Shown piece by piece: positions 1 through 62,038 of a stretch of 62,038 nucleotides of DNA. Origin of the DNA: Thalassovita gelatinovora (GTDB taxonomy: Bacteria > Pseudomonadota > Alphaproteobacteria > Rhodobacterales > Rhodobacteraceae); contig NZ_CYSA01000024.1 in the NCBI RefSeq assembly GCF_001458355.1, forward strand, positions 1 to 62,038. Direction: 5' to 3'. The position numbers were made by a program, and so were the translations under genes. A model generated the notes under the pieces. That model saw only the letters and a program-made list of their open reading frames with translations. It made no database searches and had not been told where the DNA came from. Position 1 is the first letter of the stretch; every line of letters begins with the position of its first letter.

Positions 1-423
1 TACTGGATCACCGGCCGGGTCGATGACGTGATCAACGTGTCGGGCCACCGGATGGGCACGGCGGAAGTGGAATCGGCGCTGGTGGCGCATCCGCAAGTGG
101 CCGAAGCCGCGGTGGTGGGCTATCCGCATGACATCAAGGGCCAGGGCATCTATTGCTATGTCACCTTGATGAACGGGGTCGAACCCACCGAGGCGCTCTA
201 CAAGGAATTGCGCGCCTGGGTCCGCACCGAAATCGGTCCGATCGCCAGCCCCGACCTGATCCAGTGGGCTCCCGGCCTGCCGAAAACCCGGTCCGGCAAG
301 ATCATGCGCCGGATCCTGCGCAAAATCGCCGAAAACGACTATGGCAGCCTCGGCGACACATCGACCCTCGCCGACCCGTCCGTCGTCGAAGACCTGATCG
401 AAAACCGGATGAATAAGGCCTGA
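1..423 (+). CDS. acs: Acetyl-CoA synthetase, C-terminal 140 residues (5' end outside window)
   Basis: The frame is open from base 1 to the TGA at 421-423. The fragment begins [19 protein letters not shown], the hinge and start of the C-terminal lid domain of AMP-forming acetyl-CoA synthetases. It contains [14 protein letters not shown], whose SGK lysine (about fragment residue 100) is the catalytic and acetylatable lysine of the family. The enzyme makes acetyl-CoA from acetate, ATP and CoA in the cytoplasm. A rho-independent terminator follows directly. The C-terminal domain is very typical; propionyl-CoA synthetase is a less likely alternative. The N-terminal part cannot be judged. Confidence 0.93.
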
Positions 424-455
424 TGTCTGAAATCTGAAGGCGCTGATATCTGAGG

Positions 456-482
456 AAAGACCGGCCTTCGGGCCGGTTTTTT
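456..482 (+). terminator. Rho-independent terminator of acs
   Basis: Stem ACCGGCC (460-466), loop TTCG, stem GGCCGGT (471-477), followed by a T-run to 482 and preceded by AAAG that can extend the stem. It lies 33 bases after the acs stop codon. Confidence 0.85.
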
Positions 483-579
483 CATTTCTGTATTTGCGCA
501 GGATCAAGAAAGGTTGCGAAATTAGTGTTACACTCTTGTGGTGAGCAACAATTATTCACCATCCACGAGAGGGAAAATC

Positions 580-855
580 ATGAAACATCTGATCATCGGC
601 GGTCTTACTGCGTCCCTATTGGCCCTGCCTGGCTGCTACGGAATGACCCGTCAGGAAAGCATGGTCGTGGGCGGGTTGAGCGGTGCCGCCCTAGGGATTG
701 CGACAGCGGATGTGTTCAATGCGAACCGCAACTGGACCGTGGTTGCCGCCCTTGCCGGGGCAGCCGCAGGGTCGCAAGTGGCGGTCAATCAAAAGACCAA
801 TGAATGCGCTTATGCCAGAGCAGATGGCCGTTACGACGTACGGCGCTGTAACTGA
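580..855 (+). CDS. Small lipoprotein with glycine-zipper segment
   Basis: The 91-residue product starts at the ATG at 580, preceded by a GAGAGGGA Shine-Dalgarno sequence. Residues 1-19 form a short signal peptide ending in a lipobox (LALPGC), so the cysteine near position 19 should be lipidated. Residues about 27-66 are rich in Gly and Ala (GGLSGAALG, AALAGAAAGS), as in glycine-zipper and 17-kDa-surface-antigen-like envelope lipoproteins. A basic C-terminal stretch follows, with two cysteines. An in-frame GTG at 538 would put residues before the signal peptide and is less likely. Function is unknown; an outer-membrane structural or stress role is an inference from the family. Confidence 0.8.
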   Translation: MKHLIIGGLTASLLALPGCYGMTRQESMVVGGLSGAALGIATADVFNANRNWTVVAALAGAAAGSQVAVNQKTNECAYARADGRYDVRRCN

Positions 856-915
856 CGGCAGACACGCTCGTTTAATCGGACCGGTGCAATCGGACCGTTC
901 GCGACAAGCGGACGG

Positions 916-1386
916 TCACTTGCCCTTTTTCTTGGATTTCTTGCCGTCTTTTTTCTTCGGCTTGGTCTTCGAAGTCTTTTTGCCCGACGTCTTGGATTTT
1001 TCGGCCTTTTTGGCGTCTTTGGCTTTGGCCTTTTTCGGCTTGCCCGCCTTTTTGGATGATTTGGCTTCGGTCTTTGCAGACGATTTCGAGCCTTTCTTTT
1101 TGGCTCTCTTTGGTTTGTCCGTCTTGGCCGGGGCCACCTGCGCCGGAACGGGTTCTGTCACCGGCACAGGGTCTGCCACAACCGGTGATGCGGGGGCCGG
1201 CAAAACATCGGCCACTTCGCGCGCCGCAGCAATCAGCATCAAGGCGCGCGCGGGCCCAACCCGCGGAATGGTGGTCAAATCGACCGGATCAGCCTTTGCC
1301 AGATCGGTCGCCGTTTTGATCCCCAGCGCGGTCAGTTGATCGGTGATCGCCGGCCCCACCCCTTTGACGTTGGATATTTCTGTCAT
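916..1386 (-). CDS. Helix-hairpin-helix protein with lysine-rich histone-H1-like tail
   Basis: The 156-residue product starts at the ATG at 1386, with AGGACAGG upstream; a further in-frame ATG at 1425 lacks a good site. Residues about 3-55 hold two helix-hairpin-helix elements (VKGVGPAITDQL and IPRVGPARALML) that bind DNA backbone non-specifically. Residues about 60-90 are a Pro/Ala/Val linker. The last roughly 65 residues are almost only Lys, Ala, Ser, Thr and Gly in KKAxK-type repeats, like bacterial histone-H1-like tails. The protein is probably nucleoid-associated or a DNA-binding accessory factor in the cytoplasm. No operon partner: it is convergent with the lipoprotein gene. Confidence 0.8.
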   Translation of the reverse strand: MTEISNVKGVGPAITDQLTALGIKTATDLAKADPVDLTTIPRVGPARALMLIAAAREVADVLPAPASPVVADPVPVTEPVPAQVAPAKTDKPKRAKKKGSKSSAKTEAKSSKKAGKPKKAKAKDAKKAEKSKTSGKKTSKTKPKKKDGKKSKKKGK

Positions 1387-1474
1387 TTTTACCTGTCCTT
1401 CAGGGTTCAAGAAATTTGACAGCAACCTACATCACAGGCACATACAATGTATATACATTTTCACGACCAGCCCG

Positions 1475-2275
1475 TCACTGCGCGGTCCAGCCGCCATCGA
1501 TGGGAATCGCGGTGCCGGTCACGTTATGCGCAATCGGGGCACAGAGCCACAGCGCCAGCGCGCCGATTTCGGACGGATCAGAGGTGCGCAGAGAGGGCTG
1601 TTTTTCCGACAACAGATCGGCAATCCCGGCATCGCGATCACCGCCATGGGCGGCGGCGCGAGCATCGACCTGCGGGCCGATGATGGCGGTTTCGGTCCAG
1701 CCCGGACAGATGCAGTTCACCGTGACCCCGCCCTGCGCCTTGGTCCCTGCGGCGGCATATTCCAGCGCCGCCACCCGGCTGAGCCCGACCAACCCGAATT
1801 TGGCGGCCACATAAGGCGCTTTGTCCTTGCTGGCGACCAGACCGTGCACGCTGGCAATGTTGATCACCCGGCCATAGCCGCGTTCGGCCATGCGTGGCAG
1901 CGCCTTTTGCATGGTCGCAAAGGCCGCGCTGAGGTTGATCTGCAAGATCGCATCCCAGGTTTCGCGCGGCATGTCGGCCAGTGGCGCAGTGTGCTGAATG
2001 CCGGCATTATTGACCAGGATATCGACCCCGCCCCAGGCTTCGACCGCGTCCATCATATCGTCGATCTGATCCGGCTGCCGCAGATCGCCACGGAAAAATT
2101 CCGCCTGCGGCGATCCCTTGGCGCGCAGATGTTCGCAAACGTCGTGAATTTGCGCATCGCCCGCGATGCCATGCACCGCGATCCGCGCTCCCGCTTCGGC
2201 CAGGCTTTCCGCGATCGCCAGACCGATCCCCTGTACCGATCCGGTGATCAGGGCGGTTTTACCGGTTAGATCCAT
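1475..2275 (-). CDS. bdhA: 3-hydroxybutyrate dehydrogenase (SDR family)
   Basis: The 266-residue product is a classical short-chain dehydrogenase: TGSVQGIG cofactor loop near residue 12, NNAGIQH near 90, catalytic Ser in NIASVHG near 141, and YVAAK (Tyr/Lys pair) near 155. It should oxidise (R)-3-hydroxybutyrate to acetoacetate with NAD in the cytoplasm. GGAGGAG at 2284-2290 is 8 bases before the ATG at 2275; the in-frame GTG at 2281 is too close to it. It is the last gene of a thiolase / acyl-CoA ligase / dehydrogenase operon, which supports ketone-body or PHB-linked short-chain acid use. Specificity within the SDR family is inferred. Confidence 0.88.
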   Translation of the reverse strand: MDLTGKTALITGSVQGIGLAIAESLAEAGARIAVHGIAGDAQIHDVCEHLRAKGSPQAEFFRGDLRQPDQIDDMMDAVEAWGGVDILVNNAGIQHTAPLADMPRETWDAILQINLSAAFATMQKALPRMAERGYGRVINIASVHGLVASKDKAPYVAAKFGLVGLSRVAALEYAAAGTKAQGGVTVNCICPGWTETAIIGPQVDARAAAHGGDRDAGIADLLSEKQPSLRTSDPSEIGALALWLCAPIAHNVTGTAIPIDGGWTAQ

Positions 2276-2277
2276 TG

Positions 2278-3795
2278 TCACATCTCCTCCAGACGTTTGC
2301 GCAGTTCGGTTTTCAGAACCTTGCCGTAGTTGTTTTTGGGTAGTTCATTAAGCGTGAAATAAGCCTTGGGCCGTTTGAACCGCGCGATCTGATCCAAGCA
2401 ATGCGCGTCCAGCGCGGCCTGATCCATCTCTGCCCCTGTCGCCATCACCACGAAGGCGACCACGACTTCGCCCCATTCGGCGTCGGGGCGTCCGACGACG
2501 CTGACCTCGGCCACGGTGGGGTGGGTCAACAGCGCCTCTTCCACTTCGCGCGGATAGATATTGGTGCCGCCCGAAATGATCATGTCCTTGGACCGGTCTT
2601 GCATGGTGACATAGCCGTCTTCGTCCATGAACCCGACATCGCCGGTCAGCAGCCACCCGTCACGGATCGTTTTATCGGTCGCTTCCGGGTTCTGCCAATA
2701 GCCCGGCATCACGATATCGGACCGGACCATGATTTCCCCCGCTTGCCCGTGCGGCAGTTCGCAACCGTGTTCGTCCCCGATCCTGATTTCGACCGCCGAT
2801 TGCGCCCGACCGACCGATTTCAGCCTCTCCTGCCAACGTATATGGCTCCGGTCGGCGACGTCATGGCGCGACAGAGCGGTGATGCCCATCGGCGCTTCAC
2901 CCTGTCCGTAAATCTGTACGAAGATCGGACCGAAGTGATCGACCGCTTCGATGATATCGGCCTGATACATCGGGCCGCCGGCATAGATGATCGACCGCAG
3001 CCCTTCGCCGGTTTCGCCGGTCGCCTTGGCGATCTGGGTCATCCGTTTGACCATTGTGGGGGCGGCGAACATATGCACATTGCGGTGATGGCGGGCGAGA
3101 TCGAAAATTTCGGCCTCCTCGAACCCGCCAGAGGGTGGACAGACATGACGCGCCCCCATCAGCACATGCACCATGTTATAGATGCCCGCGCCGTGGCTCA
3201 TCGGGGCGGCGTAAAGGATGGTATCGTCAGAGCGGACCTGATCGGTATCGGCCAGATAGCTGAGCGACATGGTCATTAGCATCCGGTGATTGATGATCAC
3301 CCCCTTGGGCCGTCCGGTTGTGCCCGAGGTATAAAACAACCACGCCAGATCGGTCGGATCGCGCGGCACCGGGGACACCGCAGAATCGGTTTGAAAAATC
3401 CCGGCATAGGCAGGCGAGGCAATGTCGATTATGTCCCCCGCCGCCCCGGCCTGTTGCAAGGCGTCGGTCAGGCCGGGTGAGGTGAAACTGAGCTTGGCGC
3501 CTGAATTTTCGATGATCCACGCGGCTTCGCGTCCGTGCAGTTTGGCATTGATCGGCACCACTGCGGCCCCGGCATACCAAGCGCCATAATGTGCGATCAG
3601 ATAATCGGGGCAGTTTTTCAGGAACAACGCCACCCTGTCACCGGGTTCGATGCCCTTCCCGTGCAGCCAAGCCGCCACTTGCAGCGACTTGCGGTGAAAT
3701 GTGGCGTAATCGGCCACGCAATCGCGGCCCAGGTGCAGCGCGGGGCGTTGCGGGTGTATCTGCGCAATGCGTTCCAGCCAACACCCGATATTCAT
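2278..3795 (-). CDS. AMP-dependent acyl-CoA synthetase
   Basis: The 505-residue product is a complete class I adenylate-forming enzyme. The phosphate-binding motif YTSGTTGRPKG lies at about residues 155-165, and the C-terminal lid carries the catalytic lysine in PKNNYGK near 492. It activates a carboxylic acid to acyl-AMP and then acyl-CoA. Its start overlaps the thiolase stop as ATGA (3792-3795), so the two are translationally coupled, and bdhA follows closely. The chain length of the substrate cannot be read from sequence; operon context suggests acetoacetate, another short-chain acid or an aromatic acid feeding thiolysis. Confidence 0.88.
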   Translation of the reverse strand: MNIGCWLERIAQIHPQRPALHLGRDCVADYATFHRKSLQVAAWLHGKGIEPGDRVALFLKNCPDYLIAHYGAWYAGAAVVPINAKLHGREAAWIIENSGAKLSFTSPGLTDALQQAGAAGDIIDIASPAYAGIFQTDSAVSPVPRDPTDLAWLFYTSGTTGRPKGVIINHRMLMTMSLSYLADTDQVRSDDTILYAAPMSHGAGIYNMVHVLMGARHVCPPSGGFEEAEIFDLARHHRNVHMFAAPTMVKRMTQIAKATGETGEGLRSIIYAGGPMYQADIIEAVDHFGPIFVQIYGQGEAPMGITALSRHDVADRSHIRWQERLKSVGRAQSAVEIRIGDEHGCELPHGQAGEIMVRSDIVMPGYWQNPEATDKTIRDGWLLTGDVGFMDEDGYVTMQDRSKDMIISGGTNIYPREVEEALLTHPTVAEVSVVGRPDAEWGEVVVAFVVMATGAEMDQAALDAHCLDQIARFKRPKAYFTLNELPKNNYGKVLKTELRKRLEEM

Positions 3796-4952
3796 GATTT
3801 CACCGACTCAAGGATCGACACATGCGACGCCACGCCGGACCCGCCCATGTTGAACACCAATCCCAGTTCCGCACCGGGCTGCTGCATCGCGTCGGCCTGA
3901 CCGGTCAATTGTCGCATGATCATCGCGTGCATTGACACGCCGGTCGCGCCGACCGGGTGGCCCTTGGCCTTCAATCCACCGGACAGGTTCACCGGCAGAC
4001 GGCCACCGGCATAAACGCTGCCATCTTCCAGCACCGACGCGCCCTGTCCTTTGGGGGCCAGTCCCATGGCTTCGTAGATCAGCAGTTCGGCAATGGTGAA
4101 ACAATCATGCACCTCGGCCACGTCGAGATTGTCGACGCTGATCCCCGCCCGTTGATAGGCCAATGCCATCGCCCGTGCCGGACCTTCAAAATCTGTCAAT
4201 TTACGCGCCGACAGGGGCAGCAGATCGTTGACATGCGCCACGGACCGGAACCGCACCGCTTTGGCGAAATCGCTTAGCATGTCTTCGGCCACCAGAACCA
4301 CCGCCGCCGCGCCGTCGGAAACCAGCGAACAATCGGTTTTCTTCAGCGGGGCCGCGATCATCGGGTTGCGGTCGCTTTCGGTGGCGCAAAAATCCAGATC
4401 CAGTGGTTTTTGCAGCTGCGCCAGCGGGTTGTTCACCGAATTGCCGTGGTTCTTGGCGGCGATTTTCGCCAATGCCATGGAATGATCGCCGAATTCGTTG
4501 AAATAGGCTTGGGCGAATTGCGCGAAAATACCGGGGAAAGAAATGCCGGCTTCTTCCTTCTGATAGGATGCCCGGCCAAGTGCTGCAGTGACATCAGCCC
4601 CGGGCAGGTGGGTCATCTTTTCAACCCCCACGACCAGCGCCACCTTGCAGTCCCCGGCCAAGATTGCCTGCCGCGCCGCATGCACCGCCGCCGATCCAGA
4701 GGCGCAGGCATTTTCCAAACGGGTTGCCGGTTTGAACTGCAACCCCGGATCGATGCTCAGCATCAAGGACGAAGCGAAGCCGTCATCGACCATACCGGCG
4801 TTGAAATGACCCAGCCACATGCCATCGACATCCGCACCCGCGATCCCGGCATTGGCTAGCGCCTGGCGCCCGGCCTCGACAATCAGATCTTCCAGCGACT
4901 GGTCGCTCAGACGGCCAAATTTGGTGTGACCCCATCCTGCAATGCAAACCAT
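3792..4952 (-). CDS. Thiolase family protein (SCP-x-like acetyl-CoA acyltransferase)
   Basis: The 386-residue product is a thiolase. The nucleophilic cysteine sits in ENACASGS (C83), a second element is VHDCF (282-285), and the catalytic histidine is in GHPVGATG (H332). The VHDCF motif and lack of the classical C-terminal CxGGGxG motif (here FNMGGSG) place it in the SCP-x/SCP2-thiolase subgroup rather than with PhaA or AtoB. It should cleave or form 3-ketoacyl-CoA. It is first in the operon with the acyl-CoA ligase and bdhA, and is divergent from a PAS-LuxR regulator. A GAGGAAAATGGGAG stretch upstream of 4952 serves as ribosome binding site. Confidence 0.88.
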   Translation of the reverse strand: MVCIAGWGHTKFGRLSDQSLEDLIVEAGRQALANAGIAGADVDGMWLGHFNAGMVDDGFASSLMLSIDPGLQFKPATRLENACASGSAAVHAARQAILAGDCKVALVVGVEKMTHLPGADVTAALGRASYQKEEAGISFPGIFAQFAQAYFNEFGDHSMALAKIAAKNHGNSVNNPLAQLQKPLDLDFCATESDRNPMIAAPLKKTDCSLVSDGAAAVVLVAEDMLSDFAKAVRFRSVAHVNDLLPLSARKLTDFEGPARAMALAYQRAGISVDNLDVAEVHDCFTIAELLIYEAMGLAPKGQGASVLEDGSVYAGGRLPVNLSGGLKAKGHPVGATGVSMHAMIMRQLTGQADAMQQPGAELGLVFNMGGSGVASHVSILESVKS

Positions 4953-5065
4953 GATTTTTCTCCCATTTTCCTCGGCCGCAGCAAATCACCGGTGTGGCGT
5001 CCGATCAATTGGTAGTAATACGCGGCCCTTTCCAAGACGCAGGTTTCACGGCATATGGTGGCGCT

Positions 5066-5608
5066 ATGGACATAAACGATCTTGGCTTTGAATACGCCCC
5101 TGTGGGGCTGTGCATGTTGGAAAACCGCATTATTCGCGGTTGCAACCGGCATTTCGCCGAAATTTTCCAAGGGCAGGCCGACAGCTTTGACAACGCGCCC
5201 TTGTCGGAATTCTATGCCAGTCCAGAAGATTACGAAACCATCGGCGCACGCGGTTTGGCGGCGATGCGGGGAACCGGGCGCTATTCCGACGAACGGATCA
5301 TGAAGCGTCGCTCGGGGCAATTGTTCTGGTGCCGGGTGCGAGGGCAATCACTGACCCCGGATGATCCGTTCCAGCGCGGCATCTGGTCGTTTTCCGACCT
5401 GTCGGACGAACGCCCCATCGTGGCGCTGACCCAACGCGAACGCGAAGTTGCAATGCTGACCTGCCGAGGCATGACCAGCAAGGAAATCGGGCTGGAACTG
5501 AAATTGTCCTATCGCACTGTCGAAGTCTATCGCGCCCGTCTGTTGGAAAAATTCCAGGCGCGAAAGCTGGCCGAACTGGTGGCGAAACTGTCGGGCATGC
5601 CGATGTGA
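5066..5608 (+). CDS. PAS domain - LuxR-type HTH transcriptional regulator
   Basis: The 180-residue product has an N-terminal PAS-like sensor domain (about residues 3-95, beginning DLGFEYAPVGLCMLENR) and a C-terminal LuxR/GerE helix-turn-helix (about 115-175, LTQREREVAMLTCRGMTSKE). There is no response-regulator receiver or autoinducer domain. It is transcribed away from the thiolase operon across a 113-base gap, the usual arrangement for a local regulator, so control of that operon is the likely role (inference). The ATG at 5066 fits the start of the PAS fold; the upstream in-frame start at 4994 would add a low-complexity leader. The ribosome binding site is weak. Confidence 0.82.
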   Translation: MDINDLGFEYAPVGLCMLENRIIRGCNRHFAEIFQGQADSFDNAPLSEFYASPEDYETIGARGLAAMRGTGRYSDERIMKRRSGQLFWCRVRGQSLTPDDPFQRGIWSFSDLSDERPIVALTQREREVAMLTCRGMTSKEIGLELKLSYRTVEVYRARLLEKFQARKLAELVAKLSGMPM

Positions 5609-5780
5609 TTCCGCTCAATGAGGCGCCCGTTGCATTTTTCCCCTCGTATTTTTCGCAAAAAGCCCCATTTTTACGACGACAAGGGCGCTTTCCGCTCCGT
5701 AAAGGATAGCATATAAGACGGCCCAATGGGGAACCGGGCCAAACCAATAAGCAGCCCAATCAAAACCGGTCGAGGATTAT

Positions 5781-6266
5781 ATGACAAAGAAAAACCATGA
5801 CTCCGATGTGGCCTTCATTCAGGCCCTGGCAGAATTGTTGCGGGCAAATGAATTGACCGAACTTGAGGTGATGCGCGAATATGGCGACAATGACAGCCTG
5901 AACGTCCGGGTCAGCCGCGCCAGCCAAGTCGTGGCACAGGTCGCCGCACCAGCAACAGCGGCAGCCCCCTTGGCCGCCGCCCCGGCCCCCGTTGCCGAAG
6001 CCGCCGCCGCGTCGGAAGATCCCGCCAACCATCCCGGCGCGGTCACATCGCCGATGGTCGGTTCGGTCTATTTGCAGCCCGAACCGGGTGCCCCGAGCTT
6101 CATCAAGGTCGGCAGTCAGGTCAGCGAAGGCGACACCCTGCTGATCATCGAAGCGATGAAAACCATGAACCACATTCCCGCGCCCAAGGCCGGGACCGTC
6201 AAGCGCATTCTGGTCGAAGACGGCGCGGCAGTGGAATTTGGTGCCCCTCTGGTCATCATCGAATAA
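5781..6266 (+). CDS. accB: Biotin carboxyl carrier protein of acetyl-CoA carboxylase
   Basis: The 161-residue product has the AccB layout: a helical N-terminus (1-50), an Ala/Pro-rich flexible linker (about 50-85) and a C-terminal biotinyl domain (about 88-161). The biotinylated lysine is K127 in EAMKTMNHI; the usual EAMKMMN has Thr here in place of Met, as is common in this group. It shuttles CO2 between biotin carboxylase and carboxyltransferase to make malonyl-CoA. It is followed after 10 bases by accC, and the pair is almost certainly co-transcribed. An SD-like GAGGATTA precedes the ATG. Confidence 0.96.
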
Positions 6267-6276
6267 GGCGCAGGCA

Positions 6277-7623
6277 ATGTTCGAAAAAATCCTTATTGCC
6301 AACCGGGGCGAAATCGCGCTGCGCGTGATCCGGGCCTGTCAGGAAATGGGCATTCATTCGGTCGCGGTGCATTCCACCGCCGATGCCGATGCGATGCATG
6401 TGCGCATGGCCGACGAAGCGGTCTGTATCGGTCCGCCGTCGAGCATGCAGAGCTATCTGTCGATCCCGGCGATCATCGCGGCGTGTGAAATCACCGGGGC
6501 GCAAGCCATCCATCCCGGTTACGGTTTCCTGTCGGAAAACGCCAATTTCGTGCAGATCGTCGAAGATCACGGCGTGACGTTCATCGGGCCCACGGCGGAA
6601 CATATCCGTGTCATGGGCGACAAGATCACCGCCAAGGACACGATGAAGGCGTTGGGCGTGCCCTGTGTGCCCGGATCGGATGGTGGGGTTGCGACGCTGG
6701 AAGACGCTCAGCGGATCGGCGCAGAAATCGGCTATCCGGTGATCATCAAGGCCACCGCTGGCGGTGGCGGGCGCGGCATGAAAGTGGCGCAGACCGCCGC
6801 CGACATGGAAAGCGCCTTCATGACCGCGCGGGCCGAGGGCAAGGCCGCCTTTGGCAATGACGAAGTCTATATCGAAAAATACCTGACCACGCCGCGTCAT
6901 ATCGAAATTCAGGTTTTCGGCGATGGCAAGGGCAAAGCAGTACACTTGGGTGAACGCGACTGTTCGCTTCAGCGTCGGCACCAGAAGGTTTTCGAAGAAG
7001 CCCCCGGCCCCAGTATCAGCCCCGAAGAACGCGCCCGGATCGGCAAGGTCTGCGCCGATGCGGTGGCCAAGATCAACTATATCGGTGCCGGCACGATCGA
7101 ATTCCTGTATGAAAACGGCGAATTCTATTTCATCGAAATGAACACCCGTTTGCAGGTGGAACATCCGGTCACCGAAAGCATTTTCGGCGTCGACTTGGTG
7201 CGCGAACAGATCCGGGTGGCCGAAGGCTTGCCGATGTCGTTCAGCCAGGATGATCTGGAAATCAACGGTCATTCGATCGAAGTGCGGATCAATGCCGAGA
7301 AGCTGCCGAATTTTTCCCCCTGTCCAGGCAAGATCACTGCGTTCCACGCCCCCGGCGGACTGGGCGTGCGGATGGATTCGGCGCTGTATGACGGGTATTC
7401 GATCCCGCCTTATTACGACAGCCTGATCGGCAAGCTGATCGTGCATGGCCGCAACCGGGCCGAGGCGCTGAGCCGGTTGAACCGTGCTTTGGGTGAATTG
7501 ATCGTTGACGGTGTCGACACCACTTTGCCGCTGTTCCACGCGCTGTTGCAGGAAGAAGATATCCATTCCGGCAATTACAATATCCATTGGCTGGAACATT
7601 GGTTGGAAACCAATATGGGCTAA
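6277..7623 (+). CDS. accC: Acetyl-CoA carboxylase, biotin carboxylase subunit
   Basis: The 448-residue product begins [21 protein letters not shown], the standard biotin carboxylase N-terminus. It has the ATP-grasp glycine loop (GGGGRGM near residue 165), the [12 protein letters not shown] segment and the catalytic [16 protein letters not shown] region (about 285-300). Length matches E. coli AccC (449). It carboxylates the biotin on AccB using ATP and bicarbonate. The ATG at 6277 is chosen because it gives the conserved N-terminus; an upstream in-frame start at 6238 would overlap accB. Confidence 0.97.
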
Positions 7624-7682
7624 GGCCCCTTGCGGCGGGCCGCTGACGCCCGCCGATCCCATTCGAACAGGATGCGTTCCCG

Positions 7683-8333
7683 GTGAAGGATGACGATCCC
7701 TTTCTGACCCCGCAATTGCTACTGCACGCCTATGCGTCGGGGGTTTTTCCGATGTCCGAAGGCCGGGATGATCCAGATATATTCTGGGTCGACCCCAAAT
7801 TGCGCGGCGTCTTCCCGCTGGACCGGTTCCACATTTCACGATCATTGGCCCGGCGCCTACGGCGGGACGATTACGGCGTGTCGGTCAATGCCGATTTCGA
7901 AGGCGTGTTGCGCGGCTGCGCCGACCGCGAAGAAACCTGGATCAGCGATGTGATCCATGATCTGTACCTGCAACTGCACCGGCTGGGCCGCGCCCATTCA
8001 TTGGAAGTCTGGATGGGTGGTGAATTGGTCGGTGGGGTTTACGGCGTCACGCTGGGGCGGGCATTTTTCGGCGAAAGCATGTTTTCGCGCCGCACCGATG
8101 CGTCGAAGATCGCGCTTGCCTATCTGGTGGACCGGTTGAAACTGGCCGGGTTCGTCCTGTTCGACACCCAGTTCATCACGCCGCATCTGGCGTCATTGGG
8201 AGCGATCGAAATACCACGGGCGGACTATCACAGGCGGTTGGAAAAGGCGTTGCTGGGAGCTGCGGATTTCACCGCACCGCAATTGCCTCAATCCGCTTCA
8301 GAAGTGTTGCAGCGCAACACCCAAACGTCGTAG
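7683..8333 (+). CDS. aat: Leucyl/phenylalanyl-tRNA--protein transferase
   Basis: The 216-residue product matches the Aat family from end to end: LLLHAYASGVFPMSEG near the N-terminus, the DPKLRGVFPLDRFH segment, and GRAFFGESMFSR followed by LFDTQFITPHLASLGA. It transfers Leu or Phe from tRNA to N-terminal Arg or Lys of proteins, making N-degrons for ClpAP. A GTG at 7683 is the probable start. It lies 59 bases after accC and may be read from the same transcript. Its last 46 bases overlap the 3' end of the convergent DUF2155 gene. Confidence 0.95.
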   Translation: MKDDDPFLTPQLLLHAYASGVFPMSEGRDDPDIFWVDPKLRGVFPLDRFHISRSLARRLRRDDYGVSVNADFEGVLRGCADREETWISDVIHDLYLQLHRLGRAHSLEVWMGGELVGGVYGVTLGRAFFGESMFSRRTDASKIALAYLVDRLKLAGFVLFDTQFITPHLASLGAIEIPRADYHRRLEKALLGAADFTAPQLPQSASEVLQRNTQTS

Positions 8334-8659
8334 CGGGCATTGTCCAAGGCGTGTAGCGCCGGTGCTGATGCCATCATCCAGCCTTGGAAGACCGGTGTAT
8401 CGCTCCCATCTTCGCGGATCGTCAGGAACGCATAGGCGTCGCCGGCCGGGTTGCCAACCGGGTAACGGCATTCCCCCAACACCACTGTCAGCCGACCGTA
8501 ATGCGCCGATCCGCCGTTTTCCAGAACGATATCGGTGGTTTCGCCGTTGACCTTGTCCAAGCCGCGTAGCGTTGCGCCTTGTCCCAGACTGACCTCTTCG
8601 GCCAAGCTGGGACCCGCCATGGTGGCCAGCAAGGCGAGAACGGACAGGAACCGGATCAT
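8288..8659 (-). CDS. Secreted DUF2155-domain protein
   Basis: The 123-residue product has a signal peptide (MIRFLSVLALLATMAGPSLA, cleaved near residue 20) and then the DUF2155 domain: ATLRGLDKVNGETTDI, YGRLTVVLGECRYP, AFLTIRE and VFQGWMMASAPALHALDNARYDVWVLRC. It should be periplasmic. Two cysteines (near 84 and 117) could form a disulfide. Its start overlaps the mlaD stop by 4 bases (ATGA), so it is the distal gene of an NDUFA12-mlaD-DUF2155 transcript. Its function is not established; the constant linkage with mlaD hints at an envelope role. Confidence 0.88.
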   Translation of the reverse strand: MIRFLSVLALLATMAGPSLAEEVSLGQGATLRGLDKVNGETTDIVLENGGSAHYGRLTVVLGECRYPVGNPAGDAYAFLTIREDGSDTPVFQGWMMASAPALHALDNARYDVWVLRCNTSEAD

Positions 8660-9120
8660 TCTGTCGGGCCCGAACCGTTCGAGCCGCCGGAAACGAATTT
8701 CAGCAACAGCGACACCAGAGACACCGCCCCTTGGGTATCTTCTATTTCATCGCCAGCGGTCAGGTTGAACGGTGATCCGCCCGGCACAATTTCCATGAAA
8801 TTCCCGCCCAGCAATCCTTCGGAGGCAACAACCACGGCGCTGTCATCAGGGATATCGATCCCCTCCTTGACGCTGAAGGTGGTGTCGGCACGGAAGGTCT
8901 GGGGGTTGAGCGCGATATCGGTGACGGTGCCGATTTTCACCCCGGCAAGACGCACATCGGTGCCCACGGTGATGCCTTCCAACGACCGGAAAGACGCATT
9001 CAGCGGATAGCCGCCGCTGCGATCGGTAAAGCCGGTCATCTGACCCGCATAGACGACAAAGCCGATTGCAACGGCCAGAACCATGCCGCCAACAGCCACT
9101 TCGGTTTGATTGCTGGACAT
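8656..9120 (-). CDS. mlaD: MlaD/MCE-domain lipid transport protein
   Basis: The 154-residue product has one N-terminal membrane anchor (about residues 8-27) and one MCE domain (about 38-115; YPLNASFRSLEGITVGTDVRLAGVKIGTV, then the EGLLGGNFMEI hydrophobic segment). This is the size and layout of MlaD, the hexameric substrate-binding component of the Mla phospholipid transport system at the periplasmic face of the inner membrane. The mlaE, mlaF, mlaB and mlaC partners are not in the window, so the ABC core must be elsewhere. Translationally coupled to DUF2155. Confidence 0.9.
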   Translation of the reverse strand: MSSNQTEVAVGGMVLAVAIGFVVYAGQMTGFTDRSGGYPLNASFRSLEGITVGTDVRLAGVKIGTVTDIALNPQTFRADTTFSVKEGIDIPDDSAVVVASEGLLGGNFMEIVPGGSPFNLTAGDEIEDTQGAVSLVSLLLKFVSGGSNGSGPTE

Positions 9121-9130
9121 CGCTGCTGCC

Positions 9131-9514
9131 TTATTCCGGCGACCAAGCCTCGTAGTCGCTGCGTTCTGCCGGGGCAGCGCGACGGATCGAACCGGTCGGC
9201 GCGTAGGCCTGCGCGGTCCCGGTCAGGTTTTCCATATGCGGTTTTTCCCAAGTTTTATGAGCTATGGGACGGTCGGTCGGCGCATCCTTGAAGGTCCAAT
9301 GCATCCAACCATGCCAGTCGGGGCTGATCCGGCTGGCTTCAATTTCGCCGTTATAGATGACCCAGCGGCGTTTGCCGTCACGGGTTTGGTAGAACACGTT
9401 GCCCTGTTCGTCTTCACCCACTTTCACGCCTTTTCGGGCGGTATACATCTGAGTGTTGAGCGTTTGACCATCCCACCAGGTGACGGCGCGAAAAAGAGTG
9501 TTCAGAAGGCCCAT
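9131..9514 (-). CDS. NADH:ubiquinone oxidoreductase accessory subunit, NDUFA12 family
   Basis: The 127-residue product matches bacterial homologues of mitochondrial NDUFA12 (B17.2): [51 protein letters not shown] and [15 protein letters not shown]. It is an accessory subunit of alphaproteobacterial complex I on the cytoplasmic face of the inner membrane. It is the first gene of a three-gene group with mlaD and DUF2155, 10 bases before mlaD. The family is restricted to alphaproteobacteria and mitochondria, which supports the assignment of the organism. Confidence 0.95.
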
Positions 9515-9586
9515 GAGTCTCTCCGCAGTTCATTGCCCTTGATATGAACCAATTGGCAGCAAAGGTCCAGCCTACAGCACCGGTTA

Positions 9587-9613
9587 GGATGCCGCCCGCG
9601 CAGGGCGGCATCC
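9587..9613 (-). terminator. Strong GC hairpin after the beta-propeller gene
   Basis: Perfect 11-bp arms GGATGCCGCCC (9587-9597) and GGGCGGCATCC (9603-9613) with loop GCGCA, 15 bases beyond the stop at 9629. There is no T-run on either strand, so it could stabilise the mRNA end rather than terminate. Confidence 0.55.
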
Positions 9614-9628
9614 ACATTTGGTTTCACC

Positions 9629-11257
9629 TTATTGCGGGGTGAGCCGATAGATGGCGTTTTCCACATCGGACACGACATAGATGCTGCCATTTCCACCCAC
9701 TGCGACACCGCTGGTCACATAGGTTGGCGGCGTTCCCTTGGCGGCCACCACCCCCATGGCAATGCTTGCGGCCAATTCCGTGACAGCCCCAGTTGCCGGG
9801 TCGATCGAGATTACCCGCTGTTTGCCAGCCTCTGCCACGATCAATGTGCCGTCGGGCGCGATATCGATCCCTTCGGGACCAACAAGCCCTTCTGCCACCA
9901 CGGTTTTAGCGCCGTTGGCCAAATCCACACGCGATACCGTGCCTGCCCCGGCTTCGGTGACATAAACGCCCTGATCCTTCAAAACCAAGCCCACTGGAAG
10001 CACCAGACCGTCGATCAGAACTTCGCGTGTGTCACCATGTTCACCCGAAACATTGACCAAGCTTCCAGTGGCAAGTTCGGCCACGAGATAGCTGCCATCG
10101 GCCAGTTCAACCGCATCCTGCGGGGCCGCGAAGTTGTGGAACATATGTAGAGATTCGCCCGTTTTACGGTCAAAAACCTGAACCGAACTGGTAAACCAAC
10201 TGGACAGGATCACATGATCCTTGTTGGCCCGCGCATTGAATGGGTATTCCAGATGATCGGCCTGCATCCGTGCGACATCTGTCACGGCACCGGTGGCGGC
10301 GTCGATGGTGCGATAGGCGAACAGATCGGCCAGATACAACGTTTCGCTGCCATCGTCATCAGCAATCAAGGCGATCCCGCCCGGGCTTGCCAGCGCGCCC
10401 TTGACCACCTGCCGCACGGCCCCGGTTTCTGGATCGATTTCCTGAATTCCGTTATCGGCCATGTTCGACACGAAAATGCGATCTTGGTCATCAATCGCCA
10501 GATTGTCCAACGAGGTCGACAATTGCGCCACCATGGCTTTATCGCCGCTGACCGGATCGATTTTGACCAATTGCCCCAAAGCGGTATCAACCACCCAGAT
10601 ATTGCCCTTGGAATCCAGGTTAACGGCGGCTGGAACCTTGAACCCGTCTGCGACGGTTTCGATGTCTCCGGTATCCGCATCAATGCGTACGACCTGCCCC
10701 TTGAACCACAAAGGCCCGTAGATCTTGTCATCGGGACCGAACTGGAATCCGTTCAGACCGCCCATTCCTTCAATGATTTTGCGCGGTGGCGTTTCACCAC
10801 TGGTGTCGATTTCATATAATGCATCGCCAATGAACACTTGCGACGCATACAGCCGCCCGTCGGACCGGTAAGCCAGCGAATTGATCCCGGGCAGGCCCGA
10901 AGCGAGTTTTTTCACCGTGCCGCCGGGGGCGCGGACATAAATGTCCCCGGTGATGAATCCAGTCCATGCCATCGTGCCGTCAGGCGCAAAGGCGATATCG
11001 TCGGCCATCCCATCAGGGTTGGCAATTTCCACCCCGACCTTGCCGGTTGCGCGATCAACGTTGTAAATCGATTGCCCGATCACGCTTCCCGCGTAAAGCT
11101 GTCCGTTCGGATCGATACCCAACCCGTGAACACCATGAAAATCCGATCCCGGCACGAACAGATCAACCGCATAACCATCTGCCAAGGCTGGCATTGCGAC
11201 CCCGATCGTCAACGCCAGCGCCGACACAGTGCGGCGTGTCCAATTCATTAACATCAT
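9629..11257 (-). CDS. Secreted beta-propeller protein (SMP-30/NHL/Vgb-like)
   Basis: The 542-residue product starts at the ATG at 11257 (or the next one at 11254), preceded by GGGAGGAG. Residues about 1-27 are a Sec signal peptide (TRRTVSALALTIGVAMPALA). The rest is a chain of beta-propeller blades with repeated signatures such as GLGIDPNGQLYAGS, DIAFAPDGTMAW, NIWVVDTALGQLVKIDP, GIALIADDDGSETLYLADL and GIDIAPDGTLIVAEAG. These resemble gluconolactonase, strictosidine-synthase-like and virginiamycin-B-lyase folds. It should be periplasmic. The roughly 12 repeats suggest two propellers. No substrate can be named, and it is a single-gene unit. Confidence 0.72.
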   Translation of the reverse strand: MMLMNWTRRTVSALALTIGVAMPALADGYAVDLFVPGSDFHGVHGLGIDPNGQLYAGSVIGQSIYNVDRATGKVGVEIANPDGMADDIAFAPDGTMAWTGFITGDIYVRAPGGTVKKLASGLPGINSLAYRSDGRLYASQVFIGDALYEIDTSGETPPRKIIEGMGGLNGFQFGPDDKIYGPLWFKGQVVRIDADTGDIETVADGFKVPAAVNLDSKGNIWVVDTALGQLVKIDPVSGDKAMVAQLSTSLDNLAIDDQDRIFVSNMADNGIQEIDPETGAVRQVVKGALASPGGIALIADDDGSETLYLADLFAYRTIDAATGAVTDVARMQADHLEYPFNARANKDHVILSSWFTSSVQVFDRKTGESLHMFHNFAAPQDAVELADGSYLVAELATGSLVNVSGEHGDTREVLIDGLVLPVGLVLKDQGVYVTEAGAGTVSRVDLANGAKTVVAEGLVGPEGIDIAPDGTLIVAEAGKQRVISIDPATGAVTELAASIAMGVVAAKGTPPTYVTSGVAVGGNGSIYVVSDVENAIYRLTPQ

Positions 11258-11491
11258 TCTCTCCTCCCTAGTGAATGCAACGAGCAGCAGCGACTTAACC
11301 TGAGGCTGAGACGCTGCCGCCACTTCACATTAGGAGAGAATTTCACGCTGATACTTGTGACGCGGCGTCATACTGCAGAAATCAATTCCATCATACGAAA
11401 TAAGGCGGTGCAAATTGGATCAACCGCATTTCCCAAAATTGCCCTTCCACCCCGGAAGTTAGCGTTGCGTTGCGCCAATCCGGTGGATGGT

Positions 11492-11851
11492 TCAACCCAC
11501 CAGAGCCGTCAGTTCAATTTCGATTCGGTACTTCGAATCGATCAATCCACATTCGATCATCGTGGCGACGGGCGGATTGGCACCGAACACCTGCGACAGG
11601 ATCGGCCAGCAGGGTTCGAATTCTGCTGCGTCCGGCAGGTAATAATTCACCCGCACGGCATTTGCGAAGGAACTCCCCGCCTCATCCAGCGCCTTGCCGA
11701 TGGTGTCGAGCGCCGCGCGGCATTGGTCCTCGACCGTGTCGCCCTGCCCCACAGTGCCGGCCACATGGACGAAACCCCCGGCCACAACGGCCCGGCAATA
11801 GCCGATCTTGGCTTCGAATTCGCCGCCCGAATGAATGCGTTTGATGGTCAT
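11492..11851 (-). CDS. Rid (YjgF/YER057c/UK114) family protein
   Basis: The 119-residue product fits the small trimeric Rid fold: MTIKRIHSGGEFEAKIGYCRAV, GGFVHVAGTVGQ, AALDTIGKALDEAGSSFANAVRVNYYLPD and the C-terminal YRIEIELTALVG. RidA removes reactive imine and enamine intermediates. At the position of the RidA catalytic Arg (PARSCVE in E. coli) this protein reads PVATMIEC, so Arg is missing; it probably belongs to one of the Rid subgroups without imine-deaminase activity. The ATG at 11851 gives the family length; upstream in-frame ATGs would add about 47 unrelated residues. Confidence 0.83.
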   Translation of the reverse strand: MTIKRIHSGGEFEAKIGYCRAVVAGGFVHVAGTVGQGDTVEDQCRAALDTIGKALDEAGSSFANAVRVNYYLPDAAEFEPCWPILSQVFGANPPVATMIECGLIDSKYRIEIELTALVG

Positions 11852-11952
11852 GTCTGATCTCCCGAACCTTGATCGCCGAAGCGCAAATGCGACGCGCATA
11901 TTCCCGCGAAACCGGAGGAATTCAATGGGTGAAATGCGGCCTTGTCGCCAAA

Positions 11953-11983
11953 GAAAATGCCCGCGAAATCCGCAGGCATTTTC
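11953..11983 (-). terminator. Terminator downstream of clpX
   Basis: Arms GAAAATGCC (11953-11961) and GGCATTTTC (11975-11983). On the minus strand the second arm runs into a TTTTCTTT tract. It lies 32 bases beyond the clpX stop and could also act on rightward transcripts. Confidence 0.75.
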
Positions 11984-12015
11984 AAAGTTCAAATTTTCAG
12001 CCTAGAAAGCGGTAA

Positions 12016-13281
<1,266 letters not shown>

Positions 13282-13381
13282 TTCTTCCCTTTCAGGCCTT
13301 GAGTCGAAGTTTGCGCCCCTGCGGGCCGCCCCGTGCTTCTTGGTCAAACAGCTTAGGACAGGCCCATGGTCGCTACAATGC

Positions 13382-13412
13382 AAAAATCGACGCGGCGGCG
13401 TTTACCGCCGCG
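13382..13412 (-). terminator. Hairpin with T-tract between clpP and clpX
   Basis: Arms CGCGGCGG (13391-13398) and CCGCCGCG (13405-13412), followed on the minus strand by TCGATTTTT. It starts 9 bases after the clpP stop. It may partially terminate, allowing clpP to be expressed above clpX. Confidence 0.6.
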
Positions 13413-13421
13413 CCTTATCGC

Positions 13422-14060
13422 TTAGGAGCCGCCTTTTTCGTCATCCCCGGACGCACGGCTGGATACGATTTCGTCGATCAATCCCCATTCCTTAGCGTCT
13501 TCGGGGGACATGAAGTTGTCCCGCTCCAGTGCTTTTTCAACATTTTCTAACGTCTGGCCGGTATGGTGGACATAAATTTGGTTCAGACGCGTTTTCAGCT
13601 TCTGGGTTTCTTCGGCGTGGATCATGATATCCGTCGCCTGCCCCTGATACCCGCCAGAGGGCTGATGTACCATCACCCGGCTATTGGGCAGCGAAAACCG
13701 CATCCCTGCCGCCCCTGCGGTCAGCAGCAGCGACCCCATCGAGGCCGCCTGACCGATCACCAGCGTCGACACTTTGGGTTTGATATACTGCATGGTGTCA
13801 TAGATCGACAGGCCGCTTGTCACCACGCCGCCCGGCGAATTGATATACATGCTGATTTCTTTCGACGGGTTCTCCGCCTCAAGGTGCAGCAACTGTGCCA
13901 CGATCAGGCTGGACATGCCGTCATGAACCGGGCCGGATACGAAAATGATCCGTTCCTTCAACAGGCGCGAAAAGATGTCGTAAGCCCGTTCGCCGCGACT
14001 GGTTTGTTCCACCACCATCGGAACCAGAGTGTTCATGTATACGTCTAAGGGATCTTTCAT
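13422..14060 (-). CDS. clpP: ATP-dependent Clp protease proteolytic subunit ClpP
   Basis: The 212-residue product is a ClpP serine protease with catalytic Ser in GQAASMGS (S108), His in VMVHQPSGG (H132) and Asp in ERDNF (D181). The N-terminal [20 protein letters not shown] segment is the conserved axial-loop region. It forms the 14-subunit proteolytic chamber used by ClpX and ClpA. The ATG at 14060 (MKDPLDVYM) gives the normal length; an in-frame start at 14093 would add 11 residues. It is upstream of clpX in the common order. No sigma-32-type promoter could be firmly recognised upstream. Confidence 0.97.
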
Positions 14061-14305
14061 TGCCGCCTGCCTATTGCTTACCGTTATGATCATTATCGAC
14101 CAATTCCTTCTAGAATCTTAGTGCTGCACCAAACCGGCTGCAAGGGCAGGAAAATCATTTGTCGCATCCGGCCCAATACCTGCGTCATCTGTCGCAGATA
14201 TTTTCAACCTTGTCGTAAAATGTATATTGAGCGAAAAGCACGGTCTCTGGATTTGCACCGACACCTGCGCCAGATCACTTATCATCCGATTGCTTGGGCT
14301 TCACG

Positions 14306-15313
14306 ATGCAACAAGACCATTTCATTCAGAAAGCCGCGTCTGCCAGTTTTCCGATGACGTTCGACGGGCCACCTCAGGATTTCTATTTCTTGCTCTTGCC
14401 GAATATGACGATGCTGTCGGTAGCTTCTGCGATCGAGCCGTTGAGGATTGCCAATCAGCTGACCAATAGCAGGCTCTACCGATGGTTCACGATGACCGAG
14501 GATGGTGAACCGGTCACCTGTTCCACCGGGATAAAGGTGACGCCTGACACCGCGCTAAAGCCGTTGCCGGCCAATTCGGTCGGATTCGTTTGCTGTAGTA
14601 TCCAACCCTATGGCATGGCGTCGGAAAAGACCCTGAACTGGCTGCGGCGCGAAGACCGATTCGGCAGGCCGCTGGGCGGGATATGTACCGGCGCTTTCGC
14701 GCTGGCCGAGGCGGGTTTACTGACGGGGCGGCGGTTCACCCTGCATTGGGAAAACCACGACAGTTTCCAGGAAACCTATCCCCAGCTGACCCCGTCCCCC
14801 AACATCTATGAAATAGACGGTCGGATCATGTCCTGCGGCGGCGGCAATTCGGCCATCGACATGATGCTGGCGTTGATCGAGAAACAGCACGGCCCCGATC
14901 TGGCCGCATTGGTGGCGGACATGTGCCTGCACACACGGTCCGGACCGACCAATTCGCCGCAAAAATCATCGCGGTCCTTCACCATCGGCACCCGCAACCG
15001 CAATCTGCTGGCAGCGATTCGGGTCATGGAAAATGCGCTCGAAGAACCGCTGTCGATGGGAGGTCTGTGCGCCACACTGGGTGTATCCCGGCGCCAGATC
15101 GAGCGTTTGTTCAAACGCTATCTGGGGCAAAGCCCGATGTCGTATTACAACGATCTGCGGCTGACCCGGGCTTACGGTTTCCTGAATGAAACCGACATGA
15201 CGGTGACGGAAATCGCAGCGGCGACTGGTTTCCGGTCGGCCAGTCATCTGGCCCGCGCCTTCCGCAAGAAATACGGCAATAATCCCAATTCGTTCCGCAA
15301 ATACTGGTCTTGA
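14306..15313 (+). CDS. GlxA-type AraC-family transcriptional regulator (DJ-1/PfpI-like sensor domain)
   Basis: The 335-residue product has an N-terminal DJ-1/PfpI-like amidotransferase-fold domain (about 20-205; FYFLLLPNMTMLSVASAIEPLRIAN, GICTGAFALAEAGLL) and a C-terminal AraC helix-turn-helix pair (about 235-330; LCATLGVSRRQIERLFKRYLG and TEIAAATGFRSASHLARAFRKKYG). Proteins of this type often control catabolism of carnitine, betaine, choline or other amines. The position of the DJ-1 nucleophile is Cys in GGICTGAF, so the pocket may still bind a ligand. It is convergent with the sox cluster end, separated by 15 bases, and probably not part of it. The ATG at 14306 is preferred over a TTG at 14294. 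Confidence 0.85.
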   Translation: MQQDHFIQKAASASFPMTFDGPPQDFYFLLLPNMTMLSVASAIEPLRIANQLTNSRLYRWFTMTEDGEPVTCSTGIKVTPDTALKPLPANSVGFVCCSIQPYGMASEKTLNWLRREDRFGRPLGGICTGAFALAEAGLLTGRRFTLHWENHDSFQETYPQLTPSPNIYEIDGRIMSCGGGNSAIDMMLALIEKQHGPDLAALVADMCLHTRSGPTNSPQKSSRSFTIGTRNRNLLAAIRVMENALEEPLSMGGLCATLGVSRRQIERLFKRYLGQSPMSYYNDLRLTRAYGFLNETDMTVTEIAAATGFRSASHLARAFRKKYGNNPNSFRKYWS

Positions 15314-15328
15314 GCGCAGGTTTGTCGA

Positions 15329-15949
15329 TCACCAGACATCGGGGTCGATTCCCTGCTGCCGGAGATGGTCGAACTTGTCCTGCAAGTAGCGCTGGAAACG
15401 TTGATTTTGATAGTCCTGCGTCACCACGTATTCTAGCGAACTGAGATAGTGGAACGGTTTGAGATAGCCGGGCATGCGAAAGGTTTCGGCCCGTCGCATG
15501 TCCGCGGCACCGGCATTGGCACCGTCACATAATATCGTGGTCGGGGTGAAATTCACGAACCATTTTTCCGCCAGATCGCGTTCTTCCAAGGCTTCGCCAT
15601 CGAAGTCCAACACTTCGCGCGCCCCAAACATGTCAAGCTGCACCACATCGAAATGGGCGGTAATATACTCGACGATTTCACGACGTCTGAAATTGACCTG
15701 GTGCAATTCCCGGCAATAGGGACAGCCGCGTTGTTCCCACAGGATCATCAGGTTGCGGCCGTTTTGCGCCGCAGTGGACAGGTCATCGCCCAATTCCAGA
15801 AAGGAATCGGTGAACCAAGGTTGTTTGTGCAACCCATCGTCGCCCAGCACGGCCTCGCCCGTATCAGCCCCCCAGGCTGCAGCGGGCAAAATCGCCCCCG
15901 CCAGACCGAGGCCAGCCCCGTTTTTAAGAAGATTGCGTCTAGTGAGCAT
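15329..15949 (-). CDS. Tat-exported SoxW-like thioredoxin-fold protein
   Basis: The 206-residue product begins MLTRRNLLKNGAGLGLAGAI, a twin-arginine signal. The mature part is a thioredoxin fold with active site CPYC (C76, C79) in WEQRGCPYCRELH. It aligns clearly with the SoxW gene product at 22624-23178: both have GDDGLHK, EQRGCxYC, VVQLxMFG, DFDGxxL and FTPT. GGAGGAAAACG precedes the ATG at 15949. It is downstream of soxD but separated by a strong terminator, at the place where Paracoccus carries soxE and soxF. It probably supplies or takes thiol reductant for Sox proteins in the periplasm (inference). Confidence 0.85.
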   Translation of the reverse strand: MLTRRNLLKNGAGLGLAGAILPAAAWGADTGEAVLGDDGLHKQPWFTDSFLELGDDLSTAAQNGRNLMILWEQRGCPYCRELHQVNFRRREIVEYITAHFDVVQLDMFGAREVLDFDGEALEERDLAEKWFVNFTPTTILCDGANAGAADMRRAETFRMPGYLKPFHYLSSLEYVVTQDYQNQRFQRYLQDKFDHLRQQGIDPDVW

Positions 15950-16003
15950 CGTTTTCCTCCGCAAACGTTGCGCACCCATTGTGCCATCAAATCGTCAAAA
16001 CGC

Positions 16004-16033
16004 AAAACGGGACCGCATACGCGGTCCCGTTTT
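16004..16033 (-). terminator. Terminator at the end of soxD
   Basis: Perfect 13-bp stem AAAACGGGACCGC (16004-16016) / GCGGTCCCGTTTT (16021-16033) with a 4-base loop. The flanking A and T tracts make it active in both directions. It lies 22 bases beyond the soxD stop and separates the Sox operon proper from the SoxW-like paralogue. Confidence 0.88.
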
Positions 16034-16055
16034 CAACTCAGCACTCTTTACTCGA

Positions 16056-17114
16056 TTATTGCGATACGGATTTCAGATACTCGGTCACAGCCGCGATATC
16101 CTTTTCCTTTTTCAGACCGACAAAGCTCATCTTGGTTTTCGCGATGAAGTCTTTCGGCTTGCTCAGGAACGCGGCTAAGTTTTCGTCGGTCCATGTTTCA
16201 CCGGAGTCACCGAATTCCTTCATCCCTTTGGAATATTTGAAATCTTCGATCACCGCGACCGGACCACCGACCACGCCGTTCAGCATCGGGCCGGTCTTGT
16301 TCTGGGCACCTTCACCGACCTGATGGCAGGCTTTGCACTTCTTGAAGACCTTTTCACCGTCTTTGACCAGTTCGGGGTCAAGTGCGGCAGCTTCTTCCAC
16401 AACGGGCTCAGCCGCCGGTTCTTCCGCTTTGGCTTCCTCGACCGGGGCGGCTGGTTCTGCCGGAGCTTCTTCAGCGGCGCCCTCTTCTTCTGGAGTCACG
16501 TTCAGGACCGTGGCGCGCATGGTGATCTTCACCTCGCCTTCCTTGCAGTCTTTCATGCAGGGTTCGGTCCAGAACGATGCTTCGGCAGTTTCGCGGTCAT
16601 CGACGATGAAACCGCCCGCATTCGGCATTTCCACATCAAGGAAGTTTTCGTTGCTTAGAACGAAGTCGTCTTCGACGATATAGTTCGAATACAGGATATA
16701 GGCCGTGATCGCATAGACGTCGTCATCGCTCATGGTCTGAGCGGCACCGAACGGCATCGAACGGCGGACATAGTCATAGACGGTCGACAGGTAAGGCCAG
16801 TAAGACCCAACGGTCTTCAGCGGGTCCTTATCGGCCAGCGTGCCATCCCCTCCGGCCAGTTTCGGCCAGTTGTCCACGCCTTCTGCGAATTCACCGTGGC
16901 AGATGGCACAGTTTTCCGAAAAGATCGCTTCGCCATCTTCGACAGAACCCGATCCGACCGGCAGGCCGGTGCCATCGGGGGAAATATCGTGATCCCACGC
17001 TGCGACTTCTTCGGGCAGTGCCGGGCGGCCAATGCCATATTTTTCGGCCAAAGCAGGAGATGCGGTCAGAGCGGCCAGAGCGGATCCGATCAGGAAATTA
17101 CGATACTTCGACAT
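16056..17114 (-). CDS. soxD: Sulfane dehydrogenase cytochrome subunit SoxD
   Basis: The 352-residue product has a Sec signal (MSKYRNFLIGSALAALTASPALA) and two c-type haem motifs: CAICH (69-73) in the N-terminal domain and CKACH (about 260-264) in the C-terminal cytochrome-c2-like domain. An Ala/Pro/Glu-rich linker of about 50 residues (about 205-255) joins them. It takes electrons from the SoxC molybdenum centre when the sulfane sulfur on SoxY is oxidised. The ATG at 17114 overlaps the soxC 3' end by 17 bases, indicating coupling. The linker is long, acidic and repetitive and may differ between strains. Confidence 0.93.
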   Translation of the reverse strand: MSKYRNFLIGSALAALTASPALAEKYGIGRPALPEEVAAWDHDISPDGTGLPVGSGSVEDGEAIFSENCAICHGEFAEGVDNWPKLAGGDGTLADKDPLKTVGSYWPYLSTVYDYVRRSMPFGAAQTMSDDDVYAITAYILYSNYIVEDDFVLSNENFLDVEMPNAGGFIVDDRETAEASFWTEPCMKDCKEGEVKITMRATVLNVTPEEEGAAEEAPAEPAAPVEEAKAEEPAAEPVVEEAAALDPELVKDGEKVFKKCKACHQVGEGAQNKTGPMLNGVVGGPVAVIEDFKYSKGMKEFGDSGETWTDENLAAFLSKPKDFIAKTKMSFVGLKKEKDIAAVTEYLKSVSQ

Positions 17115-18372
17115 TTTCGGCCTCCCCATCTGCCTTGACCCACCAGGTCTGAATGCAGTTGTTGTGATAGACAGAGTTTTCTCCGCGAATTTCGCGCAGC
17201 ATGTTCTTGGTCGGTTGAACATAGCCGGTTTCATCCATGGCGCGCGATTGCAGGTACATTTCTTCGCCGTTCCATTCGGTATCGAGATAGAAACGGGTCA
17301 GGGCCATCGGTTGACCAGGATTGGCCAGACGCGCGGTTTCCCAAGTCTTGCCACCATCCTTGGACACGTCAACGCGGGTGATTGCGCCACGTCCCGACCA
17401 AGCCAGACCGGTAATGACCAGCGGGCCATGACCGTGCTTGATCGGCGATTGCGGGCTGGGCGACGTGACCACCGATTTGGCGTCCATGACCCAAGTCCAC
17501 TTGCGCGCGGTGCCGTCTTCCAGCGTGTCGGTGTATTTGGACGTTTCTTCACGGCTTTCGACCGCGATTTCCTTCACCTCGATGCGGCGGACCCACTTGA
17601 CCCACATGTTGCCTTCCCAGCCGGGAACGACCAGACGCACGGGATAGCCATGTTCCTTGCGCAGCGCCTCGCCATTGGCTTTGAAGGCGATGATGCAGTC
17701 ATCAAGCGCCTTTTCGATCGGAATCGAACGGCCATTCGAAGAGGCGTCGGCACCTTCGACATAGACCCATTTGCCTTCGGGCTTCACGCCGGCTTCTTCC
17801 AGCAAGGTGCGCAGCGACACACCGGAATATTCCATGTTGTGGATCATGCCGTGGGTGAATTGCGCACCGTTCAGCTGCGCCCCAGCCCATTCCATGCCGG
17901 TATTGGCGGCACATTCCAGGAAGAAGGTTTTGTTGACACGCGGGAAGCGTTCCAGATCTTCGTAGGTGAAAACCAGCGGCGTATCGACAAGGCCGTTGAT
18001 CATCAGGCGGAAATCTTCCTTGCGCAATTCGATCGCACCGGAATGGTGACGTTCGAACGCACAGCCCTGCGGCGTGATGGTGCCGTCCAGCGCGTGGATC
18101 GGGGAAAAGTTAATCGAACTGATCGTGTCAGCGGTCAACCATTCGACGTTGCGGCGAATCACATCGCCTTCGAACTGAATCGGCAGGCCATAAGGCGTTT
18201 CATCGACACCGTCGCCGGTGCCCATTGCCCAGTCCTGTTTTTCGGTGATCAGAGGATCGGGGCCCGCTGCATTGGCAGCCCCGGCCCCGGCCATTACCCC
18301 CGCCGTCGACGCCAGCGTCCCTTTCAGGAACGCGCGCCGCGAAGGTTTTTTGCTGGTGAAGCGGACGGTCAT
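17098..18372 (-). CDS. soxC: Sulfane dehydrogenase molybdopterin subunit SoxC
   Basis: The 424-residue product has a Tat signal (SRRAFLKG, residues 11-18) as expected for a folded molybdoprotein. The likely Mo-coordinating cysteine is C154 in FFLECAANTG, followed by the sulfite-oxidase-like dimerisation domain (ITRVDVSKDGGKTWE near 320). SoxC with SoxD removes six electrons from SoxY-bound sulfane sulfur, so thiosulfate can be oxidised fully to sulfate without sulfur-globule storage. An 8-bp-arm palindrome and a promoter-like element sit just upstream, suggesting that soxCD has its own SoxR-controlled promoter. Confidence 0.95.
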   Translation of the reverse strand: MTVRFTSKKPSRRAFLKGTLASTAGVMAGAGAANAAGPDPLITEKQDWAMGTGDGVDETPYGLPIQFEGDVIRRNVEWLTADTISSINFSPIHALDGTITPQGCAFERHHSGAIELRKEDFRLMINGLVDTPLVFTYEDLERFPRVNKTFFLECAANTGMEWAGAQLNGAQFTHGMIHNMEYSGVSLRTLLEEAGVKPEGKWVYVEGADASSNGRSIPIEKALDDCIIAFKANGEALRKEHGYPVRLVVPGWEGNMWVKWVRRIEVKEIAVESREETSKYTDTLEDGTARKWTWVMDAKSVVTSPSPQSPIKHGHGPLVITGLAWSGRGAITRVDVSKDGGKTWETARLANPGQPMALTRFYLDTEWNGEEMYLQSRAMDETGYVQPTKNMLREIRGENSVYHNNCIQTWWVKADGEAENVEVS

Positions 18373-18397
18373 CTGTCTTTGGCTCCTGTTACATTAT

Positions 18398-18419
18398 CAA
18401 ATTCATTTTCGTGAATTTG
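18398..18419. promoter_or_regulatory. Probable SoxR operator upstream of soxC
   Basis: Perfect palindrome CAAATTCA (18398-18405), 6-base spacer, TGAATTTG (18412-18419). The same 7-bp core with the same spacing is upstream of soxX (22565-22584). On the minus strand it covers the -10 of a promoter-like pair, TTTACT (18433-18428) - 17 bases - GAAAAT (18410-18405). Assignment to SoxR is by position and by typical ArsR-family operator shape. Confidence 0.7.
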
Positions 18420-18448
18420 TTAGGGATAGTAAAGCGCTTTTTCGTCGT

Positions 18449-18470
18449 CGTTGGGGCTTACGCCCCAACG
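18449..18470 (-). other. Hairpin over the soxB stop codon
   Basis: Perfect 9-bp arms CGTTGGGGC (18449-18457) and GCCCCAACG (18462-18470) with a 4-base loop. On the minus strand the loop is GTAA, so the soxB TAA stop is displayed in the loop. No T-run follows, so it is more likely an mRNA-processing or stability element than a terminator. Confidence 0.6.
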
Positions 18471-20161
18471 ACCTTGACGTTGTCGCGCGGTTGTACCGAA
18501 ACGGTGCCTTGTTTGCGGATATGATTTTCCACCACATCCCAAATCTGCGGACCTTCGGTGCCTTCGTTTACGCTGGCCCAACCGGCAACCATATAGGTCT
18601 TCGCCGGATCGATCTTTTCGCCGGTCTTGAGCAGCGTCATATTGCTGATCCGTTCACCCTGCGGTTTGGTGACGTCGATTTCGTAGCCCATGCCACCGAT
18701 CCGAACCATGTCGCCGCCCTGTTGGTAATAGGGATCTGAGTTGAACAGGTTGTCGGCCACGTCTTCGAGGATGACATTGATGAATTCACCCGTCATTTCA
18801 GACCGATAAGCCTGACCATAGGTCATCGAAGTGACGTTCCAGATATCTTCGCGGGTGATGTCCTGTCCGGGCAGGATCGACGGCCCCCAACGAACTCCGG
18901 GCGACATCGCGATATCGGCATCGCGTTCACTGATCAGTGCATCGCAGATCAGATCGTCCCAAGTGCCGTTGAAGTTACCGCGACGATACAGCAGGCTGCT
19001 ATCGTCAGTGCGGCCAATCACTTCGCTCATCTGGTCCAGATGCGGCGCTCGCTGCTCATCGATGACCTTGGTCACCGCAGCGTCCGGTTCGATCACGTCG
19101 CTGAAGATCGGGATCAATTTGTGCCGGAAGCCCATCATCCGGCCATCGCGGACATCCAGATCGATTCGCGACACGAATTTACCGTTCGACCCCGAGGCGA
19201 TGATGATGGTGTCACCCGCCACAACCGGTTCCGGTATCGCGTCATGGGTATGACCCGACAGGATCACGTCAATGCCCTTGACCCGGCTGGCCATCTTTTT
19301 GTCCACGTCAAAGCCGTTATGGCTCAGCAGGACGACAAGTTCTGCGCCTGCGGCCTTCACTTCGTCGACCACTTCCTGCATCCGTTCGTCGCGGATACCA
19401 AAGCTGTATTCGGGGAACATCCAACGCGGGTTAGCGATCGGCATATAGGGGAAGGCCTGACCGATTACGGCGATTTTCACGCCACCGCGTTCGAACATCT
19501 TGTAGGGGGCGAAATCTTCGGCCGGTTCGTCCCATTCGGAATCAAAGATGTTGGCACCCAGTGCCGCAAAAGGCAGATCCTGCACGATTTCGCGGACCCG
19601 GTCACCGCCCAAGGTGAATTCCCAATGGAATGTCATCGCATCGGGTTTCAGCATGTTCATCACGTTGACCATGTCCTGGCCTTCGGTGTGGTAGCAGGTA
19701 TAGGATCCGTGCCATGTATCACCGCCATCCAGCAACAGCGCATCGGGCCGTTCGGCGCGGATCGAGTTGATGACGGTCGACACCCGGTCCAGACCACCAA
19801 CCTTGCCATAGCCTTGTGCCAGCGCGGTAAAATCTTCGTAAGTCAGCGCATAAGCCGAAGGCGAACCGTCGGCGATGCCATACATCTTGCGGAAATCGGC
19901 TCCGGTGACATGCGGCACCTGACCAAACGCGGCACCAACGCCGAGATTGATTTCAGGTTCGCGGAAATAGATCGGTTTGAGCTGCGCGTGGATGTCGGTG
20001 ATATGGATCAGCGACACGTTGCCGAAGGTATCGAATTGCAGCAGCTGATCCTGTGTCAGTTTCTGCTGTGCGGCCAGGCGCGCCCAGTTGCCAAATCCCG
20101 ATGCGCCAAGCATCGCGGAGGCAGCCATAGATACCTGCAAAAAATCGCGGCGAGAGATCAT
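18458..20161 (-). CDS. soxB: Thiosulfohydrolase SoxB
   Basis: The 567-residue product starts with a Tat signal (MISRRDFLQVSMAASAMLGA). It has the 5'-nucleotidase-like metallophosphoesterase motifs: HITDIHAQL (D56, H58), LLLDGGDTWHGSYT (near 170), VLLSHNGFDVD and ILSGHTHD, which hold the two Mn ions. It hydrolyses the sulfate group from SoxY-S-thiosulfonate in the periplasm. Length matches Paracoccus SoxB. It lies between soxA and soxC, with intercistronic hairpins on both sides. SoxB is the usual marker gene for this pathway. Confidence 0.97.
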   Translation of the reverse strand: MISRRDFLQVSMAASAMLGASGFGNWARLAAQQKLTQDQLLQFDTFGNVSLIHITDIHAQLKPIYFREPEINLGVGAAFGQVPHVTGADFRKMYGIADGSPSAYALTYEDFTALAQGYGKVGGLDRVSTVINSIRAERPDALLLDGGDTWHGSYTCYHTEGQDMVNVMNMLKPDAMTFHWEFTLGGDRVREIVQDLPFAALGANIFDSEWDEPAEDFAPYKMFERGGVKIAVIGQAFPYMPIANPRWMFPEYSFGIRDERMQEVVDEVKAAGAELVVLLSHNGFDVDKKMASRVKGIDVILSGHTHDAIPEPVVAGDTIIIASGSNGKFVSRIDLDVRDGRMMGFRHKLIPIFSDVIEPDAAVTKVIDEQRAPHLDQMSEVIGRTDDSSLLYRRGNFNGTWDDLICDALISERDADIAMSPGVRWGPSILPGQDITREDIWNVTSMTYGQAYRSEMTGEFINVILEDVADNLFNSDPYYQQGGDMVRIGGMGYEIDVTKPQGERISNMTLLKTGEKIDPAKTYMVAGWASVNEGTEGPQIWDVVENHIRKQGTVSVQPRDNVKVVGA

Positions 20162-20266
20162 TTCTCAAAGCTCCAAATGGTTAGAGTGGTCCAGCCCCTA
20201 GCCTGACGGATAGAGGTCAGGCCGGTTTGGCCTAGATTTCAACCTGTTGAGAATTATTATGGTTGT

Positions 20267-20293
20267 CCGAGGGCACCGTAAAAGCGCCCTCGG
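20267..20293 (-). other. Intercistronic hairpin between soxA and soxB
   Basis: Arms CCGAGGGC (20267-20274) and GCCCTCGG (20286-20293), loop of 11 bases, starting 9 bases after the soxA stop. There is no T-tract on the minus strand. Probably an mRNA-stability or partial-termination element. Confidence 0.55.
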
Positions 20294-20302
20294 AAGGTGT
20301 TT

Positions 20303-21157
20303 TTAGTTACGCACAGACGGCCCTTCGACCGACAACCCATTGCCGCGCGAAGCGACATAGAGTTCCAGCGCCAGGAATTCGTTGCTGCCGGGACTGTAAG
20401 TTTCGGCACGGGTGTCGCGGACGCACCCTTTGAAACGACCCTGCGGGGTGGTCAGCTTGGTATCCTTGAGACGATACACCGGGAACCCGTTGATATGACC
20501 TTGGCTCAGGTGGTCGGCGCGAATCATGTTGCCATAGTTTTCTTCGTGGCAGCTTGCGCAGGACAGATCCAACTGACCGGTGCGGGTGTAGTACAATTCC
20601 TTGCCTTGTTCCCACATCGCCTGGGCCGGGCCGTCGATCGCCACGTTCACGGGCATGCCGCGCGACACCGAAGTGACCAGCGCTTCCATGTTCTTGGCGT
20701 CACCGGCGTCATATTTCCACGCTTCCGCGCCCATCCGGTTGGTCCGGCAATCGTTGAACTGCATCTGAAGGTTGCGAACCTCTCCGGCGGCTTCGTTCCA
20801 TTTCGGGTAGACCGCCTTGACGCCCTTCATGCTTTCCTGGACATCACCGTGGCAGGACGCGCAGGATTTGCCTTCGCTGCCGTCAACGGTTTCCCAAACG
20901 TCCATAGCGGCTTCGACGCCCAGCATGCCGGGGTTGTCGAAATCATCCATTTCCATTGCCTGGGTGCCGTCATCGCGGAAATGCCAGCCGGAAATGATTT
21001 CGTCCAACGCATCCGAAAGATGCGCCGGCGCCGCGGTCTTGGTAACGATTTCAATTTCGCCGTTGATGACAAGGGTGTCATCGTCCGCGTCCGCCATACC
21101 CAATGTCGGAACCGACAGGGCCAGGGCGGCAATTGCGCTCATTGGCTTGAATTTCAT
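20303..21157 (-). CDS. soxA: L-cysteine S-thiosulfotransferase, dihaem subunit SoxA
   Basis: The 284-residue product has a Sec signal (about 1-22) and two haem-c motifs, CASCHG (C99-H103) and CASCHE (C200-H204), so it is the dihaem type of SoxA. The active-site cysteine is probably C245 in KGCVRDTRAETYSPGS, which carries a persulfide and ligates haem. With SoxX it joins thiosulfate oxidatively to the SoxY cysteine. GGAGGAAG precedes the start. A 12-bp hairpin lies in the gap from soxZ, about 21 bases before the ATG. Confidence 0.95.
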   Translation of the reverse strand: MKFKPMSAIAALALSVPTLGMADADDDTLVINGEIEIVTKTAAPAHLSDALDEIISGWHFRDDGTQAMEMDDFDNPGMLGVEAAMDVWETVDGSEGKSCASCHGDVQESMKGVKAVYPKWNEAAGEVRNLQMQFNDCRTNRMGAEAWKYDAGDAKNMEALVTSVSRGMPVNVAIDGPAQAMWEQGKELYYTRTGQLDLSCASCHEENYGNMIRADHLSQGHINGFPVYRLKDTKLTTPQGRFKGCVRDTRAETYSPGSNEFLALELYVASRGNGLSVEGPSVRN

Positions 21158-21178
21158 CTAGCTTCCTCCCTGAAAGCG

Positions 21179-21204
21179 GCCTTGTTCCCGGTCGGGAACA
21201 AGGC
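21179..21204 (-). other. Strong intercistronic hairpin between soxZ and soxA
   Basis: Perfect 12-bp arms GCCTTGTTCCCG (21179-21190) and CGGGAACAAGGC (21193-21204) with a 2-base centre. It starts 10 bases after the soxZ stop and lies 21 bases before the soxA start. There is no T-run, so protection of the upstream soxXYZ mRNA from exonucleases is the most likely role. Confidence 0.65.
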
Positions 21205-21214
21205 GCTCTGATTA

Positions 21215-21544
21215 TTAAGCGATCGCGACGGTTTTGTTTTCTTCGTAAACCGATCCATCGTCGTCGTACCAAGTGAATTTGAAATCACCTGCTTCGGGCA
21301 CAACGGCTTCGAATTCGAAATACGGGTTGGTCGAAATCGCCGGTTCCATCGTTACGTCAATCACGGACTTACCGTTGAATTCGCACGTGAACCGATTAAT
21401 GATCGAACGCGGAATGACCGAGCCATCCTTGTTCTTGCGCTGACCTGATTCCATGTTGTGGCTGATCAGGGTCTTGAGCGTAACGGTTTCACCAGCAGCC
21501 GCCTTTTTGGGGGCTTTGACGCGGGGTTTAACACCTTCTGCCAT
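21215..21544 (-). CDS. soxZ: Thiosulfate oxidation carrier complex protein SoxZ
   Basis: The 109-residue product matches SoxZ: MAEGVKPRVKAP at the N-terminus, LISHNMESGQRKNKDG, then the beta-sandwich segment VIDVTMEPAISTNPYFEFEA and FTWYDDDGSVYEE at the end. SoxZ has no signal peptide and is exported bound to SoxY by the Tat route. It forms the SoxYZ carrier on which all pathway intermediates are held. It follows soxY by 21 bases in the conserved order. Confidence 0.96.
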   Translation of the reverse strand: MAEGVKPRVKAPKKAAAGETVTLKTLISHNMESGQRKNKDGSVIPRSIINRFTCEFNGKSVIDVTMEPAISTNPYFEFEAVVPEAGDFKFTWYDDDGSVYEENKTVAIA

Positions 21545-21565
21545 TTTTTATCTCCTGTATCCTGA

Positions 21566-21988
21566 TTAACCGCCGCAGCCGCCGATGGTGACCTTGACGG
21601 TCTGGGCTGCCTTGGCAAAGGAACCATCCGCCAGCTTGGCGATGGCAACGACGTCTTGCGTGCCCGCCAGACGGATACGAGTCGATGCCGACTGCGATCC
21701 GGCCAGTTCGCCGAAGTTGAAGGTGGCCACACCCGGGGTCGGGTTACCGGTTGCCAGCAACAAAACCGCCGAAGCACCGGGCGCATCAACCGCGACCGGC
21801 ACGGTATTACCGTTTTCGGCGATTTCCGGAGCGGTCAGAGTGACCCCGCCTTCACCGATATCAGCACCGCCGGTGAAGGCGGCAATTGCGTCATCCGCAG
21901 CCGCATTCAGCCGGAAAGGCAGAACGGTCAGAGCCGCCGCCCCCAGCCCAAGCGCCAGCGTATCGCGTCTTGAGAATTCCATACTCAT
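21566..21988 (-). CDS. soxY: Thiosulfate oxidation carrier protein SoxY
   Basis: The 140-residue product has a Tat signal (FSRRDTLALGLGAAALTVLP) and ends in VTIGGCGG, the swinging-arm GGCGG tail whose cysteine (C138) carries the covalent sulfur intermediates. The body is an Ig-like fold, with ENGNTVPVAVDAPG and RIRLAGTQDVVAIAKLADG. It is followed by soxZ. The intact tail shows the pathway should be functional. Confidence 0.97.
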   Translation of the reverse strand: MSMEFSRRDTLALGLGAAALTVLPFRLNAAADDAIAAFTGGADIGEGGVTLTAPEIAENGNTVPVAVDAPGASAVLLLATGNPTPGVATFNFGELAGSQSASTRIRLAGTQDVVAIAKLADGSFAKAAQTVKVTIGGCGG

Positions 21989-22011
21989 CTCCTTACTTCA
22001 GGCCCGTCAGG

Positions 22012-22485
22012 TCACTCTTTCAGAGTGCCCAGAAACGCGACCACATCTTCAATTTGCTGGGCCGACAACAGCGGGTCCAACGGACCTTCTGCGGCCTTGC
22101 CAGTATAAGCGTTACCCGGACGGGTGTAGCCATCGACCTTGAAATAGGCAGGCATGACCGTGCCTTCATAGGTCATCTTGGCATTCACCAGGATGCCGCG
22201 CAGCTGGGTTGCATCCCAGCGATCCGCGACGCCGTCCAGAATCGGGCCTACATTGCCGTGAAACGGCGCATCGGCCAGAGCGGTGATTTCGTGGCAGGCA
22301 ACGCAGTTCCCGATCGATTTGGCTTTCATGATATTGGCGCCCTCTTCAGGGTTGCCAGCAACGCCGGTAAGCGATGCTTCTACGCCGCCATCTTCATTGA
22401 AAACCACATCGGCATAAGAGACTGGATTGGCGAATGCCGCCCCAGCAGCCAGCGTTGCCGCCAGTGTCAGTGTTAAAAGCCTCAT
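22012..22485 (-). CDS. soxX: Thiosulfate oxidation monohaem cytochrome SoxX
   Basis: The 157-residue product has a Sec signal (MRLLTLTLAATLAAGAAFA) and one haem-c site CVACHE (C61-H65). A Met in GTVMPAYFKVD is the probable distal ligand. SoxX partners SoxA and passes the electrons on to cytochrome c. GGGAGGAAAC precedes the start. The gene heads the soxXYZABCD set, and its upstream gap contains an operator-like palindrome overlapping a sigma-70-like promoter. Confidence 0.95.
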   Translation of the reverse strand: MRLLTLTLAATLAAGAAFANPVSYADVVFNEDGGVEASLTGVAGNPEEGANIMKAKSIGNCVACHEITALADAPFHGNVGPILDGVADRWDATQLRGILVNAKMTYEGTVMPAYFKVDGYTRPGNAYTGKAAEGPLDPLLSAQQIEDVVAFLGTLKE

Positions 22486-22536
22486 GTTTCCTCCCTTGGC
22501 TACCAGATCTTTGACTGAGATAGCTCTGTGTACCGT

Positions 22537-22566
22537 AGTCTACGCTCCGCCCTAACGCAACATCAA
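22537..22566 (-). promoter_or_regulatory. Probable sigma-70-type promoter of soxX
   Basis: On the minus strand, -35 TTGATG (22566-22561), 18-base spacer and -10 TAGACT (22542-22537). The -35 shares two bases with the SoxR operator candidate at 22565-22584. The expected start lies about 40 bases before the soxX ATG. Confidence 0.5.
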
Positions 22567-22584
22567 ATTCATGATTTTGAATTT
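22565..22584. promoter_or_regulatory. Probable SoxR operator in the soxW-soxX gap
   Basis: Perfect 7-bp arms AAATTCA (22565-22571) and TGAATTT (22578-22584) with a 6-base spacer. It matches the site upstream of soxC in both arms and spacing. SoxR of Paracoccus pantotrophus is known to bind the soxW-soxX intergenic region, which supports the assignment. Confidence 0.72.
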
Positions 22585-22623
22585 ACCAATGTGTTTCGCG
22601 CGGAGGGCCTATACGAAAGAATA

Positions 22624-23178
22624 TTACTGGGAAAGTCTGCGCTGCAGATACTTCTGAAAAGGTTCATCACTATCGTATCCCTTTTCTTTCACCCAGTGCA
22701 GCATGGCCAGGGTTGTGCCCTTGCCAAACGCCCCGGGAACTACAGAAACAGCCGCTTGCTGAGCCGTCAACCCTTCTGCAACTTCCTCTGGAAAGAACAT
22801 CATCGTCGGGGTAAACATCAGCCCCCATTTCCGCACCATTTCCTTTTCCGTCAGAGTATCGCCATCGAAATCCGTCACTTCGACATCCCCGAACATGTTC
22901 AGCTGAACCACAAAATAATTGTCAGTGATGAACGAATCGATAGCGGCGTCGGGAAAGACTTCTTCGTGCATCTTCTTGCAATAGATGCAGCCGCGTTGTT
23001 CGATGATGATAACGAAGCGCTTGCCTTCGGCATTGGCTTCACTCAGGTCTTCGCGCAGATCTTTGAAAGTGTCGCGCATCCAATGCGTCTTGTGCAGTCC
23101 GTCATCGCCCATTTCGGCCGCCCAGACCGGCAAAGCGAAGATGATCGCCGCAACACATGCTGTCAGAAAACGTTTCAT
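22624..23178 (-). CDS. soxW: Thioredoxin SoxW
   Basis: The 184-residue product has a Sec signal (MKRFLTACVAAIIFALPVWA) and a thioredoxin fold with CIYC (C64, C67) in EQRGCIYCKKM and the cis-Pro loop MFTPTMMFF. It is a periplasmic thioredoxin, kept reduced by the membrane protein SoxV encoded just upstream, and should keep SoxY or other Sox thiols reduced. It is paralogous to the Tat-exported protein at 15329-15949. The gap of 138 bases to soxX holds the operator and promoter noted separately. Confidence 0.92.
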   Translation of the reverse strand: MKRFLTACVAAIIFALPVWAAEMGDDGLHKTHWMRDTFKDLREDLSEANAEGKRFVIIIEQRGCIYCKKMHEEVFPDAAIDSFITDNYFVVQLNMFGDVEVTDFDGDTLTEKEMVRKWGLMFTPTMMFFPEEVAEGLTAQQAAVSVVPGAFGKGTTLAMLHWVKEKGYDSDEPFQKYLQRRLSQ

Positions 23179-23195
23179 TTCTCTTCCTCCCTAAA

Positions 23196-23933
23196 TCATC
23201 CAACCGTCTGGAATGACGGCATCCAGCGGATCATCAGATCTGCAATCAGGTTTACGCCATTTGTCGCGATCAGGATTGCAAACACAATCAGCATCACGCC
23301 CATGACTTTTTCGACATAACCCAGATATTTGCGATTGCGCTGCATCCAGCCCAGGAACGGGCGTGCAAACAGGGCCGCGATCACGAATGGCGCCGTCATC
23401 GACAATCCATAGACCAGCAGCAAAAGCCCGCCGCGCCAGATATCGCCCATGCCGCTGGCCACCATGAGAATCGATGCCAGGGCCGGCCCGACACACGGCG
23501 TCCAGCCAAACCCGAAGGCCAACCCCATGACATAAGCGCCAACCACCGAGGTCGGTTCGGCTTTGCTTTCGATCCGCGCTTCCCGGTAAAGAAAGCCGAT
23601 CTTGACGACCCCGAGGAAATGCAGGCCAAACACAAACAACACGGCAGCGGCAATATAGCTGAGCGGCTGTTTCCACTGAACAAACGCCTGCCCCAATGCG
23701 GTCGCGCCCATACCCAGCAAAACAAAGATCGTGCTGACGCCAAGCGCAAAGAAAATAGACGACAAAATCAGACGTCGCTGCGCCCCGGGGGCAATCGCCC
23801 CGTCGCTGCGCAATTCAGACATTGATATCCCGGCCATGTAGCATAGGTAGAACGGGACCATCGGCAGGATACAGGGCGTAAAGAAACTCAACAGCCCCGC
23901 CAGCGCCGCGCCGGCAAAGGTAATATCCAGCAT
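23196..23933 (-). CDS. soxV: CcdA/DsbD-type thiol:disulfide transporter SoxV
   Basis: The 245-residue product is a CcdA-family protein with six predicted transmembrane helices. Each of the two repeats carries a cysteine-proline signature: FFTPCILPMVPFYLCYMAG near residue 20 and FGWTPCVGPALASI near 135-140. It carries electrons from cytoplasmic thioredoxin across the inner membrane to SoxW. It is the first gene of the minus-strand sox operon, divergent from soxS and soxR over a short AT-rich gap, and is coupled to soxW by 17 bases. Confidence 0.95.
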   Translation of the reverse strand: MLDITFAGAALAGLLSFFTPCILPMVPFYLCYMAGISMSELRSDGAIAPGAQRRLILSSIFFALGVSTIFVLLGMGATALGQAFVQWKQPLSYIAAAVLFVFGLHFLGVVKIGFLYREARIESKAEPTSVVGAYVMGLAFGFGWTPCVGPALASILMVASGMGDIWRGGLLLLVYGLSMTAPFVIAALFARPFLGWMQRNRKYLGYVEKVMGVMLIVFAILIATNGVNLIADLMIRWMPSFQTVG

Positions 23934-23951
23934 TACCGCAATTCCTTGATT

Positions 23952-23976
23952 AATTCACATATTCATATTATGTTAT
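23952..23976. promoter_or_regulatory. AT-rich divergent soxV/soxS control region with degenerate operator half-sites
   Basis: The gap between soxV and soxS is very AT-rich. It contains AATTCA at 23952-23957 and ATTCA at 23961-23965, half-sites like those of the palindromes upstream of soxX and soxC, plus ACATA-N7-TATGT at 23957-23973. No full AAATTCA-N6-TGAATTT copy is present. SoxR of Paracoccus also binds between soxS and soxV, so a weaker site is plausible. Confidence 0.45.
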
Positions 23977-24007
23977 GGAAAACATGTCCGTCAATCCAGA
24001 GTTTGTC

Positions 24008-24376
24008 ATGCAGCGTATTTTCCGGATCTTCGCCCCGCTTGTATTCATCGCGTTGCCTGTCTTGGCACAAGCGGTGGAATTGGTCATGGTCGAACGTCAG
24101 GGATGCCATTACTGCATAGAATGGAAGGCCGATCTTGGACCGATCTACCCCAATACAGCAGCGGGCCAATACGCCCCTTTGCGGGTCATTGATATCGCCG
24201 AAGACGTTCCCGCCGACCTGAATTTCGCACGCAAAGTTGTCTTCACGCCGACCTTCATTCTGGTGGAGGAAGGACGCGAGATCGGCCGGATCGAAGGTTA
24301 TCCGGGGGAAGACTTCTTCTGGGGGCTGCTTGAGATGATGCTGAAATCCAAGACAGATTTCGGCGGAGGGAGCTGA
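24008..24376 (+). CDS. soxS: Periplasmic thioredoxin SoxS
   Basis: The 122-residue product from the ATG at 24008 has a Sec signal (MQRIFRIFAPLVFIALPVLA) and a thioredoxin-like active site CHYC (C33, C36) in VERQGCHYCIEWK, then a cis-Pro loop VVFTPTFILVEEG. In-frame ATGs at 23975 and 23984 also exist; the internal start is chosen because it puts the signal peptide at the N-terminus, though the ribosome binding site is weak for all three. In Paracoccus SoxS reactivates SoxYZ. It is transcribed together with soxR and soxT, divergently from soxV. Confidence 0.88.
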   Translation: MQRIFRIFAPLVFIALPVLAQAVELVMVERQGCHYCIEWKADLGPIYPNTAAGQYAPLRVIDIAEDVPADLNFARKVVFTPTFILVEEGREIGRIEGYPGEDFFWGLLEMMLKSKTDFGGGS

Positions 24377-24474
24377 AAATGCCGCGGAAACGCGGCGTCG
24401 GGCTGGACGATGGTCCGCATATTGGGCTAAACGACCCAAACCTTAACGCGGAAAATACCTGTAAGAGGTGTTGT

Positions 24475-24816
24475 ATGGGACTACCAGTGTTCGACGACAG
24501 CATCACCGATGACGAAATGGACCTGATGGTGGACAATGCCACCACCGCGTCCAATTTCCTGAAGGCTGTCAGCCACGAAGGTCGGCTGTTGATCCTGTGC
24601 CACTTGGTTACCGGCGAAAAATCCGTCACCGAACTGGAAGATCTTTTATCGGCGCGGCAGGCTGCGGTATCACAGCAATTGTCGCGCTTGCGTCTGGAAG
24701 GGTTGGTCGTTCCCAGACGCGACGGCAAGGCGATCTATTATCGTTTGGCCGATGACCGCCCTCGGCGTATACTTGAACTGGTTTACGAGCTGTTCTGCGC
24801 CGACGACAAAGGCTGA
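24475..24816 (+). CDS. soxR: ArsR-family repressor SoxR
   Basis: The 113-residue product is a winged-helix ArsR/SmtB-type regulator: NFLKAVSHEGRLLILCHLVTG, then the recognition region LLSARQAAVSQQLSRLRLEGLV and the wing RRDGKAIYYRLAD. The cysteine in ILCHL is the position used for thiol sensing in SoxR and BigR homologues; a second Cys is near the C-terminus (FCADDKG). AAGAGGTG upstream supports the ATG at 24475; an in-frame ATG at 24379 would add 32 residues. It should repress the sox genes in the absence of reduced sulfur. Confidence 0.9.
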   Translation: MGLPVFDDSITDDEMDLMVDNATTASNFLKAVSHEGRLLILCHLVTGEKSVTELEDLLSARQAAVSQQLSRLRLEGLVVPRRDGKAIYYRLADDRPRRILELVYELFCADDKG

Positions 24817-24853
24817 ACGGCAACCGCGCGGCCAGGTCTGGGAGGTTCCGGCA

Positions 24854-25912
24854 ATGCTTGATATTCTCGGTGAAGAAATAGCCATAGCCTTGGTTGGTCT
24901 GGCGGGGGGTGTCCTGCTTGGTCTGGCGGCGCGTCTGGGGCGGTTTTGCACCATGGGTGCGATCGAAGACCTTTTATATGGCGGGTCCGACCGGCGCATG
25001 CGGATGTGGATTCTTGCCATCGGCGTAGCGGTGCTGGGCGGTTTTGGATTATCCTCGGCCGGGCTGTTGCAGACCGAAACATCCTACTACCTGTCGATCC
25101 GCTGGATGCCGGTCGCTTCGATCCTTGGCGGGTTGATGTTCGGCTATGGCATGGCGCTGGCGGGCAATTGTGGCTACGGGTCCATCGCGCGGCTGGGGGG
25201 CGGCGATCTGCGCGCCTTCGTTATCGTGGTGGTGATGGGCGTCAGCGCCTATATCTTCCTGTCCGGGCCGCTGGCAGGATTGCGGGTCATGTTGTTCCCG
25301 CAAAACGCCGTGGTCAATGACATACCGCCCGGTCTGGCCCATCTGATCGGACAGTGGACCGGGTTTTCGGTGAATGCCGTCGGGATGACGATCGGTGGGC
25401 TTATCGTGCTGGCTGTTCTGGCCAAGAAAGAATTTCTAACCGATGCAAAGGCGGTTTTCTGGGCAACGGTCGTGGGCGTTGCCATCACCACCGGGTGGGC
25501 CGGCAGTTATTGGGTGGCCACCCAAGGCTTCGAAGACATCCCGGTTGTATCGCACAGCTTTTCCGCCCCGGTGGGGGAAAGCCTGCTGTATCTGATGACC
25601 GCTTCGGCGCGGGCACCGTCCTTTGCGGTCGGTTCCGTGGCGGGCGTGGCGCTTGGTGCCTTTATCGGATCGCTGTTCAAGGGGCATTTCCGCTGGGAAG
25701 CCTGTGAAGACCCGCGCGAATTGCGCCGTCAGATCACCGGGGCCGCGCTGATGGGGGCCGGTGCGGTGCTGGCGCTTGGCTGTACCATAGGACAGGGATT
25801 GTCGGCGTTTTCGATGCTGGCCTTTTCCGCGCCGGTCACTTTTCTGGCGATTTTTGCCGGGGCGGCGTTTGGACTGCGCCAGCTGATCGAAGGGTTTCAG
25901 CCAGCCGAATAA
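24854..25912 (+). CDS. soxT: YeeE/YedE-family sulfur compound transporter SoxT
   Basis: The 352-residue product is an integral membrane protein of the YeeE/YedE (sulfur transport) family with about nine to ten hydrophobic helices. Two repeat signatures carry cysteines thought to handle thiosulfate: GMALAGNCGYGSIARLGGG near residue 105 and GAGAVLALGCTIGQGLSAFS near 305. GGGAGGTT precedes the ATG at 24854. It follows soxR by 37 bases in the soxS-soxR-soxT unit. In related clusters SoxT is proposed to transport a sulfur compound or signal for SoxR; direction is not certain. Confidence 0.88.
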   Translation: MLDILGEEIAIALVGLAGGVLLGLAARLGRFCTMGAIEDLLYGGSDRRMRMWILAIGVAVLGGFGLSSAGLLQTETSYYLSIRWMPVASILGGLMFGYGMALAGNCGYGSIARLGGGDLRAFVIVVVMGVSAYIFLSGPLAGLRVMLFPQNAVVNDIPPGLAHLIGQWTGFSVNAVGMTIGGLIVLAVLAKKEFLTDAKAVFWATVVGVAITTGWAGSYWVATQGFEDIPVVSHSFSAPVGESLLYLMTASARAPSFAVGSVAGVALGAFIGSLFKGHFRWEACEDPRELRRQITGAALMGAGAVLALGCTIGQGLSAFSMLAFSAPVTFLAIFAGAAFGLRQLIEGFQPAE

Positions 25913-26065
25913 CGGTCGTGGCCGGAGTATTTTTACCAAGATGAAACGGATTGATCCCCCGGCATCCGGGAAACCGGTTATTTGGCACGGGTCCGAATTT
26001 GCGCCCAGGAATAGTTTTTATTTCGCCTTCTTTTTTGGCATATTTTATGCTGAAATGATCGCATC

Positions 26066-26461
26066 ATGGGCGCTTTGAAAACTTTATCCTGTGTTTTGTT
26101 GTTGGCATCGACGCTTGTCGCCCCTGCCCTGCCGGCCTTTGCCACCGCTCAGCCAGACCCTTTGCGACTTATCGCCACCTGCACCGGACGGATGTCGGCG
26201 CAAATGGAATTCCAGTGGATGTTCGATGGTGCCAAAGCCGATGCAACCGAAGCCGTGCGGGACAGAATGATCGACATTCTTGAGGCGATGATGTCGCCAG
26301 ACCAAGGCAGGGACGTTCTGAATTGGCGTATCGAGGCGAAAATGGCCCAAGCCGCCCTGCTGTCACGCGCGGTGTTCAATCTCGATAAGCGCGACGCGCG
26401 GCGGGCACAGCGCGCCGCACAGCAGAAAATCGGGGCCTGCCGGTCGCTGCTGCTGAGCTGA
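26066..26461 (+). CDS. Secreted hypothetical protein
   Basis: The 131-residue product has a clear Sec signal (MGALKTLSCVLLLASTLVAPALPAFA) followed by an all-helical, charged domain with two cysteines (TCTGRMSAQMEFQWMFDG and KIGACRSLLL) that may form a disulfide. I do not recognise a family. It lies 153 bases after soxT and 72 bases before cobT on the same strand. Similar small secreted proteins occur beside cobT in related genomes to my knowledge, but no role is known. Confidence 0.7.
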   Translation: MGALKTLSCVLLLASTLVAPALPAFATAQPDPLRLIATCTGRMSAQMEFQWMFDGAKADATEAVRDRMIDILEAMMSPDQGRDVLNWRIEAKMAQAALLSRAVFNLDKRDARRAQRAAQQKIGACRSLLLS

Positions 26462-26533
26462 CTCGGCGGCGCATGGCTTCGAGAAAGCGATTCCTACCTT
26501 GCCTTTTGCGCCGGGGACGTGATTTATCGAGCT

Positions 26534-28411
26534 ATGAAAAAAGCCTCTGACAATCCCGCCGATCCGTTCAAGAAAGCCCTGGCCGAAGCGACCAAGGTGA
26601 TGGCCGACGATCCCGAACTGAATGTCGCCTATTCGGTCGACCCGTCGGGTATGGCTGGCGACACCATGCGGCTGCCACAGGTCAGCCGCCGGATGACGCG
26701 TGATGAAGTCCTGCTGGCGCGGGGCACCGCCGACGCGCTGGCGATGCAACGACGCTATCATGACGATGGCACCCATGCCCGCTATGCGCCGCCCGGCGAC
26801 ATGGCGCGCAGCCTTTATGAAGCGATGGAAACCGCCCGTTGTGAAGCGATGGGCGCGCGCGACATGCCGGGCACCGCCGGCAATATCGACGTCAAGATCG
26901 AAGCCGAAGCGCGGCGGCTGGGCTATGACCAGATCAAACAGCCGTCGGAGGCCCCTTTGTCGGTGGCCGCAGGGTACATGATCCGCCATCTGGCAACCGG
27001 GCGCGATTTGCCCCCGGCCTGTGACAATGTCATGGAGCTGTGGCGCGGGTTCATTGAAAATCAGGCTGGCGACACGCTGGAAAACCTGCAGGAGAAATTG
27101 TCGGATCAGGCGGAATTCGCCAAATTTGCCCGCAAGGTCATCGAAGATCTGGGCTATGGTGATCAGCTTGGCGATGATCCCGATCAGGAAGACGACGATC
27201 AGCAAGACGATGCCGAGGAAGACAGCGAAGATCAGACTGATCAAGACGATGCCGGTCAAGATGATCAGGACGACCCCGATGCAGAAGCCGACCCCGAACG
27301 GTCGCAGGACGAAACCCAGGACAGTTCCGAAGCCCAGGTCAGCATGGATGATCTGGCCGAGGACGAGATGTCGGAAGAAACCGACATGCCCGATGGCGAC
27401 GCACCGCTGGAACCACCGCCGCCCCCCCCTGCCTCCGAAGCCGATCCCAATTACACCGTCTATGACGGCGGGTTCGACGAAGAAATCGCCGCCGAGGATC
27501 TGGCAGAACCGGCCGAATTGGAAAGGTTGCGCGCCTATCTTGATCAGCAGCTTGAGCCGCTCAAGGGGGCGGTCAGCCGTCTGGCCAACAAGTTGCAGCG
27601 CCGGTTGCAGGCACAGCAGAGCCGGTCCTGGCTGTTCGACATGGAAGAAGGCATTCTGGATGCCGGGCGCTTGGCACGGGTCGTCGCCAATCCGACCACG
27701 CCCTTGTCCTTCAAGGTCGAGAAAGACACCGAATTCCGCGACACGGTGGTGACGCTGCTGTTGGACAATTCGGGGTCGATGCGCGGCCGGCCGATTTCGA
27801 TCGCGGCGATCTGTGCCGATGTTCTGGCCTCTACGCTGGAACGCTGCGACGTGAAGGTCGAGGTGCTGGGCTTTACCACCCGCGCGTGGAAGGGCGGACA
27901 GGCGCGCGAAAAGTGGCTGGCCGAGGGAAGACCGCAACAGCCCGGGCGGCTGAACGATCTGCGCCACATCATCTATAAGAAGGCCGATGCGCCGATGCGC
28001 CGGACCAAGGCCAATCTGGGCTTGATGATGAAGGAAGGGTTGCTGAAGGAAAACATCGACGGCGAGGCGCTGGAATGGGCGCATCGGCGGATGCTGGCGC
28101 GCCACGAACAGCGCAAGATCCTGATGGTGATTTCCGATGGCGCCCCAGTGGACGATTCGACGCTGTCGGTGAATCCGGCCAATTATCTGGAAAAGCACCT
28201 GCGCGATGTCATCGACATGGTGGAAAAGCGCAAACAGGTGGAATTGATCGCGATCGGGATCGGCCATGATGTGACCCGCTATTACCAGCATGCGGTGACG
28301 ATCACCGATGCCGAACAATTGGCCGGGGCGATGACCGAGCAATTGGCAGGCCTGTTCGATCAGGATCCGCGTGCGCGGGCACGGATGATTGGCATCAAGA
28401 AAGCGGGTTGA
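26534..28411 (+). CDS. cobT: Cobaltochelatase subunit CobT
   Basis: The 625-residue product matches CobT of the aerobic B12 pathway. Domains in order are an N-terminal CobT domain (about 1-210; [18 protein letters not shown]), a highly acidic Asp/Gln/Glu segment (about 215-300), and a C-terminal VWA-like domain with the MIDAS motif LLLDNSGSM near residue 410. With the AAA+ CobS it drives cobalt insertion into hydrogenobyrinate diamide by CobN. CobS and CobN are not in the window. The ATG at 26534 has a weak ribosome binding site. Confidence 0.94.
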
Positions 28412-28499
28412 GGATCAGGCGGGATCAACGCAGCACCGGTTGCCACGTGGTGAAAACGCGGGGCGGTTGATGTCACCCGATCGCTGCGTTCTATGCCGT

Positions 28500-28537
28500 C
28501 TAGCGTCACGGCCAAATGGATTGGGGCGTGACGCTAG
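28500..28537. repeat. Perfect 11-bp inverted repeat between convergent cobT and export operon
   Basis: CTAGCGTCACG (28500-28510) and CGTGACGCTAG (28527-28537), 16-base spacer. No T-run on either strand. It may be a weak bidirectional terminator or a protein-binding site. Confidence 0.5.
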
Positions 28538-28545
28538 GATGGGTG

Positions 28546-28953
28546 TTAGCGGCGCGAACCGGACTTGGCCGAACGGCCGAGGAATATGGCGATGACGATC
28601 CAGACCCCGGCGCGTAAAACCATCGCGCCCGCAGTGCGCATTTCATATGCACCGCCCCGAAACACGTGCCAACCGAATAGAGCGAAGACCGCCACGATCG
28701 CAAGCGCCAGCGTCACGGCAAGCGTACGCCCCCAAGGTTTGCGCATCGCGATCCCGATCCCGGCAAGCACATAGACAAAGCCCGACAGGAAATTGAACCA
28801 CAACACGAAGGGCACTGCATTCCCCACAGCGGCCTGCGCTTCAGCGCCGCCAAACAAAGCCCTTCCTCCTGACACGATGGTCAGCGCACCGAACACGATC
28901 GCAATGCCTGCCGCGACCCAAAGTCCTGTCGATCCTGAATTTTTAGGTGTCAT
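28546..28953 (-). CDS. Small four-helix membrane protein (DoxX-like size)
   Basis: The 135-residue product has four predicted transmembrane helices (about 12-30, 45-68, 75-95, 105-125), a short cytoplasmic N-terminus and a basic tail. The hydrophobic pattern resembles DoxX/SURF4-like proteins, but no diagnostic motif was recognised. Its start overlaps the ATPase stop by 4 bases, so it is the last gene of the TetR / adaptor / permease / ATPase operon. A role in the export system is inferred only from position. Confidence 0.72.
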   Translation of the reverse strand: MTPKNSGSTGLWVAAGIAIVFGALTIVSGGRALFGGAEAQAAVGNAVPFVLWFNFLSGFVYVLAGIGIAMRKPWGRTLAVTLALAIVAVFALFGWHVFRGGAYEMRTAGAMVLRAGVWIVIAIFLGRSAKSGSRR

Positions 28954-29663
28954 TTCAAGTCTCCATTGTCATTTTCAAGGCGCCCGTCGCGCAGGTGAAA
29001 CAATCGGTCGAACCGGTCGAGAATTTTTTCGTCATGGGTGACAGCGATGATGCAGGCGTCCTGTTCTTCTGCCAGCTTGCGCAACAGATCCATCACGATG
29101 CCGGCCCGTTTGCTGTCCAGCGCGGCAGTCGGTTCATCGGCCAGAATGATGCGCGGGCTGTTGGCAAGCGCACGGGCAATCGCAACGCGCTGTGCCTCGC
29201 CGCCTGACAACAGGGCCGGCATGGCGCGGGCGCGGTGTCCCACCTCCAGATAGTCCAGCAATTCCTGCGCCCGGGCTTGCGCCTGCGCACGCGGTTTGCC
29301 CGCCAGTTGCAGCACGAGCGCCACGTTGTCGGCGGCGTTCAGGAACGGCAGCAGGTTATGCGCCTGAAAGATGAACCCGATCTTGTCGAGCCGAAGTCGG
29401 CGCAGATCAGAGCGCAGCCAACGATTGTCATAGACCAGCTCCCCATCCAGACTGACCTGCCCCGTGGAAGGTTCAATGATGCAGCCGATGATGTTCAATA
29501 GCGTTGTTTTACCCGAACCGGATGGGCCCAGCAGCGCCACGACTTCGCCCGCATGTACCGTCAGGTCAAGATTGCGAAGCGCATCGACGCGCGTTTCACC
29601 TTCACCGTAATGTTTGGCCACGCCGCTGATATCGACAATTACCCGATGGCTGTCATCCCGCAT
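28950..29663 (-). CDS. ABC transporter ATP-binding protein (MacB/LolD/DevA type)
   Basis: The 237-residue product is a complete nucleotide-binding subunit: Walker A GPSGSGKTT (46-54), Q-loop in FIFQAHNLLPF, signature LSGGEAQRVAIARAL, Walker B IILADEPTAALD and the H-loop VTHD. The sequence class is the MacB/LolD family that works with FtsX-like mechanotransmission permeases. It lies between the permease (3-base gap) and the small membrane protein (4-base overlap). Confidence 0.93.
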   Translation of the reverse strand: MRDDSHRVIVDISGVAKHYGEGETRVDALRNLDLTVHAGEVVALLGPSGSGKTTLLNIIGCIIEPSTGQVSLDGELVYDNRWLRSDLRRLRLDKIGFIFQAHNLLPFLNAADNVALVLQLAGKPRAQAQARAQELLDYLEVGHRARAMPALLSGGEAQRVAIARALANSPRIILADEPTAALDSKRAGIVMDLLRKLAEEQDACIIAVTHDEKILDRFDRLFHLRDGRLENDNGDLK

Positions 29664-29666
29664 GGC

Positions 29667-30800
29667 CTATCCCCCCAAAGCGGTGGCAGGGTCCACCTTC
29701 AACGCGGCGCGCACGCCCAGCCCAGAAGCCAGCACGCAAACCACAAGGATGATCCCGGTCAGCGCCAGCGCATTGACCGGTTCCAGCAGCACGCGGCGGG
29801 GGAAGTAATCCTTCACCGTCATGATCAGCCCAAGGCCAAGGACAAGCCCCACCCCCCCAAGCGCAACAGATTGCTGCACGATCAGCGCGATAATGGTGCG
29901 GTCCGGTGCGCCGATCAGCTTCAGCGTGGCGATCTGTTTCAGCTTTTCCATCGTCATCGTGTAGATGATCAGTGCGATCACCACGGCAGACACTGTCAAC
30001 AGGATGCCAAGGAACAAACCAATCTGCTTGCGCGCCTTGTCGACCACCGATTTGATCAGGATGTCTTCCTGATCGGCCTGCGTCAGGGCGGCAAGGTGTT
30101 TCCACTGCCGCACCGTCTGCGCCACGCTGCGCGCATCCACATTGGCATCCAGCCGTGCGATCACGGCGGCAACCGTGGCGTTGCTGGTGGCTGCCGACCC
30201 GCGTGCGACCTGAACACGCGCCGCCGGAGGGGCAAGCTGCGTTTGCAACACCTGCGCGTCGGCCAAGGTGATGAAAATTGCGGGATCGCCGCCCGAATTC
30301 ATCGTATCCTTGACCAGCCCGACAACTTCGAACCGATTGCGGCCAAGGGGGATCGTGTCGCCAAGCGCCAGCCCGCTTTTAGTGTCGGCCACCATTTCGA
30401 AATGACTGGCCTCCAGCCCGCGCCCTGCCGCGATGGTTTGGGGGCCGCCCAGTCGCCCCCGTTCGTAACCGATGACGTAAAGCCGCAGCACCGCCCCGCC
30501 AAAGGGGGCTTCGATCGTCTGATAGGTGATACTGCCCGCCTCGGTGACACCATGCAGCCGCGCCACCGCATCGCGGGTGTCATTGGGAATTTTGGAGGCC
30601 TCGGCAAAGGGTCCCTGAGTGTCGGCTTCCACCACCCAGATATCCGCCTGAGGGGCTTTCACCACGTTCAGCGCATCAGCGACCAAACCGTTGTAAATCC
30701 CCATCATCGCCAGAACCACAGTCATCAGCAGGCCCAAGCCGAGACAGGTCAGGATGAAGCGAAACAGATTGTGACGTACATCGCGCCAAGCCAAGTTCAT
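29667..30800 (-). CDS. ABC transporter permease (FtsX/MacB-like, DevC type)
   Basis: The 377-residue product has one N-terminal helix (about 12-32), a large periplasmic domain (about 35-240) and three C-terminal helices (about 255-280, 300-325, 340-365), the topology of FtsX/MacB/DevC permeases. LLVTVSAVVIALIIYTMTMEKLKQIATLKLIGA is the conserved first-helix and coupling-helix region. Its start overlaps the adaptor stop by 4 bases (ATGA). With the ATPase and adaptor it forms a tripartite-type exporter for an unknown lipid, peptide or drug substrate. Confidence 0.9.
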   Translation of the reverse strand: MNLAWRDVRHNLFRFILTCLGLGLLMTVVLAMMGIYNGLVADALNVVKAPQADIWVVEADTQGPFAEASKIPNDTRDAVARLHGVTEAGSITYQTIEAPFGGAVLRLYVIGYERGRLGGPQTIAAGRGLEASHFEMVADTKSGLALGDTIPLGRNRFEVVGLVKDTMNSGGDPAIFITLADAQVLQTQLAPPAARVQVARGSAATSNATVAAVIARLDANVDARSVAQTVRQWKHLAALTQADQEDILIKSVVDKARKQIGLFLGILLTVSAVVIALIIYTMTMEKLKQIATLKLIGAPDRTIIALIVQQSVALGGVGLVLGLGLIMTVKDYFPRRVLLEPVNALALTGIILVVCVLASGLGVRAALKVDPATALGG

Positions 30801-31957
30801 GGCGCATCCCCCGTCACACGCGCAAGCCGTCCCTCGGCCAGGGTCTTGTTCGGGCTTGCCACGATCTGCGCGCCTTCGGGCAGATCCGAAACAACCTCGA
30901 CTCGGGCATCTTCGGTGCGATGGCCAAAGATCAGAGGCACGTTTTTCAGCCGTCCATTTTGCACCACCCAGACACGGCCCTGATGACCGTCAAACCCCTG
31001 AACCGCGATTTCCGGCACCAGTATCGCGCTGTCGAGCGTGGCGGTGGTTATGCGCACCTCGGCCTGTTCGCCCAGAAAAGCCTGATCCGGGCAATCGGTG
31101 CAGGTGATCCAGACCCGGCGTTCTTCGTTCACGCGGTCGCTTTCGATGCCGATACGGGCAACCGTGCCCGTGAACACCGAATGCGGCAAGGATCGCAGTC
31201 TGATTTCGGCAACCTGCCCCAGCGCCAGTTCACCGGCACGCCCTTCGTCGATATAGGCCTGCACCCAGACGGTTTTCGGGTCCATCAAGGTGAAGATCAC
31301 ATCGCCTGAGCGCACCACGGTGCCCGTTTCGGCGTGGCGCTGGACGATGACGGCATCGAATGGGGCCGTCAGCACATGGTGGTCCAGCAACGTCTGTTCA
31401 TATCGCAACGCTGCGCGAGCATCCGCGGCTTGCGCCGTGGCGACGCCCACATCGCTTTGCGCAACAGTCAGATCGGCGACGGCAACATCGACATCGCGTT
31501 GGGCTTCTTCTGCCAAAGCCGAGGCAATTGTGCTGCGCGACGCCAATTCCTGCTGACGCGCGTTTGCCGCCAACCGCTGCCCCAACACCGCGTCCGCCCG
31601 TTCGACATTGGCTTCGGCCTTCTGAATTGCGGCTTGGGATGCCGCCACTCCCGCCTCGGCTCGCGCCACCCGGGCCACTTGTTCTGCGGGATGCAGCTTG
31701 GCCAGAACGTCACCTGCGGCCACGACATCATTGCTGTCGACCATCAGGTCTGTCAGCGCCGCGCTCACTTCGAAGCCGATTTTCGAGACGACTCGCGCCT
31801 CGACGGTGCCCAGCCCGAAAATCCGAACCGGCACATCCTGTTCGACTGTCACCACCGGCACAAACACCGGACGTTCGGTCAGGAAAAACCACCCCGCGAC
31901 CGCAACCGCCGCGACGGCTGCCATCCCGAAGATATTGCGTTTTGTCAGAAGTCTCAT
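30797..31957 (-). CDS. HlyD-family periplasmic adaptor subunit (DevB-like)
   Basis: The 386-residue product has an N-terminal membrane anchor (about 10-27), a split lipoyl/barrel-sandwich domain, a long alpha-helical hairpin (about 90-190; Ala-rich AEAGVAASQAAIQKAEANVERAD) and beta-barrel domains (TVWVQAYIDEGRAGELALGQ). This is a membrane fusion protein linking an inner-membrane ABC exporter to an outer-membrane channel, whose gene is not nearby. Its start overlaps the stop of the TetR regulator gene by 4 bases. Confidence 0.9.
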   Translation of the reverse strand: MRLLTKRNIFGMAAVAAVAVAGWFFLTERPVFVPVVTVEQDVPVRIFGLGTVEARVVSKIGFEVSAALTDLMVDSNDVVAAGDVLAKLHPAEQVARVARAEAGVAASQAAIQKAEANVERADAVLGQRLAANARQQELASRSTIASALAEEAQRDVDVAVADLTVAQSDVGVATAQAADARAALRYEQTLLDHHVLTAPFDAVIVQRHAETGTVVRSGDVIFTLMDPKTVWVQAYIDEGRAGELALGQVAEIRLRSLPHSVFTGTVARIGIESDRVNEERRVWITCTDCPDQAFLGEQAEVRITTATLDSAILVPEIAVQGFDGHQGRVWVVQNGRLKNVPLIFGHRTEDARVEVVSDLPEGAQIVASPNKTLAEGRLARVTGDAP

Positions 31958-32571
31958 GCGGTTTTCTCCATCAACGCCGGGGCGCGGAACAATGCAATCT
32001 GACGGGCCAGCAATCGCCCACCTTCGGCTTCCAGCGAAAAGGTGCGTTGTCCAAGCGACCAGCGGATCGCCAACCCCTGGACCAGTGATATCAGCAAAAT
32101 CGCAGCATCCGATGGCGCGATATCTGAACGGAACACGTGTTGCGCCTGCCCTTCGGCCAACGCCTCAACCAGCAACTTCTGAAACCGGGCCATCAGGCCC
32201 AGGAATTGCGTACGCAGCGCAGCATTTTCGGCATGAAGTTCGCGCGAATGCAAAATTGCCGGGATCGCGGGGCTTGCCGTGATCTGACGCAGTTGCACCA
32301 AGATCAGTGCCGTTACCCGATCTTCTGGGGATGCGTCAGTTGCCAGAACGTCTTCCCATGCTTCGGACATGATTTCGGATATATGGGAGGCAACCGCCAA
32401 CCAGATATCTTGCTTTGTCGGGAAGTGCCGAAATATCGCCGGCTGGGTCAAACCTACGGCCTTGGCCACTTCATTCGTCGTCAAACGGTCTGGCCCCAGC
32501 TCATCTGCCAGTCTGAGCATTGCGATGACGATTTCAGTCCTGCGACTGTCAGCTGATTTGCGTGCGCTCAC
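31954..32571 (-). CDS. TetR/AcrR-family transcriptional regulator
   Basis: The 205-residue product has a TetR N-terminal helix-turn-helix (about 10-55; RTEIVIAMLRLADELGPDRLTTNEVAKAVGL, TQPAIFRHFPTKQDIW) and a C-terminal ligand-binding helical domain. A GTG at 32571 is the probable start; a nearby ATG at 32578 is out of frame and soon hits a stop. It is first in the export operon and is preceded 10 bases upstream by a long perfect palindrome, so it should autorepress the whole operon and be released by the exported compound or a toxic ligand. Confidence 0.9.
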   Translation of the reverse strand: MSARKSADSRRTEIVIAMLRLADELGPDRLTTNEVAKAVGLTQPAIFRHFPTKQDIWLAVASHISEIMSEAWEDVLATDASPEDRVTALILVQLRQITASPAIPAILHSRELHAENAALRTQFLGLMARFQKLLVEALAEGQAQHVFRSDIAPSDAAILLISLVQGLAIRWSLGQRTFSLEAEGGRLLARQIALFRAPALMEKTA

Positions 32572-32580
32572 GTGCCATGG

Positions 32581-32616
32581 TCCGATATGTTAGTTATCAA
32601 TCACTAACATATCGGA
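32581..32616. promoter_or_regulatory. TetR-type operator: perfect 14-bp inverted repeat
   Basis: Arms TCCGATATGTTAGT (32581-32594) and ACTAACATATCGGA (32603-32616) with an 8-base spacer. The inner part reads TTAGT-N8-ACTAA, close to known AcrR/TetR-family sites. It sits just upstream of the tetR GTG. Confidence 0.85.
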
Positions 32617-32898
32617 CCTTAGCGGCGTTTTGTCAACCTGGTTGGAAAAAACCGATGATACCCACCAATATATCAAACCTGACATCCAATATCTTCCAAG
32701 CGTATCTGGAACGCGGTTTGAAACTAACTTACTGGATTTAAATAAGTTCTAAAGGGCGTGGGAATTTTGTTGAACAGATGATATGGAACGACTGCTCCGG
32801 TGGGCGTATTTGAACCAAGGTGAAAACCATTTGCGTCTTGGGGTTGTTTCCGACACCTAAAACACGTTTTCTGGGCCTGTTACATTTTGGGAGACGCA
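32617..32898. other. AT-rich gap before the aminopeptidase gene
   Basis: The space between the tetR regulator and the aminopeptidase P gene is 327 bases including the operator. The remaining 282 bases are visibly more AT-rich than the flanking genes. I see no credible reading frame, RNA gene or strong hairpin. It probably holds the divergent promoters. Confidence 0.5.
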
Positions 32899-34701
32899 AT
32901 GTTTCAATCCTTTGAAGAAAGCGCTGATCCGGGTCAGGGACCGGCGCGTCTTGCCGCGCTGCGCCAGATGTTGGCGCACGAAGGTCTGAGCGGGTTTCTG
33001 GTGCCACGCGCCGATATGTATCAGGGCGAATATGTTGCCCCGCGCGATGATCGGCTGGCCTGGCTGACCGGGTTCACCGGATCGGCCGGCTTCTGTGCCG
33101 CGTTATTGCACGATGCCGGCGTATTCATCGACGGGCGCTATCGGACCCAGGTCAAGACGCAGGTCGATCTGGATCATTTCACCCCGGTGCCCTGGCCGGA
33201 AACCCGGCTGCAGGACTGGTTGCGCAACAGCCTGCCGCAAGGTGGCGTGGTGGGGTTCGATCCCTGGCTGCATACCAGCGATGAGATTTTCAAGCTCGAA
33301 CAGGATTTGAAAGGTAGCGCGATAGAACTGCGCCCGGTGGCCAATCAAGTCGATGCGATCTGGGCCGACCAACCCGATCCGCCCCGCGGCAAGGTATTCG
33401 TTTACCCCGACGACATGGCCGGTGAAAGCCATGGGGAAAAACGCGCCCGGCTGGCCGCGACCCTGCGCGAAGAAGGACAAAAGGCGGCGGTGATCACCCT
33501 GCCCGACTCATTGGCCTGGTTGTTGAACATCCGTGGCAATGACATTCCGCGCAACCCGGTGGCCCATTGCGTTGCCATCCTGCACGATACCGGCCATCTG
33601 AGCCTGTTCATCGAAGCGGACAAATTGGACGATACGGTGCAGGAGCATCTGGGCGATGAGGTTACGCAACTGCCTTTTACCGGCTTTGCGGCAGCCTTGC
33701 GCACGCTCAGCGGTCCGGTGCGGGTCGATAAAGCCACTGCGCCGCTACAGGTCGTGCGGGAACTGGAAGACGCCAATGTGGCGCTGAACTGGGGCCCGGA
33801 CCTGTGCATCCTGCCCAAGGCCTGCAAAAACACCACCGAAATCGCCAATACCAAAGCCGCGCATCTGCTGGACGCTGCGGCGATGTGCGAATTCCTCTGC
33901 TGGTTCGATGCCCAGCCCCCGGGCAGCATCAGCGAAATCGATGTGGTAACGACGCTGGAAAACATGCGCCGCGCCACCAATGCGCTGCGCGATATCAGTT
34001 TCGACACCATTGCCGGTACCGGTCCGAACGGGGCAGTGATTCATTACCGGGTGACGCAGCACACCAATGCGATGCTGCAAGACGGCCAATTGATCGTGGT
34101 CGATAGCGGCGGGCAGTATTTGAACGGCACCACCGATATCACCCGCACCCTGCCAGTGGGCGAAGTTGGAGCAGAGGAAAAGACCTGTTTCACCCGCGTA
34201 TTGCAGGGCATGATCGGGATTTCGCGGCTGCGCTTTCCCATCGGGCTGGCGGGGCGCGACATCGACGCGATTGCACGCATGCCGCTTTGGGTCGCCGGAC
34301 AGGATTTCAACCATGGCACCGGCCATGGGGTTGGGGTTTACCTGTGCGTGCATGAAGGACCGCAGCGGATCAGCCGGGCGTCCGACGTGGCGTTGAAACC
34401 GGGAATGATCCTGTCGAATGAACCGGGCTATTACCGCGAAGGGGCATTTGGTATCCGGATCGAAAACCTGATCGTGGTACAGCCAGCCGCCGATCTGGAC
34501 GGGGCCGATGACCGGCCGATGTTGGATTTTGAAACGCTGACCTGGGTGCCGATCGACCGCCGCCTGATCCTGTCGGAAATGCTGAGCAAGGCTGAACGCG
34601 ACTGGATCGACGGATATCACGCTGCGTGCCGCGACAAAATCAGCCCTCGGCTTAGCGAGGCTGCGCAGCTATGGTTGCGCCAAGCCACCGCGCCGCTGTG
34701 A
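32899..34701 (+). CDS. Aminopeptidase P family protein (Xaa-Pro aminopeptidase)
   Basis: The 600-residue product is the long, three-domain form of aminopeptidase P: two creatinase-like N-terminal domains (about 15-310) and a pita-bread catalytic domain (about 315-600). Metal ligands are visible in VVDSGGQYLNGTTDITRT (two Asp), FNHGTGHGVGVYL (His), SNEPGYY (Glu) and IRIENL (Glu). It removes N-terminal residues preceding proline in the cytoplasm. GGGAGACGC precedes the ATG at 32899, chosen over a TTG at 32887. It stands alone, followed by a DUF427 gene. Confidence 0.92.
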   Translation: MFQSFEESADPGQGPARLAALRQMLAHEGLSGFLVPRADMYQGEYVAPRDDRLAWLTGFTGSAGFCAALLHDAGVFIDGRYRTQVKTQVDLDHFTPVPWPETRLQDWLRNSLPQGGVVGFDPWLHTSDEIFKLEQDLKGSAIELRPVANQVDAIWADQPDPPRGKVFVYPDDMAGESHGEKRARLAATLREEGQKAAVITLPDSLAWLLNIRGNDIPRNPVAHCVAILHDTGHLSLFIEADKLDDTVQEHLGDEVTQLPFTGFAAALRTLSGPVRVDKATAPLQVVRELEDANVALNWGPDLCILPKACKNTTEIANTKAAHLLDAAAMCEFLCWFDAQPPGSISEIDVVTTLENMRRATNALRDISFDTIAGTGPNGAVIHYRVTQHTNAMLQDGQLIVVDSGGQYLNGTTDITRTLPVGEVGAEEKTCFTRVLQGMIGISRLRFPIGLAGRDIDAIARMPLWVAGQDFNHGTGHGVGVYLCVHEGPQRISRASDVALKPGMILSNEPGYYREGAFGIRIENLIVVQPAADLDGADDRPMLDFETLTWVPIDRRLILSEMLSKAERDWIDGYHAACRDKISPRLSEAAQLWLRQATAPL

Positions 34702-34761
34702 CATCTGTTTGTCATAAACATCCGGCACAGCGAGATGCGAACAGGAAACAGGGAGAAAAGC

Positions 34762-35103
34762 ATGACCGATATTACGATCCGCAAGGCGGAAGGCACTTGG
34801 GTTGTCCGCGCAGGCGGGGCCGTTCTGGGGGAAAGCAAGGATGCGCTGGAATTGAGCGAAGGATCTTTGGCCCCGGTGATCTATTTCCCGCGCGGCGATG
34901 TTGCGATGGCGTTTCTCGACAAAAGCGATCACAGCACCCATTGCCCGAAGAAGGGCGATGCAAGCTATTATTCCATCGTGACCAAAAGCACGACATTGGA
35001 AAACGCCGCCTGGTCCTATGAAGCCCCCAAGGAAGACGTTGCGCGGATCAAGGATTATCTGGCCTTCTACGGGTCCGATACATTGGCTGTCGAACGGGTC
35101 TGA
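34762..35103 (+). CDS. DUF427-domain protein
   Basis: The 113-residue product matches the DUF427 fold (small beta-barrel) over its whole length: [46 protein letters not shown] and [28 protein letters not shown] precedes the ATG. It is cytoplasmic and its molecular role is not established. It follows the aminopeptidase gene by 60 bases and converges on the ClC gene. Confidence 0.9.
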
Positions 35104-35129
35104 TCCGTGCAAGCCGTAACGACAGCGGT

Positions 35130-36821
35130 TCAACTGTGTTCTTCTGCGGCTTTGGTCGCCAGCGCACTGTTATAAGTCTTCAGCGCATCGACATGGAACA
35201 AGGCTCCCAGCGGTTCGCGGGGGCCTTGCGGATCTGAAACAGGTCCGACGATTGGAATGAACGGCACCCCGGCCCGATCAAACAGGGGCATCGCCTGCTC
35301 CAACGTCGCTTCGACATCAAGGAAAATCCCGTCTTCGACCATTTCGCGGCAGCGCTCGATATCCGCCGCGCCGGGATCTTCGGGGAGACGCATCAGCGTG
35401 GCCGCCCGGAACATCGACAGAAGATAGGCCTGCGGTCCGGCTGCCAGATGGACATTGCGCCGTTCCAGTTGGGTCAGGAAAAACGACCGGTCCACCAGAC
35501 GCGAAGCCAATGCCGTCGACAGCGACACCGCCACCATCACCGCCAGCCCGGTTTGCCAATCCCCGGTCAGTTCGAACACGATCATGGTGGTGGAAATCGG
35601 TGCGCCGAGAACGGCCGCTGCGACCGCCCCCATGCCTGCCAACGCGTAAAGCGTATGTGCGCCGGACACTTCGGGGAATATCCCGGTCGCAATCAGCCCG
35701 AAGGCCAGCCCGGTCAGCGCCCCGATCATCATTGACGGGGAAAACATGCCGCCGCCCATCCGACCCGCCATGGTGATCACGACCGCAAGCACCTTGACCA
35801 TTGCAAAAAGGATCGCCTGTCCCAGCAAAAGCTGCCCGGTCAGCGTCGCCGAAGTGGTTTCATAACCGACCCCGATGATATGCGGAAACCAGATGGCCAT
35901 GGCCCCCAGCACCGCCCCGGCCAGCGCCGGGCGCAGCCAGCGCGGCATGCCGCTGCGATCCTGAATGAAATTGCCGATATCTTCCGCCAGGAAGACCGAA
36001 CGCATCAGCAGCGTCGCAACCAGCCCGCAAATCAGCCCCAGCAAAAGAAAAGCGGGCAATTCGACATAGAATTCCAGCACATTCGCTTCGGGCAGGTGAA
36101 ATTCGGTCACCCCGCCAAATTCCAGCCGGTTGATGATCGTGCCGGCCACGCTGGCGATCACGATCGGGGCAAAGGCATGCACAGCGAAATGGCGCAATAT
36201 CACTTCCAGCGCGAACAGCGCCCCGGCGATAGGGGCGTTGAAGCTTGCTGAAACGGCAGCGGCCACGGCACAGCCCAGCAAATCCCGCCCGGTGATGCCA
36301 TCGGCATGGATCCGGTTGCTGACCCAACCGGAAATCACCCCGGCGATATGCACGACCGGTCCTTCACGGCCCGTCGACCCGCCAGTGCTGAGCGTGATGA
36401 AAGAAGCAACGGCCGACGCAATCCCGGCACGTCCCTCGACCCGCCCGTTATTCATCGCCGCACCTTCGACCACGTCGGCCACCGCCCGCACCCGCGCGTC
36501 GGGGGTGAAAAAATGCAACACCAACCCGGTCGCCAACCCGCCTGCGACCGGCAGCAGTAATATCCAGTACCAAGGCAGCGTTTCGGAAAGGTGTCGCAAA
36601 TTGGCGGTGTTGTCGGTGCCGTAAAGAAAGGCTTGAAACAACTCGATCCCTTTGCGGAAAAACAACGCGGCAAACCCTGCCGAAGTGCCGATAGACGCCG
36701 CAATCAGCCAGAACTGAAACTGGCTAGGCCCTTGTCGGCGCATCAACTGAAGGGCTTCGACAAAGAAATGCAGCCAATCGCGGATCAGCTGAAAAAATTG
36801 GTTTCTGATCCGCTCGGGCAT
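35130..36821 (-). CDS. ClC-family chloride channel/antiporter homologue
   Basis: The 563-residue product has about ten hydrophobic segments and ClC motifs GGSTGREGPVVH (gating Glu in GREGP) and GGGMFSPSMMIGA (GxFxP). Where most ClC proteins have the chloride-binding GSGIP motif followed by EV, the corresponding stretch here reads RVRAVADVVEGA, so the serine filter loop is absent. The C-terminal 110 residues look like a degenerate CBS domain (LEQAMPLFDRAGVPFIPIV). It should be an inner-membrane anion transporter, but ion specificity is uncertain. Confidence 0.88.
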   Translation of the reverse strand: MPERIRNQFFQLIRDWLHFFVEALQLMRRQGPSQFQFWLIAASIGTSAGFAALFFRKGIELFQAFLYGTDNTANLRHLSETLPWYWILLLPVAGGLATGLVLHFFTPDARVRAVADVVEGAAMNNGRVEGRAGIASAVASFITLSTGGSTGREGPVVHIAGVISGWVSNRIHADGITGRDLLGCAVAAAVSASFNAPIAGALFALEVILRHFAVHAFAPIVIASVAGTIINRLEFGGVTEFHLPEANVLEFYVELPAFLLLGLICGLVATLLMRSVFLAEDIGNFIQDRSGMPRWLRPALAGAVLGAMAIWFPHIIGVGYETTSATLTGQLLLGQAILFAMVKVLAVVITMAGRMGGGMFSPSMMIGALTGLAFGLIATGIFPEVSGAHTLYALAGMGAVAAAVLGAPISTTMIVFELTGDWQTGLAVMVAVSLSTALASRLVDRSFFLTQLERRNVHLAAGPQAYLLSMFRAATLMRLPEDPGAADIERCREMVEDGIFLDVEATLEQAMPLFDRAGVPFIPIVGPVSDPQGPREPLGALFHVDALKTYNSALATKAAEEHS

Positions 36822-36901
36822 TGTGCCTTCCCTGCACTTTCACTCTTTTCGCGCCCCGTCGGTTGGCCTAGGTTTTCCGGCACCAGCAACGGGAGACAGA
36901 A

Positions 36902-38275
36902 ATGACGATCCAGAACGCACTTGCAGAGCTTACATCCTTACTAGGCCAAGGGCTGAGCCGCTCCAAGTCCGATCTTGACCAGCATGGCGCGTCCGAGTCG
37001 CATTTTCCGCTAAGCCCACCCGATGCTGTGGTTTATCCCGAAAGCACCGAACAGCTGTCGGACATCGTGAAAATCTGCGCCCGCCATGGCTGCCCGCTGA
37101 TCGGCTGGGGGGCGGGCACCTCGCTGGAAGGTCAGGCGCAAGCGTTTCAGGGCGGCGTATCGGTCGATTTTAGCAATATGAATAAACTGCTGCGCGTCAG
37201 CCCCGAAGATATGGACGTGACAGTGCAGCCCGGCATGACCCGTGAAGAGCTGAATACCGAATTGCGCGCAACCGGATTGTTTTTCCCGGTCGATCCTGGG
37301 GCCAACGCGTCGATTGGCGGCATGGCGTCGACCCGGGCCAGCGGCACCACCGCAGTGCGCTATGGCACCATGCGCGACAATGTTTTGGGATTGCAGGTGG
37401 TGCTGGCCGACGGCCGGATCATCCATACCGGCACGCGGGCCCGGAAATCTTCGGCAGGGTATGACCTGACCGGGTTGTTTGTCGGTGCGGAAGGCACGTT
37501 GGGATTGATCACTGAATTGACGCTGCGGCTGCATGGGCAGCCCGAAGCGATCACCGCCGCCGTCTGTGCCTTTGACAGCATTGACGACGCAGTACAGGCG
37601 GTGATTGCCACGATCCAGATGGGCATTCCGATCGCCCGGATCGAATTCGTTGATGCCGCCACGGCGGCGGCCTTCAACGGTTATTCAGGATCGGACATGC
37701 CGCTGTGCCCGCATCTGATGGTGGAATTTCAGGGCTCCGAAGCAGGCGTTGCCGAACAGGCCGAAATGTTTGGGGACATCGTTGCCGACCATGGCGGTAA
37801 AGGATTCGAATGGGCGACCAAGCCGGAAGAGCGCACCGCCTTGTGGAAAATGCGCCATCATGCGCATTGGGCGGTTCTGGCATCGAAACCGGGAGCCAAG
37901 GCGCTGGTCACGGATATCTGCGTGCCCATTTCGCGGCTGGCCGACGCGGTCAACGAAACCCGCGCCGACATCGAAACTTCGCCGATTTCAGGGCCAATTC
38001 TGGGTCATGTCGGCGACGGCAATTTTCATGCGATCCTGTTGTTCGATGACGCCAACCCCGACGAGGTGAAGGCGGTCGAAGCGCTGTCACACCGGATGGT
38101 CGAACGGTCCTTGGCGATGGGCGGTACCGCAACCGGCGAACACGGCATCGGGATCGGCAAGAAAAAGTACATGGAAGCCGAACACGGCGCGGCATGGGAT
38201 GTGATGGGCGATATGAAGCGGGTGCTTGATCCGCAGAACATCATGAACCCGGGCAAGATGCTGCGCGGGAATTGA
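36902..38275 (+). CDS. FAD-binding oxidoreductase (D-lactate dehydrogenase / GlcD-like)
   Basis: The 457-residue product has a VAO/PCMH-type FAD domain (about 35-215; LIGWGAGTSLEGQ, DPGANASIGGMASTRASGTTAVRYG) and a C-terminal substrate domain ending HVGDGNFHAILLF, GTATGEHGIGIGKKKYM and LDPQNIMNPGKML. These are features of D-lactate dehydrogenase (cytochrome) and glycolate oxidase GlcD. Without glcE and glcF beside it, D-lactate or another 2-hydroxyacid is the better guess. GGGAGACAGA precedes the ATG. It is a single gene, convergent with recN. Confidence 0.87.
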   Translation: MTIQNALAELTSLLGQGLSRSKSDLDQHGASESHFPLSPPDAVVYPESTEQLSDIVKICARHGCPLIGWGAGTSLEGQAQAFQGGVSVDFSNMNKLLRVSPEDMDVTVQPGMTREELNTELRATGLFFPVDPGANASIGGMASTRASGTTAVRYGTMRDNVLGLQVVLADGRIIHTGTRARKSSAGYDLTGLFVGAEGTLGLITELTLRLHGQPEAITAAVCAFDSIDDAVQAVIATIQMGIPIARIEFVDAATAAAFNGYSGSDMPLCPHLMVEFQGSEAGVAEQAEMFGDIVADHGGKGFEWATKPEERTALWKMRHHAHWAVLASKPGAKALVTDICVPISRLADAVNETRADIETSPISGPILGHVGDGNFHAILLFDDANPDEVKAVEALSHRMVERSLAMGGTATGEHGIGIGKKKYMEAEHGAAWDVMGDMKRVLDPQNIMNPGKMLRGN

Positions 38276-38350
38276 GCACTGCTTGCGACCCGTGTTCCGG
38301 GGCGCAATATTTCAAGATCCTACAACGATCTTAAACATGAGTTTTGATGT

Positions 38351-40006
38351 TCAGGACGTCGCGGCCAGCAATGCCCGCGCCGCGCCGCGTGCTTCTTCTG
38401 TGATGCTGTCACCGGCAACCATGCGGGCGATTTCATCGACCCGTTCGTCCGCATCCAACGGCACAACGGTCGACGTCGTGACATTATCCGCGACCCGCTT
38501 TTCCACCCGCCAATGATGCGCCCCCAAGGCGGCGACCTGCGGCGAATGGGTGACCACCAGAACCTGCGCCCCTGCCGCCAAGCTGGCCAGACGCCGGCCC
38601 ACCGCGTCGGCGGTGGCGCCCCCTACCCCACGATCAATTTCGTCAAAGATCATGGTGATGCCCGATTGGCTTTGATGCAGGCTGACTTTCAACGCCAACA
38701 GGAACCTGCTGAGTTCGCCACCCGAAGCGATCTTGGCCAACGGCCCGGACGGCGCACCGGGATTGGTGGCAACGGTGAAAGCCACCGCGTCGCGTCCTTC
38801 GGGGCTGGGATCGGCCGGGCCGATTTCAGTGGTGAACACCGCACGTTCCATTTTCAGCGGTGCCAATTCATCCGACACCGATTTGTCCAGACGCGCCGCC
38901 GCTTCGGTCCGCGCCGCGCTCAGATGCGTTGCAGCTTGATCATATGTTGCCTCTGCCACAGACAGAGACTGCCGCAGCGCGGCCATATCGGCATCGCCCC
39001 GGTCCAGCGCCGCCAGCCGCCCGCGCAGATCTTCGGCAAAGACGCCCAGTTCATCCGGCACCACCCCATGCTTGCGGGCCAAGCCGCGGATGGCGAACAG
39101 GCGTTCTTCGGTTTCTTCCAATTCATGCGGATTGAAACTCAGGCTTTGTAGCGCGGTTTCGACCCCTTGCACCGCGTCGCCCAGTTCGTTGAAGGCGCGA
39201 CCCAAGGCTTCGATCGCGCCATCCAGCGCACCTTCGGCCTTGTCCGCCGCCCCGTCGAGCCAGCGCATCGCGTCGCCCATTGCGCCTTCGGCCCCGTCGC
39301 CCGACAGCACCTGTAATGCGCGCGACACGTCTTCACGGATCCGTTCGGCCCCTTGCATCTGACGCCGGCGACTGTCCAGTTCGGCATCTTCGCCCGGCTG
39401 CGGATCAAGCTGATCAAGTTCGGCCACCGCATGACGCAGGAATTCTTCTTCGGCGCGCATTTCGGCCAAGGCGGATTCGGCCTTGGCCAGCTCCTTGCGA
39501 TTTTGCGCCAGATCGCGCCACGCCGCGCGGGTGGTGCCCTGCAAATCGGGATAAGCGCCGAACGTGTCCAGCAACAGCCGGTGCCCCTTGGGATCAAGCA
39601 ACCCACGATCATCGTGCTGCCCGTGCAGTTCGATCAGGGTTTCCGACAGATTGCGCAGCACCTCACCAGAGCAGCGGCGATCGTTGACCCAAGCGGTTTT
39701 ACGGCCCTCACGGGTATTGACCCGGCGCAGGATCAATTCTTCGCCATCGGGCAGACCGGCGTCCTGCAACACGGCATGGGCGGGATGACCTGCCGGCAAG
39801 TCGAAAACGGCGATCACTTCGCCCTGATCGGCCCCGCTGCGGACCAATTCGGCCCGCCCGCGCCAGCCCAGCACAAAGCCCAGAGAATCCAGCAGAATCG
39901 ATTTACCCGCCCCGGTTTCGCCGGTCAGCACGTTCAAACCCGGCTGGAAATCCAATTCCAGCCGGTCGATGATCAACATATCGCGGATTTCAAGCGCGCG
40001 CAGCAT
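38351..40006 (-). CDS. recN: DNA repair protein RecN
   Basis: The 551-residue product is an SMC-like ATPase. Walker A GETGAGKSILLD (29-40) is at the N-terminus, a coiled-coil middle spans about 150-370, and the ABC signature IASGGELSRFLLALK with Walker B MIFDEIDRGVGG lies near 440-475. RecN helps hold broken DNA ends together in double-strand break repair. It lies 27 bases beyond bamD on the same strand, the common alphaproteobacterial order lpxC-bamD-recN. Confidence 0.96.
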   Translation of the reverse strand: MLRALEIRDMLIIDRLELDFQPGLNVLTGETGAGKSILLDSLGFVLGWRGRAELVRSGADQGEVIAVFDLPAGHPAHAVLQDAGLPDGEELILRRVNTREGRKTAWVNDRRCSGEVLRNLSETLIELHGQHDDRGLLDPKGHRLLLDTFGAYPDLQGTTRAAWRDLAQNRKELAKAESALAEMRAEEEFLRHAVAELDQLDPQPGEDAELDSRRRQMQGAERIREDVSRALQVLSGDGAEGAMGDAMRWLDGAADKAEGALDGAIEALGRAFNELGDAVQGVETALQSLSFNPHELEETEERLFAIRGLARKHGVVPDELGVFAEDLRGRLAALDRGDADMAALRQSLSVAEATYDQAATHLSAARTEAAARLDKSVSDELAPLKMERAVFTTEIGPADPSPEGRDAVAFTVATNPGAPSGPLAKIASGGELSRFLLALKVSLHQSQSGITMIFDEIDRGVGGATADAVGRRLASLAAGAQVLVVTHSPQVAALGAHHWRVEKRVADNVTTSTVVPLDADERVDEIARMVAGDSITEEARGAARALLAATS

Positions 40007-40033
40007 TCCGCCACCTCGGATCGGATCGGACTA

Positions 40034-40882
40034 TCAGATCCATTTGCCCCTGATCATTTGACGATAGATCTGATTGAGCCAGTTATCGCCCTTGGCTTTC
40101 AGTTCCAGACCTTGCCCGGTCAACAGCCTGTAGCTGTCTTCGTACCATTCGGTGGATCGGAAATTGTGGCCCAGAATCGCACCAGCGGACTGCGCTTCAT
40201 CGGTCAGACCCAATGACAGGTAGGCTTCGACCAGACGGTGCAACGCTTCAGCCGTATGAGTCGTGGTCTGGAAATCCTCGACCACCACGCGGAACCGGTT
40301 GATCGCAGCGGCGAAATGATCGCGGCGCAGATAATAGCGCCCGATTTCCATTTCCTTGGCCGCCAGATGATCGAAGGCCAGTTCAAATTTCAGGATTGCC
40401 GAACGGGCATATTCGCTGTCGGGATACCGTTCAATCACCATGCGCAGCGACTGCAACGCTTGGAAGGTCAGGCCCTGATCACGGCCAACTTCATCTATCT
40501 GGTCGTAATAGCTGAGCGCCAGCAGATATTGCGCATAGGCCGCGTCGTCATCTGTGGGATAGAAATCGATATAGCGCTGCGACGCCGCACGGCTGTTTTC
40601 GTAGTCCTTATCCTGGTGATAGGAAAAGGCCTGCATGATCAGTGCCCGCTTGGCCCAATCGGAATAAGGGTAAAGCCGTTCGATTTCGGAAAAGAAAAAC
40701 GCGGCCTTTTCCGGCCGATTGCGATCCAGTTCGAATTCACCACGCCCGAAAATCTGTTCAGCGGTGTAATCTTCCAACGGGACTTCGCCGCGATCCAGCG
40801 CCCCCTGCCCGCCGCAACCGGCCAGCAATCCGACCAGAAGAAGAACACCGATCACCCGTTTGCGCGATCCGCTGCCTGTCAT
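40034..40882 (-). CDS. bamD: Outer membrane assembly lipoprotein BamD
   Basis: The 282-residue product from the ATG at 40882 has a lipoprotein signal with lipobox LLAGC near residue 22 and about five TPR-like repeats (EKAAFFFSEIERLYPYSDWAKRALIMQAF, AASQRYIDFYPTDDDAAYAQYLLALSYYDQI). BamD is the essential lipoprotein partner of BamA in inserting beta-barrel proteins in the outer membrane. It lies downstream of lpxC and before recN. A much longer in-frame extension upstream would overlap lpxC and lacks a signal peptide. Confidence 0.95.
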   Translation of the reverse strand: MTGSGSRKRVIGVLLLVGLLAGCGGQGALDRGEVPLEDYTAEQIFGRGEFELDRNRPEKAAFFFSEIERLYPYSDWAKRALIMQAFSYHQDKDYENSRAASQRYIDFYPTDDDAAYAQYLLALSYYDQIDEVGRDQGLTFQALQSLRMVIERYPDSEYARSAILKFELAFDHLAAKEMEIGRYYLRRDHFAAAINRFRVVVEDFQTTTHTAEALHRLVEAYLSLGLTDEAQSAGAILGHNFRSTEWYEDSYRLLTGQGLELKAKGDNWLNQIYRQMIRGKWI

Positions 40883-41033
40883 GACCTGTCTCACCCTCGT
40901 CTGGACCGTTATCAGGGATCTTGAATCCCTTGCTCGTTCCGGTCCTAGCACAGAAAATTCCGGTGCAAAACGTCTTTGGCTGGATTTCACGCCGGGAACG
41001 TCCCGACAATTGATCATCCGCCTATCACGAGGA

Positions 41034-41969
41034 TCAGGCGACGGCGGGAATTTCACCCGGATGGACGCCAACACCGGGCAGGCGCGCCATCAGATTGCGG
41101 TCACAAGTGACCATGCGGAACGCGTCGGGTTGCGCGAACAACGCCCGCAACAAATCGTTGGTCATCGCATGTCCGGCACGGTGGCCGACATAATGTCCAA
41201 CAATCGGAGCCCCCGCCAGCGCCAGATCGCCAAGTGCATCCAGCATCTTGTGCCGTACCGGTTCATCCGACCGGCGCAGCCCGCCGGGACTCAACACCTT
41301 GTCACCTTCGACCACAACGGCATTGTCCAGCGTCCCGCCAAGAGCAAGCCCATTTTCGCGCATCGCATCGACATCCGCCTGGCGGCAGAAGGTCCGGCAA
41401 TCGCAAAGTTCGCGCACGAAACTGCCATTGGCCATGGAAAGAGATTTTTCCTGAACGCCGATGGCGGCGTCGGAGAAATCGATATGGAAATCGATCTGCA
41501 ATTCGTCATGCGGGTCCAGTCGCGCCCAAGCGTCGCCCCGGCGGACTTCGACCGAACGTAGGATCTTGATCGCGCGTACCTGCTCGGCCTGTTCCCGCAG
41601 ACCTTTATACAGGATACCGCGCACGAAACTGGCCGAACTGCCGTCGAGGATCGGAACTTCGGGGCCGTCGATATCGATCAACGCGTTATGCACACCGCAA
41701 CCGGCAAGCGCCGCCATGACATGTTCGATGGTAGAAACCGAAACGCCTGAATCGTTTTCAATTCGGGTGCAAAGAGGCGATTGGTTCACCGCATCCCACC
41801 GTGCAGCAACCATCGCGTCCTTGTACAGAACATCGGTACGGCGGAACCAGACCCCCTGATCGGCCATGGCCGGTCTGAGCGTCATACGGACAGGTTTCCC
41901 TGAATGCAGTCCCATGCCGGTAAACGTGACCGGCCCTTTAAGAGTTGTCTGCAAGATCTTCCCCAACAT
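41034..41969 (-). CDS. lpxC: UDP-3-O-acyl-N-acetylglucosamine deacetylase
   Basis: The 311-residue product matches LpxC from end to end: QTTLKGPVTFTGMGLHSGKPV, zinc ligands in IEHVMAALAGCGVHNALID (His) and HKMLDALGDLALAG (His and Asp), the catalytic HRAGH, and the LRALFA segment. It catalyses the committed step of lipid A synthesis in the cytoplasm. In many bacteria LpxC levels are set by proteolysis through the C-terminus. It lies 195 bases after ftsZ, beyond a terminator. Confidence 0.97.
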   Translation of the reverse strand: MLGKILQTTLKGPVTFTGMGLHSGKPVRMTLRPAMADQGVWFRRTDVLYKDAMVAARWDAVNQSPLCTRIENDSGVSVSTIEHVMAALAGCGVHNALIDIDGPEVPILDGSSASFVRGILYKGLREQAEQVRAIKILRSVEVRRGDAWARLDPHDELQIDFHIDFSDAAIGVQEKSLSMANGSFVRELCDCRTFCRQADVDAMRENGLALGGTLDNAVVVEGDKVLSPGGLRRSDEPVRHKMLDALGDLALAGAPIVGHYVGHRAGHAMTNDLLRALFAQPDAFRMVTCDRNLMARLPGVGVHPGEIPAVA

Positions 41970-42110
41970 CTTGTCGATGCTTCTGTGTGCACCGCATGAA
42001 TGTCGTACCCCTAGCCTAAAGTAGGCTCAACTCAATCTTTGTAACGTACTGAAACATCTAGTAGACAGATGCGCCGATTTTCGCCAATTCACCCACCAAC
42101 CCTTTGCTAT

Positions 42111-42139
42111 AAAATGAAAAAGGCCGCCCTAAGGCGGCC
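42111..42139 (-). terminator. Rho-independent terminator of ftsZ
   Basis: Arms GGCCGCC (42122-42128) and GGCGGCC (42133-42139), loop CTAA, followed on the minus strand by TTTTTCATTTT. It lies 25 bases beyond the ftsZ stop, so lpxC probably has its own promoter. Confidence 0.85.
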
Positions 42140-42163
42140 CATTCATTGATCTGAAACTTGGCG

Positions 42164-43801
42164 TCAGTTCGCTTGGCGGCGCAGGAAAGCAGGGATTTCG
42201 ATCCGTTCCTGTTCCGGGTCCGCTTCGGGTTGCGGCACCGGTTGCTGTGCGCGCAGTTGCGGTTGTTGACGGGCGGCCTGCTGCTGCGGTGCGGCCGATG
42301 CCGCCTCGGGGCCGTGGCCCGTCATGCGGTTGATCAGCGAATTCAAACCGAAGCGGCTGCGATCGGCCTGGCCGTGGTCTGCGGCCGGTTGGGCCTGCTG
42401 CACAGGTTGCTGTTGAGCGGCGGCCTTCTGCGAAGGCACGTTGTGAACCGCTGCCTGAAGTCGTGCAATCGCTTCGTCCGACGGCTGACCGGCGGGGCGG
42501 GCCTTGGGGGCCACGAAGCTTTCCAGATTTTCCGGCTCGGCTTCAAACGCATCGGGCAGCGGATTGAACTGCGCGACCTGCGGCTGATAAGCCGGCGGCG
42601 GCAAATCGCCTTCGGCTTCGTATTCTTCTTCGAAGATATCTTCCATCTGGTCTTCTGCAGCTGCGCGCTGCGCGTCCAGATCCTCGAACAGGCTCGGCTC
42701 TACCGGTGCCACGGTTTGCGCGGCGACCGGCGCGGGTTCTGCGACCGGAGCTTTCGCGGTTTCGGCGCTGACGGTCTGGGTCAGCGGTGCAGCCATCGAA
42801 CGGCGCGGAACAGGAAGTTCGCTATTCACATCTGCGGCATCAATGCCGGTGGCCACGACGCTGACGCGCATGTGGCCTTCCATGCCGGTATCCAACGTCG
42901 AGCCGACGATGATGTTGGCGTCGGCATCGACTTCTTCGCGGATGCGGTTGGCGGCTTCGTCCAGTTCGAACAGGGTCAGGTCGTGCCCGCCGGTGATGTT
43001 GATCAAAACGCCCTTGGCACCGCGCAAGCTGATTTCGTCCAGCAGTGGGTTGGCAATCGCCTTTTCCGCGGCTTGGATGGCGCGATCTTCGCCACCGGCT
43101 TCGCCGGTGCCCATCATCGCCTTGCCCATTTCATCCATCACGGCGCGTACATCGGCAAAGTCGAGATTGATCAGGCCCGGACGCACCATCAGATCGGTCA
43201 CCCCCTTGACGCCCTGATACAGCACATCGTCGGCCATGCTGAAGGCTTCGGTGAAGGTGGTCTTTTCATTGGCCAGTCGGAACAGGTTCTGGTTCGGAAT
43301 GATGATCAGCGTATCGACCATCTTTTGCAGCGTCTCGACGCCTTCTTCGGCCTGACGCATCCGTTTCGCGCCTTCGAACTGGAACGGTTTGGTCACTACG
43401 CCGACGGTCAGAACACCCAGTTCACGGGCCGCCTGCGCGATGATCGGGGCCGCCCCGGTGCCTGTACCTCCGCCCATACCGGCGGTGATGAAGCACATGT
43501 GCGCTCCGGCCAGATGGTCGACGATCTGTTCGATACTTTCTTCTGCCGCCGCGGCACCGACTGATGCCCGTGCGCCTGCGCCCAACCCTTCGGTGACTTT
43601 CACGCCAAGCTGAATGCGGGTGTCGGTCTTGGATTGTTGCAGCGCTTGTGCGTCCGTGTTGGCGACCACAAAGTCAACGCCGGTCAGATCCTTTTCGATC
43701 ATGTTATTCACAGCGTTGCCGCCCGCGCCACCGACGCCAAACACAGTGATACGGGGTTTCAAATCGTCGTCGTGCCCGGGCACCGAAAGGTTCAAAGTCA
43801 T
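42164..43801 (-). CDS. ftsZ: Cell division protein FtsZ
   Basis: The 545-residue product has the tubulin-like GTPase core (about 15-330) with [12 protein letters not shown] (108-119) and the T7-loop region with [12 protein letters not shown] long Gln/Pro/Ala-rich linker of about 190 residues follows, and the C-terminal peptide [12 protein letters not shown] binds FtsA and other partners. The long linker is typical of alphaproteobacteria. FtsZ polymerises at midcell. A 355-base gap separates it from ftsA, which carries a DnaA-box-like site, so ftsZ probably has its own cell-cycle-regulated promoter. Confidence 0.98.
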
Positions 43802-44156
43802 GGATCTGTCCGCCTGATTTTGTTACCCGCTTACGCGGTTTTTCTGCCTATTACCTATAATGGTAACGAGAACCAACCCGTGCGTCACCAAAAAAACGCA
43901 AAAACACCACGAAATATAGACAAAATTGGGACTATTTATGCGGCATCTTGCCGATTCCGGCAGATTTTGCGGATCAGACGCCAAAGACCACAAGACAAGC
44001 GCTGCCTGCACGCGAAACCCGCGCGGTGCATTGCGTTTTCAGACTGTTCTGAGGGCCTGCCCGGTCCTCGATTTACCCCACCTTTACACAGGCGGCTGTG
44101 GATAACTTAACGCAGGGAAACCGGCGCGTCATCCCCTTTTTCGGGTCTTTGACGGA
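43802..44156. other. ftsA-ftsZ intergenic region (355 bases)
   Basis: No credible gene is seen here. Visible elements are the sequence TGTGGATAA at 44097-44105 (perfect DnaA-box complement), the inverted repeat TTACC-N6-GGTAA at 43851-43866, and a small hairpin CCGC-TTAC-GCGG followed by TTTTT on the plus strand at about 43828-43844. The minus-strand half near ftsZ is AT-rich and should contain the ftsZ promoter, but no clear -35/-10 pair could be fixed. Confidence 0.6.
44097..44105 (-). promoter_or_regulatory. DnaA-box-like site upstream of ftsZ
   Basis: The minus strand reads TTATCCACA, a perfect DnaA box, 296 bases before the ftsZ start. A single 9-mer can occur by chance, but it lies in a non-coding gap upstream of a gene that DnaA activates in Caulobacter. 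Confidence 0.45.
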
Positions 44157-45491
44157 TCACCAGTTATCCCGGAACCATTTCACTGCACGTTTCAGCGACC
44201 GCGCCGGGTACCGATCCACCGGCAGGTCGAAATCCCACCATTCGTCCTGCGGATGGGCGGCGAACAGGCACATGCCGACGGCGCTGGCAAATCCCGGCCC
44301 GGTGGCGGCCTGAGGCAATCCGTGCACCCGCAAAGGTCGGCCCAGCCGCACCTGTTGCCCCAGGATCTTGCTGGCCAACCCGTCAAGGCCGGGGATCTGG
44401 CTGCCGCCGCCGGTCAACACGATTTGCTGGCTAGGCAGATGTTCGAACCCGGCCGCGTCCAGCCGCGCGCGGACCTCTTCCAGAATTTCTTCGACCCGGG
44501 GGCGCATGATGCCGATCAGTTCGGCCCGGCTGACAGAGCGCCGGTCATGTTCCCAATCACCAGTATCGCCGCCGATTTCGATCATTTCGCGGTCATCCAT
44601 GCCGGTTGCCACCACACCGCCATAGAAGGTCTTGATCCGTTCGGCGGTGTTATACGGCACCGACAGGCCCATCGAAATATCGCTGGTCACGTGATCGCCG
44701 CCCATGCGCACGCTGTCGGCATAGATCATGTGTTTCTTCATGAAAATCGATAGGCTGGTGGCGCCGCCACCCAAATCGATACAGGCTGCGCCAAGTTCCT
44801 GTTCATCCTCGACCAGCGCTGAAATGCCCGACACATAGGCCGAACTGGCGATCCCGGCCAATTCCATGTCGCACCGCTTGACGCAATGGGCCAGATTTTG
44901 CACTGCCGCCGCATCGATGGTCAGCATATGCATGTCGGTAGACAGCGTATTGCCCATCTGCCCGCGCGGATCGGCCAGACCCGAGCGGTGATCGAGCGCG
45001 AAATTCACCGGCTGGGCGTGCAGCACTTCGCGCCCCACACCGTAATCGGGCACATCGCAGGCCGACAGCACCCGGCTGATATCCTGTTCCGATACGATCT
45101 GTTCGGCGACTTCGACCTGACCGGCAAGCCCGTAGCTGCGCGGTTCGGCCCCAGCAAAACAGGCGATCACGTGATCGACCCGAATATTGGCCATCTTCTG
45201 CGCCGCCTGAAGCGCGGTGCGGATCGCCCGTTCGGTTTCCTGCATCGCGCAGATTTCACCGAATTTGACACCGCGCGACCGGGTCGTCGCCGCCCCGATC
45301 ACCCGGAACCCGGCCTGCCCCGCCAAGGGACCGATCCCGTCATTTTCAAAGCCATGTTCGGCCCCGTCGAAACGCAGCACAAGGCAGGATATTTTCGAAC
45401 TGCCCACATCCAGAATGGCGACAACACCCCGCTGCATCGCCGCCTTGCGCATTGTCCGCATCGCCCGTTGGGATTCATAAAGTTCTATCAT
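44157..45491 (-). CDS. ftsA: Cell division protein FtsA
   Basis: The 444-residue product is an actin-fold ATPase: phosphate-1 motif AILDVGSSKISCLVLR near residue 27, the SHS2-type inserted domain, phosphate-2 motif CIDLGGGATSLSIF, and adenosine motif IVLTGGGSQIPGLDGLA. The C-terminus ends in an amphipathic basic segment (LKRAVKWFRDNW) that should anchor it to the membrane. It tethers FtsZ and recruits late division proteins. It starts 4 bases after the ftsQ stop. Confidence 0.97.
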   Translation of the reverse strand: MIELYESQRAMRTMRKAAMQRGVVAILDVGSSKISCLVLRFDGAEHGFENDGIGPLAGQAGFRVIGAATTRSRGVKFGEICAMQETERAIRTALQAAQKMANIRVDHVIACFAGAEPRSYGLAGQVEVAEQIVSEQDISRVLSACDVPDYGVGREVLHAQPVNFALDHRSGLADPRGQMGNTLSTDMHMLTIDAAAVQNLAHCVKRCDMELAGIASSAYVSGISALVEDEQELGAACIDLGGGATSLSIFMKKHMIYADSVRMGGDHVTSDISMGLSVPYNTAERIKTFYGGVVATGMDDREMIEIGGDTGDWEHDRRSVSRAELIGIMRPRVEEILEEVRARLDAAGFEHLPSQQIVLTGGGSQIPGLDGLASKILGQQVRLGRPLRVHGLPQAATGPGFASAVGMCLFAAHPQDEWWDFDLPVDRYPARSLKRAVKWFRDNW

Positions 45492-45495
45492 GCCG

Positions 45496-46359
45496 TCAGT
45501 CCTTGAAACCGATCTTGTTAATGCGCCACCACTGCTCGACGGCGGCTTCGTTCATTCTGATTGTCGGGCGCGACCCGATCCGCATATCGACCTGTGCCAG
45601 ATCGCGGGCCATGACCTCTTGCGCCTGATGCAAGGCGATGACCCGGTCCAATGCCTGTACCGGTTTGTCCTCGGGCAGCAGAATGCGCTGATCGCGGTCC
45701 AGCACCAAATCCCAGCGCCGTTCGCCCATCCGAACCAATCCACGCATGCGCGACCGCAGCGGCCCAGCCGCCGCGATCAGTGCCAAGGCTTCGGGAACCG
45801 CCCGATCCGCGCCTTCGCCTGCGATCAAGGGCAAATCCGCGTGACTTCCCCGGCTTACCGCCTGTCCGACATAAAACCCGTTTTCATCCAGCAGCGCCAA
45901 GCCGTTTTCGTCCCGCCACAGGATTACCGGCAACCGTTCGATCACATCGACCTGCAACACCCCGCCCGGACGCACCCGCACGCTGACATCCTTGACGGCG
46001 GGCAATTCGGCAATGGTTTGACGCATCCCGCCCAGATCAAGATCGAAAGAACTGATCGGGAAATCTATCGGTATGATTTCACGAATATCTTCGGCCACGC
46101 TGGTGCCCGCCCCGTCGATTGCCATCAGCTTGACCATGAATTCCGGCCGGGTTTCGATTTCATTGCGAATATCGCTGACCCACAACCGGAACGCATCGCG
46201 ATTGCCTTCTTGAGCGAAATAGATCGACGTTGCCGCGAACACCGCCGCCATTGGCAGCCCGACCCGAAGCAAAAGCCGAAACAGCGGCGTCAGCATCAGC
46301 CGCTGCATCCGGTAGGACCACCGCGACGGTGCTGGATCTGGACGGGTCACCGATTGCAT
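45496..46359 (-). CDS. ftsQ: Cell division protein FtsQ
   Basis: The 287-residue product has a short cytoplasmic N-terminus, one transmembrane helix (about 33-50), a POTRA domain (about 80-150; [33 protein letters not shown]) and the FtsQ beta domain ([22 protein letters not shown]). It links cytoplasmic and periplasmic division proteins. GGAGGACGCTTC precedes the ATG at 46359, which overlaps the end of ddl by 13 bases. Longer in-frame starts upstream lie inside ddl. Confidence 0.94.
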
Positions 46360-47261
46360 GAAGCGTCCTCCACCAACCAGCGGCACAACGCGCCGAAACT
46401 TAATCCTACTGCCTGCGCCTGTTCCGGGCTGAGCGAGGTCGGTGTCATCCCCGGCTGGGTGTTGGTTTCCAGAAGATACAGCCCCTCCAGACCGCGGGCT
46501 TCGTCCCAACGGAAATCGGTGCGGCTGAAGCCCCGGCATCCCAGCGCCTGATGCGCACGCAAGGCGTAATCGAGACAGGCGTCGAAAATGTCCTGTGGCA
46601 GGTCGGCCGGCACCACGTGGCGCGATCCTCCGGTCGAATATTTGGCATGATAATCATACCAACCTTCGGAATAGATATCGGTGACGGTCAGCGCCCGGTC
46701 GCCCATCACCGTCACAGTCATTTCACGGCCCGGCACATATTCTTCGACCATGACGATATCGGGCATGTCTTCGGACAGGTGCGGTGGGCTGTTGGCCGCC
46801 TCTTGCACGATATAGACACCGACGCTGGACCCTTCGTTATAGGGTTTGACGACATAGGGGGGCGCCATCACATGGCGCGCCTCGACTTCGGCCTTGGTGG
46901 CCAGCTGGCTGGGCACCACCGGCAAGCCAGCGGCGCGGTAAACCTGTTTGCTGCGTTCCTTGTCCATCGCCAAAGCCGACGCCAGAACGCCGGAATGAGT
47001 ATAGGGAAGGCCCATCCATTCCAGTATACCCTGCACACAGCCATCTTCGCCCCAACGACCGTGGAGCGCATTGAAAACGACATTCGGCTTGAGATCGGCA
47101 AGACGCATAGGCAGATCGCGGCCCGCATCGACCTCGACCACTTCAAAACCTTCATCCCGGAGCGCCGCGGCGCATTCGCGCCCGCTTGTCAACGATACCT
47201 CGCGTTCAGCCGAGGGGCCGCCCATCAATACCGCCACTACCGGGTTTGCCCTGCTCGACAT
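46347..47261 (-). CDS. ddl: D-alanine--D-alanine ligase
   Basis: The 304-residue product has the Ddl pattern: [17 protein letters not shown] near the N-terminus, [33 protein letters not shown] (ATP-grasp) and the C-terminal [20 protein letters not shown]. It makes the D-Ala-D-Ala dipeptide for peptidoglycan. The ATG at 47261 gives the usual length; an in-frame ATG at 47285 would add eight residues. It lies between murB and ftsQ as usual for the group. Confidence 0.96.
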
Positions 47262-47360
47262 ACCCACACTGTGCCTCAATTGCATGACCGCTTGAGCGGT
47301 CTTTATTGCTTAATGTATGGACCTGTTTCGGTCCTGCCTGTTTGCGCCTTTCAGCGGCGC

Positions 47361-48290
47361 TTATTCCGGGGTCGGTTCACCGACCCGCATGATTTCCCAC
47401 TCTAGCGTGATCCCGCTGTTTTCGTAAACCTTTTTTCGCACATCTTCGCCCAAACCTTCGAGATCGGCCGCCGAAGCATCACCGGTGTTGATCAGGAAAT
47501 TCGAATGTTTTTGGCTCATTTGCGCCCCGCCACGACGGGCGCCGCGCATCCCGGCTTCGTCGATGACCTTCCAGGCCTTGAGGTCATGAACATCATCGGT
47601 GCGCCCCGTGCTGGAAAATCCGGCGGGGTTGCGGAAGGTACTGCCGGCGCTGCGGTCCTTGGTCGGTTGCGTTTCGTCACGCTTTTTCAGTTGTGCGTTC
47701 ATTCTATCGGCCAACACCTGCGGGTCGCCCGATGGGGCCTTGAACGTCGCGTCGACCAGAACCCAACCTTCGGGCAGGTCGGTTTGTCGGTACTGGAACT
47801 TCATTTCGTCCGGGCCCAGTTCAACCAGATCACCCTGACGGGTCACCGCGCGGGCCGAAACGAACGCATCCGCCGTATAAGATCCATAGCAGCCCGCATT
47901 CATCCGCACCGCGCCGCCGATACTGCCTGGAATGGTACGCAAGAAGGTCAGGTCCAACCCCGCCTCGGCCGCTTTTTTCGCCACATGAGCATCAAGCGCG
48001 GCAACACCGGCGGTCACCAAGGCACCGTCGATCTGAATACTGTTGAACCCCCGCCCCAGCCGGATCACCGCGGCCCTGAGACCGCCATCACGCACGATCA
48101 GGTTGCTGCCCACCCCGATCGGGAAAACCGGCACGTCACCGGAAAGCGCGCGCAGAAAATCCTGCAAATCCGCGATATCGGCGGGCTGAAACAGCACATC
48201 GGCTGGCCCGCCCACGCGCAACCATGTCAGATCCGACAGCGGTTTGCCTTCGGTCAGCCGTCCGCGTACCTGCGGCAAGTTCTGGATCAT
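47361..48290 (-). CDS. murB: UDP-N-acetylenolpyruvoylglucosamine reductase
   Basis: The 309-residue product is a type I MurB: FAD domain with [15 protein letters not shown] and [12 protein letters not shown], then [17 protein letters not shown], and the catalytic region [12 protein letters not shown] (Ser) and a C-terminal Glu in the [12 protein letters not shown] segment. It reduces enolpyruvyl-UDP-GlcNAc to UDP-MurNAc with NADPH. It lies 78 bases after the DUF2484 gene in the dcw cluster. Confidence 0.96.
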
Positions 48291-48368
48291 CTTCGCGCCC
48301 TCGTTTCGGTCTAACGCGTCTTAACGGCAAAACCCGACAGGGGCAAACGGCTCTGGCACACGTGGTCC

Positions 48369-48620
48369 CTATTCGCACCCAATCTTCCGCTTGACCCAAC
48401 GACCCAGATAAATCACTGGCCAGCGCAGTACCGACATTGCGGCGGCCAGGAATATTAGCCCCGCCCATGGCCCGTGCTGATAGATCAGGTAGATCAAGAT
48501 CGGAACGCCCAGCGCGATCAGCGCATAGGCCTGCGGCCAGTGATTGCGCTTGCTGGGAAACATCCCCACAACATTGACCAGCACCAGCCAACCACAGGCA
48601 AGCACAAGCGACAGGCTCAT
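48369..48620 (-). CDS. DUF2484 family small membrane protein
   Basis: The 83-residue product has about two to three transmembrane helices ([53 protein letters not shown]) and a basic tail (GRWVKRKIGCE). A small DUF2484 protein sits between murC and murB in many Rhodobacteraceae, and this matches in size, position and sequence type. Its ATG overlaps the stop of the upstream permease gene as ATGA (48617-48620). Function unknown; the constant linkage suggests a role near the cell-wall machinery. Confidence 0.85.
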   Translation of the reverse strand: MSLSLVLACGWLVLVNVVGMFPSKRNHWPQAYALIALGVPILIYLIYQHGPWAGLIFLAAAMSVLRWPVIYLGRWVKRKIGCE

Positions 48621-49810
48621 CCGAACCGTCCCACCAACGAGGCGGCAAAGGCAGCGATACAGCTCAGAACTCCAAGCCATGGCATCCACGCCGGCACTTT
48701 GAATTCGGCGTCGGGATGTTTGCGCTTCACCCCGATCAATGCGGCGTTCACGATGGCGAACACCACCAACAATGCCAGCGTCGACCCTTCGGCCAGAACC
48801 GCAACAGGCAAGGTCAGCGCCGCCCCGATCGTCGCCGCGCCGATCAGAACCGTGCCCAGCACCGGTGTACCCAAATGCGGGCTGGTGCGCCGGAACATGG
48901 CCAGCCAGAGCGACCGTTTGCCCAAACCGTAAAGCACCCGGCTGGCCATGACGATCTGCGCCAGAACGCCGTTCAGCGCCGCCGCGACCGCAATCGCGCT
49001 GAGAAACGCTGCCGACCGGCCTGCCCCGGCTTCCCAAACCAATGCCAGCGGACGATCTGACACCGCCAGCAGATCGCGCGGTACCGCGCGGATCGCGGCC
49101 AGTGACACAAGCGCATAAAGCAGTGCCGTCACCGCCAGCGCCGTAAGGATCGCAATCGGCATGGTGCGCACGGGGCTGCGGGTTTCTTCGGCCACATTGA
49201 CGATGTCATCAAATCCAATGAACGCGAAAAAGGCGAAAATCGTGGCCAAAGCGATCCCGCTCCATTCCGGCGAAGGCAAAGGCAGATGGTAATCGGCGAC
49301 GGGTGCTGCGCTGAACCCGGCCCAGATCACCATGCCCAACCCGGCAATTTCGATCACTGTCAGGACTGCGGCAAAGCTTAGGCTTTCCAACACACCGATC
49401 AGCGCCACGATGGTCAGCAATACGCCCAGACCGACAACGCCCCAGACAAACGGAATATCGACCAGCGCCAGTAAATAACCAACCCCGCCGCGCAGCACAG
49501 CAGCGGCAGCAACGGTGCCGACACCGACATTGATCAACCCGACCACCACGGCCAGCCAATGCAGCCCCAGCCCCTTTTCAATATAGGCGGAATCACCCGC
49601 TGCTTCGGGAATGCGGGCCGAAAGTTCGGCAAAGGACAACGCCGAAGGGATCGCGACCAGACCGGCCAGCACGAAGGCCAGCGGTGCCCACATGCCCGCC
49701 GCCCCCACCGCAGCCCCGGTCAGCACGTAAATGCCCGCCCCGACCATGATACCGATACCATAAAGCGTCAGGACAACCGGACCGATCCGCCGCTTGAGCG
49801 CTTCAGCCAT
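48617..49810 (-). CDS. APC-family amino acid permease
   Basis: The 397-residue product has about eleven to twelve transmembrane helices. The N-terminal [15 protein letters not shown] (helix 1 unwound Gly-rich loop) and [20 protein letters not shown] (helix 6) are typical of the amino acid-polyamine-organocation superfamily. Substrate is unknown. Its start overlaps the murC stop (ATGGCTGA, 49803-49810) and its stop overlaps the DUF2484 start, so it is translationally embedded in the cell-wall operon. No ATG further upstream is credible because it would lie within murC. Confidence 0.9.
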
Positions 49811-51203
49811 TGCGCAGACGCTCCGGCAATCGGTTGGCCCAGGCGCTGATCGTGCCGGCCCCAAGGCAGACGACCATGTCTCCCGGTTGGGTCTGTTCGC
49901 GCACCATCGTTTCCAGATCGTCTTCGGACCGGATCGCGCGGGCATGGCGGTGACCATGGCGGATCAGACCGGCAACCAGATCGTCACGCGATGCGCCTTC
50001 AATCGGATCTTCACCAGCGGCAAAGACTTCGGCAATGCCAACCACGTCGGCTTCGTTGAAACAGCTGCAAAAATCGTCGAACAGTGAATGCAGCCGGGAA
50101 TAGCGATGCGGCTGATGCACCGCGATCACCCGGCCTTCGGTGGCCTGACGGGCGGCTTTCAGCACGGCGGCGATTTCCACCGGGTGATGGCCGTAATCGT
50201 CGATGATGGTAACACCATCCACTTCGCCCACCTTGGTGAAGCGGCGGTTGACGCCGCCGAAACTGGCCAAGGCGTCGCGGATCTGATCGGCGGTCATGCC
50301 CAGATGCAACGCCACCGCCACTGCGGCCAGCGCGTTCGATACGTTATGATCGCCGGGCATCGGCAGGGTACAATTTTCGATGATCCGATCATCGGCTTGA
50401 AGCGCGATGTCGAAATGCGCCACGCCCGCCCTGTAGGTCAGATTGATCGCGCGCACATCGGCTTGCGCGTTGAAGCCGAAGGTGGTGACGCGGCGGTCGG
50501 TGATCTTGCCCACCAAAGCCTGCACTTCGGGGTGATCGGTGCAGCACACGGCCAGCCCGTAAAACGGGATGTTTGACACGAAATCGAGAAAACCCTGACG
50601 CAGGTTTTCGATCGTGCCCCAATGTTCCATATGTTCGGGGTCGATATTGGTGACGATGGCAATGGTCGCGGGCAACCGGTTGAAGGTGCCGTCGCTTTCA
50701 TCGGCTTCGACCACCATCCAGTCAGACGCCCCCACCCGTGCATTCGATCCATAGGCGTGGATGATGCCGCCATTGATCACCGTCGGGTCGATCCCGCCGC
50801 CATCCAGCAGCGCCGCCACCATGGTGGTGGTGGTGGTTTTCCCATGGGTTCCGGCCACGGCGACGTTGGACTTCAACCGCATCAGTTCAGCCAGCATTTC
50901 AGCCCGGCGCACCACCGGCAGACCCATGCGGCGGGCTTCGTCCAGTTCCGGGTTGCCCGGCTTGATGGCGGATGAAATCACCACCACCTCTGCACCTTCC
51001 AAGTTCTCGGCCCGTTGGCCTTCGAAAACCTTCGCCCCCATCCCGGCCAGACGTTCGGTGATTTTCGAAGTTTTCAGATCGCTGCCCTGCACCGCGTAGC
51101 CGTGATCGATCAGGACTTCGGCAATCCCCGACATGCCGATGCCGCCAATGCCCACGAAATGGATCGGTCCGATATCGACGGGAAGTTTGGTTGCCCCATT
51201 CAT
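49803..51203 (-). CDS. murC: UDP-N-acetylmuramate--L-alanine ligase
   Basis: The 466-residue product has the Mur ligase pattern: Rossmann loop [16 protein letters not shown] (16-31), ATP-binding [10 protein letters not shown] (118-127), the EADESDGTF segment near 165, and the C-terminal [10 protein letters not shown] and HQPHRYSRL motifs. It adds L-Ala to UDP-MurNAc. Its start overlaps the murG stop by 4 bases. Length is normal. Confidence 0.97.
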
Positions 51204-52297
51204 GTCTTGCCTTTCTCTGCCAGCGCCTCGACCATTTCGCTCAGCTCTTGCGCCGCGTCGGGTTTGCCGCGCGACAATGCGGCCTGGGCCATCATCGATG
51301 CACCGCGCGGATTGGTCAGCACCGTGGTTATCTGCTCTGCCAGCGCGGCAACATCAAGCCGGTTTTCCGGGATCAGGATCGCGGCCCCGGCATCGACCAG
51401 CCCACGCGCATTGGCACTTTGATGATCTGCCGTTGCGGCAGCATAGGGGATCAGGATCGACGGTCGTCCGATCACACTGATATCGGCAACGCTGGACGCA
51501 CCGGCCCGCGAAATCACCAGTTGTGCTTCGCTCATCCGGCGGGGCACATCGTGGAAAAACGGCTGCACATCGGCATCAATGTCATGATCGGCATAAAACC
51601 GGGCGACGCGGTCACCGTCTTCGTCGCGGGCCTGATGGGCAACGCGAATATTTGCCAGCAATTCTTCGGGCAGCGCCGCGATTGCAGCGGGCACCATATC
51701 GGACAGGATGCGCGCGCCCTGACTGCCACCGATCACCAGGATCGACATCGGATAATCCCCCGGCGTGATATAACCCGCTCCCGCCCGTTCCAGCACAGAC
51801 GCCCGCACCGGGTTGCCGACATGATGTCCCTCGATGCCTTCGGGCAGCGTGGTCGGCCATGTGCCACAGGCAATCAGATCGACGCGCTTGGAGAAGATCT
51901 TGTTGACCCGGCCCAGAACGCCGTTTTGTTCGTGGATCATGCGCGGCAGACGCAACAGAACCGCAGCGCCCAGCGCCGGGATCGACGGATAGCCGCCAAA
52001 ACCCACCACAACCGCTGGTCGGTCGCGCATCATCCGCAGAGTCATGCCAACGACACCGCCCAGAATGCGAAACGGCACCAAAGCCTTGGCCAACAGGCCG
52101 CCACGAGCGAAGGTGGCGCTTGAAACCTGTTCGATTTCCACCGAATGCGGAAACCCGCCAGTATAGCGCGCACCGCGCGCATCGGTGGACAGCTTCACCC
52201 GCCACCCTTTACGCAGCATGACCTCGGCCAGCGCTTGGGCGGGAAACATATGCCCGCCGGTGCCGCCAGCGGCAATAACAAGAAGCGGAGCGGTCAT
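51200..52297 (-). CDS. murG: Undecaprenyldiphospho-muramoylpentapeptide beta-N-acetylglucosaminyltransferase
   Basis: The 365-residue product has the MurG glycine loops [18 protein letters not shown] (N-terminal) and [16 protein letters not shown] (C-terminal domain), plus the acceptor segment GGYPSIPA and [11 protein letters not shown]. It makes lipid II from lipid I at the inner face of the membrane. It is coupled to murC by an ATGA overlap and lies 100 bases beyond ftsW. Confidence 0.97.
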
Positions 52298-52397
52298 TGA
52301 GGCCTCCTAGCCGACCCCATGGGGCCGGAAAATTTGCAATTTCCCGTGGCGTTTCCTGATAAAGAAAACGTTTCGGCAAGGAAACCGGTGGATCGCA

Positions 52398-53564
52398 TCA
52401 CCGCAAGCGTCCGCGCAGAATATCGCCGATTTCCCCCTGAGGGCGGCTGCGGGTAAAGGCCAGCAGCATCCCCACCGCGATCCCGCCCGCGATCAAGGAG
52501 GAGCCGCCATAGCTGACAAAGGGCAATGTCATTCCCTTGGCCGGCAGCAGCCGCACCGCCACCCCCATATTGACCAATGCCTGCACGCAGAACATCGCCG
52601 CCAACCCGGTTCCAGCCAGCCGGATGAACGGGTCGCGTTCCTTTACCAACCGGTAGAACGACCGCAACACGATCAGGGCAAAAAGCCCGATGATGAACAG
52701 CACCAGAATCAGCCCGTATTCTTCCGCCGCCACCGCGATGATGAAATCTGTATGCGCATCGGGCAGCGACCATTTCACCTGACCTTCGCCAACGCCAACC
52801 CCGAAGAAGCCGCCTTCGCGGATCGCGTTGGTGGCATAACCCAACTGCGTCGTGGGATCGATATCGGGATTAAGAAAGCCGTCGATCCGGCGCGCGAAAT
52901 GTTCCGAATTATTGTAGGCAAAGCTGCCCGCCAGCACCACCATCCCGGCCATGCCGACCAGCAGCAGCATCGGCGCACCGGCGACGAAATACATTACCCC
53001 CCAGCCGAACAGGATCAGCGATGCCTGACCGAAATCGGGTTGCAGCGCCAACACGAAGACAATGAAAATGGTCAGCACAAAGGACCACATCCGCCCCGGT
53101 GGGCCGTTGATTTCCTGCGACGCGGCCAACAACCACGCCGCCACCACCACGAAGCCGGGTTTGAGAAATTCCGACGGTTGCACGCTGGCAAAACCCAGCG
53201 AATACCAGCGCACCGCGCCTTTGCCGAAATCGGTCCCGAAAAGCGGCAGCGCCAGCACCGCAATAAACGACAGGATGAAGCCCATCACCGCCAGACGTCG
53301 CACCAGTATTGGCGACATCATCGAGGTGAGAAACATCGCGGTCAGCGCCATCCCGCCGAAAAACGCTTGTTTTTGCACATAATGGAACGGCGCAAAGCCG
53401 TTCTTTTCCGCCAGCGGCGGCGACGCCGCAAACCCCAAAAGAAGCCCGACCCCGAACAGGATCAGAATGCAGGACATCGTCCATTTGTCGATTGTCCGCC
53501 ACCATTTTGGAAGAACCGGTTCCACGTCCCGTAAAGGGGTGGAACCATGCACCATTGCCGTCAT
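52398..53564 (-). CDS. ftsW: SEDS-family peptidoglycan glycosyltransferase FtsW
   Basis: The 388-residue product has about ten transmembrane helices and SEDS signatures: SLGFASVQPSEFLKPGFV (with the conserved Gln-Pro-Ser-Glu), PDAHTDFIIAVAAEEYG (Asp of the catalytic loop) and the C-terminal LLPAKGMTLPFVSYGGSSL. Its place next to murG shows it is FtsW rather than RodA. It polymerises septal glycan with FtsI. It is the first gene of this mur/fts run; murD, mraY, murE, murF and ftsI are not in the window. Confidence 0.95.
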   Translation of the reverse strand: MTAMVHGSTPLRDVEPVLPKWWRTIDKWTMSCILILFGVGLLLGFAASPPLAEKNGFAPFHYVQKQAFFGGMALTAMFLTSMMSPILVRRLAVMGFILSFIAVLALPLFGTDFGKGAVRWYSLGFASVQPSEFLKPGFVVVAAWLLAASQEINGPPGRMWSFVLTIFIVFVLALQPDFGQASLILFGWGVMYFVAGAPMLLLVGMAGMVVLAGSFAYNNSEHFARRIDGFLNPDIDPTTQLGYATNAIREGGFFGVGVGEGQVKWSLPDAHTDFIIAVAAEEYGLILVLFIIGLFALIVLRSFYRLVKERDPFIRLAGTGLAAMFCVQALVNMGVAVRLLPAKGMTLPFVSYGGSSLIAGGIAVGMLLAFTRSRPQGEIGDILRGRLR

Positions 53565-53712
53565 GGGTTACCGCCGTATCTGCCTCAACTTCGCCCCGTT
53601 TTCGGGGTCTCGATTGCAGTTTAGCGCGAATGCGATTCGCTGACCAGCTTTTTGAATGCCCGATTGCACCGTGCCCTTGTCAAAAGCGATGGTTTCGGGC
53701 AGGCCCGCAGCC

Positions 53713-54894
53713 ATGCAATTCGAAACGATCATTCTGGGTGCCGGGGCTGCCGGCATGATGTGCGCCATTCATGCCGGGCGCGATGTGTTGCTGCTGGACC
53801 ATGCCAAGGCACCGGGGGAAAAGATCCGCATCTCGGGCGGCGGGCGCTGCAATTTCACCAATATGCATGCCGGGCCTGCAAATTTTCTCAGCCAGAATCC
53901 GCATTTCGCCAAATCGGCGCTGGCGCGGTACACCCAGTGGGATTTTCTTGATCTTGTCGGTCGTCACGGCATCGACTGGCACGAAAAAACACTGGGGCAA
54001 CTGTTTTGCGATGACAGCGCCAAACAGATCGTGGCGATGCTACTGGATGAAATGACCCAAGCGGGGGCAACGATGTGGCTGCAAACCACGATTGCCTCGG
54101 TGGACAAGACTGAAACCGGGTTCCGGTTGGTCATCGAAAGCGACGGCAGGCGCAAAACCGTTGACTGCCGCCATCTGGTGATCGCGACCGGGGGCAAATC
54201 CATCCCCAAGATGGGGGCCACCGGCTTGGCCTATGACATCGCGCGACAATTCGGCCTGACATTGACCGATATCCGCCCGGCGCTGGTGCCGCTGACCTTT
54301 CCCGATGGGCGTTTTACCGGGCTGGCGGGGGTTGCTCTGCCGGTGCGGGTCAGTTGCAACGCCACCCGCTTCGACGAAGCGATGCTGTTCACCCATCGCG
54401 GTTTGTCCGGCCCGGCGATCCTGCAAATTTCGTCCTATTGGCGCGAAGGCGATACGATCCGGGTCAACCTGTTCCCCAATTCCGACCCGTTCGAGGCGCT
54501 GCGGGCGCAAAGACAACAGGCCGGGCGCAAGAACCTGTCGACGGTTCTGGCGCAGATGCTGCCGTCGCGTCTTGCGGATTACCTGACCCGGGAATGGCAA
54601 ATCGCAGGCAATCTCGGCGATCAAAGCGACGCAGCGCTTGGCGCGTTATGCGACCGGCTGACCGGGTGGGATCTGACCCCGACCGGATCAGAAGGCTATC
54701 GCACCGCCGAAGTGACGCTGGGGGGGATCGATACCGATGGGCTGTCGTCCAAAACGATGATGTCCAAGACGGTGCCGGGGCTCTATTTCATTGGGGAATG
54801 CGTCGATGTGACCGGCTGGCTTGGCGGGTTCAATTTCCAATGGGCCTGGTCGTCGGGATTTGCCGCCGGATCGGCGATTGCCGCGCAGGGGTGA
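53713..54894 (+). CDS. BaiN/HI0933-family NAD(P)/FAD-dependent oxidoreductase
   Basis: The 393-residue product has an N-terminal FAD dinucleotide-binding loop (IILGAGAAGMMCAIHAG, about 6-22), the family hallmark KIRISGGGRCNFTN, the GGKSIPKMGATG segment near 160, and a C-terminal FAD-contacting motif GLYFIGECVDVTGWLGGFNFQWAWSSG. It is a cytoplasmic flavoprotein of the HI0933/BaiN group with no firmly known substrate in proteobacteria. The ATG at 53713 gives the conserved start. It is transcribed away from ftsW and is monocistronic. Confidence 0.9.
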   Translation: MQFETIILGAGAAGMMCAIHAGRDVLLLDHAKAPGEKIRISGGGRCNFTNMHAGPANFLSQNPHFAKSALARYTQWDFLDLVGRHGIDWHEKTLGQLFCDDSAKQIVAMLLDEMTQAGATMWLQTTIASVDKTETGFRLVIESDGRRKTVDCRHLVIATGGKSIPKMGATGLAYDIARQFGLTLTDIRPALVPLTFPDGRFTGLAGVALPVRVSCNATRFDEAMLFTHRGLSGPAILQISSYWREGDTIRVNLFPNSDPFEALRAQRQQAGRKNLSTVLAQMLPSRLADYLTREWQIAGNLGDQSDAALGALCDRLTGWDLTPTGSEGYRTAEVTLGGIDTDGLSSKTMMSKTVPGLYFIGECVDVTGWLGGFNFQWAWSSGFAAGSAIAAQG

Positions 54895-54947
54895 GAGCCG
54901 AGGCAAAACCGGCCCGGACCACTGACATCACAAACCCCGTGAATGCA

Positions 54948-54972
54948 AAACCCCGCCACAAGGGCGGGGTTT
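54948..54972. terminator. Bidirectional terminator between the BaiN-like gene and yqeY
   Basis: Arms AAACCCCGCC (54948-54957) and GGCGGGGTTT (54963-54972) with a 5-base loop, lying between two convergent genes. T-tracts are short on both sides. Confidence 0.75.
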
Positions 54973-54997
54973 CGAATTCATGTTTGACGGGGTGATG

Positions 54998-55456
54998 TCA
55001 GGACAGCCGGTCCTTGACCATCGGCCCGACAGATCCGAAATCCATCTGGCCGGTATATTTTGATTTCAAAGCGCCCATGATCTTGCCCATGTCGCGGATC
55101 GAATTGGCACCGACATCGGAAATGGTGGCGTCAATAGCTTTCGCCACCTCGTCCTCATTCAGCTTGCGCGGCAAGAAATCCTCAATCACTTCGATCTCGG
55201 CCTGTTCCCGTTCTGCCAGATCGAGCCGCCCTGCTTCTTCATATTGGCGGGCGCTTTCTTGGCGTTGTTTGACCATCTTCCCCATAATCGCCAACACTTC
55301 GGTATCGCCAACGCCGTCGTCATTGCCAATCCCGCGTTCCGCGATATCACGATCTTTGATTGCAGCACTGATCAGACGCAAAGTCGCCAGCTGCGTCGTG
55401 GCTTTGTCTCTCATGGCTTGTTTCAGGGCCGTATTGACCCGTTCGCGCATACCCAT
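54998..55456 (-). CDS. GatB/YqeY domain-containing protein
   Basis: The 152-residue product is a stand-alone YqeY protein: LKQAMRDKATTQLATLRLISAAIKD near the N-terminus, ILGKMVKQRQESARQYEEAGR-type helix, then EIEVIEDFLPRKLNEDEV and the C-terminal GKIMGALKSKYTGQMDFGSV. The fold equals the tail domain of GatB, which binds tRNA in the amidotransferase; a tRNA-related role is assumed. It is divergent from carA. In alphaproteobacteria this gene is often beside carA, which fits. Confidence 0.93.
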   Translation of the reverse strand: MGMRERVNTALKQAMRDKATTQLATLRLISAAIKDRDIAERGIGNDDGVGDTEVLAIMGKMVKQRQESARQYEEAGRLDLAEREQAEIEVIEDFLPRKLNEDEVAKAIDATISDVGANSIRDMGKIMGALKSKYTGQMDFGSVGPMVKDRLS

Positions 55457-55591
55457 TTGGTCCCTTCCCCTAGGGGTTTCGATAGCCGCCCACCCTAGTC
55501 AATTGCGACCGGGCTGACAACCTGTCCACTTGCGCCCCCCTGCCCGCGCCGAAACAGGACCCAAAGCCGTGTGTTTTCACGGCGCGGGGCC

Positions 55592-55620
55592 TTGACCCTC
55601 TGTCCGGCCAGCCGTAGATA
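55592..55620 (+). promoter_or_regulatory. Sigma-70-type promoter of carA
   Basis: -35 TTGACC (55592-55597), exactly 17 bases, -10 TAGATA (55615-55620). The predicted start near 55627 gives a leader of about 28 bases with a CCGGAGAAAG ribosome binding site. Confidence 0.6.
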
Positions 55621-55654
55621 TCCGCCAATTTGCCCAGATCGCCGGAGAAAGCCC

Positions 55655-56815
55655 ATGGCCCAGCAGACCGATACCCGTCCGACCGCCTGCCTCGCTCTTG
55701 CCGATGGCACCATCTTTTATGGCAAGGGTTTCGGCGCGACCGGGACCGCGCAGGCAGAACTGTGCTTCAACACCGCGATGACCGGGTATCAGGAAATCAT
55801 GACCGACCCTTCCTATGCCGGGCAGATCGTGACCTTTACCTTCCCGCATGTGGGCAATGTCGGCGTCAATCCCGATGATGACGAAACCGCCAATCCGGTG
55901 GCGTCCGGCATGGTGGTGAAATGGGACCCGACCGAACCCAGCAATTGGCGCGCGGCGCAAACGCTGACCGAATGGTTGACCAACCGGGGCCGGATCGCCA
56001 TCGGCGGCGTCGACACCCGTCGGTTGACCCGGGCAATCCGTCAACAGGGCGCACCGCATGTCGCGCTGCAACACGATCCCGACGGCAATTTCGATCTCGA
56101 AGCGCTGGTCGCCAAGGCACGCGACTTCGCCGGTCTGGAAGGCATGGATCTGGCCAAGGACGTGACCTGTCCGCAATCCTATCGCTGGGACGAAATGCGG
56201 TGGGCCTGGCCCGAAGGCTACAGCCGTCAGACCGCGCCCAAATACAAAGTCGTTGCGGTCGATTTCGGTGCCAAGCGCAATATCCTGCGCTGCCTTGCCT
56301 CGGCGGGCTGCGACGTGACCGTCCTGCCCGCAACCGCCACCACCGAAGAGGTGCTGGCGCATAATCCTGACGGTGTCTTTTTGTCGAACGGCCCCGGCGA
56401 CCCTGCGGCGACAGGGGTTTACGCGGTGCCAATGATCAAGGGCATTCTGGCAGCGGATCTGCCGGTCTTTGGTATTTGTCTGGGGCATCAGATGCTGGCG
56501 CTGGCGCTTGGGGCCAAAACCATCAAGATGAACCACGGTCATCACGGTGCCAACCATCCGGTCAAAGATCATGAGACCGGCAAAATGGAAATCACCTCGA
56601 TGAACCACGGATTCGCGGTCGACAGCCAAAGCCTGCCCGATGGTGTGGTGGAAACCCATATATCACTGTTTGACGGGTCCAATTGCGGTATCCGACTGAC
56701 CGACAAACCGGTCTTTTCGGTGCAGCATCACCCCGAAGCCAGCCCCGGACCGCAGGACAGTTTTTACTTGTTCGAACGCTTCGCGGATTTAATGGCCGCG
56801 CGGGTAAAAGCCTGA
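55655..56815 (+). CDS. carA: Carbamoyl-phosphate synthase small subunit
   Basis: The 386-residue product has the CarA N-terminal domain (CLALADGTIFYGKGFGATG, CFNTAMTGYQEIMTDPSYAGQIV) and a C-terminal class I glutamine amidotransferase with the nucleophile in FGICLGHQML (C275) and the His/Glu pair in VQHHPEASPGP. It releases ammonia from glutamine for carbamoyl phosphate synthesis, which feeds arginine and pyrimidines. The large subunit carB is not in the window. The ATG at 55655 is supported by CGGAGAAAG. Confidence 0.97.
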   Translation: MAQQTDTRPTACLALADGTIFYGKGFGATGTAQAELCFNTAMTGYQEIMTDPSYAGQIVTFTFPHVGNVGVNPDDDETANPVASGMVVKWDPTEPSNWRAAQTLTEWLTNRGRIAIGGVDTRRLTRAIRQQGAPHVALQHDPDGNFDLEALVAKARDFAGLEGMDLAKDVTCPQSYRWDEMRWAWPEGYSRQTAPKYKVVAVDFGAKRNILRCLASAGCDVTVLPATATTEEVLAHNPDGVFLSNGPGDPAATGVYAVPMIKGILAADLPVFGICLGHQMLALALGAKTIKMNHGHHGANHPVKDHETGKMEITSMNHGFAVDSQSLPDGVVETHISLFDGSNCGIRLTDKPVFSVQHHPEASPGPQDSFYLFERFADLMAARVKA

Positions 56816-56826
56816 ACAAAAACTGC

Positions 56827-56841
56827 TTAACCGCGCGTTAA
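56827..56841 (+). promoter_or_regulatory. CtrA-type binding site upstream of the GT2 gene
   Basis: TTAA (56827-56830), 7 bases, TTAA (56838-56841), both followed by CC: an exact TTAA-N7-TTAA match to the alphaproteobacterial CtrA consensus. It is 51 bases before the probable ATG at 56893 and just after the carA stop. Confidence 0.65.
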
Positions 56842-56892
56842 CCGTGCTGCGTGATGCTGTCTTCTGAGCATTTGCTTATGGAGACGCGGGAC

Positions 56893-58824
56893 ATGTTTGT
56901 CGCTCAACGTATCGATTTTAACGAAAGATCGCGGAATTTCGGCCAGTATCTGCTCGATTGTGGGGCTTTATCTGCGACCCAGCTTCTGGCGGCTTACGGT
57001 GAATTGGCGCGGGCCGACTGTTCGCTTTGCGATGTTCTTGTTGCGCAGCAAGTTCTGGATGATGCCCAAGCGCAGCGGCATCATGCGGATTGGCTTGACC
57101 TTGACTATCTCGACGCTGCCGACCTTATCCCCGATCCCACCCTATTGAACCGGTTCGATCCGCGCCTGTGCCTGAAACACGCGGCCATGCCGCTGCACAT
57201 GAAAAACGGCCGCATCCTGATCGTGACCAGCCGCTACGGAACCACCGGCATCCGTGACTTGGGATTTGACGAGGATTCGGACGGTATCGAATGGGGGCTG
57301 GCGCAGGAACAGGCGATTCAGGCGCGGCTGGCGGACCATTTCCGCCCCAGTCTGACCACCGCTGCCGCGACCCGTGTCTTAGCAGCCGAAAGCTGCCGCA
57401 ACTGGGGCCGGTATCCGCGCCTTCGCATCGCACTGATGATCCTTGTCCTGGCGCCGCTGATCCTGTTGACGGTGCAGACCCCCGCAAGGATTTTTGCCGC
57501 CCTGGCGGTTTGGACCTGTTTCACCCTGTTGATCACGGCGACGATGAAAATGGCATCATTTCTGGCCCTGTTGACCCAAGCTCCGCAGACCCCGCAGATC
57601 CTACCAGAACATCCGGTGAAGCGGCCAAAAGTGTCCATTCTGGTGCCGCTGTTCAAGGAAAGCGAAGTCGCTCATGTTCTGGTCAACCGGCTGCAACGGC
57701 TGAGCTATCCCAAATCGCTGCTCGACGTGGTGCTGATCCTCGAAGAAAACGATCTGATGACCAAACACGCTTTGGCCGGGTCGGACCTGCCCGGCTGGAT
57801 GCGGGTGGTGACTGTGCCGGATGGTCGCCCCAGAACCAAACCGCGGGCGATGAATTACGCCCTCGATTTCTGTCGCGGTGACATCATCGGTATCTTTGAT
57901 GCCGAAGACGCGCCCGATCCCGATCAGATCGACCGGGTCGCCGACCGTTTCGCCAATGCACCAGATGATGTGGTTTGTCTGCAAGGGGTGCTGGATTACT
58001 ATAATTCCCGGCAAAACTGGCTGGCCCGCTGCTTTACCATTGAATACGCCACTTGGTTCCGGGTGCTGATGCCCGGCATGGCGCGGCTTGGCTTTGCCAT
58101 TCCGCTGGGGGGGACCACGTTGTTTTTCCGCCGCGATGCGTTGGAACGGCTGGGCGGCTGGGATGCCCATAACGTCACTGAAGACGCTGATCTTGGGTTC
58201 CGTCTGGCCCGGCATGGTTATCGCACCGAAATGTCGGAAACCACCACCAGGGAAGAAGCCAATTGCCACCTGCTGCCTTGGGTCAAGCAACGGTCGCGCT
58301 GGCTGAAGGGCTATATGGTCACCTATCTGGTGCATATGCGAAATCCCGTGACCCTGTTGCGGCAGCTTGGGGTGTGGAAATTTCTTGGCTTCCAGCTGCA
58401 TTTCATCACGGCCCTATCGCAATTCCTGTTGGCCCCGCTGCTGTGGTCGCTCTGGTTGTTGGTGGTCGGCCTGCCGCATCCGCTGACCGTTTTCATCGCC
58501 CCGGACCTTTTGCGCGCGACCAGTTATGCGTTCTTTACCGTCGAAATTTGCAGTTTTGTTTATGCAATCAGAGCGGTGTCAGGTCCTGAACACCGGCATT
58601 TATGGCCCTGGATACCGACAGTGCACCTGTATTTCCCGCTGGGTGTCTTCGCCGCCTATAAAGCGCTTTTCGAACTGGTGTTTCAGCCGTTCTATTGGGA
58701 CAAGACCAAACATGGGCTGTCGCTGCCGCCCGGCGCGTCCCAGCCAGAACCTGAATCAGCAGGCGTTGACCGGTCAGATATTGGACAGGGAATCTTGCTT
58801 AAGGCGGGTGGTGAACGCCTTTGA
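56893..58824 (+). CDS. Membrane GT2 glycosyltransferase with GspE/MshEN-like N-terminal domain
   Basis: The 643-residue product starts at the ATG at 56893, with GGAGACGC upstream. Residues about 10-150 resemble a GspE/MshEN N-terminal domain (FGQYLLDCGALSATQLLAAYGE, VLVAQQVLDDAQAQRHHADW). Two transmembrane helices follow (about 178-220), then a GT2 catalytic domain with FDAEDAPDPDQ near 335, TEDADLGFRL and KQRSRWLKGY (QxxRW near 464), and three or four C-terminal helices. This is a processive, cellulose-synthase-like layout for an exported polysaccharide; the sugar is unknown. Its last 51 bases overlap the convergent GntR gene. Confidence 0.85.
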   Translation: MFVAQRIDFNERSRNFGQYLLDCGALSATQLLAAYGELARADCSLCDVLVAQQVLDDAQAQRHHADWLDLDYLDAADLIPDPTLLNRFDPRLCLKHAAMPLHMKNGRILIVTSRYGTTGIRDLGFDEDSDGIEWGLAQEQAIQARLADHFRPSLTTAAATRVLAAESCRNWGRYPRLRIALMILVLAPLILLTVQTPARIFAALAVWTCFTLLITATMKMASFLALLTQAPQTPQILPEHPVKRPKVSILVPLFKESEVAHVLVNRLQRLSYPKSLLDVVLILEENDLMTKHALAGSDLPGWMRVVTVPDGRPRTKPRAMNYALDFCRGDIIGIFDAEDAPDPDQIDRVADRFANAPDDVVCLQGVLDYYNSRQNWLARCFTIEYATWFRVLMPGMARLGFAIPLGGTTLFFRRDALERLGGWDAHNVTEDADLGFRLARHGYRTEMSETTTREEANCHLLPWVKQRSRWLKGYMVTYLVHMRNPVTLLRQLGVWKFLGFQLHFITALSQFLLAPLLWSLWLLVVGLPHPLTVFIAPDLLRATSYAFFTVEICSFVYAIRAVSGPEHRHLWPWIPTVHLYFPLGVFAAYKALFELVFQPFYWDKTKHGLSLPPGASQPEPESAGVDRSDIGQGILLKAGGERL

Positions 58825-59400
58825 AATATGGGTCTTGAGCGCGGCATAGGCCCGGTCTTCGTCGCGTTTCTCGATTGCATCCACGATGGCGGCGTGTTCG
58901 GATAACGCGCCTTCACCGCGGCCTTCGGCGGCCAGCGATGTCGTTGCCATCAACGCCATGGTGCGATGCACCAAATCAAGCTGTTGCACCAGATAACGGT
59001 TATGCGATGCCAGATGAATCTGCTTGTGAAACCGCCGGTTGGCGCGCGACAGCGCCACCGGATCATTCACCAACACCCGGTCTTCTGCGACCATGTCTTT
59101 CAACACATCGACTTCTTCGCGTGTCGCGTGCCGCGCCGCCAACCGCGCGGCCAGACCTTCCAGTTCCGACCGCACCACATAAAGTTCGCTCAACTGGTTA
59201 TGATCAAGCGAAGCTACAATCAGGCTGCGGCCGTCCCGCGCCAGCAAGGATTGGGTTTCCAACCGCTGCAACGCTTCTCGAATCGGGGTTCGTGACACCC
59301 CGAAACGGTCGGCCAGTTCGCTTTCCACCAGACGGTCACCAGGACGGTAGAGCCCTGTGTCAATGGCCTCGAGGATTAGCGTATAGGCATCCTTCTGCAC
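58774..59400 (-). CDS. GntR-family regulator (FadR/FCD subfamily)
   Basis: The 208-residue product has an N-terminal winged helix (about 5-70; YRPGDRLVESELADRFGVSRTPIREALQRLE) and an all-helical FCD ligand domain (about 75-205; VVRSELEGLAARLAARH, FHKQIHLASHNRYLVQQLDLVHRTM with metal-binding His). Members respond to small carboxylic acids. It is divergent from the HAD gene at 59521 across 120 bases and may regulate it or itself; the target is not identifiable. Its 3' end overlaps the glycosyltransferase gene. Confidence 0.9.
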   Translation of the reverse strand: MQKDAYTLILEAIDTGLYRPGDRLVESELADRFGVSRTPIREALQRLETQSLLARDGRSLIVASLDHNQLSELYVVRSELEGLAARLAARHATREEVDVLKDMVAEDRVLVNDPVALSRANRRFHKQIHLASHNRYLVQQLDLVHRTMALMATTSLAAEGRGEGALSEHAAIVDAIEKRDEDRAYAALKTHISKAFTTRLKQDSLSNI

Positions 59401-59485
59401 CGGGCGGTCTCCTTACATCCTGCCCGTTCGGGCGATAATCCGCGCAGAGTATGCGCAGCGCTCTATGGTAATCAACCCTGACATA

Positions 59486-59514
59486 TTGCGCCTATCGTCG
59501 CGCTGGCTTAGCGT
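59486..59514 (+). promoter_or_regulatory. Possible promoter giving a leaderless HAD mRNA
   Basis: TTGCGC (59486-59491), 17 bases, TAGCGT (59509-59514). The start expected 7 bases later falls on the ATG at 59521, and no Shine-Dalgarno sequence precedes that ATG. Confidence 0.35.
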
Positions 59515-59520
59515 ACCTTC

Positions 59521-60165
59521 ATGCCCAAATCGAACTTCGCCCATGTCGACCAATGGGTATTTGACCTAGACAACACGCTTTATCCGCCCCAAGCCCGCCT
59601 GTTCGATCAGATCGAGCGGAAAATGATCCGTTACGTAATGGATGAACTCGGCGTCAGCCGCGAACGCGCCGACCATTTGCGGCACCATTACTGGACCACC
59701 TATGGCACCACCTTGGCCGGGCTGATGCGAGAACACGACATTGACCCCGGTCCGTATCTTGTTGATGTGCATGAAATATCGCTTGATCATCTGGAACCGG
59801 ACACCGATCTGGCCGCGCATATCCGCGACCTGCCGGGGCGCAAGATCGTCTATACCAACGGGTCGGCACCCTATGCAGAACGGGTTTTGGCGGCGCGCGG
59901 GCTGACCGGATTATTCGATGCGATCTATGGCGTCGAACATGCCGGATACCGCCCGAAACCGGAAATCGAGGCGTTCCAGATGGTGTTCGCAAAAGACGGA
60001 ATCACCCCGGACCGCGCCGCGATGTTCGAAGACGATCCGCGCAATCTGGCCGCGCCACACGCAATGGGAATGCGCACGGTTCACGTCGCCCCCGACCCCC
60101 ATGCGGCAGATCACATCCATCATCACACCGACGACCTGACCGCGTTTCTGGCCCGTATCAAATAA
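59521..60165 (+). CDS. Pyrimidine 5'-nucleotidase (HAD superfamily)
   Basis: The 214-residue product is a HAD hydrolase with motif I WVFDLDNTLYPP (nucleophile D15, D17), motif II YTNGSAPYAERVL, the lysine in YRPKPEIEAF, and motif IV MFEDDPRNL. The FDLDNTLYP form with the MRYVMDELGV-like cap region is that of the Sdt1/PynA-type pyrimidine nucleotidase group, which releases phosphate from UMP or CMP in the cytoplasm. No ribosome binding site is visible upstream, so the mRNA may be leaderless. Confidence 0.88.
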   Translation: MPKSNFAHVDQWVFDLDNTLYPPQARLFDQIERKMIRYVMDELGVSRERADHLRHHYWTTYGTTLAGLMREHDIDPGPYLVDVHEISLDHLEPDTDLAAHIRDLPGRKIVYTNGSAPYAERVLAARGLTGLFDAIYGVEHAGYRPKPEIEAFQMVFAKDGITPDRAAMFEDDPRNLAAPHAMGMRTVHVAPDPHAADHIHHHTDDLTAFLARIK

Positions 60166-60273
60166 GCCAAAAGTCCAGAGGGGCAGGATGCCGCACTGCG
60201 GCGATTCCGCGCCTTCACGCGGGCGGCACGGATGTTATGTCAACGGTCTCCTCTAACTGAACCGGAACCGAAG

Positions 60274-60495
60274 ATGACATTCGCTGACGCCCCCAATTCT
60301 TCCCACACCTCCCCCAAACCCGATGAAGCCCCGAAGAAAAAATCGCCTGATGCCGTGATCCTGCTTGCCGTCGCGCTGCTGTTGCTGGTCTGGGGCCTGG
60401 CTATTTTCCTGTTCGGAATCCCGGGTCTGTACATTCCGGCGCTGGCCTCGGTTCCGCTGATCTGGATCGTGTTGATCGCCATTAGCCGAGGGTAG
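60274..60495 (+). CDS. Small hypothetical membrane protein
   Basis: The 73-residue product has a hydrophilic, Pro/Lys-rich N-terminus (about 1-25, ending PKKKSPDA) and two close hydrophobic helices (AVILLAVALLLLVWGLAIFLF and YIPALASVPLIWIVLIAI). GGAACCGAAG precedes the ATG. It lies between the HAD gene and the UbiH-family gene on the same strand. No family was recognised. Confidence 0.65.
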   Translation: MTFADAPNSSHTSPKPDEAPKKKSPDAVILLAVALLLLVWGLAIFLFGIPGLYIPALASVPLIWIVLIAISRG

Positions 60496-60556
60496 CAGGA
60501 TGGCCCTTGGACTGCCCCGCCGATAGGTCTAACCTGCCGCATCAGGAGGCAGTCCG

Positions 60557-61759
60557 ATGCAAAATTTCGATGTCGATATACTGGTGTCCGGCGGCGGTGT
60601 CGCCGGATTGACCGCAGCGGCCGTGTTTGGCGCGGCCGGGTTCAGCGTGCTTTGCGTCGATCCGACCCCGCCGGTGACCGAACGGGATGCCGAAGGGTCG
60701 GACCTGCGCACCACCGCGTTTCTTCAACCGGCGCAAGCGCTGCTGGAAAAGGCCGGACTGTGGCAACGGGTCGAAGCAGAGGCCGCACCGTTGCAGATCA
60801 TGCGCATCGTCGACGCCGGCGGTGCCCTGCCCGAACCACGGGTGGTCAAGGATTTCAACGCCGCCGACATTTCCGAACGCCCGTTTGGCTGGAACCTGCC
60901 CAACTGGTTGCTGCGGCGCGAATTCATGGCCCGGCTGAATGATCTGCCCAATGTCGAATTTCGCCCCGGCACCGGCACCAAGTCGGTGTTTACCCGTGAC
61001 GCGATGGCGCGGGTCGGGTTGAGCGATGGCAGTTCGGTTACCTGCCGTCTGGTGATCGCCGCAGATGGCCGCAATTCGCCGGTGCGCAACGCGATGGGGA
61101 TCAAGGTGAAAACCACCCGTTACGGCCAGAAGGCGCTGGCCTTTGCCGTTACCCATCCAATCCCGCACGAGAATGTATCAACCGAAATCCACCGGTCGGG
61201 GGGACCGTTCACATTGGTGCCGCTGCCGGACTATCAGGGCAAGCCATCCTCAGCAGTGGTTTGGATGGAACGCGGGCCGGAAGCGATGCGATTGGCCGGG
61301 CTGCCGCAAGACGACTTCGAAGCCGCGATGACAGAACGGTCCTGTTCGCTATTCGGGCCGCTGGAACTGGCGTCGCGCCGCAGCGTCTGGCCGATCATCA
61401 GTCAGGTCGCCGAACGGATGCAGGGTGAACGCGTCGCACTTGTCGCCGAAGCCGCCCATGTGGTGCCGCCAATCGGGGCGCAAGGGTTGAACATGTCGCT
61501 GGGCGACATGCGGGTGCTGCTGGACCTGGCCGAGGCCGCGCCGGACCGGCTGGGCGACGCCCGAATGCTGGAAACCTATCACCGCCGCCGGCACGCAGAA
61601 GTGCGCGCGCGGGTGGTCGGGATCGACCTGCTGAACCGCGCGTCTATGCTTCAATCGCAGCCCTTGCGCGACTTGCGCTCGGCCGGGTTGAACGCGATCT
61701 ATTCGCTGGCCCCGGTGCGTAAAACGATGATGCAAATGGGGTTGGGCGCGCGCGGATAA
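60557..61759 (+). CDS. UbiH/UbiF/VisC/COQ6-family FAD-dependent hydroxylase
   Basis: The 400-residue product is a ubiquinone-biosynthesis-type flavin monooxygenase: dinucleotide loop ILVSGGGVAGLTAAAVFGAAG (about 8-28), the DGRNSPVR motif near 170, and VAEAAHVVPPIGAQGLNMSLGDM near 300, where the usual GD of GDAAH is AE. AGGAGGCAGTCC precedes the ATG. It should hydroxylate the ubiquinone ring; which position (UbiH, UbiF, UbiI or UbiL type) cannot be decided from the sequence alone. Confidence 0.9.
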   Translation: MQNFDVDILVSGGGVAGLTAAAVFGAAGFSVLCVDPTPPVTERDAEGSDLRTTAFLQPAQALLEKAGLWQRVEAEAAPLQIMRIVDAGGALPEPRVVKDFNAADISERPFGWNLPNWLLRREFMARLNDLPNVEFRPGTGTKSVFTRDAMARVGLSDGSSVTCRLVIAADGRNSPVRNAMGIKVKTTRYGQKALAFAVTHPIPHENVSTEIHRSGGPFTLVPLPDYQGKPSSAVVWMERGPEAMRLAGLPQDDFEAAMTERSCSLFGPLELASRRSVWPIISQVAERMQGERVALVAEAAHVVPPIGAQGLNMSLGDMRVLLDLAEAAPDRLGDARMLETYHRRRHAEVRARVVGIDLLNRASMLQSQPLRDLRSAGLNAIYSLAPVRKTMMQMGLGARG

Positions 61760-61889
61760 AGCGTCTGCCCGAATTGAAAAGGGCAGCCGGTCACCCGGCC
61801 ACCCATGAATCTGTCTGCGATCCCGGCCCCCGGCATCGCGCGCAATTTGCCCGCGGCGCCGAGGGTCAGACATCAAAACAAGCCGCGGC

Positions 61890-62038
61890 TCATCCGTTTG
61901 CGACGCGGATGAAATCGGGTTCGTCTTCGACATTCGCGACATCCAGATCGATCCCGCCCCTCGGCTTTTTGCCGATCGCGGCGGTGCCTGCGGTTTCGAT
62001 CCCAATCGCATCGTTCAGATCCTTGGCAGGCCGGGAAT
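61890..62038 (-). CDS. 3' end of an unidentified gene (partial)
   Basis: One minus-strand frame is open from the window edge to the TGA at 61892-61890, giving a 48-residue C-terminus with a Rhodobacterales-like codon pattern: SRPAKDLNDAIGIETAGTAA, then a basic-glycine turn and VEDEPDFIRVANG at the end. The tail is acidic and probably flexible. I do not recognise the protein. It is convergent with the UbiH-family gene across about 130 bases in which I see no clear terminator. Confidence 0.5.
   Translation of the reverse strand, partial: SRPAKDLNDAIGIETAGTAAIGKKPRGGIDLDVANVEDEPDFIRVANG

Follow-up and report, generated by a model that had tools for sequence, protein, structure and literature searches.

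The sox cluster of Thalassovita gelatinovora raises the question of whether its late genes, soxCD, are controlled together with the rest of the cluster or are gated on their own. In the alphaproteobacteria in which it has been studied, SoxR represses thiosulfate oxidation, and it is SoxCD that decides the fate of the sulfane sulfur on SoxYZ, either periplasmic oxidation or continued availability as a signal. The window analysed here, meaning the whole stretch of 62,038 nucleotides, holds two matching palindromes, one before soxX and one before soxC, in the following setting.

16056..17159, minus strand: soxD, the c-type cytochrome partner (open reading frame listed from 17234; start uncertain)
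17098..18372, minus strand: soxC (TIGR04555, 587 bits, cut-off 420)
18398..18419, no strand: candidate SoxR operator of soxC, CAAATTCA-TTTTCG-TGAATTTG, with 8-bp arms; core ATTC-N8-GAAT at 18401-18416
18458..20161, minus strand: soxB (TIGR04486, 840 bits, cut-off 550)
22012..22485, minus strand: soxX (TIGR04485, 82.7 bits, cut-off 61)
22565..22584, no strand: candidate SoxR operator of soxX, AAATTCA-TGATTT-TGAATTT, with 7-bp arms; core at 22567-22582
24475..24816, plus strand: soxR, a SqrR-like repressor of the ArsR family (inferred start; open frame from 24379)

The profile matches of soxD are to cytochrome c models only and lie below cut-off, and the gene is named because of its position and of matches found at the corresponding position in relatives.

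A direct check of the sequence confirmed what the initial annotation had described, namely 7-bp arms around a 6-base spacer at both places, extended to 8 bp in the soxC copy. The palindrome at 18398-18419 lies in the soxB-soxC gap, 25 bp upstream of the start codon of soxC (ATG at 18372), with AAATTCA-N6-TGAATTT occupying 18399-18418, while that at 22565-22584 lies in the soxW-soxX gap, upstream of the soxX ATG at 22485. These are the only two exact matches to AAATTCA-N6-TGAATTT in the window, and AATTCA-N6-TGAATT likewise occurs exactly at these two sites only in the whole genome (3,902,797 bases in 30 contigs), where about 0.04 would be expected by chance from the base composition of the window. 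When three mismatches are allowed, the count in the window is at chance level (3 found, 2.17 expected), so that the case rests on exact matches and on conservation. A wider regulon of the exact motif was not found in this genome among six of the seven places with one mismatch that were examined: one is intergenic and adjoins a gene with no visible link to sulfur, and five lie inside open reading frames of at least 90 amino acids, some of them doubtful. A third exact ATTC-N8-GAAT core is present elsewhere in the window (11523-11538), without the longer arms.

The core ATTC-N8-GAAT, exact in both palindromes, is the deduced site of SqrR in Rhodobacter capsulatus, and in E. coli the YgaV site of ygaVP lies at promoter elements (PMC9774250). 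Core and spacing of these sites are identical to those found here and the regulators are related ArsR-family sulfane-sulfur repressors, whereas the arms of our palindromes extend to AAATTCA and TGAATTT, and here SoxR is the linked regulator, with soxX and soxC as its targets. The soxR gene is encoded beside them. Its product matches the ArsR-family PDB chain 13ct (3.7e-35; identical in sequence to 6o8l), which we take to be SqrR, as well as Pfam HTH_5 (35.1 bits, cut-off 22), and both sensor cysteines are present, those of ILCHL and ELFC aligning with those of MIMCYL and EQFC in the PDB chain. An assignment as BigR (NCBIfam NF040642) was rejected, since a score of 89.5 bits against a curated cut-off of 155 indicates a relative of BigR and not BigR itself. 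Neither a SoxR operator consensus nor any soxC operator was found in the available portions of the literature searched, which included SoxR work on Paracoccus pantotrophus, Pseudaminobacter salicylatoxidans and Hyphomicrobium denitrificans.

We consider it likely that both palindromes are SoxR operators, the one at soxX gating soxXYZAB and the one at soxC giving soxCD a gate of their own. They are marked as such because an SqrR-type core, a linked soxR gene, uniqueness in the genome and conserved arms around free spacers come together at these sites. In the absence of sulfane sulfur, a SoxR dimer would sit on each core ATTC-N8-GAAT; a sulfur bridge between the two cysteines, which has been shown to release SoxR of H. 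denitrificans, would presumably free the DNA here as well.

Conservation was surveyed in 80 SoxC loci (1,615,772 bases), in which the exact motif occurs 33 times: 25 times between soxW and soxX, six times between soxB and soxC and twice before a soxC without soxB nearby. By comparison, 59 arm-permuted palindromes averaged 0.12 occurrences, with a peak of 3, and among spacers of 0-15 bases a length of 6 gave 33 matches, a length of 1 gave two and all others gave none. The core is found in 61 of 73 soxW/V-soxX gaps (0.22 expected) and in 13 of 79 soxB-soxC gaps (0.05 expected), our own genome included in both counts, and in none of 75 gaps each between soxX and soxY, soxY and soxZ, and soxZ and soxA. 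A lack of arm conservation in related clusters, which would have spoken against the initial annotation, was looked for and does not apply. A family scan of 394 genomes returned 30 loci, 16 of them before soxX and the other 14 inside mechanically listed open reading frames.

Across relatives the arm sequences are conserved and the spacers free, which fits recognition by a protein better than pairing in an RNA stem. We therefore regard it as highly improbable that the soxC copy is a palindrome arisen by chance or an RNA element, such as the stem of an attenuator or terminator. Minus-strand RNA does fold the palindrome into an AU stem; however, changes in the arms are mostly one-sided (e.g. CATTCA with TGAATT) and not compensatory, a copy with the same arms sits upstream of a conserved promoter-like block at soxX, and 0.05 occurrences would be expected by chance where 13 of 79 soxB-soxC gaps have one.

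An ArsR-type regulator other than SoxR could also occupy the sites, for example the product of a 60%-identical SqrR-like paralog (C15:262602), whose sequence is SqrR-like with both cysteines kept. In H. denitrificans the related repressors SoxR and sHdrR share the fragments that they bind (PMC12423496). The Sox system of that organism, unlike ours, is truncated and lacks soxCD. This possibility appears improbable to us, as the paralog gene lies away from the sox genes while soxR sits in the cluster, no core is found in its 3,276-base locus even with one mismatch, and its recognition helix differs from that of SoxR. Moreover, operator fit tracks the type of SoxR: the soxX site has at most two mismatches in 57 of 61 rows without Ser before RQ in the helix, as opposed to 3 of 11 with Ser, although these counts were made by eye and are confounded by descent.

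Three further features lie close to the palindromes.

18393..18398, minus strand: possible -10-like element of soxC, GATAAT, adjoining the operator; no -35 recognised
18447..18472, minus strand: 11-bp perfect hairpin with the soxB stop codon in its loop; no U-run
22532..22560, minus strand: candidate soxX core promoter (TTGCGT at 22555-22560, TACGGT at 22532-22537), just downstream of the operator

The proposal that both palindromes overlap promoter-like elements is borne out only in part: at soxX a promoter-like block adjoins the operator, at soxC there is just the -10-like element, and a simple scan for sigma-70 promoters found none in either region. Placing the soxX operator at or adjoining the -35 is reasonable because the block TTGTTGCGTT...CTACGGTATAC just downstream of it, in which the candidate core promoter lies, is conserved across relatives, and SoxR bound there would gate soxXYZAB. 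At soxC, a GATnAT element abuts the operator in several relatives, and most likely the gene would have its own short-leader promoter overlapping the operator, so that the site just after the soxB-stop hairpin would provide soxCD with a SoxR gate.

The region of this hairpin (18430-18490, minus strand) folds with -35.1 kcal/mol (z -6.8), and none of 200 shuffled sequences was as stable. A GC hairpin is present and a U-run absent, which does not make an intrinsic terminator; we view it as terminating only partially at best, or else as a spacer or an element of RNA stability, and some read-through from soxB is likely. Several relatives with a soxC site carry T-runs of 5-8 in the soxB-soxC gap. 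Hairpins are stronger in gaps with the site (median -22.9 vs -12.6 kcal/mol; Mann-Whitney p 6e-6), but significance is lost when independent pairs are compared (agreement in about 3.0 of 6, opposition in 0.1, median p 0.25), and strong hairpins (to -30.9) also occur in some of the 13 gaps that lack the site and measure 60 bp or more. A stricter terminator scan from the soxB stop gave 6 of 18 gaps with the site and 2 of 69 without (p 0.0008); it overlooks hairpins beginning inside soxB, scored none for our own genome, and one of its six terminators (L055) is the operator palindrome itself.

These observations bear on whether SoxR bound before soxC might act without any soxC promoter, in a single operon where it blocks or fine-tunes the read-through coming from soxX. 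The scan without a promoter in the soxB-soxC gap, the hairpin without a U-run and the operator just 25 bp from the start codon are in keeping with this reading, which we nevertheless judge unlikely. In two loci (L034 and L086) the operator stands before a soxC without soxB nearby, an arrangement in which transcription coming through soxB cannot supply soxC; two congeners retain both sites even though the soxB-soxC gap is rebuilt as about 220 bp of unlike sequence; and a roadblock would presumably gain little if SoxR already represses the soxX promoter. Separate control of soxCD by SoxR, as first suggested, receives indirect support from the position before soxC, the soxB-stop hairpin and the two detached loci, and is disfavoured by the promoter scan. 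We infer SoxR binding, repression, a soxC promoter and separate transcription from this combined evidence.

Among nine genomes of the genus, six have soxC, our own included, and all six carry both sites. In 12 of the 13 soxB-soxC gaps with the site, it lies 19-39 bp before soxC. In the wider set the soxC site belongs to a minority of clusters scattered on the tree, which tells against our reading. On the SoxC tree it requires 12 changes with detached loci, seven of them forced by well-supported branches, and 10 without; shuffled labels gave a mean of 14, and 44 of 500 shuffles were as low as 12. The site is often gained or lost and hardly follows descent. In L034 and L086 the operator is accompanied by GTATACAAA and by a further core upstream. 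In these loci and L138, all with soxC apart from soxB, the second core is found upstream of the proximal one at a distance of exactly 40 bp.

SoxR of Paracoccus is said to bind the soxW-soxX and soxS-soxV regions. The analogy drawn from it stands for location only. The plasmid loci of P. pantotrophus and P. denitrificans (L140, L141) contain neither AATTCA-N6-TGAATT with up to one mismatch nor ATTC-N8-GAAT and thus, unlike our cluster, neither the soxX-type motif nor any soxC site. Binding regions within the Paracoccus sox cluster have been reported (PMC10451225). The soxS-soxV region holds an element of a different kind:

23948..23972, minus strand: soxS-soxV element CATAATnTGAATATGTGAAT, with two directly repeated TGAAT half-sites; a candidate for a third SoxR region

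This direct repeat is conserved in the soxS-soxV region of relatives, and no palindrome with up to one mismatch was found in that gap in the 80 loci. One core match between soxS and soxV turned up in another scan.

A similar site before soxB is, unexpectedly, present in many relatives; our genome has none. This operator-like soxA-soxB site of many roseobacters, found in the present analysis, resembles ours in its core (ATTC-N8-G[AC]AT) and in its distance to the following gene, mostly about 25-40 bp; it differs in its outer arms (like ACATTC/GAATGT) and in preceding soxB instead of soxC, and its gap often holds a terminator-like hairpin. Mutual exclusion between operators before soxB and before soxC (p 0.02 by Fisher's test in 87 loci, of which 10 were added, three of these, L137-L139, having been picked for at least two pattern-scan matches; p 0.07 in the original 77) is suggestive only and uncorrected for descent.

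With its fixed spacer and its uniqueness in the genome, an operator defined in this way allows SoxR targets to be searched for, and from the copies before soxC and soxB one would predict a separate gate for the late part of the pathway. More tentatively, and with a little less than even confidence, we propose that internal operator modules, frequently accompanied by a hairpin, divide the sox cluster of roseobacters into pieces that SoxR gates separately, and that these modules have moved in the course of evolution: many species have one before soxB, others, our own among them, before soxC and some before both, with a double operator at exact 40-bp spacing where soxC is detached. As SoxCD removes the SoxYZ sulfane sulfur that feeds the SoxR signal, a separate soxCD gate would set the strength of the feedback, and its control may thus bear on how SoxR's own signal is shaped.

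Both palindromes that the initial annotation proposed as SoxR operators were found at the positions claimed for them, and they are the only exact matches to AAATTCA-N6-TGAATTT in the window; at three mismatches, the window count was no higher than chance.

Features of the sox region (soxB, soxC and soxX on the minus strand)
18398-18419: soxC palindrome, CAAATTCA-TTTTCG-TGAATTTG, 25 bp upstream of the soxC ATG (18372)
18447-18472: perfect 11-bp hairpin whose loop contains the stop codon of soxB
22565-22584: soxX palindrome, AAATTCA-TGATTT-TGAATTT, ~80 bp upstream of the soxX ATG (22485)
23948-23972: soxS-soxV element CATAATnTGAATATGTGAAT, with two TGAAT half-sites, conserved in the soxS-soxV gap of many loci

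The shorter form AATTCA-N6-TGAATT has exactly two exact matches in the 3,902,797-base genome, namely these palindromes, with ~0.04 expected from the base composition of the window. The looser core ATTC-N8-GAAT occurs at 55 places in the genome, and specificity would therefore be carried by the longer arms.

The palindrome core, ATTC-N8-GAAT, is identical to the site that R. capsulatus SqrR has been deduced to recognise (PMC9774250). SoxR (P0001) belongs to the ArsR family by Pfam HTH_5 and matches an ArsR-family PDB chain (13ct and others) at 3.7e-35, with both cysteines aligned. We take chain 13ct to be SqrR. Assignment of SoxR as BigR was rejected, the score of 89.5 bits lying under the cut-off of 155. 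In the window, soxS, soxR and a YeeE-like soxT are divergent from soxVW-XYZAB-CD, the names soxS, soxV, soxW and soxT being ones that we assume from position and similarity to the layout of relatives. A SoxR paralog, 60% identical, is encoded elsewhere in the genome, and its 3.3-kb locus contains neither sox genes nor the core. Where the recognition helix of SoxR has a Ser preceding RQ, the soxX motif is present at no more than two mismatches in 3 of 11 cases, against 57 of 61 for the others (counts made by eye); this pattern fits with SoxR reading the site, but it follows descent. In the soxW-soxX gaps of such loci (L027, L063, L077, L078, L082, L033, L067, L083 and L085) the AATTCA arms are mostly replaced by other sequence, frequently containing TATGC or CATGC. 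Taken together, both palindromes are best read, with good confidence, as candidate SoxR operators.

The motif search in related sox clusters suggested earlier yielded 33 exact matches in 80 SoxC loci, 25 in soxW-soxX, six in soxB-soxC and two before soxC in L034 and L086, loci within which no soxB was found. The 80 loci (1,615,772 bases) are the highest-ranking among no fewer than 588 SoxC loci in species-level genomes, and the set thus leans to close relatives. In the same loci, 59 arm-permuted palindromes averaged 0.12 matches (maximum 3), and a scan of spacers 0 to 15 found spacer 6 alone populated, besides two matches at spacer 1. Across relatives the arms are kept, while the spacers are free to vary. 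Counting T. gelatinovora, the core was present in 61 of 73 soxW/V-soxX gaps (0.22 expected) and 13 of 79 soxB-soxC gaps (0.05 expected), the expectations coming from shuffling the bases of each gap. The soxX-soxY, soxY-soxZ and soxZ-soxA gaps, 75 of each, had none. A family scan gave an exact match in 139 of 394 genomes, again with our own; of 30 loci listed from it, 16 had the match before soxX and 14 within ORFs (90 aa or longer) from a mechanical listing.

Within the genus, soxC is present in six of nine genomes, including T. gelatinovora, and all six have both sites (judging by length, two of the five congeners are the same contigs as L013 and L014). Two congeners have a soxB-soxC gap of ~220 bp that is unlike in sequence, and the exact operator still precedes soxC. 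In 12 of the 13 gaps the distance from the end of the core to the downstream soxC start is 19-39 bp; L017, at 61 bp, is the exception (starts partly extrapolated). Of the 26 gaps of at least 60 bp, 13 have the site, versus none of the 53 that are shorter. Its distribution requires 12 changes on the SoxC tree, 7 of them forced, against a mean of 14 for shuffled labels; this is hardly fewer, meaning that the site is often gained or lost. That soxC can own an operator-bearing upstream region is best seen in L034 (9854/9894), L086 (9885/9925) and L138 (9994/10034, chosen for its two matches in a pattern scan). Each has a pair of exact cores upstream of soxC, spaced by exactly 40 bp. In L138 soxC lies ~960 bp from soxB; the other two loci have a GTATACAAA element between the cores.

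The RNA around the soxB-stop hairpin has a folding z of -6.8 and lacks a U-run, and several relatives with the soxC site have T-runs of 5-8 in this gap. Median hairpin strength in soxB-soxC gaps was -22.9 kcal/mol with the site versus -12.6 without (p 6e-6); on independent pairs the association was not significant (~3.0 of 6 agree, 0.1 opposed). In relatives, a conserved block, TTGTTGCGTT...CTACGGTATAC, directly follows the soxX operator; next to the soxC operator there is only a GATnAT element, in several relatives. A simple scan of the soxC region found no promoter.

An operator-like ACATTC-N8-G[AC]ATGT lies mostly 25-40 bp before soxB in many relatives (e.g. L018, L022, L041, L043 and L062). 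Its core variant ATTC-N8-G[AC]AT occurs in 60 of 87 soxA-soxB gaps (0.24 expected), a set made up of the T. gelatinovora gap, those original loci in which both gaps exist, and 10 further loci, of which three were chosen for pattern matches; it is absent before soxB in T. gelatinovora (20162-20302) and its five congeners. Terminator-like hairpins accompany 49 of these 60 gaps versus 14 of the 27 without the site (p 0.008). The soxB and soxC sites occur together in eight loci, and a complementary distribution is suggestive (p 0.02, or 0.07 without the added loci).

In many loci, a TTGAC element lies ~17 bp upstream of CATAATnTGAATATGTGAAT, and this is likely the promoter of soxV, in which TGAAT is directly repeated. 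Downstream of soxD, the core is also seen 3-21 bp before a divergent ~305-aa gene with a twin-arginine-like start (L020, L025, L032, L035, L039, L040, L045, L048, L050, L072, L075, L081 and L084; also L139 at 12436, where the full motif precedes a similar gene). All three tested have a metallo-beta-lactamase fold, and we presume that the gene is possibly soxH; its T. gelatinovora relatives, at 34-37%, lie elsewhere in the genome. Downstream of soxD in the window, a second thioredoxin-fold protein (15329-15979; Pfam Thioredoxin_2) is likely a SoxW-like relative.

Motif and soxC site are present in T. gelatinovora and absent from the Paracoccus loci (P. pantotrophus DSM 11072, the P. denitrificans plasmid and plasmid L143); plasmid L142 of Ruegeria has a site at soxX and none at soxC. 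The Paracoccus data therefore back at most the place before soxX, and the analogy first drawn with that genus holds to this extent and does not reach the motif or the soxC site. Comparison among relatives supports the view that SoxR may gate soxCD separately. The operator type is already known; what is new is its internal placement and turnover inside the sox cluster.
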